A program made the translations under genes and the position numbers. From Chloroflexota bacterium (GTDB lineage: Bacteria; Chloroflexota; Dehalococcoidia; SHYB01): 37,984 nucleotides of DNA. The notes below the pieces were generated by a model. It saw only the letters and a program-made list of their open reading frames with translations, was not told the DNA's origin and did no database searches. Below are positions 1-37,984 of the stretch, piece after piece. Position 1 is the stretch's first letter. Each line of letters starts with the position of its first letter. The DNA lies in NCBI GenBank assembly GCA_016875535.1, contig VGPF01000021.1, forward strand, positions 1 through 37,984, written 5' to 3'.

Positions 1-154
1 GGGTCGCCGCCGTGACGCCCAACTCCCGGGACAGCGCGTCCAACTCTTCCCCATGCAGCAGCCGCATCACCGCTCCGCTCTTGCGCCGAGAGGAGAATCT
101 CCCTCGCTCAACGCGGCCTCGATCAAGTGCTCCCTCGCCCTTTCCATCCATCAT
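1..154 (-). CDS. IS transposase OrfA-like protein, N-terminal part (cut by window edge)
   Basis: An open frame runs from ATG at 154 to the window edge, giving 51 residues starting MMDGKGEGALDRGRVERGRF. The segment RLLHGEELDALSRELGVTAA has the look of the first DNA-binding helix-turn-helix of the small protein of IS3-type elements, where a Lys/Arg-rich stretch precedes a repeat-type HTH. A strong ribosome site (AAGGAGGTG) lies 4-5 bases before the start, and a second ATG follows directly. The rest of the protein and any second transposase frame lie outside the window. Family assignment is from recollection of similar transposase starts, so the IS family is uncertain; that it is a transposase is likely. 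Confidence 0.7.
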   Translation of the reverse strand, partial: MMDGKGEGALDRGRVERGRFSSRRKSGAVMRLLHGEELDALSRELGVTAAT

Positions 155-228
155 GGACACCTCCTTGAGTTTGTGGCATCATGCCCCAATTCCGTGTCCA
201 AGAAAATCCTAGGGCGGGGGACTTCTCA
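1..228 (-). mobile_element. end of an insertion sequence, remainder outside the window
   Basis: The transposase start at 154 sits about 70 bases from a point where the sequence changes character. On the minus strand the stretch from about 228 reads TGAGAAGTCCCCCGCCCTAG, and IS3-type ends usually begin TG, so the boundary is placed near 223-228. The partner end, needed to confirm an inverted repeat and target duplication, is outside the window. The boundary is a guess to within about 10 bases. Confidence 0.4.
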
Positions 229-482
229 TATACCCCTCCATGAAAGGTCGTCCTTGGAACCCCCGGCGACGTTTCCCCCGTACCACCTGCACCAGTGGAT
301 TCTCACACTCTTCACATCAATCACACACTAAACCCACACGGACGCCAGCACAACGGGAGAAGAGTAATATTTCGGTAACAGTTTATGACAACCCAAGGCC
401 TACTCTTCCAGATAGGCAAAAGAGAGGCGAAGGGCAACTACTTAGGTGTGCCGGGGCTAGGTAAATAAGGCGAAGGAGAGGC
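229..482. other. intergenic stretch between IS end and guaB3
   Basis: No convincing gene. The stretch is richer in A and T than its surroundings (for example around 361-385). The 9-mer AGGCCTACT occurs at 396-404 and again at 479-487, the second copy overlapping the 3' end of the guaB3-like gene, which could be a trace of a small duplication. No clear terminator hairpin for the minus-strand guaB3 gene was found here. Confidence 0.5.
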
Positions 483-1628
483 CTACTGCATCGTCTGGGT
501 CAGCTGGTGATACTTGCCTTCGGTCCTTATTGCAGGAGCCACCACCATCTCAGCCCGGTGCAAGTCCTGGATCGTGAAGGCGCCGCAGTAACCCATGCAC
601 GTCCGCAGCGCGCCGATGTAGTTCTCGGTCCCGTCTGAGACAGACGATGGTCCAAAGAGAATCTTCTTCAGCGCCCCCTTGCTCCCGACCTTGATGCGCG
701 TGCCGCGCGGCAGGTCCATGTGCGGGCTCGCCATGCCCCAGCTGTAGCCCTTGCCCGGCGCCTCATCGGAAGCCGTAAGCTGGGAGCCGAGCATCACGCC
801 GTCCGCCCCCGCGACAAAGGCCTTGCACAGATCTCCCCCGGTGCGGATGCCTCCGTCCGTGATGATGGGGATGTATTTCCCCGTCCGCCGCTTGAACTCT
901 TCCCTGGCCGCCGCGCAGTCCATCGTCGCCGTCACTTGCGGCACCCCAACGCCGATCACTTCGCGCGTTGTGCAGATCGCCCCAGGGCCCACGCCGACCA
1001 GCAGGGCGTCTATCCCCTGCTCCATCAGCTCCAGCGAGCCGCTGAAGCTCACGGCATTGCCGACGACGACAGGAACGCCGAGCTTCTGGATCAGCTCGGA
1101 GATGATAAGTCCCTTGACACTCTTGGAGATGTGCCGCGCCGTCGTCACTGTTGACTGCACCACGATGATATCCGCCCCAGCCTCGACGGCCACCGGGGCC
1201 AGCTTCTTCGTCCAGGCGGGCGTCATGGAAACGGCGCAGATCGCCTTCGCCTTCTTCACCTCACGGACATGGTCCGTGATGAATTTCTCCTGGATTGGCG
1301 CCGAGTAGGCCTTTTGCAGCGTCCCCGTCGCCTCTTTCTGGGGGACGGAGAGGATGTGCTGGAAGATTTCATCGGGGTTGGCGTAGCGGGCCTGGAGGCC
1401 CTCGAGATTGATAACTGCCATGCCGCCAAGCTGGCTCATCGCAACGGCGGTCTTTGGAGAGGAGAGGGCATCGAGCGCGGCAGCGAGAACAGGGATCCTG
1501 AGCGTGACGCTGCCGAGCTTGAGATCAAGGTTCGTCTGATCGGGGTTGATCGTGACGTCGCCGGGGACGATGGAGACTTCGTCGAATCCGTAGGCTCTGC
1601 GGAGGGGCTTAAACTGGGGCCGCTCCAT
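483..1628 (-). CDS. guaB3: GuaB3-family IMP dehydrogenase-related protein
   Basis: 381 residues, the size of the GuaB3 branch of the IMP dehydrogenase/GMP reductase family, which is a bare (beta/alpha)8 barrel without the CBS pair of GuaB. The family oxidises or reduces purine nucleotides; the exact GuaB3 substrate is less settled than for GuaB. Visible are the catalytic-loop motif GVGPGAICTT with Cys219 as the expected nucleophile, the phosphate-binding ITDGGIRTGGD (about 256-266) and the GADGVMLGS strand (about 274-282). The start ATG follows TTGAGGAGGAATC, a good ribosome site. The gene has its own promoter (1746-1774), so it is probably transcribed apart from recA. The C-terminal flap lacks an obvious classical Arg-Tyr pair, so GMP-synthesis activity should not be assumed. 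Confidence 0.85.
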   Translation of the reverse strand: MERPQFKPLRRAYGFDEVSIVPGDVTINPDQTNLDLKLGSVTLRIPVLAAALDALSSPKTAVAMSQLGGMAVINLEGLQARYANPDEIFQHILSVPQKEATGTLQKAYSAPIQEKFITDHVREVKKAKAICAVSMTPAWTKKLAPVAVEAGADIIVVQSTVTTARHISKSVKGLIISELIQKLGVPVVVGNAVSFSGSLELMEQGIDALLVGVGPGAICTTREVIGVGVPQVTATMDCAAAREEFKRRTGKYIPIITDGGIRTGGDLCKAFVAGADGVMLGSQLTASDEAPGKGYSWGMASPHMDLPRGTRIKVGSKGALKKILFGPSSVSDGTENYIGALRTCMGYCGAFTIQDLHRAEMVVAPAIRTEGKYHQLTQTMQ

Positions 1629-1716
1629 GATTCCTCCTCAATGCGCAAGCTGCCTTGCGCAGCCATCACAATGCCGGTATCGCTTGTATGTCAGATGAGA
1701 AAATGCGGCGCTGGAT

Positions 1717-1742
1717 GGGTTACTCGTTACACGTAGTAACCC
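1717..1742. promoter_or_regulatory. dyad at the guaB3 transcription start
   Basis: Perfect 8-bp inverted repeat GGGTTACT / AGTAACCC at 1717-1724 and 1735-1742, with an inner GTTAC/GTAAC pair (1726-1730 with 1736-1740). It begins about where transcription from the minus-strand promoter should start, so it could be an operator or a hairpin at the 5' end of the mRNA. No regulator is identifiable. Confidence 0.45.
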
Positions 1743-1745
1743 GAT

Positions 1746-1774
1746 ACTATACGCCGCACGCAAACCCCCGTCAA
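1746..1774 (-). promoter_or_regulatory. sigma70-type promoter for guaB3
   Basis: On the minus strand TTGACG (1774-1769) and TATAGT (1751-1746) are separated by exactly 17 bp. Each hexamer matches the bacterial housekeeping consensus at five of six positions. Predicted start of transcription is near 1739, giving a leader of about 110 bases before the ATG at 1628. Confidence 0.7.
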
Positions 1775-1777
1775 ATA

Positions 1778-1818
1778 CGAGGGGTTGTAGCGCTTACTTT
1801 TTGCGCCACAACCCCTCG
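1778..1818 (-). terminator. strong hairpin downstream of recA
   Basis: A perfect 11-bp inverted repeat (CGAGGGGTTGT at 1778-1788, ACAACCCCTCG at 1808-1818) with an inner GCGC/GCGC pairing lies 34 bases past the recA stop. No long T run follows on the minus strand (TATTTGACG), so it is either a weak intrinsic terminator or an mRNA-end stabiliser. Its edge is only 4 bases from the guaB3 -35 box. Confidence 0.55.
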
Positions 1819-1852
1819 ACTCATCGTACCGGTAAAACTCCCGCGATTTCGA

Positions 1853-2941
1853 CTACTCCTCTTCCTCCTCATCCTCTTCTTCATTAAGCACCACAGGCTG
1901 CGGCGCATTGGATGCCGTCTGCCGTATCTGCTTCTCGATCGCCGTGCCGATCTCCTTGTGCTGGGAGATGAACTGCTTCGCATTCTCGCGCCCCTGGCCC
2001 AGCTTCGTCTCGCCGAAGGCGAAGAACGACCCGGTCTTCTTGATGATGCCCAGCTGGGCGCCCAGATCAATGATGTCGCCCTCGCGGCTGATGCCGCGGT
2101 CGTACATGATCTCGAACTCCGCCACGCGGAATGGCGGCGCCATCTTGTTCTTCACAACGCGGGCCTTCACGCGATTGCCCTTAATCTCGTCGCCCACCTT
2201 GATCGAATCCTGCCGGCGAAGGTCAATGCGGATGGAGGCGTAGAACTTCAGCGCGCGCCCGCCCGGCGTCACTTCGGGATTGCCGAAGACGACACCGACC
2301 TTTTCGCGCAACTGGTTGATGAAGATCGCGCACGTTTTGGAGCGGCTGATGGCCGAGGTCAGCTTCCGCAGCGCCTGGGACATCAGTCGCGCCTGGAGGC
2401 CCATCTGCGGGTCGCCCATGTCACCTTCCACCTCCGCTCGCGGCACCAGGGCCGCCACGCTGTCCACGATGACCACGTCAATCGCGCCGCTGCGGACCAG
2501 CGCCTCCGTGATTTCAAGCGCCTGCTCCGCATAATCGGGCTGGGAGATATAGAGATTGTCCACGTCCACGCCGATCTTCCGCGCATACCCCGGGTCCAGC
2601 GCGTGCTCCACGTCAATGTACGCCGCTGTGCCGCCCATCTTCTGCGCCTCCGCGATGATGTGCAGCGCCAGGGTGGACTTGCCCGATGACTCCGCGCCGT
2701 GGATATCAATGATGCGCCCGCGCGGCACGCCGCCGATGCCCAGCGCCATATCCAGGGCCAGGGAGCCTGTGGGGATGACGTCCACCACGAACCGCTTCCC
2801 GGCTTCGCCCAGCCGCATCACCGATCCCTTGCCGTACTGCTTTTCGATCTGCGAGACAGCGATCTCAAGCGCCTTCTCTTTCTCTGATTCGGTCGCTGGC
2901 ATGTCGAAAGTGTCCTCTTTTTCTTTGATGAAGCTCGCCAT
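1853..2941 (-). CDS. recA: recombinase RecA
   Basis: RecA forms ATP-dependent filaments on single-stranded DNA, drives strand exchange and triggers LexA self-cleavage. The 362-residue product has the Walker A motif GAESSGKST (82-90), the [10 protein letters not shown] Walker B strand, the MAW/L2 region around [20 protein letters not shown] and the usual acidic tail ([10 protein letters not shown]). The start at 2941 (MASFIKEK) is preferred because TTGGAGAG precedes it; an in-frame ATG 10 codons upstream (2971) has no ribosome site. An intergenic leader of about 150 bases separates it from a promoter carrying a LexA-type box. Confidence 0.97.
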
Positions 2942-3077
2942 AGTTGTCTCTCCAATCCTCATTTCTGTCAATAGTCTTGCCCGGCATGGTCGCGGCCGCT
3001 CGCCGTGGCAGGCTCCCTGGGGCGCGTCAGCCTCACACTGAGCGCATGCCTCGGGAAGCCTCTTCGCGTCGCGGCTC

Positions 3078-3107
3078 TTGACCGAACAGGCGTTCTAATC
3101 GTAGTGT
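3078..3107 (+). promoter_or_regulatory. possible divergent promoter for the radical-SAM gene
   Basis: TTGACC (3078-3083) and TAGTGT (3102-3107) are spaced 18 bp on the plus strand. The LexA-type box at 3083-3096 lies inside the spacer. The -10 box is weak, so this is less certain than the recA promoter facing the other way. Confidence 0.4.
3083..3096. promoter_or_regulatory. LexA-type SOS box
   Basis: CGAACAGGCGTTCT matches the Gram-positive-type LexA consensus CGAACRNRYGTTYC at 13 of 14 positions and contains the perfect dyad GAAC-N4-GTTC. It overlaps the predicted recA transcription start (about 3091) and lies between the two hexamers of the divergent promoter. Repression of recA is strongly suggested by position; control of the radical-SAM gene is inferred. 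Confidence 0.7.
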
Positions 3108-3126
3108 GGCCCTCCGCATTCCGCAA
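3098..3126 (-). promoter_or_regulatory. recA promoter
   Basis: Minus strand TTGCGG (3126-3121), 17 bp, TACGAT (3103-3098). The predicted start of transcription falls inside the LexA-type box, the standard arrangement for an SOS-repressed promoter. Confidence 0.65.
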
Positions 3127-3193
3127 GCGGCGTCTGTCACACAGCGTTCGCCGAACCAAAAACGCGCCCCATGCCTGGGAAGGACGACCCTCG

Positions 3194-4093
3194 ATGCCGA
3201 AGGTCCTCTACGATGAAGCTCCCTGCAAGTCCCTCCTGAACCGCGTTCACGGCATGTGGTTCAAGTGGTCCGTGAACCACTATCGCGGCTGCGTCCACTC
3301 CTGCCATTATTGCTTCGCCCGCCGCTACCACGCCCAGCTCGATCTCAACCCGGGCGGCGACTTCACCGGCATCATCATCGTGAAGACGAATGCGCCGGAG
3401 GTTATCCGCCTGGAGCTCTCCCGTCCATCCTGGCAGCGCGAGCACGTCACCATCGGCACCGCCACAGACCCGTACCAGCCCATCGATGGCAAATACAAGC
3501 TCACCAGGGGAATCTTGAAGGCCCTGCGCGACTACCGCACGCCCACATCCCTTATCACCAAAGGCACCATGATTGTCCGCGACGCCGATGTGCTGGCGAG
3601 CCTCAACCGCCGCGCAGGCGCAACCGTCTGCTTCAGCCTCACCACCCTCGATCGCGCCCTCTGGGAACGCCTCGAGCCGGGCACGCCTCCGCCGCGACAG
3701 CGCCTGCGCGCCCTGGAACGCCTGGTCCAGGTGGGCGTCAACGCAGGCGTCCTTATGGCGCCCGTCGTCCCCAACATCACAGACAGCTACGAGAACATGG
3801 AGGAGGTCGCCCGCGAGGCAGCCTCCCACGGGGCGCGCTTCTTCGGCGCGGCGCCGCTCCGCCTGCAGGGCGGCACCAAGCTCCACTTCATGGACCGGCT
3901 CGATGCCACCTACCCGCATCTCTCACGCCACTACCGCCGGATGTATCCCGGCGCCTACGCCCCCAATCGCTACCAGGGCCAGATCGCAAGCCTGGCCGCC
4001 GCCATGCAGCAGCGCCACGGCTTCCACCAGCGCAGCGACGCCATCGCTATCCAGCGCCCCGAGGCTGCGAGACAGCTGCAGATGGCGGTGTAG
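3194..4093 (+). CDS. radical SAM protein, SPL/Rv2578c-like
   Basis: 299 residues. RGCVHSCHYCFARRYH carries the [4Fe-4S]-binding cysteines C33, C37 and C40 in the CX3CX2C order of radical SAM enzymes; the Y-C-F-A-R continuation is typical of the spore photoproduct lyase/Rv2578c-like group. These proteins cleave S-adenosylmethionine to start radical chemistry; substrates are unknown for most, and true photoproduct lyase activity cannot be claimed from sequence. The ATG at 3194 is chosen because GGGAAGGA lies about 10 bases before it; an open frame reaching further upstream to 3005 runs through the promoter region and is not needed. Its promoter region is shared with recA across a LexA-type box, which hints at a role in DNA damage. 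Confidence 0.85.
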   Translation: MPKVLYDEAPCKSLLNRVHGMWFKWSVNHYRGCVHSCHYCFARRYHAQLDLNPGGDFTGIIIVKTNAPEVIRLELSRPSWQREHVTIGTATDPYQPIDGKYKLTRGILKALRDYRTPTSLITKGTMIVRDADVLASLNRRAGATVCFSLTTLDRALWERLEPGTPPPRQRLRALERLVQVGVNAGVLMAPVVPNITDSYENMEEVAREAASHGARFFGAAPLRLQGGTKLHFMDRLDATYPHLSRHYRRMYPGAYAPNRYQGQIASLAAAMQQRHGFHQRSDAIAIQRPEAARQLQMAV

Positions 4094-4123
4094 CTCGTTC
4101 CCTCCCGCTCATTGCGCGGCTCT

Positions 4124-4132
4124 TGCTATACT
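4124..4132 (+). promoter_or_regulatory. extended -10 element before the dehydratase gene
   Basis: TGCTATACT fits an extended -10 (TGN plus TATACT); no good -35 is present. The predicted leader is about 19 bases. Confidence 0.4.
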
Positions 4133-4157
4133 TGCGCCACTTCCCCGGAGGTGCGCC

Positions 4158-5411
4158 ATGACCACGAACGCCGATCTCCACGAGATGTCCGGCAAGATCA
4201 CGCCCGAGGGCCTGCAGGCGATGCGCGCCCGCATCGGCGTCCTCATCCCGCAGCCGCCCCCCTTCAACAGCGAGGCGCACCTGGACAGCATCCGCCACTT
4301 CTGCCTCGGCTACGGCGATGACAATCCCCTCTTCACCGAGCCGGGCTACGCCGCCAAATCCCGCTGGTTCGGCCTCATCGCCCCGCCCATGTACGTCACC
4401 ACCATGGGCGAAACTTCCGTCGGCAAGATCCCGCCCAACATCCGCCAGGCGGGCGCCCACGCCCTCGTCGGTGTCCCCAACTACCAGAGCGGCTCTGATT
4501 GGCACTGGATCCGCCCCATCCGCCCAGGCGATAGCATCAAGATGAACTATTTCATCGAAGGCGTGGAAGAGAAGCGTAGCGAGTTCGGCGGCGGCAAGGC
4601 GGCCATCGTCTACCACCGCAAGGAATACGTGAACCAGAACGATGAACTCGTCGCCGTCTATCGCTACTACTTCTTCCACGTGGAGCGCGAAGCCTCGGAG
4701 AAGACGGGCAAATATATGAAGATCGAGCAGAAGGTCTACACCCAGGCCGAGCTGGACGAGATAGACAAGGCTTATGAGAACGAGCTCCGCCGGGGCGATG
4801 CGCCCCTCTACTGGGAAGATGTTTCGGTCGGCATGCCTATGCCCACCATGGTGAAAGGCCCCCTGACCACCCTGGAAGTGATGGCCTGGCACCAGGGCTG
4901 GGGCTGGGGCGTCTTCCGCATCGCCCCCTTGCGCCTAGGCTACCTCAACCGCAAGCGCATCCCCACCTTTTACACCAAGAACGAATACGGCTATTGGGAG
5001 CCCGCCCAGCGCGTCCACTGGGACAACGTCCGCGCCAAGAAAGTCGGCAACCCCGCCGCCTACGATTACGGCGTCATGCGCACATCCTGGATCTGTCACT
5101 ACCTCACGAACTGGATGGGCGATGACGGCTTCCTCTGGAAGGAGTCAGACCAATCGCGCAAGTTCAACTACCACGGCGACGTCCAGTGGGTGAAGGCCAA
5201 GATCACCGGCAAGCGCCAGGAGGGCCCTAACAACATCGTCGAGCTGGACATCTGGTGCGAGAACCAGCGCGGCGAGATCGCGACCCCGGGGAAGGCCACC
5301 GTCCTGCTCCCGTCCCGGGAGCGCGGACCCATCGTCATCCCCGCGTCAGCCATCAAGCCCACGCCCCTCAAGAACCCCTATATCGCCGAGGCTCCCGGCT
5401 GCATCTGGTAG
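4158..5411 (+). CDS. FAS1-like / MaoC-type acyl dehydratase, double hotdog
   Basis: 417 residues arranged as two hotdog-type halves (about 20-190 and 200-390), as in the FAS1-like dehydratase/MaoC N-terminal group that hydrates or dehydrates CoA thioesters. In the first half YGDDNPLF lines up with the hydratase segment Y-x-D-x-N-P-x-H, but the His is Phe. The second half has HYLTNWMGDDGFLWK followed by an N-x-x-G-D stretch. CCGGAGGTG gives a clear ribosome site. A paralogue sits at 25229-26497 on the other strand with the same layout. The substrate is unknown; the missing His raises the chance that only one half is catalytic or that the reaction differs. Confidence 0.75.
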   Translation: MTTNADLHEMSGKITPEGLQAMRARIGVLIPQPPPFNSEAHLDSIRHFCLGYGDDNPLFTEPGYAAKSRWFGLIAPPMYVTTMGETSVGKIPPNIRQAGAHALVGVPNYQSGSDWHWIRPIRPGDSIKMNYFIEGVEEKRSEFGGGKAAIVYHRKEYVNQNDELVAVYRYYFFHVEREASEKTGKYMKIEQKVYTQAELDEIDKAYENELRRGDAPLYWEDVSVGMPMPTMVKGPLTTLEVMAWHQGWGWGVFRIAPLRLGYLNRKRIPTFYTKNEYGYWEPAQRVHWDNVRAKKVGNPAAYDYGVMRTSWICHYLTNWMGDDGFLWKESDQSRKFNYHGDVQWVKAKITGKRQEGPNNIVELDIWCENQRGEIATPGKATVLLPSRERGPIVIPASAIKPTPLKNPYIAEAPGCIW

Positions 5412-5516
5412 GATAACGCCGTCAGCCCCAGAGCATCGTAGGCCAGCACAAGCTTGCTCTCTGCCGTTTGGGCGCGTTGCGCGTTCGCGAATCAATTTCA
5501 TTCCCCCATCTCCCCA

Positions 5517-6263
5517 TCAGCTGATCATGTAATCGCCGCGATTCACGTTCAGGATCGCCCCGTTGATCCCCGATGCCTCGTCCGAGCAGAGGAAGACGAT
5601 GGCCGGCGCTATCTCCATCGGCGTCATGATCTTCCCGCCTACCATCCCTGCGCCCACATCCCGCACTCCCTGTTCCCCGAACATCGCATGCAGGCCCTCT
5701 GTCTCCGTCGCCCCGGGCGCCACCACATTCGTGCGCACGCCGCGCTTGATCCCCTCCAGCGCCAGCACACGGCTCACCGCTACAACGCCCCCCTTCGCCG
5801 CCGAATAGGCCGCCAGCCCTTCTATGGGCCGAAAGGCCGACCCCGAGGCGATATTCACAATCGCGCCGCTCCCCTGCTCCGCCATCACGCGCATCGCCGC
5901 CTGGCAGCAGAAGAAGAGCCCTCGCAGGTTCACCGCCATCGTCTTGTCCCAGAAATCCTCCGTCATCTCCAGCACACGCAGGCGCGGGTAGATGGCCGCC
6001 ACGTTCGCCAGCGCGTCCACCCGGCCAAACGTCTTATACGCCTCCGCCACCATCCTTCGCCCATCGGCAACCTTCGAGACATCCGCCTGAACCACCAGGT
6101 GCTTCACCCCTGCGCCCAGCTGCTTCGCCGTCTTCTGCGCCTCCGCCCCGTTGATGTCCGCCAGCACAACGTGCGCCCCCTCCTTGGCAAAGGCGATGGC
6201 CGTTGCCCGCCCGATCCCGCTCCCCGCCCCGGTCACGATGGCAACCTTCCCTCGCATCGGCAT
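5517..6263 (-). CDS. short-chain dehydrogenase/reductase (SDR)
   Basis: 248 residues with the classical SDR layout: TGAGSGIG cofactor loop (11-18), catalytic Ser140, Tyr153 and Lys157 (YSAAK). An acidic residue after strand 2 (ADI) suggests NAD(H) rather than NADP(H). The usual NNAG at 87-90 is NVAA, a mild deviation. Start at ATG 6263, with GGAGGT seven to eight bases upstream; a GTG at 6272 overlaps that site and is unlikely. The C-terminal end NRGDYMIS replaces the common VDGG motif. Substrate unknown. It faces the dehydratase gene tail to tail, with 105 bases between that show no terminator. Confidence 0.9.
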
Positions 6264-6291
6264 ACCGAGCACCTCCAGCCGTTCGTAGCGC

Positions 6292-7272
6292 TTAGATCAT
6301 CGCCTTCGCGATGCCCAAGTAAATCACGATAGAGAGCAAGTCCTGGATGACTGTGGCCAGCGGCCCGCTGCCGAACGCCGGGTCCTTTCCCATCTTGTGG
6401 AGCACCGCAGGCAGGACCATCGCCACCACCGTCGCCACGGAGCAGGCCAGGAAGAGCGATAGGCTCACCGCGCCCGCGACATCCGCATCTCCCCAGCGCC
6501 ACCAGACCAGCGGCAGCACCGCGATCGCGAGCCCGGCCCCCATCAGCACGCCCGTCAGCGCCTCGCGCCTAAAGATGCGGCGCACCCCCACGCCCGCCGA
6601 AAAGCCCCGCACCACGATCGCCTCCGTCTGCGTCCCCACGGCGTCCGCCAGGTACACGACCCCTGGGATGAAAAAGGCTAGGAGCACGTTCTCTTCGATG
6701 CTTCTTTCGAACGCGCCCACCGCGTCTGCCGCCAGCAGCGCGCCGATGAGCCCCACGATCAGCCACGGCAGGCGGTGCCAGAAGCGCCGCCTCACCGGCT
6801 CGATCGCCGCCTCCCGCGCCAGGGTCGTGCTCGCCAGGTAGCCGCTCAGCCTCGCGATGTCCTCCTGGTGCCCCGCCAGTAGCACTGAGAGCAGACGCTG
6901 GGGCGGGATCAACCCCAGGAACCGCCCGCCCGCGTCCGCCACGGCCAGGCTGTTCTGCCCGTGGCGCACCGCCTTCCATGCCGCCACCTCCTGATCTATT
7001 TCCGGCGTCACCACCGGCGGATCATCGTCCATCAGCTCGCGCGCCGTTGTCTCAGGGGCAGCCGCCAGCACATCCTCTATCTTCACCAACCCCACCAGCT
7101 CCGTCCCCTCGCAGATCGCCACGTCCACGATGGCCTCGTACCGCTTCCCTTCCATCGCCATCCGCATCTCCCTCGCCGTCGCATCCGGCGGCGCGATCGG
7201 CACATTCGTGCAGAGATGCTCTGCCACCGTCTCAAAGGTCAGGCGTCTCTCCTCAAGTGCTAGTGCGGCCAT
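6292..7272 (-). CDS. MgtE-type divalent cation transporter lacking the N domain
   Basis: 326 residues: a CBS pair (about 20-150) followed by five hydrophobic segments (about 168-325). The last part holds KDPAFGSGPLATVIQD (296-311), matching the MgtE selectivity-site region (D-P-A-x-x-S-G-P) where Mg2+ is bound in the pore, and a segment PGVVYLADAVGTQTEA like the family's P-x-x-x-x-x-x-x-x-x-x-Q helix. Full-length MgtE proteins of about 450 residues carry an extra N-terminal superhelical Mg2+-sensing domain, absent here; the ATG at 7272 with GGAGG upstream is a sound start, so this is not a start error. Likely a Mg2+ or similar cation channel gated by the CBS pair alone. It lies upstream of the SDR, 28 bases apart, and may be cotranscribed. 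Confidence 0.8.
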   Translation of the reverse strand: MAALALEERRLTFETVAEHLCTNVPIAPPDATAREMRMAMEGKRYEAIVDVAICEGTELVGLVKIEDVLAAAPETTARELMDDDPPVVTPEIDQEVAAWKAVRHGQNSLAVADAGGRFLGLIPPQRLLSVLLAGHQEDIARLSGYLASTTLAREAAIEPVRRRFWHRLPWLIVGLIGALLAADAVGAFERSIEENVLLAFFIPGVVYLADAVGTQTEAIVVRGFSAGVGVRRIFRREALTGVLMGAGLAIAVLPLVWWRWGDADVAGAVSLSLFLACSVATVVAMVLPAVLHKMGKDPAFGSGPLATVIQDLLSIVIYLGIAKAMI

Positions 7273-7388
7273 CGGCGCCTCCGGGAATCAAAGGGCTACC
7301 GCATACTCTAGCCCACCGGCGCAAGCGCCTGTGGACGCATCGCCGATAATGTCCCCCTGCCCTTCAACGCAGGCAAGGAGGATATGTT

Positions 7389-7823
7389 ATGGACGCTCGC
7401 TGGCAAGACCTGGAGGAGATTAAAGGGCTCAAGGCCCGCTACTTCCGCTATCTCGATACGAAACGATGGAAGGAGTTCGGCGAAGTCTTCGCGGAAGACG
7501 CCGTCTCCATCTCGCCGACTTCCAGTGACGTCATCACCCGGGGCCGCCAGGCCATCGTCGAGCGCGTCAAAGGCGTCGTCCGCGATGCTGTCAGCGTCCA
7601 CTACGGCTTCATGCCGGAGATCGAACTGACAAGCGAGACCACCGCCAAGGGCATCTGGTCCATGTTCGATTTCGTGGACTACGGCAAAAACTCCTGGAAG
7701 GGCTACGGCCACTATCAGGAGGAATATGTCAAGCTCGGCGGGCGCTGGTACATCAAGTCCTTCAAGCTCACCCGAATCAGGCAGGACAAGCACGAACAGA
7801 GCGCCCTGGGAACCACGCCCTAA
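7389..7823 (+). CDS. SnoaL-like / NTF2-fold protein
   Basis: 144 residues with the signature of the SnoaL-like group: an N-terminal helix (DLEEIKGLKARYFRYLDTKRW), then FGEVFAEDAVSI, and later strands HYGFMPEIELT and GHYQEEYVKLGGRWYIKSFKL. These cone-shaped NTF2 folds act as small hydrolases, isomerases or dehydratases, or merely bind ligands, so no reaction is assigned. GCAAGGAGGATATGTT gives a strong ribosome site. It stands alone between a divergent transporter gene and the RRM gene. Confidence 0.75.
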   Translation: MDARWQDLEEIKGLKARYFRYLDTKRWKEFGEVFAEDAVSISPTSSDVITRGRQAIVERVKGVVRDAVSVHYGFMPEIELTSETTAKGIWSMFDFVDYGKNSWKGYGHYQEEYVKLGGRWYIKSFKLTRIRQDKHEQSALGTTP

Positions 7824-7853
7824 CAGGCGTGCGCCATGCCTCCCTTGACTCTG

Positions 7854-7862
7854 TGGTATACT
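7854..7862 (+). promoter_or_regulatory. extended -10 element upstream of the RRM gene
   Basis: TGGTATACT fits an extended -10. Transcription would start near 7869, giving a leader of about 110 bases, longer than for most genes here. A TTGACT at 7845-7850 is too close to serve as its -35. Confidence 0.4.
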
Positions 7863-7980
7863 ACATATGTTCTAGGTTCTTGGTTCGCGCTCGATTCTGT
7901 GAGTTCGTTGCCGGATTGACGACGCACATGCGGCGCTTGCCCCTGGACTCTAGGAGAATCGCTTTTGAAAGGAGCGCCAC

Positions 7981-8307
7981 ATGAAGATTTACGTCGGCAA
8001 TCTGCCCTATGAGTACACCGATACAGAGCTCAACGCCGCCTTCTCCGCACACGGGAAGGTGGACTCGGCCCAGATCGTAACGGATCGTTACACTGGCCGG
8101 TCCCGCGGGTTCGGCTTTGTGGAGATGTCCAACAATGCCGAAGCTGAGACGGCCATCAAGGCCCTCAACGGCAAAGAGCTCAAGGGTCGTCCCCTGACCG
8201 TGAATGAAGCCCGCCCCCGCGAAGACCGCGGCGGCCAGGGCGGCATGCGCGGTGGCAACCCCGGCGGCCGTTCGTTCGGCGGCCAGGGCGGCTCCAAGCG
8301 CTGGTAA
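7981..8307 (+). CDS. RRM-domain RNA-binding protein with Gly/Arg tail
   Basis: 108 residues. A single RNA recognition motif spans about 1-78, with RNP2 KIYVGNL (2-8) and RNP1 RGFGFVEM (about 41-48), followed by a glycine- and arginine-rich tail (RGGQGGMRGGNPGG and so on). Such small bacterial RRM proteins bind single-stranded RNA and are often cold-induced in cyanobacteria and relatives; that role here is inference. AAAGGAGCG precedes the ATG. The gene is monocistronic: an own promoter element, a long leader and a strong terminator 26 bases past the stop. Confidence 0.92.
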   Translation: MKIYVGNLPYEYTDTELNAAFSAHGKVDSAQIVTDRYTGRSRGFGFVEMSNNAEAETAIKALNGKELKGRPLTVNEARPREDRGGQGGMRGGNPGGRSFGGQGGSKRW

Positions 8308-8333
8308 TCCCAGCCTCAGCTACACGCTGAAGT

Positions 8334-8368
8334 AAAAAGACCCCGCAGCCGGCTGCGGGGTCTTTTTT
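8334..8368 (+). terminator. intrinsic terminator after the RRM gene
   Basis: A near-perfect palindrome built on GACCCCGCAGCC / GGCTGCGGGGTC (8339-8362) is followed by seven T residues and preceded by a run of A, so it can act in both directions. Confidence 0.95.
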
Positions 8369-8392
8369 TGTCCTCTGCGCTTTTTATCGTGT

Positions 8393-8420
8393 TTGACAGG
8401 ATATTATCCCCAGCTATCAT
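8393..8420 (+). promoter_or_regulatory. sigma70-type promoter for the formyltransferase-like gene
   Basis: TTGACA (8393-8398), a perfect -35, is followed after 16 bp by TATCAT (8415-8420). The predicted leader is about 27 bases. Confidence 0.65.
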
Positions 8421-8453
8421 GGGTGGGAATCTCATCCTGAAAGCACGCAGTTC

Positions 8454-9374
8454 ATGCGCATCTTCCTCATCGGCCAGGCCCCCTTCGGCGAGGCTGTCCT
8501 CAAGCGCCTCCTGGAGCAGGGCGAAGCCGTCGTCGGCGTCTCCGCCCCTGCGCCGAAGGAAGGCGCAAAGCCGGACCCCCTCTGGGCCGGCGCCCACGCA
8601 AAGGGCCTGCCACTCTTCGGCACCCGCGACCTGAAGAGGCACGAGGTCTTTGACCGCTACGCCGCCCTCGAGGCAGACCTCTGCGTCATGGCTTACGTGA
8701 CCGATATCCTCCCCGAGCGCGTCCTCTTTCAGCCGCGCCTCCAGAGCATCCAGTACCACCCGTCGCTCCTACCTCTCCACCGGGGCGCAAGCGCCATGAA
8801 CTGGGCCATCTGGCAAGGCCGCGCCAAGACCGGCCTTACGATCTTCTGGCCGGATAAGGGCATAGACACCGGCCCCATCCTCCTGCAAAAGGAGTGCGCC
8901 ATCGCTCCCGACGACACCTTGGGCAGCCTCTACTTCAACAAGCTCTTCCCCATGGGCGTGGAGGCGATCGCCGAAGCCGTAAAGCTGGTGCGCACCGGCA
9001 AAGCGCCGCGCACGCCGCAAGACCACGCCAGGGCCACCTATGAGCCCATCGCCAAGGAGGAGCACGCCCAGGTGCGCTGGGACCTCCCCGCGAGCATGGT
9101 CTACACCATCATCCGCGGCGCGAACCCGCAGCCCGGCGCATGGACCACCTACAAGGGCGCGAAGCTGAAACTCTTCGATTGCAAGCTCCTCTCCTCGGAA
9201 TCCGTCGAAAAGCCGGGAAGGGTCCTCAGCCTCACTGCCGATGGCATCCTCGTCTCCTCCTGGGGCGGGGCCCTCCTGCTCCAGCGCCTTCAGCCCTCAG
9301 GCGGCCCGAAGCAGTCGGCCGCCGAATACGTCGCTGCCTCCGGCCTCGCCGTCGGCGATTGCCTGGGAGGCTGA
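8454..9374 (+). CDS. formyl-THF hydrolase/formyltransferase-like protein
   Basis: 306 residues with the formyltransferase fold: a Rossmann-like N-terminal half and an OB-like C-terminal part (about 205-300). Key residues are visible: His102 in YHPSLLPLHRGASA and Asp138 in GIDTGPILLQKEC. The pattern HPSLLP-x-HRGASA-x-N together with FW-x-D-x-G-x-DTG and LLQKEC resembles the N-terminal 10-formyltetrahydrofolate hydrolase domain of animal ALDH1L1 more than ordinary Fmt. Fmt would act on Met-tRNA; this protein may instead release or transfer formyl groups from 10-formyl-THF. No def or other fmt partner lies nearby; it overlaps no gene and is followed after 2 bases by an FAA hydrolase gene. No strong ribosome site was seen before the ATG. 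Confidence 0.75.
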   Translation: MRIFLIGQAPFGEAVLKRLLEQGEAVVGVSAPAPKEGAKPDPLWAGAHAKGLPLFGTRDLKRHEVFDRYAALEADLCVMAYVTDILPERVLFQPRLQSIQYHPSLLPLHRGASAMNWAIWQGRAKTGLTIFWPDKGIDTGPILLQKECAIAPDDTLGSLYFNKLFPMGVEAIAEAVKLVRTGKAPRTPQDHARATYEPIAKEEHAQVRWDLPASMVYTIIRGANPQPGAWTTYKGAKLKLFDCKLLSSESVEKPGRVLSLTADGILVSSWGGALLLQRLQPSGGPKQSAAEYVAASGLAVGDCLGG

Positions 9375-9376
9375 CC

Positions 9377-10144
9377 ATGCGCATCGTCCGCTATCGCAAG
9401 GACGGGCGGCAGCGTTACGGCATCGTGGAAGGCGCGAACGTCTATGCCGCCTCGGGCAATCCCTTCACCGGCCTCAAGAAAGGCCGCCTGGCGGGCAGGC
9501 TCGAAAGGCTCACCCTCCTGCCGCCCGTCAAGCCAACCAAGATCGCCGCCCTGGGGCGCAACTATCTTGAGCACGCCAAGGAGATGGGTTCCGACCTTCC
9601 TCCCGAGCCGCTCGTCTTCCTCAAAGCCCCCACCGCCGTCATCGGCCCCGGCGAAGAGATCGTCATCCCCACCGGCGCGGGACGCATTGACTACGAAGGC
9701 GAACTCGTCGCCGTCATCGGCAAGCGATGCCGCAACGTCCCGGAGGAGCAAGCCTTCGATGTCATCCTAGGCTACACCTGCGGGAACGATGTCACGGCCC
9801 GCGAACAGCAGTCCAAGGACGGCCAGTGGGCGCGCGCCAAATCGTATGACTCCTTTGCCCCCATCGGACCCGTCATCGTCACCGGCCTTAGGCCGGAGGG
9901 CCGCCGCCTCATGACCCGGCTCAACGGCAGAATCGTCCAAGAGGCCCCCACCGACCGGATGATGTTCAAGGTCTCCCGCCAGGTGGCCCACATCTCGCGC
10001 TTCATGACCCTGTTCCCCGGCGACCTCATCTTCACCGGCACCCCCTCCGGCATCGGCCCCATGCGCCCCGGCGATGTTGTGGAAGTCGAGATCGAAGGCA
10101 TCGGCCTTCTCCGCAACATCTGCGTCGCCGAGCCGGCCCGCTAG
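9377..10144 (+). CDS. fumarylacetoacetate hydrolase-family protein
   Basis: 255 residues. FAH-family enzymes cleave C-C bonds or decarboxylate/hydrate acylpyruvate-type acids of aromatic breakdown, using a divalent metal. Visible are the fold's typical ALGRNYLEHAKEMG segment, the metal-binding acidic residues in IDYEGELVAVIGK (the E-x-E pair) and later YTCGNDVTARE, and the conserved end FPGDLIFTGTPSGIG. ATG at 9377 follows GGGAGG, which lies inside the end of the preceding gene, so the two are translationally coupled. The exact substrate cannot be told. The next 700 bases downstream hold no gene. Confidence 0.9.
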   Translation: MRIVRYRKDGRQRYGIVEGANVYAASGNPFTGLKKGRLAGRLERLTLLPPVKPTKIAALGRNYLEHAKEMGSDLPPEPLVFLKAPTAVIGPGEEIVIPTGAGRIDYEGELVAVIGKRCRNVPEEQAFDVILGYTCGNDVTAREQQSKDGQWARAKSYDSFAPIGPVIVTGLRPEGRRLMTRLNGRIVQEAPTDRMMFKVSRQVAHISRFMTLFPGDLIFTGTPSGIGPMRPGDVVEVEIEGIGLLRNICVAEPAR

Positions 10145-10179
10145 CCCCGCGCCAGCGCTACACGCCGCTCCCTGAATGG

Positions 10180-10254
10180 TGCGTCACTGCGACGCATGGC
10201 GGGGACAGCCTGTCCTCCCGCTGTGGTCCCCCAACAGAGTGACGGGGGACACAG
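10180..10254. repeat. three adjacent hairpins
   Basis: TGCGTC/GACGCA (10180-10196), GGACAG/CTGTCC with outer GCGG/CCGC (10199-10221), and CTGTG(G)TCCCCC/GGGGGACACAG (10221-10232 and 10244-10254). The second and third share related GGGGACA and TCCTCCC words, as though one unit had been duplicated and altered. They lie just after the FAA hydrolase gene and could cap its mRNA. Confidence 0.55.
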
Positions 10255-10470
10255 CGTCCTCCCAGGAACCATCAAGAACCATCATCTGAACCTTCCACAG
10301 GAGCGGGCGGGGCTACGCTTGATGCTCCGCCACTCCCTGAAGAACAAGGCACAGCAACGAGACTCTCGGCAAAGGCTTCAGGAGGAGGAGACGGAGCGCT
10401 TCGAGAGGGTGTTCAGTGATGCCCTTCAGAGGACGAGCCAGGCGACGGTGTAGTGGTGCGGCACAAGGCA

Positions 10471-10533
10471 GCGCTACAGCGGCGCTACAAAGCGCTACAA
10501 ACCACCGTGACAAGCCAGTGACAAGGCGTGACA
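10471..10533. repeat. two triplets of short direct repeats, 10-11 bp apart
   Basis: GCGCTACA occurs at 10471, 10482 and 10492; GTGACA occurs at 10507, 10518 and 10528. Both sets are spaced 11 then 10 bp, that is one helical turn. Two more GCGCTACA copies lie at 10155 and 10607. Nature unknown. Confidence 0.6.
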
Positions 10534-10863
10534 ACCAGCCTCGTGCTTGGGCTTTTCCAGATTCAACAGCAGCGCAACAGAGAGCGCTGCCGGCTTTGCG
10601 AAACATGCGCTACAAGGAGTCCTTCCGCCACACGGCATCCCTGGTAGGGGTACGCGCTGAGGGCCTTCCGCTGCAGGGACGCGTGCCCCGCGCCTCCTTG
10701 GGACGGGCGGCCTAAGGCCTGCCCTACCTCGGAATGCGTTGCCCACGCAACCTCTATCGCTCCCGTCGCTGTGCTCGCCTGCGCGCTGCGAGAGGGCACT
10801 GGTGAGAGGTCTCTTCTCCGCCTGCCGCTATACTGGAGAGAGGAAGTCATCAGGAGAACGCCG

Positions 10864-11865
10864 ATGGCAAAGCATACCGTCACCCTCATCGAAGGCGATG
10901 GGATCGGGCCGGAAGTCGCCCGCGCCGCGGTCCAGGTCATCGAAGCCTTAGGCGTCGCCGTCACCTGGGAAAAGGTCCTCGTCGGCCAGCTCGCCCGCGA
11001 AAAGACAGGCAAGCTCCTGCCCGATGGGACCCTGGACTCCATCGCCAAGAACAAAGTGGCGCTCAAGGCCCCCATCACCACGCCCATCGGCGAAGGCTAT
11101 CCCTCCATCAACGTCGGCATCCGCCAGCGCCTCGATCTCTACTCCTGCGTCCGCCCCGTGAAAAGCATCCCCGGCGTCAAGGCCCTCTATACCGATATAG
11201 ACCTCGTCATCATCCGGGAGAACACGGAAGACCTCTATGCCGGCAAGGAGCATGAGGTTATCCCCGGCGTCATCGAAAGCCTCAAGATCATCACGGAAAA
11301 AGCCTCCACCCGCATCGCCGAATTCGCCTTCCGCTACGCCCTGCGCAACGGGCGCAAGAAGGTCACCGCCATCCACAAGGCCAACATCATGAAACTGTCC
11401 GATGGCCTTTTCCTGGAATGCGCCCGGGCCGTCGCCAAGCGCTACCCCAACATCAAGTACACCGAGATGATCGTGGACAACACCTGCCTCCAGCTCGTTG
11501 CCGAGCCCCACCAGTTCGATATGCTCCTCACCTCCAACCTCTACGGCGATATCATCTCTGACCTGGCAGCGGGCCTCGTCGGCGGCATCGGCGTCGTCCC
11601 CGGCGCCAACATCGGCAGCGAAGCCGCCGTCTTCGAAGCCGTCCACGGCAGCTGGCCTGAGGCCGCGGGCAAGAACATCGCCAACCCAGCTGCCATGATG
11701 CTCACCGCTGTCATGATGCTCCGCCACATCGGCGAAGGCTCCGCCGCCGACCGCATGGAAGCGGCCATCTTCAACGTCTTCAGGAAGGGCCAGGTTCGCA
11801 CCCAGGACCTCGGCGGCAAAGCCTCCACCACCGAGTTCACGCAGGAGGTCATCCGCAACCTCTAG
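10864..11865 (+). CDS. NAD-type isocitrate dehydrogenase / isopropylmalate dehydrogenase family
   Basis: 333 residues, a compact beta-decarboxylating dehydrogenase. It has LIEGDGIGPEV (8-18), the substrate-loop region YSCVRPVKSIPGV, IIRENTEDLYAGKEHEV, the catalytic Lys in AIHKANIMKLSDGLF, the metal-binding DNTC and SNLYGDIISDLAAGLVGG stretches, and the cofactor segment VHGSWPEAAGKNIANPAAM. The N-T-E-D-x-Y-A-G-x-E-H pattern and size are those of NAD-dependent isocitrate dehydrogenases (IDH3-like) rather than LeuB, which points to a TCA-cycle role: isocitrate to 2-oxoglutarate and CO2. Homoisocitrate dehydrogenase remains possible. AGGAGAA precedes the ATG. Confidence 0.88.
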   Translation: MAKHTVTLIEGDGIGPEVARAAVQVIEALGVAVTWEKVLVGQLAREKTGKLLPDGTLDSIAKNKVALKAPITTPIGEGYPSINVGIRQRLDLYSCVRPVKSIPGVKALYTDIDLVIIRENTEDLYAGKEHEVIPGVIESLKIITEKASTRIAEFAFRYALRNGRKKVTAIHKANIMKLSDGLFLECARAVAKRYPNIKYTEMIVDNTCLQLVAEPHQFDMLLTSNLYGDIISDLAAGLVGGIGVVPGANIGSEAAVFEAVHGSWPEAAGKNIANPAAMMLTAVMMLRHIGEGSAADRMEAAIFNVFRKGQVRTQDLGGKASTTEFTQEVIRNL

Positions 11866-11878
11866 CCCGGCATGCGCC

Positions 11879-11907
11879 TTGACTCACCCAAGGGGCGCTC
11901 ATAGCAT
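11879..11907 (+). promoter_or_regulatory. sigma70-type promoter for the alpha/beta hydrolase
   Basis: TTGACT (11879-11884), 17 bp, TAGCAT (11902-11907). Predicted start near 11914, only about 15 bases before the ATG at 11929, which has no clear ribosome site. Confidence 0.6.
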
Positions 11908-11928
11908 CATCCCACCGATACCCCGCCA

Positions 11929-12780
11929 ATGACGCCTCCCACCTTCCGCGATCGCTACCTCCAGACGCCCGGCATGCGCCTCCACTACCTTGAGTGGGGC
12001 AACCCTCGCAAGCCGACCCTTGTCCTCCTCCACGGCAGCCTGCAAACGGCCCACATCTGGGACGACTTCGCCCGCGCCATGGCAAACGATTACCACATCC
12101 TCGCCCTCGATTGGCGCGGCCACGGCGATAGCGATTGGTCGAAACGACTCTCCTACACCGGGGGCGCCTTCATGCGCGACCTCCTTCGCCTGGTGAACTC
12201 CAAAGTGCGGAAGCGGTTCACTCTCATCGGCCTCTCCCTGGGCGGGCACATCGGCATCATCTACGCGGCGCGCCACCGGGAGCGGTTGCGCTCCATCGTC
12301 CTCGTCGAAGTCGGGCCCGTGGTGAACAACGCCAACCTCCTCCGCTACCGCAGCACGGCCAAGCACCAGCTCCTTCTGCCCAGCTTTGAGGACTTCGTCC
12401 AGCGGGAGGCGGCGCGCAATCGCTACCGCCCGGTGGAGGAGCATCGGGAGCGCCTGCGGTGGAGCGTGCGGCGGCTGCCGGGAGGCCAGTGGACCTGGAA
12501 GTACGATTACCGGCGCGTCGCCCAGATGGAGAAGCCCCTGGGGAAGCCCCTCTTTGAAAACCTCGCGCCCTTCGTCCCGCGCATCAGAACGCCCACCCTC
12601 ATCGTCCGCGGCGGCCGCAGCGAATTCCTTGCGACGGAGGTCGCCCGTCAGATGCAAAAGGACATCGGCGACTGCGCAATCGTGGATGTGCCCAAAGCCG
12701 GACACAGCGTGCCATCAGATAACGCGCCGGGATTCACAAAAGCGGTGCGCGGATTCCTGCAGGCCCAAAAGATCGTCTGA
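11929..12780 (+). CDS. alpha/beta hydrolase
   Basis: 283 residues. The fold's markers are present: LVLLHGSLQTAHIWDDF with the oxyanion HG (35-36), LALDWRGHGDSDWS, and the nucleophile elbow GLSLGGH with Ser103. The catalytic His is in KAGHSVPSDNAPGF near the end. The acid expected around LIVRGGRSEFLA is Glu rather than Asp, or lies nearby. The GHGDSDW pattern is common in epoxide-hydrolase-like and C-C hydrolase groups, so the substrate is open. The ATG has no good ribosome site, but a strong promoter ends just upstream, so translation may start near the 5' end of the mRNA. It ends 2 bases before the stop of the oppositely oriented DUF35 gene. Confidence 0.88.
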   Translation: MTPPTFRDRYLQTPGMRLHYLEWGNPRKPTLVLLHGSLQTAHIWDDFARAMANDYHILALDWRGHGDSDWSKRLSYTGGAFMRDLLRLVNSKVRKRFTLIGLSLGGHIGIIYAARHRERLRSIVLVEVGPVVNNANLLRYRSTAKHQLLLPSFEDFVQREAARNRYRPVEEHRERLRWSVRRLPGGQWTWKYDYRRVAQMEKPLGKPLFENLAPFVPRIRTPTLIVRGGRSEFLATEVARQMQKDIGDCAIVDVPKAGHSVPSDNAPGFTKAVRGFLQAQKIV

Positions 12781-12782
12781 AG

Positions 12783-13199
12783 CTAGGCCCGCTTAAAGTA
12801 CGGCAGCGTGATCTGGTCGTTTATCTTCTGGAAGACCACGCTCACCGGCATGCCGAGCTTCACCTGTTCCGGCGTGCAATCGAGGATATTCGTCGTGAAG
12901 CGCACGCCCGGCGCATCGTCCAGCTCCACCAGCGCCACGATCAGTGGCAGTTTGTCCGCGAACCACGGGTGCAGCGCCTGCCGCGAAAGCACCCAGGAAA
13001 AGACCTTCCCCTTGCCGCTCACCCTCTCCCACCCCAGGTCCTTGGCGTTGCAGACATGGCAGACATCCTGCGGATACCATATCCAGGTGCGGCAGGACGC
13101 GCACCGCTGGATCATCAGCTCGCCGCGGCGGCATCCCTCCCAAAAGGGCTGGGTCTCGTGCCGCGTAACGTCAGGCAGGGGCTGGGTGTTCTTTGCCAT
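12783..13199 (-). CDS. DUF35 Zn-ribbon/OB-fold protein
   Basis: 138 residues. The N-terminal rubredoxin-like zinc ribbon has cysteines C33, C36, C47 and C50 (CASC ... CHVC), and is followed by an OB fold with GKGKVFSWVLSRQ and a central LPLIVALVELDDAPGVRFTTNI. These proteins bind acyl-CoA and normally sit beside a thiolase or HMG-CoA synthase, channelling the thioester between partners. No thiolase gene is in this window, so it is an orphan or serves a distant partner. It has its own promoter (13235-13263). Confidence 0.88.
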   Translation of the reverse strand: MAKNTQPLPDVTRHETQPFWEGCRRGELMIQRCASCRTWIWYPQDVCHVCNAKDLGWERVSGKGKVFSWVLSRQALHPWFADKLPLIVALVELDDAPGVRFTTNILDCTPEQVKLGMPVSVVFQKINDQITLPYFKRA

Positions 13200-13234
13200 G
13201 GGCGGTAACTCCGGAGGTGGTGTAGCGCGCCGAC

Positions 13235-13263
13235 ACTATACCTGCGCGAATCTCTCCTGGCAA
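13235..13263 (-). promoter_or_regulatory. sigma70-type promoter for the DUF35 gene
   Basis: Minus strand TTGCCA (13263-13258), 17 bp, TATAGT (13240-13235). The leader would be about 29 bases and includes CTCCGGAG. Confidence 0.65.
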
Positions 13264-13270
13264 CGCCGCC

Positions 13271-14176
13271 CTACTCGCCTTCGATCGCGCCGTCCTTGTG
13301 CAGCACGTAGCCATGCCCCCGCACCGCGTGGATCAGCCTGGGGCGTTCTTCGCCCTCCAGCTTGCGGCGCAGATGCATCACCGTCACGTCAACGAAGTTG
13401 GAGGCGCTGCCCCGGTGGTTTCCCCACACCTGCCGTGCAAGCTCTTCCCTGGTGAGCGGACGTCCCGGGTAGCGCATGAAGCAGGCCAGCAGCTCAAACT
13501 CCAGGTTCGTCAGGTCTATCCGCGCGCCGTCGAACAGCACCTCGTGCGTCTGCTGGTTGATGGAGAGGTCCTCATAGCTCAGCGGCCCGTCCGCCTTCGT
13601 CAGCGCCTGCTGCAGCACCGGGTCCTGGTCAATGATGAGCCGCCGCTTGCGCTCCAGTGCCGCGATCTGCTGCTCCAGCTCCATCGTCACTTCGATATTT
13701 TCCCACGTGAGTGCCGTCTGCCGCGCGAAGGCCTCCCCGATCTTCCGTTGCTCCTCCGTGAACGGCTTGGGGAGATAGAAGACCAGCGCACCCACCACCT
13801 TCTGCTTCACGGTGATGGGGCAGACCATCCCGTGCTTCATCCCCAGCAGCCGTCCGCCGAGCTCGATCACCGTTGAGCTGACGATCCCCTTGGCGATCTC
13901 GGAGATCGGCGCGCGCACCGTCTTCCCCTCCAGGTAGGACTCCCGGCTGTGCTGGTTCGCGATCACCGGGAACTCGATGCCCAGCACATCGAACCCGGGC
14001 AGGATGCGAGAGACGGCGTTCACCGCGCGCATGAACGTCCTGGACTCCATCCCGGCCAGGGCTACCACACGCACCATCCCTTCCTCCGCGTCATAGCGCG
14101 CAAGCCCCACAAAGCGCGTCTTCATCGCAGAGCGCGCCCTGTTCAGAATCGTTCGATAGAGCACCCAATCGTGCAT
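13271..14176 (-). CDS. GAF-domain transcription regulator with OmpR-type winged helix
   Basis: 301 residues. A GAF-like sensory domain fills about 10-175 (PITVKQKVVGALVFYLPKPFTEEQ is typical of its last strands), then a coiled segment (MELEQQIAALERKRRL), then a winged helix of the OmpR/PhoB type (about 205-295: DLTNLEFELLACFMRYPGRP, then LTREELARQVWG and VMHLRRKL). There is no receiver domain, so ligand or redox sensing by GAF probably replaces phosphorylation. Start at ATG 14176 is preferred, with GGGAG about 12 bases upstream; the longer frame to 14248 crosses a dyad and a likely promoter. It diverges from an SRPBCC gene, and the dyad at 14246-14265 between them could be its binding site. 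Confidence 0.82.
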   Translation of the reverse strand: MHDWVLYRTILNRARSAMKTRFVGLARYDAEEGMVRVVALAGMESRTFMRAVNAVSRILPGFDVLGIEFPVIANQHSRESYLEGKTVRAPISEIAKGIVSSTVIELGGRLLGMKHGMVCPITVKQKVVGALVFYLPKPFTEEQRKIGEAFARQTALTWENIEVTMELEQQIAALERKRRLIIDQDPVLQQALTKADGPLSYEDLSINQQTHEVLFDGARIDLTNLEFELLACFMRYPGRPLTREELARQVWGNHRGSASNFVDVTVMHLRRKLEGEERPRLIHAVRGHGYVLHKDGAIEGE

Positions 14177-14245
14177 GCGAAGGTTGTTCTCCCTGCAAAC
14201 GTCCCATGGACGAACAGATCGTCGCGACCTCCAAGTATACGGATA

Positions 14246-14265
14246 CACACCTGGGGAAAGGTGTG
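14246..14265. promoter_or_regulatory. operator-like dyad between divergent genes
   Basis: CACACCT-N6-AGGTGTG, perfect 7-bp arms, 70 bases before the regulator start and beside TATACT on the minus strand (14240-14235). A binding site for the adjacent GAF/winged-helix protein is a reasonable guess. Confidence 0.45.
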
Positions 14266-14363
14266 GGAAGAGTAAGAGCCCTTCCCTTCGGCCGGTTCCC
14301 GCCAGGTCTCCTGTGGTATCCTAGCCCGCAGAACGCTGCTGATCGGAGTGCTGCGCCAGCCCT

Positions 14364-14831
14364 GTGAGCCCCTTCTATCGCGACGTGCCAAACGCCCTGC
14401 ATCTCTCCACAACCCTGGCCTGCTCCGTGATCAAGGCCCGGGATCTGCTGATCACCCCGGAAGGCCTCAAGTCCTGGCTCGCGCGGGATGCCGCCTTTTC
14501 CGCCAATGTCGGCGCCGATTACCGGCTCCTCCTCGATGACGGCACGCGCATCGAAGGCTCCGTCCAAGGCTTCGATCCCGCGGCAGGCATCGCCTACTCC
14601 TTCCTCCATGATGGCGTCCGCCGCGCCTTCGGCACCACCATCGCCAGGTGGGCCTGGGATGGCCTCAGCGCCGATTACACCCTCATCACGCTCACACACA
14701 CCGGCCACGCCCAGGGCGAGATGTGGCAGCGCGCCTATGAGCGCCACCTCCACATCTGGAGTGAGGGCTTTCGCAACCTCGCCTCCGTGGTCAATGAGGG
14801 ACGCGACCTCCGCCGAGAGTCCGTGCGCTAG
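14364..14831 (+). CDS. SRPBCC/AHSA1-type ligand-binding protein
   Basis: 155 residues beginning at GTG 14364. LITPEGLKSWLARDAAFSAN, DYRLLLDDGTRIEGSVQGFDP and the C-terminal helix MWQRAYERHLHIWSEGFRNLASVVNEG follow the helix-grip pattern of AHSA1-type START-like proteins, including the long helix closing the cavity. These bind hydrophobic ligands, or act as Hsp90 co-factors or cyclases, so no reaction is assigned. A TGGTATCCT extended -10 lies upstream (14316-14324). No in-frame ATG precedes the domain, so GTG is the likely start; the ribosome site is poor. Confidence 0.65.
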   Translation: MSPFYRDVPNALHLSTTLACSVIKARDLLITPEGLKSWLARDAAFSANVGADYRLLLDDGTRIEGSVQGFDPAAGIAYSFLHDGVRRAFGTTIARWAWDGLSADYTLITLTHTGHAQGEMWQRAYERHLHIWSEGFRNLASVVNEGRDLRRESVR

Positions 14832-15011
14832 CCTCCCGCCGTCGAAATCCGCACTCCGCCTGCGGCGCAGGCTTTCGTAATCACCTACCCCTGCGGCATC
14901 CTTCGCCGAATTGGTGCGGCTGCACTACGCCGTTAGGCAGATTGCATCATGTCCCCCTGGGCCGTCTCCGGATACCTTCCTCCTACATCACCTTGAGGCA
15001 GGAGGAAGCGC

Positions 15012-16151
15012 ATGGCCGAATACAGCATCATTTCCGCGGATTCCCACGTCATCGAACCGCCCGATATCTGGGAGAAGTGGCTCCCGAAAAAGTTCGTTGA
15101 CCGCGCGCCCAAGCTCGTGAAGGACGAAGCCGGCGGCGATGCTTGGTCCTTCGGCAAGGACAGCGCCCCGGAGCCGCTGGGCCTGGTCACCGTCACCGGC
15201 TACGGCTATGACAAGTTCAGCTGGGTCGGCGCAGGCTACTCCAACATCGAGCCCGGCTGCTACATCGGCAAGGACCGTTTGCGCCAGCTCGATTTCGATG
15301 GCGTCCAGGCGGAGGTCATCTACCCGCCTCAGCGCACCATGCGCCACTTCATCCAGAAGAAGGAGAAGGACCCCGAGTTCCACCAGGCGGGGCTGGAGGC
15401 CTATCACCGCTGGGTGCTGGAGGACTTTTGCGGGGCCGATGTTAAGCGCCTCAAGGCCGTGAAGCAGATCCCCCACCTAGGCATAGACAAGGCCGTCGCC
15501 GAACTGCGCGATGGCAAGAAGCGCGGCTTCGCCGCAGGCACCATCAGCGCCTGGCCCAGCGGCAACGCCGGCATCTCCAAGGCTGACGATCCCTTCTGGG
15601 CCGCCGCACAAGAGCTGGAGATGCCCATCTCCATGCACATCTCCCTGGCCTCCTATCAGAGTCAACTCCCGCCCTCCTCCACCAGCCGCTCCATCCGCGG
15701 CCTCGCCTCCGGGCAATTCCAGCAGATGCCCCTCATCATCCTGGACATGATTTTCGATGGCATCTTTGACCGTTTCCCCAACCTTAAGCTCATCGCGTCC
15801 GAGACAGGCATCGGCTGGGTGCCCTTCTTCATGGAGCAGATGGATGATAGGTATTGGCGCAATCGCAAATGGGCCGGCGTCACCCTGAAGCGCCTCCCCA
15901 GCGAATACGTGAAGCGCAACTGGTACTTCGGCATCATCCGGGACTTCTACGGCATCCGCAACCGCCATGATGTGGGCGTGGACAAGATCCTCTTCAGCAC
16001 GGACTTCCCCCATCACATCAATGACTATCCCCTGACCCGGCGTGTTGTGGACGAGATGATGGGCGGAGTCTCGGCTGAAGAGCGGCACATGATGGTCTAC
16101 GACAATGCTGCGCGGCTCTTCGGCCTCCCGAGAAATGGAGCCAAGCGATGA
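15012..16151 (+). CDS. amidohydrolase-family protein (ACMSD-like)
   Basis: 379 residues of the amidohydrolase-2 type, metal-dependent TIM barrels that hydrolyse or decarboxylate aromatic-ring breakdown products. Seen are the N-terminal ADSHVIEPPDIW (D-x-H motif in place of H-x-H), a middle MPISMHISL strand, IASETGIGWVPFFMEQMD, and the late catalytic Asp in LFSTDFPHH. GGAGGAAGC precedes the ATG. Its stop overlaps the start of the flavin monooxygenase gene (ATGA), showing translational coupling, so the pair probably handles successive steps in one pathway. The substrate is unknown. Confidence 0.9.
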   Translation: MAEYSIISADSHVIEPPDIWEKWLPKKFVDRAPKLVKDEAGGDAWSFGKDSAPEPLGLVTVTGYGYDKFSWVGAGYSNIEPGCYIGKDRLRQLDFDGVQAEVIYPPQRTMRHFIQKKEKDPEFHQAGLEAYHRWVLEDFCGADVKRLKAVKQIPHLGIDKAVAELRDGKKRGFAAGTISAWPSGNAGISKADDPFWAAAQELEMPISMHISLASYQSQLPPSSTSRSIRGLASGQFQQMPLIILDMIFDGIFDRFPNLKLIASETGIGWVPFFMEQMDDRYWRNRKWAGVTLKRLPSEYVKRNWYFGIIRDFYGIRNRHDVGVDKILFSTDFPHHINDYPLTRRVVDEMMGGVSAEERHMMVYDNAARLFGLPRNGAKR

Positions 16152-17221
16152 AGTTCAGCATCTTCTTTGAGATCGAGGTCCTCCCCCAGCACTACACGGA
16201 GCAGCAGCAGTACGAAAACTGCCTCAAGCAGATAGAGCTGGCGGACGAGCTTGGCTTCGATGCGGCCTGGGCCGTGGAGCACCACTTCACCTACGAATAC
16301 TCCCACTCCACGAATCCTGACCTCTTCTTCGTCGCCGCTGCCCAGCGCACCAAGCGCATCCGCCTTGGCCCAGGGGTGGCCCTGCTGCCCATGCACCATC
16401 CCATCCACCTGGCCCAGCGCTACGCCATGCTGGACGTCCTCAGCAACGGCCGCCTGAACATGGGCGTCGGGCGCGGCGTCACCCACCTGGAGTTCGCCAC
16501 CTTCCGCCCGGACACATTCAAGGACCACCACCTGGAGAGCCGGGAGATGTTCTTCGAATGGATCGAAATCATGAAGGAGGCCTGGACCAACAACACCATC
16601 GAATGGAAGGGCAAATATATCTCCTTCCCCGAGATCCAGCCCCTCCCCAAGCCCATCCAGAAGCCCCATCCCCCCTTCTACGCCGCTTCCGGCAGCGCAG
16701 ACTCCTTTGTCCTCTACCCGCAAAAGGGTCTTCGCTCTCTGGGCCAGGCCGCCGTCAAGCCGCTCTTCATGGCCTGCGAAGATGCCAAGACCTACCACCA
16801 GAACTGGAAGCTGGCGGGCCACGCCCCAAAGGACGCCGAATTCGGCCTCCTCTGGGGCGCTCACTGCGCGCCTACAAACAAGCAGGCCCTGGCTGATGCG
16901 GAAGGGCCTGTGATGTGGTACATCTCCCGCCTCCAGCGCTTCTTCGGCCCACGCTCAACGGACACCACCGCCCGCGCCGCCAACCGCCGCTACGATTGGT
17001 GGACCAACCCCACCATAGATAAGCTCCTGGCCAACGATATGGTGCTCGCCGGCGACCCGGATCGCTGCATCGAGCTCATCAAGAAGGCCGAAGCCGGCGG
17101 CGTCAACAACATCCTTGCCCAGTTCCAGATCGGCGGCCTGCGGCATGAGCAGGTCATGGCCTCCATGAAGCTCTTCGCCAAGGAAGTCATGCCCGCCTTC
17201 AAAAAGTCGGGCGTGAAGTAG
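16148..17221 (+). CDS. luciferase-like (LLM) flavin-dependent monooxygenase
   Basis: 357 residues of the bacterial luciferase/alkanal monooxygenase superfamily, which uses FMNH2 or F420H2 for oxygenation or hydride transfer. Markers: ELGFDAAWAVEHHFTYEYS near residue 35, the LGPGVALLPMHHPIHLAQR strand, VLSNGRLNMGVGRG, and the C-terminal DPDRCIELIKKAEAGGVN. Oxygenases of this kind in marine and soil Chloroflexota are thought to attack recalcitrant organics; that use here is inference. It overlaps the amidohydrolase stop by 4 bases. Confidence 0.9.
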   Translation: MKFSIFFEIEVLPQHYTEQQQYENCLKQIELADELGFDAAWAVEHHFTYEYSHSTNPDLFFVAAAQRTKRIRLGPGVALLPMHHPIHLAQRYAMLDVLSNGRLNMGVGRGVTHLEFATFRPDTFKDHHLESREMFFEWIEIMKEAWTNNTIEWKGKYISFPEIQPLPKPIQKPHPPFYAASGSADSFVLYPQKGLRSLGQAAVKPLFMACEDAKTYHQNWKLAGHAPKDAEFGLLWGAHCAPTNKQALADAEGPVMWYISRLQRFFGPRSTDTTARAANRRYDWWTNPTIDKLLANDMVLAGDPDRCIELIKKAEAGGVNNILAQFQIGGLRHEQVMASMKLFAKEVMPAFKKSGVK

Positions 17222-17230
17222 GGCCGCCCC

Positions 17231-18049
17231 ATGTACCTCTGCCCCGTCCTCGATCTCCACCTCGCCACTGACCAGCCGGAGGACCTCTTCAAAAAGATCG
17301 CGGAAAGCGCGTACAGGCCCCTGGTGAGGATACTGATGCAATCGCCAAAGAGCCGGGCCACCCTGAGCATAGACGGCGCCCTTCTGATGCGGTTGCAGGA
17401 GGCGGGGCAGCGGGACATCGTGGAGGGCGTCGGCGAACTTGCCAAGCGCGGCCAGATCGAGATTGCCGCGGGCGCCAACAACAACAAGATGCTCACCAAC
17501 CAGACGGTGGAGGCCGCGGAACAGGCCATCGGCGAGCACGCAAAGACGATGCGAGACATCTTCGGCGAAGTCTTCCGGCCCTCAGGCTTCATCCCGCCGG
17601 AGCTCGGCTATGACGCGAACATAGGAGCGGCGGCGGCCAAGCAGGGCTTCCGCTGGATCGTGGTGGACGAGACGGCGGTGGAGGAAAAGTCGCGCGAATG
17701 GCCCTGGAAGTCGCTCCTATCGAGCGAACAGCAGCCGGGCCTGCGCGCCGTCTGCCGGGACCGGGGCCTCAGCACCGGCATGCAGTATCGCGGATTCGCG
17801 GCGGCCAAAGAGGTGGCCGAAGAGGCGCAGGCCGCCTCGTCCGGCAACAGCTACGTCGTCTTCGCCGTGCCGGTTGAGGTCTTCGGCTATCACCACCAGG
17901 GTTATGACACCTTCCTGGCCGACCTTCTCACCTTCTCCTGCTGGACCACTGCCACCATCAGCGGCCTCCTCGCCTCCGAGTCGTTCCCCATGAGGAGTGT
18001 GAAACTGAGCGCCTCTTCATGGAGTCCTTGGACCACCCTGCAGTACTAA
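17231..18049 (+). CDS. GH57/GH38-type barrel protein, possibly inactive
   Basis: 272 residues. An LDLHLATD start, repeated helices, then FIPPELGYDANIGAAAAKQGFRWIVVDET (about 120-148) resemble the family 57 glycoside hydrolase/deacetylase barrel, where the Glu of P-P-E would be the nucleophile (Glu124). The second catalytic region, normally D-x-E-x-F-G, reads PVEVFGYHH (214-222), so the Asp is missing. The C-terminal 20 residues or so look unlike a protein (two Trp, many Ser), while another frame stays open across them, so a late frameshift is possible. It starts 9 bases after the LLM gene and belongs to the same operon. The family call is tentative. Confidence 0.5.
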   Translation: MYLCPVLDLHLATDQPEDLFKKIAESAYRPLVRILMQSPKSRATLSIDGALLMRLQEAGQRDIVEGVGELAKRGQIEIAAGANNNKMLTNQTVEAAEQAIGEHAKTMRDIFGEVFRPSGFIPPELGYDANIGAAAAKQGFRWIVVDETAVEEKSREWPWKSLLSSEQQPGLRAVCRDRGLSTGMQYRGFAAAKEVAEEAQAASSGNSYVVFAVPVEVFGYHHQGYDTFLADLLTFSCWTTATISGLLASESFPMRSVKLSASSWSPWTTLQY

Positions 18050-18084
18050 TGAAAACCATCCCCGGCGCAAAGGAGGTCGTCTCC

Positions 18085-19179
18085 ATGCGATTCGGACTCT
18101 TCAACCTTTTACAGCATCCGGACGCCGCCAAGCGACCCGATGTCTACCGCGATGAGTTGGAGCGCCAGCTCGAACAGATGGAATATGCCGAAGAGTTGGG
18201 CTTCCACAGCGTCTGGCTCGCCGAGCATCATTTCTCCGAGTACGGCATGATGTCCGACGCGATGCTCCTGGCCGCGCACCTCGCCGCGCGAACCCGGCGC
18301 ATCCGCATCGGCATCGCCGTCACCGTCCTCCCCTTCAACAACCCCGTTCGCCTCGCCGAGCAGACGGCCGCCGTGGATTGCCTGAGCCGCGGACGCTTCA
18401 TCCAAGGCGTAGGGCGCGGCTACCAGCCGGCGGAGTTCGCCGGGTTCGGCATTGCTATGGAGGAGAGCCGCGCCAGGTTCGAAGAAGGCCTGGACGTGAT
18501 GATAAAGGCCCTTTCCCAAAGCTCCTTCCATCATACGGGCCGCTTTTACCACTACCCGGAGATCAGCATCTACCCCAAGCCCATGCAGAAGCCGCACCCG
18601 CCGCTCTACATCGCCTCCGTCTCCGATGAGACCATCGTCTCCACGGCCAAGAAACGCCTGCCGATGCTGACAGGCCAGGTCTTTCTCCCCTTTGAGAAGA
18701 CGTTGGAAAAGGTCCAGCTCTACCAGAAAGCCCTGCAGGAGAGCGGCGTCGCCCAGCCGGAGATCGAACGCCTCACGCGCGACTCCTTTTTCCAGCGCTT
18801 CATCTATGTGGCCGAGACGAACGAGCAGTCTAAGCGCGACGCCCAAACGGCCCTCATGAACTACATCAAGGTTCTCACCAAGGCAACCTTGCCGCCCTTC
18901 GCCTCCAAACTGCCCGCCACCTACACCGACTATCGCCGCCGGGCCGAAGACCGCACCAAGCTCACCTTCGACCAGATGTGGGAAGAGACTCTCATCTTCG
19001 GCGACCCCGATCGCTGCGCCAAACGCATCCGGGAGCTGCGCGGCATGGGCGTCAACTCCCTGCTCTGTTGGATGGTCTTCGGCGGGCTGGAGCACGCCAA
19101 GGTCCTCCGCTCCATGGAGCTCTTCGCCAAGCACGTCATGCCGCAGTTCCAGGAGCGTCCAGCCGCCCTGGCCGTCTGA
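18085..19179 (+). CDS. luciferase-like (LLM) flavin-dependent monooxygenase
   Basis: 364 residues, a second LLM protein, related to but distinct from the one at 16148. Markers: MRFGLFNLLQ, ELGFHSVWLAEHHFSEYGMMSD, RTRRIRIGIAVTVLPFNNPV, CLSRGRFIQGVGRGYQ, and DPDRCAKRIRELRGMGVN at the C-terminus. Start at 18085 is chosen because AAAGGAGGT lies seven bases upstream; an open frame extends further up to 18019 and beyond, overlapping the previous gene. Last gene of the 15012-19179 run, and presumably oxidises a compound handled by the amidohydrolase. Confidence 0.92.
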   Translation: MRFGLFNLLQHPDAAKRPDVYRDELERQLEQMEYAEELGFHSVWLAEHHFSEYGMMSDAMLLAAHLAARTRRIRIGIAVTVLPFNNPVRLAEQTAAVDCLSRGRFIQGVGRGYQPAEFAGFGIAMEESRARFEEGLDVMIKALSQSSFHHTGRFYHYPEISIYPKPMQKPHPPLYIASVSDETIVSTAKKRLPMLTGQVFLPFEKTLEKVQLYQKALQESGVAQPEIERLTRDSFFQRFIYVAETNEQSKRDAQTALMNYIKVLTKATLPPFASKLPATYTDYRRRAEDRTKLTFDQMWEETLIFGDPDRCAKRIRELRGMGVNSLLCWMVFGGLEHAKVLRSMELFAKHVMPQFQERPAALAV

Positions 19180-19213
19180 CGCACGCGCCTACGGCCCGCT
19201 ACCCGGCGCACCC

Positions 19214-19242
19214 TTGAGCCGCTTTGCCCTTGGGTGTAGGAT
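19214..19242 (+). promoter_or_regulatory. sigma70-type promoter for the PAS-LuxR gene
   Basis: TTGAGC (19214-19219), 17 bp, TAGGAT (19237-19242). Predicted start near 19249, in agreement with a GTG start codon at 19272. Confidence 0.55.
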
Positions 19243-19271
19243 GGCTTTACCCCACCCAGGAGCGCGGTCGC

Positions 19272-19973
19272 GTGCAGCCTGCCGTCGCCACCCTTTTGCA
19301 GCAGCTCGAAAATACGGAGGACGGCGTCTTTGCCGTGGATGCCCACCAGCGCATCATCCTCTGGAGCAAAGGCGCCGAGCGCATCCTTGGCTACGCGCCC
19401 GCTGACGTGGTGGGACGCCGCTGCTTTGAGGTTATCGAAGATCCGGGTCACGGGAACAACCCCTGCCAGGCCGATTGCAACGTCCTCTTTGTCACCAAGA
19501 AGGGCGGCATCCCGCCGACGCAGACCACGCCCACAAAGACCAAGTCTGGCCGGGACTTCTGGCTCAACATCACCCACATCACTATCCCGGAAGCAAACTC
19601 TCGCCAGCCCCAGGCCATCGTCCACATCTTCCGCGATGTGACGGAGCAGGCCCAGGCGCAGGACCTGGTGGCCAGGCTCGCCCACTATATGCATGGCCTG
19701 CCCAAACAAGGGGCGGCGTCCGCTCAGCCACAGGCCGCTTCGCCCACGACGGAGAACAGCCTCGCGCTTACCCCTCGCGAGCTTGAGGTGCTGCGCTGCC
19801 TGGCCGATGGCCTCGGCACCTCGGAAATCGCCGACCGTATGGTCATCAGCGTCTCCACAGCGCGCAACCATATCCAAAGCATCCTGGATAAGCTGGGGGC
19901 GCACAGCCGCACGGAAGCGGTGATGGCAGGCATCCGCCAGGGGCTGATCAAGCCTCCCGGAAACGCCAAGTAG
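19272..19973 (+). CDS. PAS-domain LuxR-type transcription regulator
   Basis: 233 residues. A PAS domain (about 1-125) senses a cofactor or ligand: VFAVDAHQRIILWSKGAERILGY is its classical first strand/helix pair and HIFRDVTEQ its last strand. A GerE/LuxR helix-turn-helix follows (about 162-225: LTPRELEVLRCLADGLGTSE, then STARNHIQSILDKLGAHSRTEA). Within the PAS part are cysteines in RRCFEV and GNNPCQADCNV that could bind metal or respond to redox. The GTG at 19272 is chosen: AGGAG lies nine bases before it and the promoter just upstream; a TTG at 19224 would precede the promoter's -10 box. Its position after the monooxygenase operon suggests local control. Confidence 0.85.
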   Translation: MQPAVATLLQQLENTEDGVFAVDAHQRIILWSKGAERILGYAPADVVGRRCFEVIEDPGHGNNPCQADCNVLFVTKKGGIPPTQTTPTKTKSGRDFWLNITHITIPEANSRQPQAIVHIFRDVTEQAQAQDLVARLAHYMHGLPKQGAASAQPQAASPTTENSLALTPRELEVLRCLADGLGTSEIADRMVISVSTARNHIQSILDKLGAHSRTEAVMAGIRQGLIKPPGNAK

Positions 19974-19979
19974 CCGGGC

Positions 19980-20180
19980 CTACCGCGAACGCCGGGGGGA
20001 GCCGAGCGCTAGGAGCGCCGTCCCAAAGCCGAACCCGGCAACCTCAGAGAGGATCACCATCGGCCAGGGCGAGATGTCCGTCAGCCCCCAGAAGGCCAGC
20101 GCCACCAGCACGCCAAGGACGGTCATCGCCATCGCGGCGACGATGAACTCCTCCAGCAGCGGGTCAAGCCTGGAAAGCAT
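19980..20180 (-). CDS. small membrane protein
   Basis: 66 residues from ATG 20180: MLSRLDPLLEEF, then two hydrophobic stretches (about 13-31 and 36-58) and a basic tail SPRRSR, so probably two membrane helices. No family recognised. The start overlaps the stop of the UGSC selenoprotein gene (TGATG), making it the third gene of that operon. A longer upstream reading of this frame (to 20393) lies inside the selenoprotein gene and is not used. Its stop is 6 bases from the stop of the convergent PAS-LuxR gene. Confidence 0.65.
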   Translation of the reverse strand: MLSRLDPLLEEFIVAAMAMTVLGVLVALAFWGLTDISPWPMVILSEVAGFGFGTALLALGSPRRSR

Positions 20181-20743
20181 CACGCCCTCTTCTTCGTCAG
20201 CGCCTTGATCACCTTCGGCGCAAGCGCCTTGGCGATCTCCTTCGCCTCGTCCGCCGTCCAGTGGGCAGTGGGGATGTGCGGGTACGTCACTGTCAGATAG
20301 GGATAGTCGGGCACGCCGCTTAATCGCTTCATGGAATCGGCGGAGCCTGCCATGGCTGTGTGGATCAGCGCCACCGATGGGACGCCCGCCCACTCCAGCT
20401 CTATCGCATCCCGCATACTGCGGGCGGAGCAGGAGCCTCAGCCGCCAAATCCGGTGATAGCGACCGTCGCCTCCTTGGTGAGCCGCTCCCAGTCGGGCTT
20501 GTCCGGCGGCACGGAGACGCTTCCCTTCACCACGCGCACCCTGCCGGCCAACTCCACCTCTTTCCTCAGCTCCTCATAGAGCGCGTCCATCATCGCGTCA
20601 GCCTTGCCGATGCCGTTGATGACCAGCCCCACGGTCGCGCCGCTCAGCGTAGGTGGGCGCTCTCGGAACTTCCTGGAGTCCCGCCGCTCAAGAGGTCCGC
20701 TGGTCGGGTCCAGACATACGATGCCGCCGTTGTGCGTCGCCAT
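20180..20743 (-). CDS. UGSC-motif selenoprotein (in-frame UGA read as selenocysteine)
   Basis: 187 residues if TGA at 20440-20438 is read as selenocysteine 102. Without it there are two open pieces: 1-101 ending AITGFGG, and a second beginning GSCSARSMRDAIELEW in the same frame. Together they give GFGG-U-GSCSARS, the motif of the previously named UGSC family, whose cysteine members read CGSC. The U-x-x-C arrangement implies a redox or thiol/selenol function; the reaction is not established to my knowledge. A hairpin fitting a bacterial SECIS follows the UGA. Start at ATG 20743 (MATHNGG) has GAGGAGGT upstream. The gene lies 2 bases after the 330-residue gene and overlaps the next, so it is the middle of an operon. 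Simple gene callers would split it in two. Confidence 0.9.
20410..20424 (-). promoter_or_regulatory. candidate bacterial SECIS hairpin
   Basis: On the minus strand, 13 bases after the TGA, CCCGCA and TGCGGG pair perfectly around a three-base loop GTA. The loop starts 20 bases past the TGA and its first base is G, both in line with what is known of bacterial SECIS elements, which lie in the coding sequence just after UGA and are bound by SelB. Confidence 0.7.
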
Positions 20744-20745
20744 CT

Positions 20746-21735
20746 TTACCTCCTCGCCCCTTCGATGCGCCTCGTCACAGCCAGGCCAAGGTGCGGGTGG
20801 AGGATCCACGTCTCAGCCATGCCGGGGCCACCCGCCGCCACCAACAATATACACTCCGGCCGCTTGATATTCATCGGCCCCTCCCTCGGCTCGGCGGTGA
20901 GCCTGGGAAAGAGATACTGGCGCATCCGCTCCTTGGACCATCCCGCCTCGGCAAAGTAGCGCATGTGCTCCGGCCCCATGATGAGCACCACGTTCACCTC
21001 ATCGCCCAGCCACTTATCGCCGATGACCCCCGTCTGCCGGACGCGCTTCGCCAGGCTGTTCAAGACGCCTTCAGGCGTCCGGCTCCCCGAGTCCAGACTG
21101 CTCGTCATATACATGATGGAGGCAACGGTCACGGCGCTCTCATCCGGCCGGAAGCCCCGTTCCACATGGAGCGGCTTCCAGGGACTGTCCTCTTCGTTCT
21201 CGCCGAAGCATAAGGAATAGCGCATCGGCGTGGAAAAGCTGGCCCGGTCAAGGTAGCCTGGGATGCCGCGCGCCACGTTCCGCACCATGAGGCGCAGCGC
21301 CCGCCCGATGGTGGCATTCGGCCGGAAGCCGGGGCCGAAGCACCCCGATCTGCAGGCGATGCCCAGCTCAGTGCGGATGGGCCCGTTCACGATGACGGCA
21401 TGGGCCGCGCCCGAAAGCGTTCCCGTGGTGCTGTGGAGGTTCGCCTTCTCCTCTAGGAGCGCCCGCGCCGCCGCCACGACGACGGGCATGTACTCCGGCT
21501 TGCAGCCGGCCATCACGGCGTTGATCGCCACCTGCTCGGCCGTCACCGTCACTTCGCGCGTCGGCACCGTGCCCAGGACGGCCTCCGGCGCAAGCCCCGC
21601 CGCCGCAAGGAACCGCTCGACCTTGTCAGGCGTCGGCGGCACTACAGGCAGGCCGTCGGTCCAGCCCTTCTCCATGTAGGCCTCCACCGCCGCCTCATAG
21701 CTATCGTAGTGCGCCTGCGCCGCCTTGATCTGCAT
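20746..21735 (-). CDS. unknown conserved-looking protein upstream of the selenoprotein
   Basis: 329 residues, family not recognised. The start reads MQIKAAQAHYDSYEAAVEAY, followed by WTDGLPVVPPTPDKVERFL. The middle has GAAHAVIVNGPIRTELGIA, then CRSGCFGPGFRPN, with cysteines 128 and 132 (C-x3-C), and further cysteines at 78 and 176. No transmembrane segment or signal peptide is clear, so it is likely cytoplasmic. ATG at 21735 follows GGGGAAGGGAA. A promoter lies directly upstream and the selenoprotein gene starts 2 bases after its stop, so the two are made together and may form a complex or act in sequence. A Cys-based partner for the selenol would fit, but this is inference. Confidence 0.75.
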   Translation of the reverse strand: MQIKAAQAHYDSYEAAVEAYMEKGWTDGLPVVPPTPDKVERFLAAAGLAPEAVLGTVPTREVTVTAEQVAINAVMAGCKPEYMPVVVAAARALLEEKANLHSTTGTLSGAAHAVIVNGPIRTELGIACRSGCFGPGFRPNATIGRALRLMVRNVARGIPGYLDRASFSTPMRYSLCFGENEEDSPWKPLHVERGFRPDESAVTVASIMYMTSSLDSGSRTPEGVLNSLAKRVRQTGVIGDKWLGDEVNVVLIMGPEHMRYFAEAGWSKERMRQYLFPRLTAEPREGPMNIKRPECILLVAAGGPGMAETWILHPHLGLAVTRRIEGARR

Positions 21736-21758
21736 TTCCCTTCCCCTTTGTCGGCGGG

Positions 21759-21787
21759 AGTGTACGGTCAGGTGTAGCGGGAGTCAA
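21759..21787 (-). promoter_or_regulatory. promoter of the selenoprotein operon
   Basis: Minus strand TTGACT (21787-21782), 17 bp, TACACT (21764-21759). Both boxes are close to consensus; the leader would be about 17 bases. It separates the three-gene unit from the NIPSNAP gene just upstream. Confidence 0.65.
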
Positions 21788-21793
21788 CGCGTT

Positions 21794-22477
21794 CTATCCC
21801 CGCAGCGGATTCCAGGAGACCGGGTTGAGCAGCTTATCCTCCCAGTCCGTCCGCAGCGTCATCGCGCGCTTCATCCATGCCTTCAGACCCTTGTGCTTGT
21901 GCTGGACCTCCCTGATCTCTGCAAAGGCCGCCCACTCCTTGAAGACCCAGATGTTGATCGCCTCGGTATTGCTCATCGCCCGCTTATACGAGCCGACCAG
22001 TTCAACGCCACGGCTCCTCGCGACGGGCAGATATTCATCAGCGATCGCCTTCAAGTAATCGTCCACACGTCCGGGTACACATGTGAGGATTTCGTGAAGG
22101 AAGACCTGTCCCTTCACCTTGTTCTTCAGCAGCTCGGCCAGCGTCGGGGTCTTGGGGCCGGGGATCAGCAGGCGGTCATAGCCCCCTGTGCGGAATTGCC
22201 AGGCGTACTGCTCAGCCCACCCGGCCAGATTCTGGTCCTTGGGCTTGTTCACGGCATACTGCGTCTCTCGAAGGCGAGCGTAGTGCCGCCAATCGTCCAT
22301 CTCCCACAGCGCCACCGCCTCAGGCCACCTACCCGTCGTCCCCACCGTCGTCCAAAAGCCCACCAGCCTCAAGTCGCGCTTCTTCGCCACGGGCAGCCAG
22401 TTCTTCTCCAGGGCATCAATATATTCCTGCTCCTTGCCGCCCACCACGTCCACCGTCTCATGCAGATAGAGAGCCAT
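21794..22477 (-). CDS. NIPSNAP-like protein with two ferredoxin-like repeats
   Basis: 227 residues in two similar halves: LYLHETVDVVGGKEQEYIDAL with WLPVAKKRDLRLVGFWTTVG in the first, and VFLHEILTCVPGRVDDYLKA with YLPVARSRGVELVGSYKRAM in the second. Each has the beta-alpha-beta-beta pattern of dimeric alpha/beta barrels such as NIPSNAP or EthD, so one chain mimics a dimer. These proteins often accompany monooxygenases or aid aromatic degradation, but no reaction is assigned. GGGAGGGGCGAAG precedes the ATG. An LLM gene lies just upstream on the same strand. Confidence 0.8.
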   Translation of the reverse strand: MALYLHETVDVVGGKEQEYIDALEKNWLPVAKKRDLRLVGFWTTVGTTGRWPEAVALWEMDDWRHYARLRETQYAVNKPKDQNLAGWAEQYAWQFRTGGYDRLLIPGPKTPTLAELLKNKVKGQVFLHEILTCVPGRVDDYLKAIADEYLPVARSRGVELVGSYKRAMSNTEAINIWVFKEWAAFAEIREVQHKHKGLKAWMKRAMTLRTDWEDKLLNPVSWNPLRG

Positions 22478-22569
22478 CTTCGCCCCTCCCGCTCTGATTT
22501 CGCGTCAGGATACGCGCCGCGCCACGGGCATGCCATCGCCCGATGGGTACTGCGGTGCGGCCTGCCGCC

Positions 22570-23580
22570 TTACACCTTCGGCATGACCTCTTTCGCAAAA
22601 CGCTCCACTTGCTGATAGAACTCCGCCTCCGTCTTCCCGCCAAAGCCGACGATGAAGGAGTCCACCCCGGCAGCCTTGTAGCGCTTCAGCTCGCCGATGA
22701 GGTGCTCCGGGCTTCCGCGCCCGCGAAAGCTCTCGGCCTTCGGCGAGCTCTCGCGCGCCGCCTCCGCGGTGCGCCCCTCCATATGCAGAGGCTTGCCTCC
22801 GCCTGCGCTGTCAACCTGTATGAAGCCCGTGAGCAAGACCACATCCATTTTGTACGGCTTGCCCAGCCGCTTCGCCGTCTCTCTCCCATACGCGATGCCC
22901 TTGCGGATATCGTCCGGCGTCGTCGCGCCCGTCGGGATGGGAAAGCCCTTGATGATCTTTTCGTGCTGGCGCTTGTACTCCTCGGTGACCACCGGGAAAG
23001 CCAGGGGGAACCATGCATCGCCGTACTCGATGGCGCGGCGCACCGCCCGGAGCGAGCTGCCGCCCGACCAGATAGGCGAATGGGGCCTCTGCACCGGCTT
23101 GGGATGCATGGAGATATCCTTGAAGGAGTACCACTTGCCTGTGAATGATGCGCTCTCCTTCGTCCACACCTCCCGCATCACCGCAAGGAACTCGTCGGTC
23201 ATCGCGCCGCGCTGTTCGATGGGTAAATTGAATGCTGTGAACTCCTCAGGCAGATAGCCCGGCACCACACCGAGGATGAAGCGACCGTCCGAAAGGACGT
23301 CAAGGCTCGCCACCGCCTTCGCAACGGCCAGCGGCTGCCGGTACGGAACGACCAGACAGCCGACGAGCAGCCGGATGCGTGAGGTCTTGGCGGCAAGGTA
23401 CGAAAGGATCGTGAACGGCTCCCACTCGATGTCTCCCCCGGGCCGCTTCCAGTAATCGGGACGGAAGACATGGTCGTCCGTGAGGATCGAATCGTAGCCC
23501 AGCGCTTCAGCCCGCCCGACCAGCTGGATGACCGACTCCTTGCTCGTGAAGGCCGGATTGAAAAATAGGCCGAACTTCAT
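22570..23580 (-). CDS. luciferase-like (LLM) flavin- or F420-dependent oxidoreductase
   Basis: 336 residues, the third LLM protein of the window and closest in style to the F420-type branch (MKFGLFFNPAFTSKESVIQL, then ALGYDSILTDDHVFRPDYW, and VASLDVLSDGRFILGVVPGY). The end has RYKAAGVDSFIVGFGGKTE. Start at 23580 is preferred to 23625 because the M-K-F-G-L-F start is that of the family, although no ribosome site precedes it. A promoter's -10 box ends six bases before this ATG, so the mRNA may be leaderless. Confidence 0.88.
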   Translation of the reverse strand: MKFGLFFNPAFTSKESVIQLVGRAEALGYDSILTDDHVFRPDYWKRPGGDIEWEPFTILSYLAAKTSRIRLLVGCLVVPYRQPLAVAKAVASLDVLSDGRFILGVVPGYLPEEFTAFNLPIEQRGAMTDEFLAVMREVWTKESASFTGKWYSFKDISMHPKPVQRPHSPIWSGGSSLRAVRRAIEYGDAWFPLAFPVVTEEYKRQHEKIIKGFPIPTGATTPDDIRKGIAYGRETAKRLGKPYKMDVVLLTGFIQVDSAGGGKPLHMEGRTAEAARESSPKAESFRGRGSPEHLIGELKRYKAAGVDSFIVGFGGKTEAEFYQQVERFAKEVMPKV

Positions 23581-23586
23581 GGGGCA

Positions 23587-23615
23587 AGGGTAGTGGGCAA
23601 CTACATGGGAGTCAA
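23587..23615 (-). promoter_or_regulatory. promoter giving a leaderless mRNA
   Basis: Minus strand TTGACT (23615-23610), 17 bp, TACCCT (23592-23587). Transcription would start at or within a base or two of the ATG at 23580. Confidence 0.5.
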
Positions 23616-23636
23616 CAGCCCGCAAACCGGGAAGAC

Positions 23637-24800
23637 CTACGCCGGCCTTCGCGCCTCGAGAACAACCTCTAGGTGAACATTGTTCTCCACCTGCACCGTC
23701 CCAGGAATATTAGGTGGCGGGATATTGAAGTCCGCCCACGTGAAGTCAACGGTGGCAAGAAGCTGCAGGACACCCCCGCTCAACCGCGCTTGTTTCAGGT
23801 CAAAGGTAAACGGCTTTTCCACGCCGCGGATCTTCATGCTCCCAGTGAGCCTACCGCTGACGGATTCCCCATTCAGAAGCCGCTTCCCGTAATCTCCGAT
23901 GTCGGTCACCGTGAACTCGGCATACGGGTATGTCCGGGTGAGAAGCGTCTGGCCCTGGATAAACTGGTCTCGGCGTGACTGATCGCTCCTGAGCATCCGC
24001 AGATCGGCGAAAATCTTCGAGGGCCTGCCGTCGAGATTGATCTCACCGCTAAACGTAGTCGTCCCTCCTACGGCATCGCTGGACGTGGGCAAGATGGTGA
24101 GCTTCTCTCGAACGGTGTACGTCCCCTTGCCGATGGCTACCACATACTCCGGCTTCGCCGCCGGAGTCGGCGTAGCCGTCGCCGCGAGTGTCGGCGTCGG
24201 AGCCATGGTTGCCTCAGGCGCCTGCGTCGGCACAGCCGTAGGAGCCGCCGGAAACAGCGGCGGCGCCGTCGCCGCAGGCAGCCTGGCCAAGTCATCGAGG
24301 GAAAGCTTGCCGCTCGGCTCATCGCCCACGCCCGCAAGCGCGATGCCGAAGCCAAGGCCTACACTGAGTGTCACGATGAGCACCGGAGGCCTGTGCAGCT
24401 CGCCGATTGCGATGAATGGAAGCGTCACCGTAAGCAGAACGATGGCCGTTGCTCCCAGGGGAATCACGTAGGAGGCCACGCCGTCCAGCGGCGCGCCTGG
24501 AGCATATTCAGCCAGGAGGCTTACGCCCAAAACGGCAAGAAATGCGACGGCGGAGATCCACAGCATCCCAGAGAGCGCCATATTGCGGCGCTCGGATATA
24601 TGCCAGATCAGCCCGGCGGCGATTCCCGCAAGGATACAGGCGATGGCGACCGTGCCAGTGTTGAAGACAACATCGTCAGGAGAGTTAAGAGGAAGCGAAA
24701 CAGCGGCGGTGATGAAGGCAGTGATCCCGCCGCTGACGAGTCCTGCAGCCAGAGAGCGGCCAAACGAAGATAACGGCCAGATCGGTGGCGGCGGCTTCAC
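23637..24800 (-). CDS. membrane-anchored YceI-family protein
   Basis: 387 residues. The N-terminal third is hydrophobic with about five membrane helices (14-36, 47-66, 75-96, 108-131, 137-158). A linker rich in Pro, Thr and Ala follows (about 175-215), and then a YceI domain (about 217-385) with YTVREKLTILP, EINLDGRPSKIFADLRMLRS, QTLLTRTYPYAEFTV and the end VENNVHLEVVLEARR. YceI proteins are lipocalin-like barrels that carry polyisoprenoids or amphiphiles outside the cytoplasm; the linker suggests display on the outer face. GTG start at 24800, with GGGGAGA just before. The fusion of a membrane domain to YceI is less usual than the secreted form. It diverges from DUF202. Confidence 0.82.
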   Translation of the reverse strand: MKPPPPIWPLSSFGRSLAAGLVSGGITAFITAAVSLPLNSPDDVVFNTGTVAIACILAGIAAGLIWHISERRNMALSGMLWISAVAFLAVLGVSLLAEYAPGAPLDGVASYVIPLGATAIVLLTVTLPFIAIGELHRPPVLIVTLSVGLGFGIALAGVGDEPSGKLSLDDLARLPAATAPPLFPAAPTAVPTQAPEATMAPTPTLAATATPTPAAKPEYVVAIGKGTYTVREKLTILPTSSDAVGGTTTFSGEINLDGRPSKIFADLRMLRSDQSRRDQFIQGQTLLTRTYPYAEFTVTDIGDYGKRLLNGESVSGRLTGSMKIRGVEKPFTFDLKQARLSGGVLQLLATVDFTWADFNIPPPNIPGTVQVENNVHLEVVLEARRPA

Positions 24801-24938
24801 ATTCTCCCCTTAGCGCAAAAAGAAGCGAACCCTCGCTTCGCTATTCAGAATACAGCATACCCAACGATTTTTTGAATCGGCTTAGAGCGGGGAGGGTCAG
24901 CCGGTCTGACTTGAGGGAATGTGCTACCGTACTACGGT

Positions 24939-25232
24939 ATGAATAAGATACCCGAGCACAGCGACCGCCTCCGCCTCAACGACCAGCTCTCCATCGAGCG
25001 CACGAACCTCTCCAATGAGAGGACGTTCCTGGCCTACACGCGCACGGCCCTCACCTTCGCGGCCGCCGGCGGCTCCCTCGCCTACGTCGTGGACAGCCTT
25101 GCCGCCATGGTCTTCGGCTGGGCCGGCATCGCCATCGGCATCGGCACCTTCCTCTTCGGCCTCATCCGCCTCCGCCAGATCAACCGCCTGGTGAAGCATA
25201 TGGCTGATGAGGAGGATGAAGACGGCGACTAG
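24939..25232 (+). CDS. DUF202 membrane protein
   Basis: 97 residues. NERTFLAYTRTALTFAAAGG is the signature of the DUF202 family of small inner-membrane proteins, with two helices (about 34-54 and 57-77) and an acidic tail (DEEDEDGD). Function unknown in the family; some yeast relatives are linked to vacuolar transport. ATG at 24939 is used; a GTG frame from 24921 adds six residues across a TACCG/CGGTA dyad. Its stop TAG overlaps the stop of the opposite dehydratase gene in a shared CTAG. Confidence 0.85.
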   Translation: MNKIPEHSDRLRLNDQLSIERTNLSNERTFLAYTRTALTFAAAGGSLAYVVDSLAAMVFGWAGIAIGIGTFLFGLIRLRQINRLVKHMADEEDEDGD

Positions 25233-26497
25233 CTTCCCAGCTTCGGCGGCCTGGCGCCGATGCGGTGCCCCTCCATCCCGCGCTCCGGCTGAGGCAGCAG
25301 CACCGGACCCGCTTCCTTGGAGGGCAGCAGCACAGTCGCCGTTGCCAGGGCCGTCTTGCGTCCCCGCTGGTCGTCGCAGGAGACCTCGATCTCCGCCACA
25401 TGCGCGCCGTTCTCCTGGGCGATGTACTTGCGCGCCACCTTCCCTGTGACCCATGAGGTATCGCCGTAGTAGTTGAAGGCGATGATGCGGTCCTTCACCT
25501 TCCACAGCCAGCCGTCGTCGCCCATCCAGTTCGTCACCAGGTGCATCATCCAGGAAGAGCGCATGATGCCGTTATCGTAGGCGAAGGGATTGCCGACTTT
25601 CCGGGCGTAGTTGTCATCCCAGTGGCAGCGCATCACGGCCTCGGGAACGCCCCAATCGTTCAGCGTGTAGAAGCCGGGGTGGCGGCGGCGCAGCTTGAGC
25701 CCCACGTGGTGCGGGAAGATCTCCCAGCGACCGTTGCCCTGGTGCCACGCGATCTCGTCGGACATCAAAAGCGGCCCGTGGACGACAGGCGTGACGATAT
25801 CCCCCTCCTTCACATCCTCCCAATACCTCGGGCTATCTCCTCTGCGCTCCTCGGCATCATAGGCCGCCTCGATCTTCTTCAAGTCCTCTTCCGCATACTG
25901 CCCCCGCTCGATCTTCTCGTGCTTCTTCCGCTCGCCGCCCTCCGTCGTCTTCCGCTCCGCGCGGACAAAGAGGCGGTCCCAGTTGCAGACCACCTCTCCG
26001 CGATTGTTGATATACATCGTGCGGTCCCGCGTCACCACGGAGACCCCTGCAAAGGCGCTCTGCTTCTTCTCCACGCTCTGGATAAAGCGCTTCTCCCATA
26101 TCTTGTCGCCCACATAGACGGGGCGGAACCACTCCACCTCGTCGCCCGACCAAAAGGCGTGGACGCCCGCCAGCGCGCCGCCGCCCTTCTTCCGGTCCTC
26201 TTCGCTGATCTCCTTCTTCTCCGTCACGCCCATACTATACAGAAAGGAAGGCGGCGCGATATTGTTCCGCCAGCGCGATTTCGCGCCGTGCTCCGCATCT
26301 ATCCACAGAGGGTTGTCGTCGCCGTAGCCGTAGGCAAAGTGGCGGATGGCGTCCAGCGTTGCCACCTCGTTCCACGTCTGCCACGGCTTCTTCGGCATCT
26401 CCACGCCGATGCGCGCCCGCATCCGCTCGATGCCTTCATCCGTGATCTTCCCTGTATGCTCGTCCTTCGCGTAAGACTTCGTCTGCTGGCTTGTCAT
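25229..26497 (-). CDS. FAS1-like / MaoC-type acyl dehydratase, double hotdog (paralogue)
   Basis: 422 residues and a clear paralogue of the protein at 4158-5411: YGDDNPLWIDAEHGAKSRW, WEDVKEGDIVTPVVHGPL, AWHQGNGRWEIF, KVGNPFAYDNGIMRSSW and HLVTNWMGDDGWLWK all have counterparts there. Here too the hydratase His after N-P-L is an aromatic residue (Trp). Start at ATG 26497, with CGGGAGGCTCC upstream; the 14 extra codons above it are not needed. It faces the copper oxidase gene across 213 bases that hold the latter's promoter. Likely role: hydration or dehydration of an enoyl- or hydroxyacyl-CoA; substrate unknown. Confidence 0.78.
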   Translation of the reverse strand: MTSQQTKSYAKDEHTGKITDEGIERMRARIGVEMPKKPWQTWNEVATLDAIRHFAYGYGDDNPLWIDAEHGAKSRWRNNIAPPSFLYSMGVTEKKEISEEDRKKGGGALAGVHAFWSGDEVEWFRPVYVGDKIWEKRFIQSVEKKQSAFAGVSVVTRDRTMYINNRGEVVCNWDRLFVRAERKTTEGGERKKHEKIERGQYAEEDLKKIEAAYDAEERRGDSPRYWEDVKEGDIVTPVVHGPLLMSDEIAWHQGNGRWEIFPHHVGLKLRRRHPGFYTLNDWGVPEAVMRCHWDDNYARKVGNPFAYDNGIMRSSWMMHLVTNWMGDDGWLWKVKDRIIAFNYYGDTSWVTGKVARKYIAQENGAHVAEIEVSCDDQRGRKTALATATVLLPSKEAGPVLLPQPERGMEGHRIGARPPKLGS

Positions 26498-26640
26498 GGA
26501 GCCTCCCGGAGTCCGTATCTCTGGGCGTGAGTATAACAAAGGAGCCTTTCTGTGATGTCGTAGCTCCCTGCGCAGGCTCCTTTCCCCAAGGGCGCATTCG
26601 CATGATGCGCCTGCACTACTACGCCTGATGCAAATGCTTC

Positions 26641-26669
26641 TTGTGACGGCATTTCTCCAGATTTACCCT
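26641..26669 (+). promoter_or_regulatory. promoter of the copper oxidase gene
   Basis: TTGTGA (26641-26646), 17 bp, TACCCT (26664-26669). Transcription would start near 26676, within the CRP/FNR-type dyad. Confidence 0.45.
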
Positions 26670-26672
26670 TTC

Positions 26673-26692
26673 CCTGTGAACATTTTCACAGG
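26673..26692. promoter_or_regulatory. CRP/FNR-type dyad before the copper oxidase
   Basis: Perfect 8-bp arms, CCTGTGAA and TTCACAGG, with four bases between; the core TGTGA-N6-TCACA is identical to the binding core of the CRP family. It covers the predicted transcription start, a position that would suit repression. As RNA it would also form a hairpin just before the ribosome site. Further TTGTGA words lie at 26641 and 26693. Confidence 0.55.
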
Positions 26693-26710
26693 TTGTGAAA
26701 GGAGCCTTGC

Positions 26711-28690
26711 ATGAGGTGGGCTGTACGATTGTGGAACCGCGACCCCAACGCCGCCATCGTGGTCTTTGCGCTCTTCGTCGCCGCAATGGTCGGGGTGTCA
26801 GCGCTCGTTGTGAAGCTTGTCCCGGACACGCGCACCGTCTCCGGCGCCACCATCCGCGACTATTCGCTTGAAATGGTCGCCGCAAACGTTGATTACGGCG
26901 GCGGCAATGTCTGGAATGCCTGGACCTTCAACGGCACGGTTCCCGGCCCTGCGCTTAAGGTCCGCGTCGGCGAAGTTCTGCGCGTAAAGGTCACCAACAA
27001 GCTGGACCTCACCCACAGCTTTCACACGCACCTTACCAACTACACCTTTGAGAACGATGGCAGCCAGGCCAACATCATCGCGGGCAAGGGCCAAGGCGCC
27101 ATGATCGCCCCCGGCGGCGCCTACACCTATGAGTTCCAGCCCACCACGCCGGGCATCTACTACTACTACTGCCATTCGGCCGATGGCGGCCTCCACATCG
27201 CCCACCACATCCACCAGGGCCTCTACGGCGCCATCATCGTTGAAGCGCCCGATCAGCCGCCGATGCGCCAAGAAGTCATCTTCATGGGAGAGATCGGCTC
27301 CCACACCACCGGCAAAGTGCCGCCCTTCATCATGAACGGCATCGGCCTCCCCGGCGGCGAAGCCGTCCTTGAAGCCGTTTTCAAGCAGCAGGGCTTCGCC
27401 GGTGTTGCCGCCCAGCTCAACAAGACCGTCCCTGCCTTCAATATGAAGGTCAACGAACCCATCAAGCTCCACGTCATCAACATCGGCGATGTGGAGCACA
27501 CCTTCCACGTCCACTCGGCCACCCACGTCTCCTTGGGTGTCCTTGGCGGGCGGCCGTGGCCCGCGAACGTCCTCCCGCTGGATGCCGGCGCCGCGAATAC
27601 GCTTCTCGTCAACTTCAGCACGCCCGGCCTCTGGCTCTTCCACTGCAACGGCTCGGTCACGCTGACCCATCAATACCTGGACGACAACCCGACAGGTACG
27701 CCTTCGGATACCTACAACGTCGCTATCACCGTCACCGACGATGATGGCGGCATCGGCTCGGCAACTGCGCCTGTCGTAGTGAACAACGTGAACCCTGTCG
27801 CCACCGCTTCCGCCGCGCCGAACCCGCAGTACTGGGGCCTGAACGTGAACTTCACCGGCACGGTGACAGACGTCGGCACCCTCGATACCCACACCTTCGC
27901 CTGGGACTTCGGCGATGCAACATCCGGCAGCGGCGCCTCCACCGCGCATGCCTATGCCAACCCCGGCCCCTACACCGCCAAGCTCACTGTCACCGACGAT
28001 GACACAGGCAAGGACGAAAAGACGCTGGCCATCACCATCAAAAAGCGCGAGACGACGCTGGTCTACAACGGTGAGACGACCGCTGTCTTCGGTTTCGGCT
28101 CCATCCTCTCGGCCAAGCTCAGCGATGCGGTTGTCGCTGCCGCGCCCATCGGCGGCAGGACCATCACCTTCACGGTGAACGCCGTGAACTACACCGGCAC
28201 AACGGCCATCAGCGGCCAGACGAACAACGTCACCCTGAACCCATTCCCGCCGCTGATGCCCGGCACCTACACCATCACGGTGAACTTCGCCGGCGATAGC
28301 CACTACCTGCCTTCGTCCACAACGGCCACCCTGACGGTCACCAATACCGTCGGCTGCAAGGTCACGGCTGGAACCCTGCGCTCCGCCAACAACGGACGCG
28401 GCGGCTTCAACGTCCAGGCCGATGGCCCCACGGCGATCAAGGGCGAGCTCCAGTTCCAGAACGACAGCCTCAACTTCCATGCCCCCACCATGACGGCCCT
28501 TGGCTGCTCCGCCGATAGGACAAAGGCCTGGTTCGCAGGCGTCGGCAGAGACGGCAAGAACTTCGTGGCCTACGTGGAGGACAACGGCGAACCCGGCAGG
28601 GACGACATCTTCAAGATCTGGGTGAACGGCGTTCCCCAGAACGGCAATGGCGCTCTCTCCGGCGGCAACGTCCAGATCCACAAGAAGTAA
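26711..28690 (+). CDS. copper oxidase/nitrite-reductase-like cupredoxins fused to PKD and Ig-like domains
   Basis: 659 residues. A membrane anchor (about 17-36) precedes cupredoxin 1 (45-180: HSFHTHL and YYYYCHSADGG with the later HHIHQGLYG) and cupredoxin 2 (about 185-312: HTFHVHSATH, then LWLFHC). At Cys312 the second domain stops before the H-x3-H-x4-G-M end expected of multicopper oxidases and switches in frame to a PKD-like domain (VTDDDGG and, in the next repeat, AWDFGDATSGSG), an Ig-like domain (about 447-545) and a C-terminal module (about 549-659). Domain 1 has Leu171 where type 1 sites often have Met. The N-terminal part would oxidise a substrate or reduce nitrite or oxygen outside the cell, but loss of the last copper ligands questions activity. 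AAAGGAGCC precedes the ATG. Confidence 0.82.
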   Translation: MRWAVRLWNRDPNAAIVVFALFVAAMVGVSALVVKLVPDTRTVSGATIRDYSLEMVAANVDYGGGNVWNAWTFNGTVPGPALKVRVGEVLRVKVTNKLDLTHSFHTHLTNYTFENDGSQANIIAGKGQGAMIAPGGAYTYEFQPTTPGIYYYYCHSADGGLHIAHHIHQGLYGAIIVEAPDQPPMRQEVIFMGEIGSHTTGKVPPFIMNGIGLPGGEAVLEAVFKQQGFAGVAAQLNKTVPAFNMKVNEPIKLHVINIGDVEHTFHVHSATHVSLGVLGGRPWPANVLPLDAGAANTLLVNFSTPGLWLFHCNGSVTLTHQYLDDNPTGTPSDTYNVAITVTDDDGGIGSATAPVVVNNVNPVATASAAPNPQYWGLNVNFTGTVTDVGTLDTHTFAWDFGDATSGSGASTAHAYANPGPYTAKLTVTDDDTGKDEKTLAITIKKRETTLVYNGETTAVFGFGSILSAKLSDAVVAAAPIGGRTITFTVNAVNYTGTTAISGQTNNVTLNPFPPLMPGTYTITVNFAGDSHYLPSSTTATLTVTNTVGCKVTAGTLRSANNGRGGFNVQADGPTAIKGELQFQNDSLNFHAPTMTALGCSADRTKAWFAGVGRDGKNFVAYVEDNGEPGRDDIFKIWVNGVPQNGNGALSGGNVQIHKK

Positions 28691-28712
28691 GCCCATCGCC
28701 TCCGGCACAATG

Positions 28713-28750
28713 AAAGAGGCCCTCCCCGTACGGGGAGGGCCTCTTTGTTT
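28713..28750 (+). terminator. intrinsic terminator between convergent genes
   Basis: A 17-bp palindrome with essentially no loop, built on GAGGCCCTCCCC / GGGGAGGGCCTC, followed by TTTGTTT. It sits between the stops of the copper oxidase and the SDR operon on the other strand and has A/T runs on both sides, so it may serve both. Confidence 0.9.
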
Positions 28751-28775
28751 GCCCTCTGATTCGCGTCGGGCGGGG

Positions 28776-29552
28776 CTACATGCCCGATTGTCCGCCGTCC
28801 ACCGTCACCGATGCGCCCGTGATGTATGAGGCATCATCGGAGCAGAGGAAAAGCACCAGGTTCGCCACCTCTTCCGGCTTGGCCCAGCGCTCCTGCATGT
28901 TGCCCTTGTTCAGCTTGCTGTCCGGCGGGAGGCCCATGGCCTCGCGCACGTCCGTCATGATCGGCGTATCAATCGGCCCGGGCAGGATGGCGTTGGCGCG
29001 AACGCCCTTCGGCGCATACTCCAGCGCCACGGAGCGCATCAGCGCCAGCACGCCCCCCTTGCTCGAGGTGTAGGCCGTCGTCGGCCCGCCGATGAGCGCG
29101 CCGACGGAGGAGGTCATCACCACCGCGCCGCCGCCGTTCTTCACGATGTGCGGCAGGGTATATTTCGCGCAGAGAAACATCCCCTTCAGGTTCACATCAA
29201 TAACCTTCTCGAAGACCTCATATTCCAGCTTGGTGATCCGCGTGTCGTTCCGCGCATACATCCCCGCGTTGCTGAAAAGGATGCGGAGATTGCCGAACGT
29301 CGAAACCGCTTGACTCACCAGGTGCTGGACATCCGCCGATTTGGAGACGTCCGTCTTTACAAAGAGCGCCTTCCCGCCCGCCTGCTGTATGGCGGCTGCC
29401 GTCTCGCGCCCTCCCGCCTCCGAAACATCGCCGACCGTCACCATAGCCCCTTCGCGCGCAAAGGCGATCGCCGTCGCCCGGCCGATGCCCGAAGCCGCGC
29501 CCGTGATGATGACGCCTCTGCCTTCGAACCGTCGCTTTGTGACTGTGATCAT
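28776..29552 (-). CDS. short-chain dehydrogenase/reductase (SDR)
   Basis: 258 residues, classical SDR: TGAASGIG (17-24), NAG of SNAG (95-97), catalytic Ser149, Tyr161, Lys165 (YTSSK), and PGPIDTPI after the catalytic helix. Asp42 in VGDVS suggests NAD. The end VTVDGGQSGM is the usual SDR end. Its ATG overlaps the stop of the SDR gene upstream (ATGA), so the two are translationally coupled and probably act on related substrates. The substrate is unknown. Confidence 0.92.
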   Translation of the reverse strand: MITVTKRRFEGRGVIITGAASGIGRATAIAFAREGAMVTVGDVSEAGGRETAAAIQQAGGKALFVKTDVSKSADVQHLVSQAVSTFGNLRILFSNAGMYARNDTRITKLEYEVFEKVIDVNLKGMFLCAKYTLPHIVKNGGGAVVMTSSVGALIGGPTTAYTSSKGGVLALMRSVALEYAPKGVRANAILPGPIDTPIMTDVREAMGLPPDSKLNKGNMQERWAKPEEVANLVLFLCSDDASYITGASVTVDGGQSGM

Positions 29553-30295
29553 GAGGCCGTCAGCCCTCCGTCCACGGGGAAGACCGTCGCCGTCATAAAG
29601 GATGCCTCGTCAGAGGCGAGAAAGGCCACGGCCGCCGCGATCTCCTCGGGCCTAGCCCACCGCTTGAGCATCCCCGGGCCGGGCGCCGCGGCTGGGACGG
29701 CGGCTCGCTGCCACGTCGTCATCGGCGTCTCCGTGCCGCCGGGACAGACGATAGTCGCGCGCACCTTATCCCTGGCGTACTGCCGCGCGATGGCGCGCGT
29801 CATAGAGATAAGCGCCCCCTTGGTGGCGCTATAGGCCGGGCGGTTCACCGCCGTCATCCCCGCCGTTGAAGCGATGGTGACCACGGCGCCGCCGCCGCAC
29901 TCCACGATCTCAGGGATCGCATACTTGGAACAGGAGAAGGCTCCTTTGAGATTGACACCCACGATGGCATCCCAGACCGCCTCCGGCACGTCTTCCACCA
30001 GCCCATCCTCCGCCTTCAGGATGCCGGCGTTGTTAACCAGGATGTGCAGCATGCCGAACCGGAGCGTGATGGCCGCAAGGGCCTGCTTCACATCCTCGGG
30101 GTGCGAGACATCGCACTTGATGAACTCCGCCTCGCCCTTGAGGCTGTGCGCCAGGCGGACCGTCTCCTCGCCTCCAGGGCGGTTGACGTCCAGGACCGCC
30201 ACCTTGGCGCCCTCTTGCACAAAGCGCAGCGTGACGGCGCGGCCTATGCCGGAGCCTGCGCCCGTCACCATCGCCACTTTGCCCTGCAGCAGCAT
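29549..30295 (-). CDS. short-chain dehydrogenase/reductase (SDR)
   Basis: 248 residues: TGAGSGIG (11-18), NNAG (88-91), Ser143, Tyr155, Lys159 (YSATK), and the end FPVDGGLTAS. Asp36 in VLDVN suggests NAD. AAGGACG precedes the ATG. It starts 32 bases after the trpB stop and runs straight into the second SDR, so trpB-SDR-SDR may be one transcript, although a tryptophan link is not evident. Confidence 0.92.
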   Translation of the reverse strand: MLLQGKVAMVTGAGSGIGRAVTLRFVQEGAKVAVLDVNRPGGEETVRLAHSLKGEAEFIKCDVSHPEDVKQALAAITLRFGMLHILVNNAGILKAEDGLVEDVPEAVWDAIVGVNLKGAFSCSKYAIPEIVECGGGAVVTIASTAGMTAVNRPAYSATKGALISMTRAIARQYARDKVRATIVCPGGTETPMTTWQRAAVPAAAPGPGMLKRWARPEEIAAAVAFLASDEASFMTATVFPVDGGLTAS

Positions 30296-30327
30296 AGGTC
30301 GTCCTTCAGAGAGTCGGGTGCGGTCTG

Positions 30328-31539
30328 CTAAATCTTGATCCCAAGCGCATCGGCGACGGTAAAGATGTCCTTATCGCCGCGCCCGCTCAGGTTGACTAGA
30401 ATAATCTTGTCTTTTCCTAACGTCTTCGCCAGCTTCACCGCGTGCGCGATGGCATGGGAGGGCTCCAGCGCCGGGATGATGCCCTCTGTACGGCATATCT
30501 GCTGGAAGGCCGCCAGCGCCTCTGCATCCGTCGCCGAGACATACGTCGCCCTTCCTGATTCTTTCAGATAGCTGTGCTCCGGCCCAACGCCAGGGTAGTC
30601 CAGGCCGGCGGAGATGCTGTGCGTCTCGATGATTTGACCCGCCTCATCCTGCAGCAGGTAGGACTTCGCGCCGTGCAGCACGCCCACCTTGCCACCCACC
30701 AGCGTCGCCGCGTGCGCCCCCGTCTCCACACCCTTGCCCCCCGCCTCCACGCCGATCAAGCGCACACCCTTCTCTTCGATGAAGGGGTAGAACATCCCCA
30801 TCGCGTTGCTGCCCCCGCCCACGCAGGCCATCACCACATCCGGCAAGCGCCCCGCCTGCTCCGTAATCTGCCGCTTCGCCTCCGTTCCCACGATGGCCTG
30901 GAAATCCCGCACCATCATTGGGTACGGGTGCGGCCCCACCACACTTCCCAGGAGGTAGTATGTGGTGCGGACGTTCGTCACCCAATCGCGGATCGCCTCA
31001 TTGATGGCATCCTTCAGCGTCCGGCTCCCGCTCTTCACCGGCACAACCTCGGCGCCCAGGAGCCGCATGCGGAAGACGTTGGGTGATTGCCTGCGCATAT
31101 CCTCTTCGCCCATGTAGACGATGCCCTGGAGCCCCAACATCGCGCACACCGTCGCCGTCGCCACCCCGTGCTGCCCCGCTCCCGTCTCCGCGATGATGCG
31201 CCTCTTGCCCATCCGCTTCGCCAGCAGGCCCTGCCCCAGTGCATGGTTGATCTTATGCGCGCCGGTATGCGCCAGGTCCTCCCGCTTCAGATAGATCTGC
31301 GCCCCGCCCGCGGCTTCAGAAAGATTCTTGGCATGGTAGAGCGGCGTCGGCCTGCCCACGTAGTGCTTCAGCAGCCCCGCAAGCTCGGCTTGAAAGACCC
31401 CATCGTCCTTGATCTCGCGGTAGGCCTGCTCCAGCTCCTCAAGGGCGGGCATCAGCGTCTCCGGCACATACTTGCCGCCGAACTGGCCGAAATGGCCCGC
31501 CGGATCGGGAAGTACAGGGGTGGCTGAAGGCTTCTTCAT
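30328..31539 (-). CDS. trpB: tryptophan synthase beta chain
   Basis: 403 residues, full length. TrpB joins indole and serine to tryptophan using PLP. Seen are [18 protein letters not shown], the PLP lysine in [25 protein letters not shown] with the catalytic Glu, [14 protein letters not shown] for the phosphate of PLP, and [16 protein letters not shown]. The closely matching TrpB1 pattern implies a normal partner TrpA, but no trpA or other trp gene is in the window. TGCTATCAT, an extended -10, lies 9-17 bases before the ATG, so the leader would be very short; no clear ribosome site is seen. Two SDR genes follow. Confidence 0.96.
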
Positions 31540-31633
31540 GGCGTAGCCATGATAGCATGAAGGGGCTCAGGCGCGGCGCTTCCCTATCCTTCACGCCGGG
31601 CCCGAGGTGGGGACGAGGCGCGCCGCCCTTCCA

Positions 31634-31662
31634 TTGACTTTACCTGACTCAGCATGTATCGT
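31634..31662 (+). promoter_or_regulatory. sigma70-type promoter for the A-type carrier gene
   Basis: TTGACT (31634-31639), 17 bp, TATCGT (31657-31662). Transcription would start near 31669, with a leader of about 47 bases holding a small TCGGC/GCCGA hairpin. Confidence 0.65.
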
Positions 31663-31715
31663 TTTCCTGCTCGGCAAAAGGCCGAAAAAGCACCCACCAC
31701 CAGGAGGAATCCTGA

Positions 31716-32051
31716 ATGATTACAGTGACCTACGCAGCAAATGAAAAGATCAAGGAAATCATGAAGGAGCAGGGCGAAGAAAACACCGCTCTCCGTGTCA
31801 TCGTGACCGGCCAAGGCTGTTCGGGCCCCCAGTACATGATGACCCTTGATAACGAGGCCCAGACCGACGACCAGACCTTCGAGTCCATGGGCCTGAAGAT
31901 CGTTGTGGACCCGGATACCGCCAGCGTCCTGGAAGGCTCCCAGATTGATTACCTGGTCGGCATCGAAAAGTCCGGCTTCGTTATCAGCAACCCAACCTTC
32001 AAGATGCAGGGCGGCGGCGGGGGCTGCGGAAGCTGCGGCTGCGGCAAGTAG
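31716..32051 (+). CDS. A-type iron-sulfur carrier (HesB/IscA/ErpA-like)
   Basis: 111 residues. A-type carriers bind and hand on Fe-S clusters through three cysteines. The first is in VTGQGCSGPQYMM, the others in the C-terminal GGGCGSCGCGK, which has three Cys rather than the usual two (C-x2-C-x-C). The rest follows the family (GLKIVVDPDTASVLEGSQID, GFVISNPTF). CCAGGAGGAAT precedes the ATG. It has its own promoter and a strong terminator after the stop; a cysteine desulfurase homologue begins 75 bases on. Confidence 0.9.
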   Translation: MITVTYAANEKIKEIMKEQGEENTALRVIVTGQGCSGPQYMMTLDNEAQTDDQTFESMGLKIVVDPDTASVLEGSQIDYLVGIEKSGFVISNPTFKMQGGGGGCGSCGCGK

Positions 32052-32075
32052 CCACTACGCAAAGCGTCGTATGAT

Positions 32076-32109
32076 ACAGGGAGGCGGAAATCCGCCTCCC
32101 TGTTCTTTT
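32076..32109 (+). terminator. intrinsic terminator after the A-type carrier gene
   Basis: Perfect 13-bp stem (32076-32088 with 32091-32103) on ACAGGGAGGCGGA, followed by TCTTTTT. It lies only 18 bases before the desulfurase start, so that gene depends on read-through or an unseen promoter. Confidence 0.9.
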
Positions 32110-32126
32110 TCCCAGGAGCGCTGCCG

Positions 32127-33299
32127 GTGGTCAAAACGCCGAAATTGCCCCTCTACCTGGACTACATGGCCTCCACGCCCTGTCTCCCGGAAGTCGTCCA
32201 GGCCATGCTCCCCTACTTCTCAGAGCGCTTCCACAACCCGCAAAGCGCTCACCCGCCGGGCGAAGAGTCCCTGGAGGCCATCGAGCGGGCGCGCCGCACG
32301 CTGGCCCTCCTCATCGGCGCCCCTTCGCCAAAGGACCTCTTCTTCACCTCTGGCGCGACTGAGTCCAACAATTGGGCGCTCAAAGGCATCCTCCAGCTGC
32401 CAAATCGTCGCGGCAGCCATATCCTCATCTCTCAGATCGAGCACCTCTCCATCACCCACCCCTGCAAGTCCCTTGAGCGCCAGGACGTCACCGCCACCCA
32501 GGTCGCAGTGGATAGGCTCGGCCGCGTCAGTCCCGATGCGGTGAAAAAGGCCATCCGAACGGAGACAGCCCTCGTCTCCATCACCCATGCTAGCAACGAG
32601 GTCGGCACACTGGAGCCTATCGCTGACATCGCCCAGGTCTGCCGCAAAGCCGGCGTCCCCCTCCACGTAGACGCCTCGAACACCGTGGGCATCGTTCCCA
32701 TCAGCGTCGCCCAGCTCGGCTGCGACCTGATGACCATCTCGCCCCATATGTTCTATGGGCCAAAGGGCATCGGCGCCCTCTACGTGCGCCGCGGCCTACG
32801 CCTGCCGCCCCTCATCGAAGGCGGCACCCAAGAAGAGGGCCGGCGCGCAGGGACGGAGAACGTCCCCGCCATCGTCGGCCTCGGCGTCGCCTGCGAGTTG
32901 GCCCTTCGCGATATGGCCTCCCGCGCGCGCCGCTTCACCGCCCTCCGCGACCGCCTCATCTCGGGCCTGCGCCCCCTAAAGGGCCTTCACCTCACCGGCG
33001 ACCTGGCGAACCGCCTCCCCCATCACGTCAGTTGCGTCATAGACGGCGTCGAAAGCGAAACGATCCTCCAAGCCCTCGCACTGGATGACCAGGTCTACGC
33101 CGCCAGCGGAACCGCCTGCTCCGCCAAGGCCAAACAGCCCAGCTACGTCCTCCAGGCCCTAGGCTATAGCGAACAGCACGCCTCTGGCTCCCTCGTCTTC
33201 TCCCTCGGCCTCGAAACCACGGAGAATGAGATAGACTATCTGCTGGACGTCCTGCCCAAGGCCATCGTCCGCGTCCGCTCACTCTCCACAAACCATTGA
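32127..33299 (+). CDS. cysteine desulfurase homologue lacking the PLP lysine
   Basis: 390 residues, NifS/IscS type. Family residues present: LDYMASTP start, FTSGATESNNWALKG, His106 in ISQIEHLSI, Asp182 in HVDASNTVG, GGTQEEGRRAGTENV, and the mobile-loop cysteine C331 in GTACSAKAKQPSYVL. The PLP Schiff-base lysine, in IscS within S-H-K-I-Y-G-P-K-G, is Met208 here (SPHMFYGPKG), and the PLP-contact Gln is Asn185. Either the enzyme is inactive in the normal sense, another Lys takes over, or it works as a sulfur/selenium acceptor. GTG start with CCAGGAGCG upstream. It is followed 2 bases later by a TusA gene, which suits sulfur relay. Confidence 0.85.
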   Translation: MVKTPKLPLYLDYMASTPCLPEVVQAMLPYFSERFHNPQSAHPPGEESLEAIERARRTLALLIGAPSPKDLFFTSGATESNNWALKGILQLPNRRGSHILISQIEHLSITHPCKSLERQDVTATQVAVDRLGRVSPDAVKKAIRTETALVSITHASNEVGTLEPIADIAQVCRKAGVPLHVDASNTVGIVPISVAQLGCDLMTISPHMFYGPKGIGALYVRRGLRLPPLIEGGTQEEGRRAGTENVPAIVGLGVACELALRDMASRARRFTALRDRLISGLRPLKGLHLTGDLANRLPHHVSCVIDGVESETILQALALDDQVYAASGTACSAKAKQPSYVLQALGYSEQHASGSLVFSLGLETTENEIDYLLDVLPKAIVRVRSLSTNH

Positions 33300-33301
33300 A
33301 C

Positions 33302-33577
33302 ATGCGCGCCAAGAAGATACCCAAACAGCCCCTCCCCAAGCCCGATGAGACGCTGGATGCCTTGGGCCTCTTTTGCCCCGTTCCCGTCTGGGAGGCGGCC
33401 AAGCACATCATCGAGATGAAGCCCGGCCAAGTGCTGGAGCTTCTCTCCGATGACGAAGGAATCACGGAAGATATGCCCGCCTGGTGCCGGCGGACAGGCC
33501 ATCTCCTCCTCGCCATCGAGGAGGATGCCGAAGATGCGGGCGTCTACCACGTCTACGTACGCAAGGCCGGGAAGTAG
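33302..33577 (+). CDS. TusA-family sulfur carrier
   Basis: 91 residues. DALGLFCPVPVWEAAKHIIE carries the CPxP-type active-site cysteine of TusA/YedF proteins, which take persulfide sulfur from a desulfurase for tRNA thiolation, molybdenum cofactor or selenium metabolism. The following VLELLSDDEGITEDMPAWCRR and the short beta strands complete the small two-layer fold. ATG at 33302 follows the desulfurase stop by 2 bases; the poor ribosome site implies coupling. Which pathway it feeds is not shown by sequence. Confidence 0.88.
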   Translation: MRAKKIPKQPLPKPDETLDALGLFCPVPVWEAAKHIIEMKPGQVLELLSDDEGITEDMPAWCRRTGHLLLAIEEDAEDAGVYHVYVRKAGK

Positions 33578-33583
33578 CGCCCC

Positions 33584-34225
33584 GTGCTGGACCGCATCGA
33601 ACACAGCCTCCTGGACTTCATCCAGAACGTCTATGACACCCTAGGCTGGCCCGGCGTCATCCTGCTCATGGCCATCGAAAGCGCCTGCATCCCGCTCCCC
33701 AGCGAGCTCATCATGCCCCTCGCCGGCTGGTTCCTCGGCTCCGATAAGGGCTACGGCCTCGCCTGGGTCTTCTTCCTCGGCTTCCTCGGCGCCCTCGGCA
33801 ACCTCCTCGGCTCCCTCGTCGCCTATTACGTCGGCGCCAAGGGCGGCCGCCCCCTCCTCGATCGCTACGGCAAATACCTGCTCATCTCCCGCCATGAACT
33901 GGACCTGGCCGACCGTTGGTTCACCAAGTACGGCGAGCGCGTCGCCTTCTTCTCCCGGCTCCTGCCCGTCGTCCGCACCTTCATCAGCCTTCCGGCGGGC
34001 ATCTCCCGCATGAACCTGGTGAAGTTCTCCATCTTCACCTTTCTGGGAGCATACCCCTTCAGCCTGGGCCTAGCCTACGGCGGCTACAAGCTCGGGGAGC
34101 ACTGGGAAGACCTGCGGAACGCCATGCGCCCCTTTGATATCCCCATCATCATCGCCATCGTCCTCCTTGTCGCCTGGTACGTCTGGCGACACTGGAAGCG
34201 CGCCTGGCGGCCGGAACAATCATAA
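33584..34225 (+). CDS. DedA-family membrane protein
   Basis: 213 residues from GTG 33584. DedA proteins are multi-pass membrane proteins, now linked to lipid flipping and membrane energetics. Signs are ESACIPLPSELIMPLAG near residue 33, the GALGNLLGSLVAYYVGAKGG segment, and the conserved RLLPVVRTFISLPAGISRM, followed by two C-terminal helices (YPFSLGLAYGGY, then IPIIIAIVLLVAWYVW). It begins 6 bases after the TusA stop, so it is part of the same transcript. Confidence 0.9.
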   Translation: MLDRIEHSLLDFIQNVYDTLGWPGVILLMAIESACIPLPSELIMPLAGWFLGSDKGYGLAWVFFLGFLGALGNLLGSLVAYYVGAKGGRPLLDRYGKYLLISRHELDLADRWFTKYGERVAFFSRLLPVVRTFISLPAGISRMNLVKFSIFTFLGAYPFSLGLAYGGYKLGEHWEDLRNAMRPFDIPIIIAIVLLVAWYVWRHWKRAWRPEQS

Positions 34226-34345
34226 GGCCGCTTCTGCGAACTGCCCCCGCCTCCTCTCCCTCGCTCACGCCTCCGGGAGCAAAGATGGGAAAGGGAACAA
34301 GGAGAGAGCGGATGCCTTCCGGGCATTCCGGCAACCCGTATCGCC

Positions 34346-35287
34346 CTACTTATGCCCCGCCACCGCACCCGTCGTGATGAACTCATAGGCCGCGATCGCC
34401 GCCGTCACGCCGTCGCCCGCCGAGTTCGCCAGCTGCTTTGTGGACTTCCACCGGCAATCCCCCGCGGCAAAGACGCCTGGGACGTTCGTCTGCATCATGA
34501 TATCTACCTTCACATGCCCGCCCGCGTCTAGCTCGATCTCCGGCTTAAAGACCTCCGTCAGCGGCGTGAAGCCGATATAGACAAAAACCCCCTGCGTCGG
34601 CATCTCTGACTTCTGTCCCGTTTTCAGGTTCCTTAGCGATACGCTCTCCACCTGGCCGTTGCCGCCGATCCGCTCTACCACGCTATCCCACACGAACTTC
34701 ATCTTGGGATTCGCGAAGGCCCGTTCCTGCTGGATCTTGCTCGCCCGCAGCGCATCCCTGCGGTGGACAACCGTGACTGATTTGCACATCCGCGTCAGGT
34801 AGAGCCCCTCTTGCACCGCGGAATCCCCGCCGCCTACCACCGTCACATCCATATTGGTGAAAAAATTGCCGTCGCACGTGGCGCAGTAGGAGACGCCCTT
34901 CGCGCCGAACTCGTCTTCGCCCGGCACCCCGAGCTTCTTGTGTTCGCCGCCCGTCGCGATGATGACCGCCTTCGCGTGGTACTCCTCGTCATCCGTCCAC
35001 AGCTTGAACGGCGGCCCGCCCTCGAGCGCCACCTTCGTCACCTCGCCGAAGCCGTATTCCGCGCCGAACTTGGTCGCCTGGGATTCCGTCTCCGTGATCA
35101 GGTCCACCCCGGTGATCTGCTTGGAGACGCCCGGGTAGTTCTCGATGGCGTCTGTGTTGATGATCTGGCCCCCCATCACCGCCCGCTCCAGCACCAGCGT
35201 CTTCAGCTGGGAGCGCGTCGTGTAGATAGCGGCGCTGAGTCCGCAGAATCCGCCGCCGATGATGACTACGTCATACTGCTGGGCCAC
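34346..35287 (-). CDS. trxB: thioredoxin reductase
   Basis: 313 residues. TrxB transfers electrons from NADPH through FAD to thioredoxin. Seen: the N-terminal FAD loop GGGFCGLSAA, the redox pair C135 and C138 in SYCATCDG, the NADPH loop VGGGDSAVQEG, and GVFAAGDC near the C-terminus. The NADPH-type basic residues are in VVHRRDALRAS. It starts 39 bases after lgt on the same strand, so lgt-trxB is probably one transcript. Ordinary thiol-disulfide partner of the thioredoxin system; possible reductant for the UGSC protein. Confidence 0.95.
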   Translation of the reverse strand: MAQQYDVVIIGGGFCGLSAAIYTTRSQLKTLVLERAVMGGQIINTDAIENYPGVSKQITGVDLITETESQATKFGAEYGFGEVTKVALEGGPPFKLWTDDEEYHAKAVIIATGGEHKKLGVPGEDEFGAKGVSYCATCDGNFFTNMDVTVVGGGDSAVQEGLYLTRMCKSVTVVHRRDALRASKIQQERAFANPKMKFVWDSVVERIGGNGQVESVSLRNLKTGQKSEMPTQGVFVYIGFTPLTEVFKPEIELDAGGHVKVDIMMQTNVPGVFAAGDCRWKSTKQLANSAGDGVTAAIAAYEFITTGAVAGHK

Positions 35288-35326
35288 GTTCAGCCTCCGG
35301 TCGCTCGTTGTGTAAGGTTAGATGCG

Positions 35327-36127
35327 CTACACACTTGCAGGGTTCGCCGTCTGGCCTTTTCCCGGCTTGATCCAGTGACGGTAGAGGAGCGCGCCGCCGC
35401 ACAGCACGATCGCCGCGATGGAGATGATCGTCGCCGTCGGCACTTCCTCAGCCACCTTCCAGTTGCCGATGCGGAAGTTCTCCAGCGCCAGGCGCACCGC
35501 GCCGTACCAGAGGCCGTACATCAGCGCGATATCGCCGTCCTGCAGCCGCTTCACGTATTTCCGACTGATGTAGTAGAAGAGTCCCAGGCCGATGAGATTC
35601 AACAGCGATTCATAGAGAAAAAGCGGGTGAAAGCTCGTGAACCCCTCGTAGCCGTCCAGCCGCTTCTCAGATGGAATCGTGATGGCCCACGGCGCATCCG
35701 TCGGTTTGCCGTACAGCTCCTCGTTGAAGTAGTTCCCCCAGCGGCCGATGATCTGGCCCACCAGCAGCCCCGGCGCGCCGATGTCCATCCATCGCCACAT
35801 GTTCAGCTTCCGCATCCTGGTGAAGATGACCATCGCCAGCACACTGCCGATCACCGCCCCATAGATGCCGATGCCTCCTTCGTCAATGCGAAGGATGCGC
35901 GAAGGGTGGTCGCTATAGAAGCCCCACTCGTGGATCACGTGATAGATACGCGCGCCGATGATAGCGAACGGCACTGCGATCAGCAGCGCGTTGAAGACCT
36001 CTTCCGTCTTCTCCCCGCGCCGCTTCGCCTCAAAGTAAGCCGTCATTGTCCCCAACGCCAACCCAACCGCAACGAGGAAGCTGTACCAGCGTAGGCCGAA
36101 ACCGCCGGTTTTGAAGATATATTCCAT
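35327..36127 (-). CDS. lgt: prolipoprotein diacylglyceryl transferase
   Basis: 266 residues, inner-membrane enzyme that adds diacylglycerol to the lipobox cysteine of prolipoproteins. The Lgt signatures are clear: GLRWYSFLVAVGLALG, the GARIYHV segment, GGIGIYGAVIG, and GRWGNYFNEELYG (R and N of the signature present). Several membrane helices. ATG at 36127; the ribosome site (AGATAGGG) is modest. The adjacent trxB follows on the same strand. Confidence 0.95.
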   Translation of the reverse strand: MEYIFKTGGFGLRWYSFLVAVGLALGTMTAYFEAKRRGEKTEEVFNALLIAVPFAIIGARIYHVIHEWGFYSDHPSRILRIDEGGIGIYGAVIGSVLAMVIFTRMRKLNMWRWMDIGAPGLLVGQIIGRWGNYFNEELYGKPTDAPWAITIPSEKRLDGYEGFTSFHPLFLYESLLNLIGLGLFYYISRKYVKRLQDGDIALMYGLWYGAVRLALENFRIGNWKVAEEVPTATIISIAAIVLCGGALLYRHWIKPGKGQTANPASV

Positions 36128-36156
36128 GTATCCCTATCTTCTCTAACGTGCGTGCA

Positions 36157-36184
36157 CTTATGCAGGCCAGCGCTACCAAGGCAA
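36157..36184 (-). promoter_or_regulatory. possible promoter for lgt-trxB
   Basis: Minus strand TTGCCT (36184-36179), 16 bp, CATAAG (36162-36157); modest match, placed 30 bases before the ATG. Confidence 0.35.
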
Positions 36185-36340
36185 TCGTTAGGAGATGTCT
36201 ATCTGAGTCCGGGTGGAAAGTATACCAGGGATATTCCGGCACGGAAACGTTTCCCCTCTGCCATGCTTCGGCAAATGTTCCGATCTTGGCGCACTTGATA
36301 TACTCTCCGCCGGGGAGTTACCTCACACGGAGGCACTTTC

Positions 36341-36784
36341 GTGAGTACCTACAGCGGCAGCGTCATGATCGGCAGGCCCATCTCGGAAGTCTTCGCCTAC
36401 ATGGCCGTTCCGGAAAATGCCCCTCAGTGGATGCCGGACGTCGTTCGCGTTGATCGCACAACACCGGACCCTCTCACCCTTGGCTCACGGTTCCAAGAGA
36501 CGCGTAAAACAGGCCCTGGCATGAAAGAGACCTTCCCCACGGAAGTCACCAAATGGATCCCAGATAAGGAAATGGGCTTTGTCGCCACTGGGGCTAGCGT
36601 GACCGTGATCGTGAGCTATAGCCTCGCCTCTGCCGGAGATGGAACCAGGGTAGACTACGCGATCGAGTTCAAGTGGAGAGGCGCAGCCTACCTCACAGGC
36701 ATCCTCTTCGGAAGCATGATCAGAAGAACACTCCAGAAAAATCACCAACGCCTCAAGGCCTGTGTCGAAAGTGTGCCCAAGTAG
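36341..36784 (+). CDS. SRPBCC-family protein, first tandem copy
   Basis: 147 residues from GTG 36341 (CGGAGG upstream). YSGSVMIGRPISEVFAYMAV and ENAPQWMPDVVRVDR are typical of polyketide cyclase/START-like SRPBCC domains, which form a deep hydrophobic cavity. ETRKTGPGMKETFPTEVTKW continues the pattern. No catalytic residues can be named. It is the first of three tandem copies; the second is nearly the same over 80 residues. A TATACT -10-like box lies at 36299-36304. Confidence 0.85.
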   Translation: MSTYSGSVMIGRPISEVFAYMAVPENAPQWMPDVVRVDRTTPDPLTLGSRFQETRKTGPGMKETFPTEVTKWIPDKEMGFVATGASVTVIVSYSLASAGDGTRVDYAIEFKWRGAAYLTGILFGSMIRRTLQKNHQRLKACVESVPK

Positions 36785-36901
36785 CAGCGTTGCCATCGTC
36801 TCTGCCGTATCTGCTCGTATCGCCGCTTCCTCTTAAGCCCCATCACTTCTCCTCCCTGCCATACTCTCGAACGGGGAGCAAGTTTCTTTTGGAGGTGGTC
36901 G

Positions 36902-37348
36902 TTGGCTAAATATAGCGGCAGCATCGTCGTTAACAAGCCCGTCTCAGAAGTCTTCAGCTACATGGCCGTCCCGGAAAATGCGCCTCAGTGGATGCCGGAC
37001 GTCGTCGGCATAAAGCGCGTCACACCCGGCCCTCTTGCCCTCGGCTCAAAGTTCGAAGAGACCCGAAAGACCGGCCCCGGCATGAAAGAGACCTTTCCCA
37101 CAGAAGTGACCAAGTGGGTCACAGATAGGGAGATGGGCTTCGTCGCCACCGGAAAGACCGTCACGGTGACGGTGCACTACAATCTCTCCTCCACTACAGG
37201 CGGCGCCAAGGCCGATTACGTGATTGACTTTCAGTGGAGGGGCTTTGCCAAATGCACAGCCCTCTTCATCGGCCCGATGATCGGCATGTCGCTCAAGAAG
37301 AACCACCAGCGCCTTAAGGGCTGCATTGAAGGCACTGCGAAAAAGTAA
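36902..37348 (+). CDS. SRPBCC-family protein, second tandem copy
   Basis: 148 residues from TTG 36902, which follows TGGAGGTGG. YSGSIVVNKPVSEVFSYMAV, ENAPQWMPDVVGIKR and ETRKTGPGMKETFPTEVTKW match the first copy closely, and KKNHQRLKGCIE at the end matches too. The upstream 45 bases also resemble those before the first copy (ATACTCTC, then CGGGGAG), so gene and promoter were duplicated as a unit. Ligand unknown. Confidence 0.83.
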   Translation: MAKYSGSIVVNKPVSEVFSYMAVPENAPQWMPDVVGIKRVTPGPLALGSKFEETRKTGPGMKETFPTEVTKWVTDREMGFVATGKTVTVTVHYNLSSTTGGAKADYVIDFQWRGFAKCTALFIGPMIGMSLKKNHQRLKGCIEGTAKK

Positions 37349-37378
37349 CCCGTCCTTTTCTAGAGAAGCCTGTATCTA

Positions 37379-37407
37379 GTGACTGGCGCTCGCCCAGCCG
37401 CTATTCT
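37379..37407 (+). promoter_or_regulatory. promoter for the third SRPBCC copy
   Basis: GTGACT (37379-37384), 17 bp, TATTCT (37402-37407), about 20 bases before the ATG at 37434. Confidence 0.45.
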
Positions 37408-37433
37408 TATTGCACGCCTCAATAGGCTGTGCC

Positions 37434-37886
37434 ATGCCCTCCTACGAAATCTCCGCCATTATCAACCGCCCGGTCAGCGAGGTCTTCGCCTTCGTCGCCG
37501 ATTTCTCCATGGCATCCAAGTGGATGCCGGAGGTCAAGGAGATGAAGGTCCTCTCCCCCGGCCCTGTAGGCGTCGGCTCAAAGCTCCAGGAAGTCCTGCG
37601 TGCCGGGCCAAAGGTTAAAGGGCGCTACCAGCTTGAAATCACCGAATGGGCGCAGGACAGCGTCATCGCGATGAAGGGCGCCGGCCCCGGCATCAAGTCC
37701 TTCGCAGGCCGTTACACCTTCCAAGGCGTCGAAGGCGGCACCCGCATGACCACCGCCGTCACCGTCAAGCTCAGCGCCATCGTCCGTCCCTTCGGCTGGT
37801 TCCTTACGCCAAAGATGCGCGGCGATGAGTGGCGGCGCTTTGAAGCTCTGAAACGCCTGCTGGAGACTCCCGCCAAACCCGCCTAA
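37434..37886 (+). CDS. SRPBCC-family protein, third tandem copy, diverged
   Basis: 150 residues from ATG 37434. SYEISAIINRPVSEVFAFVA, SKWMPEVKEMKVLSPGPVGV and the C-terminal helix GDEWRRFEALKRLLE show the same fold, but it is clearly less like the first two than they are like each other, with LEITEWAQDSVIAMKGAG in place of their TEVTKW part. No ribosome site is evident, in keeping with a short leader. The ligand is unknown. Confidence 0.83.
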   Translation: MPSYEISAIINRPVSEVFAFVADFSMASKWMPEVKEMKVLSPGPVGVGSKLQEVLRAGPKVKGRYQLEITEWAQDSVIAMKGAGPGIKSFAGRYTFQGVEGGTRMTTAVTVKLSAIVRPFGWFLTPKMRGDEWRRFEALKRLLETPAKPA

Positions 37887-37899
37887 CTCTTACGCCCCT

Positions 37900-37963
37900 C
37901 ACACCTCAGGAACGCCTTGCCGTCATACAATGACTAGGCGTTATGTCGAGATTCCGAGGTGTG
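37900..37963 (+). promoter_or_regulatory. promoter and nested inverted repeats at the window end
   Basis: TACAAT (37926-37931) is a good -10 box. Around it are inverted pairs CACACCTC/GAGGTGTG (37900-37907, 37956-37963), AACGCC/GGCGTT (37911-37916, 37937-37942) and GTCA/TGAC (37922-37925, 37931-37934). Operator or leader hairpin for the next gene is possible. Confidence 0.4.
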
Positions 37964-37965
37964 GC

Positions 37966-37984
37966 ATGGGTCTCGAAGATATCT
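37966..37984 (+). CDS. start of a further gene, cut by window edge
   Basis: ATG at 37966 begins M-G-L-E-D-I and follows GAGGTGTGGC, a usable ribosome site, with a TACAAT -10 box about 35 bases upstream. Only six codons are visible, so the product cannot be named. An alternative ATG at 37943 is in another frame and has no ribosome site. Confidence 0.35.

Follow-up and report, generated by a model that had tools for sequence, protein, structure and literature searches.

A UGSC-family selenoprotein gene in a Chloroflexota bacterium, its linked partner gene, and a probable distant relation to the selenocysteine domain of GrdB

RESULTS

The locus

We analyzed a 37,984-nucleotide stretch of DNA (here, the window) from a Chloroflexota bacterium. 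On its minus strand, a UGSC-family selenoprotein gene (20180..20743; 187 aa) runs from an ATG at 20743 through an in-frame TGA (20440-20438) and onward in the same frame to a terminal TGA (20182-20180). The read-through product (M1...GFGG-U102-GSCSARS...A187; with the first TGA written as Sec, ...VAITGFGG-U-GSCSARSMRDAIELEWAGVPSVAL...) contains the U-G-S-C motif that characterizes the family (U102-G-S-C105). Sec102 corresponds to the TGA (minus strand, 20438..20440), and the probable resolving cysteine, Cys105, is encoded at 20429-20431 on the same strand. An earlier note had described the gene as two same-frame pieces separated by TGA, the first with a proper start and ribosome site, which ordinary gene calling would split. 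The ribosome site was found: GAGGAGG precedes ATG 20743 and falls in the 3'-terminal part of the gene upstream, which ends 2 nt before this ATG.

That upstream gene (20746..21735, minus strand) encodes a 329-aa protein, referred to here as the partner. Farther upstream on the same strand are genes for a NIPSNAP-domain protein (21794..22477; 58-nt gap) and a luciferase-like (LLM class) flavin/F420 oxidoreductase (22570..23625; 92-nt gap), both of which probably belong to the same transcription unit, a putative operon. On the other side, the ATG of a small hydrophobic open reading frame (19980..20181, minus strand), predicted to resemble a membrane protein, overlaps the UGSC stop codon (TGATG). 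Neighbors in the window include the NIPSNAP protein, several LLM oxidoreductases, an amidohydrolase, MaoC/FAS1-like dehydratases, an FAA hydrolase, and a ChsH2-like OB protein.

Family membership and conservation of the in-frame TGA

Read-through of the two pieces was confirmed, whereas the split frame by itself turned out not to be unusual. Across the whole window, 92 open frames of at least 90 codons end in TGA, and 20 of them were followed by at least 84 further open codons; because so many comparable frames are also open in this GC-rich window, the split frame alone was left out as evidence. What goes beyond chance, to judge from the comparisons below, is a full-length family match across the TGA, conservation of the TGA column, selection on both sides of it, and a hairpin downstream.

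The Pfam UGSC family (PF24696) matched residues 11-183 of 187 (150.6 bits against a cut-off of 25; E, 6.2e-44), i.e., the full length across the TGA, in agreement with the family identity proposed in the earlier note. NCBIfam NF041046 scored 91.9 bits (Cys written for Sec); as this is under the equivalog cut-off of 125, the gene is regarded as a divergent UGSC member, assigned through PF24696 only. It resembles the known family (PF24696/NF041046; the UGSC-containing protein of PMC2398784) in the full-length Pfam match, in the U-G-S-C motif, in the existence of both Sec and Cys members, and in fusion to a second domain. It differs in its NF041046 score and in that the Trx-like fold of the literature was not supported by our model. 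Seven UGSC genes were present in the bacterium's own genome; one is of Cys type (GACWGT; C10), and the other six each have a single TGA at the motif. Relatives in the same taxonomic family had 6 to 8 UGSC genes each, and UGSC was present in 78 of 245 genomes of the class.

Eight homologous loci from other bacteria (L051-L058; 43 to 67% identity) carried TGA in the same column. Among 166 sequences, TGA occupied this column in 96%, and Cys105 was conserved in 98%. The TGA and the part downstream of it were thus conserved in homologues; the earlier note had named their nonconservation as grounds for abandoning its reading. The dN/dS ratios (six comparisons) were 0.16 to 0.49 before the TGA and 0.20 to 0.54 after it, indicating similar purifying selection on both sides. 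Ordinary gene calling would indeed split the gene, and relatives are likewise easily split: on Paracoccus ferrooxidans plasmid pFER4, a Sec-form UGSC (L222:7360-7929) is annotated as two hypothetical proteins separated at the TGA. In that plasmid, a partner gene comes after UGSC, selB lies approximately 4 kb downstream, and genes for a cysteine desulfurase and TusA are upstream.

A SECIS-like hairpin and the selenocysteine machinery

A bacterial-SECIS-like hairpin (20408..20426, minus strand) has its stem starting approximately 16 nt past the UGA, and its paired core in this copy is CCCGCA-GUA-UGCGGG (20424-20410). The apical loop is mostly NGUNN. The hairpin has both features looked for in such elements: it lies just downstream of the UGA and has a G early in its loop. 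In 25 ungapped sequences, the covariation score of the named helix was 0.462, compared with 0.109 +/- 0.026 for shuffles; none of 500 shuffles reached this score, and a slid helix scored at most 0.160. The covarying pairs exchange C-G, U-A, A-U, and G-U, and these exchanges are not independent events because the sequences are related. Against a null in which the protein sequence was fixed and codons were redrawn synonymously, the folding energy of 34 related sequences averaged -9.6 versus -5.5 kcal/mol (mean z, -1.6), and the copy in the window taken alone had a z of -1.1.

The genome (2.5 Mb; 98% complete) was searched for the four components of selenocysteine insertion, as the earlier note had advised, and all were found: selA (C2:149548; 542 bits), selB (C31:18269; 334 bits), selD (C4:99428; 371 bits), and tRNA-Sec, i.e., selC (C2:15177; 66 bits; ARAGORN SeC, anticodon tca). 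The absence of selB or selC, which that note would have taken as refutation, did not occur. The selD gene has its own in-frame TGA at the usual Sec position (LTKCGG-U-AAKYGPGDL). Throughout the class, SelB was above cut-off in 164 of 245 genomes, comprising 72 of the 78 UGSC genomes versus 92 of the 167 without UGSC (read from best E-values; Fisher P, 1e-9). Elsewhere in the window, genes for an IscA/HesB-type protein, a cysteine desulfurase, and a TusA-like protein stand in a row (31716-33577); the latter two could be candidate selenium feeders.

With the machinery in the genome, a conserved TGA column, and a covarying hairpin, the UGA at 20440-20438 is almost certainly decoded as selenocysteine 102, as had been proposed. 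A pseudogene or a sequencing error was rejected on the strength of the conserved TGA, the dN/dS values, and the SECIS covariation. More broadly, the view that the TGA marks a nonsense-mutated pseudogene, a sequencing error, or two separate genes can draw on the frequency of long frames past a TGA in this GC-rich sequence (20 of 92), but it is already contradicted by a TGA kept across genera and classes with dN/dS alike on either side, by the covariation, and by the complete Sec machinery, and we find it scarcely credible. Still less credible is decoding of the TGA as another amino acid (e.g., Trp) by a variant code or a suppressor: archaeal forms, several bacterial ones, and the C10 paralogue have Cys at the corresponding position, the genome has tRNA-Sec and SelB, and the gene's own terminator is TGA. 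The gene adds a genuine member to a selenoprotein family that was already known, and it is ordinary for that family; what deserves attention is its GrdB homology, its partner, the thioredoxin link, and the expansion in a class relative, G031.

A linked partner gene

The partner gene was adjacent or fused to UGSC at 34 of 38 UGSC loci. The four exceptions were one locus cut by a contig end (L037), one that was degenerate (L059), and two with no partner detected within approximately 1.5 kb (L023 and L046). Six loci were natural fusions of approximately 570 aa, with UGSC N-terminal and the partner behind. The bacterium's own genome contained seven full-length partners for its seven UGSC genes, all linked. 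Partners occurred in 73 of 245 class genomes, all of them among the 78 with UGSC (Fisher P, 6e-57, which is nominal because the genomes are related), and the five UGSC genomes without a partner had weaker UGSC hits. From this linkage, fusion, and co-occurrence, UGSC and the partner very probably form a functional pair, and we infer that they may also form a physical complex. The UGSC-partner fusion is probably the same thing as a fusion described in 2008 under the name UGSC/Unknown_1 (PMC2398784).

An eighth partner-like stretch in the same genome (C27:1448-1945; L067), without a UGSC part and joined to unrelated sequence, was considered as a second selenoprotein type for its TGA and was rejected; it looks like a truncated remnant.

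Profile searches against Pfam and NCBIfam gave no family match for the partner. Its conserved motifs are DGxP..PPT, N-AVMAGC (Cys78), GP, N..IGR..RL, and E.E....W.P, and conserved residues include N72, AGC78, GP119, N140, G144-R145, N153, E179, E181, and W186. The top hit of a fold search (Foldseek E, 9e-3) was not convincing; the best Z score of the partner model was 6.3 over approximately 80 residues, to chorismate-mutase/YjgF-like proteins. Compared with two GrdE sequences (the pyruvoyl subunit of glycine reductase), the partner had no similarity (hhalign probability, 0.1); to judge from this small sample, any substrate activation would probably have to differ from that in glycine reductase.

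Thioredoxin genes near UGSC-partner pairs

Genes for thioredoxin (trxA) or its reductase (trxB) lie near several Cys-type pairs. The order is trxB-trxA-partner-UGSC(Cys) on an Arthrobacter plasmid and partner-UGSC(Cys)-trxB on a Roseovarius plasmid, and a Variovorax plasmid has a Cys-type pair with trxB a few genes upstream. In glycine reductase, thioredoxin is the reductant and an Se-C bond is cleaved (PMC10298544); the pairs adjacent to trx genes match thioredoxin as the donor in that enzyme. No trx gene adjoins the UGSC pair in the present window. A thioredoxin-reductase-like gene with a CATCD motif (34346-35287) lies 13 kb from the pair and is a candidate electron donor. Around pairs elsewhere, we found catabolic and transport genes: those for parts of ABC, TTT, or TRAP transporters, CoA-transferases, LysR regulators, a CocE/NonD hydrolase, and LLM oxidoreductases.

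Fold of UGSC and relation to GrdB

In an AlphaFold2 model of UGSC from nine sequences (mean pLDDT, 82; pTM, 0.82), strands and helices are predicted to alternate, and U102 sits between the strand at 94-98 and the helix at 103-118; the structure models overall rest on 9 to 10 fairly close sequences. The thioredoxin topology is a mixed sheet, b-a-b-a-b-b-a. The best PDB matches of the model were flavodoxin, TIR, PurE, LarB, and CheY-like domains, which say nothing on UGSC function because these are common folds. The fold is accordingly predicted to be flavodoxin-like alpha/beta, in which the Sec comes after the third strand and before the next helix. Trx-fold chains were absent from the fold-match lists for this model; a Trx fold may still prove correct. 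Searches of solved structures by sequence, with two alignments, returned nothing significant.

GrdB (PF07355) loci in related genomes provided another comparison. Their Pfam matches end just before a TGA, past which the sequence continues (...AVVLTGT-U-GTGTRCGATLTKEMERAGIPGVLITA...); the PF07355 model therefore does not cover the Sec domain. Aligned by hhalign, UGSC matched this GrdB-like Sec domain with a probability of 94.2 (P, 1.1e-7), with Sec on Sec. A deeper set gave 95.5 (P, 1.3e-8), again with the Sec columns aligned, and reversed-sequence controls gave 1 to 2. PF07355 itself, which as a model stops short of the Sec domain, did not match the UGSC protein even at an E value of 10, and UGSC is hence not a PF07355 member. 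We consider it likely, on these profile alignments, that UGSC corresponds, as a separate protein, to the Sec-containing C-terminal domain of GrdB/PrdB and is distantly homologous to it.

In UGSC, as in GrdB and D-proline reductase PrdB, a beta strand leads into a U-x-x-C/T motif that contains the Sec, and a helix and an (E)..GIP(T/S)V strand come next; in both cases, a two-component enzyme is involved or proposed, and thioredoxin genes are nearby in some lineages. UGSC differs in lacking the N-terminal GrdB part and any PF07355 match, in its partner, which is apparently from an unrelated family (no pyruvoyl GrdE/PrdA-like partner was detected, the comparison covering two GrdE sequences), and in its catabolic neighbors. 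Class relatives also encode short GrdB-like selenoproteins (L157-L180). Like UGSC, these are short, are homologous to the GrdB Sec domain, and have a TGA in the gene; they differ from UGSC in having a U-P-x-C motif and a PF07355 match; because that match ends just before the TGA, their annotation tends to be truncated.

These comparisons bear on the literature's assumption that UGSC is a generic thioredoxin-like selenoprotein that handles thiol-disulfides or peroxides. The protein was given as likely Trx-like in 2008 (PMC2398784), and a 2026 review places it among Trx-fold selenoproteins. The UxxC redox motif fits that assumption. The predicted alternation of strands and helices, the PDB matches to other folds, and the profile match to GrdB do not, and a large, near-obligate partner together with trxA/trxB neighbors suggests that UGSC consumes thioredoxin electrons rather than being a thioredoxin itself. 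We judge a generic thioredoxin-like role to be improbable.

Distant fusions without the U/C-C pair

Distant fused UGSC-partner homologues in Sporomusa (L219:7320-9044) and Vibrio europaeus (L223:7344-9029) have MGTS in place of UGSC. These fusions are located near aconitase X/DUF126 genes. As they carry M-G-T-S, part of the family would work without the U/C-C redox pair; by sequence, this branch appears to have lost, or never to have had, Sec/Cys chemistry. Retention of the architecture with MGTS in such a setting, together with the many conserved polar residues of the partner (including Cys78), favors a nonreductive alternative in which the partner is the real catalyst (a lyase, hydrolase, or isomerase) and UGSC contributes a nucleophile or a binding surface. 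Sec or Cys together with the resolving Cys is found in nearly all of the 166 sequences, and trxB/trxA linkage recurs across several lineages; both argue against this alternative, which we regard as unlikely but worth keeping in view.

Expansion in a class relative

The draft genome of a class relative, G031, spans 5.0 Mb (96% complete; 7% contamination) and had at least 150 UGSC matches above cut-off (best 150 of 208 candidates scored). At least 146 of these genes contained one or two TGA codons, and 4 of the 150 scored had none. In 16 stretches of this genome (among L076, L125-L153, and L181-L196), 62 of 63 copies had a U-G-x-C/U motif, and the hairpin was present in 62 of 62. Nearest-neighbor identity in the stretches read had a median of 69% and a maximum of 92%, so the copies are not simple strain duplicates. 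One 350-kb contig carried 20 copies and one 359-kb contig carried 18. Many copies were partner fusions, and open reading frames resembling solute-binding lipoproteins (judged by eye) lay interspersed among the copies. The genome has selB (353 bits); tRNA-Sec was not found among the best 135 of 734 candidates or in the parts read. Published selenoproteome records stand at 57 and 63 selenoproteins (PMC13188914). The approximately 146 TGA-bearing UGSC genes, at least, amount to more than twice the bacterial record of 63, in a draft genome for which co-assembly is possible.

DISCUSSION

What this analysis adds to the earlier note is the partner gene, the homology to GrdB, the covariation in the SECIS-like hairpin, and the paralogue expansion. 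The best overall explanation, in which we place moderate confidence, is a UGSC selenoprotein with a GrdB-like Sec domain that forms a two-component enzyme with the 329-aa partner and carries out reductive cleavage. SelB and tRNA-Sec would decode the UGA as Sec102, aided by the hairpin just downstream, and UGSC would then work together with the protein encoded directly upstream. The partner domain may bind and activate a small organic substrate, an electrophilic atom of which would be attacked by the Sec102 selenolate. The Sec adduct or oxidized Sec could be resolved as a bond between Sec102 and Cys105 (or Cys78 of the partner), to be re-reduced by thioredoxin and thioredoxin reductase. Overall, the pair would cleave its substrate reductively, as glycine and proline reductases do, here in a catabolic setting, and paralogous pairs within one genome may act on different substrates.

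The assignment of Sec as the nucleophile, of Cys105 and perhaps Cys78 as resolving residues, of thioredoxin as the reductant, and of small organic compounds as the molecules cleaved is what we infer for the pair. This reductive-cleavage mechanism has about an even chance of being correct. Somewhat more tentative is the wider proposal that UGSC and its partner represent a previously unrecognized class of selenoenzymes, two-component and driven by thioredoxin, with the GrdB Sec domain as their foundation, which may have diversified into substrate-specific catabolic reductases, with at least 146 UGA-containing genes in G031.

UGSC has been among the commonest environmental selenoproteins since 2008, without a function and with a fold guess that is apparently wrong. 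Its placement with the Sec domain of GrdB, together with its ties to the partner gene and thioredoxin reductase, helps make its function testable. Cys versions exist on plasmids of cultured Arthrobacter, Roseovarius, and Variovorax; the function is therefore directly testable without selenium. For annotation, the finding means that gene callers can easily break UGSC and related genes in two at the TGA. If the expansion in G031 is real, it would represent selenocysteine use at a previously unreported scale, in arrays of catabolic genes.
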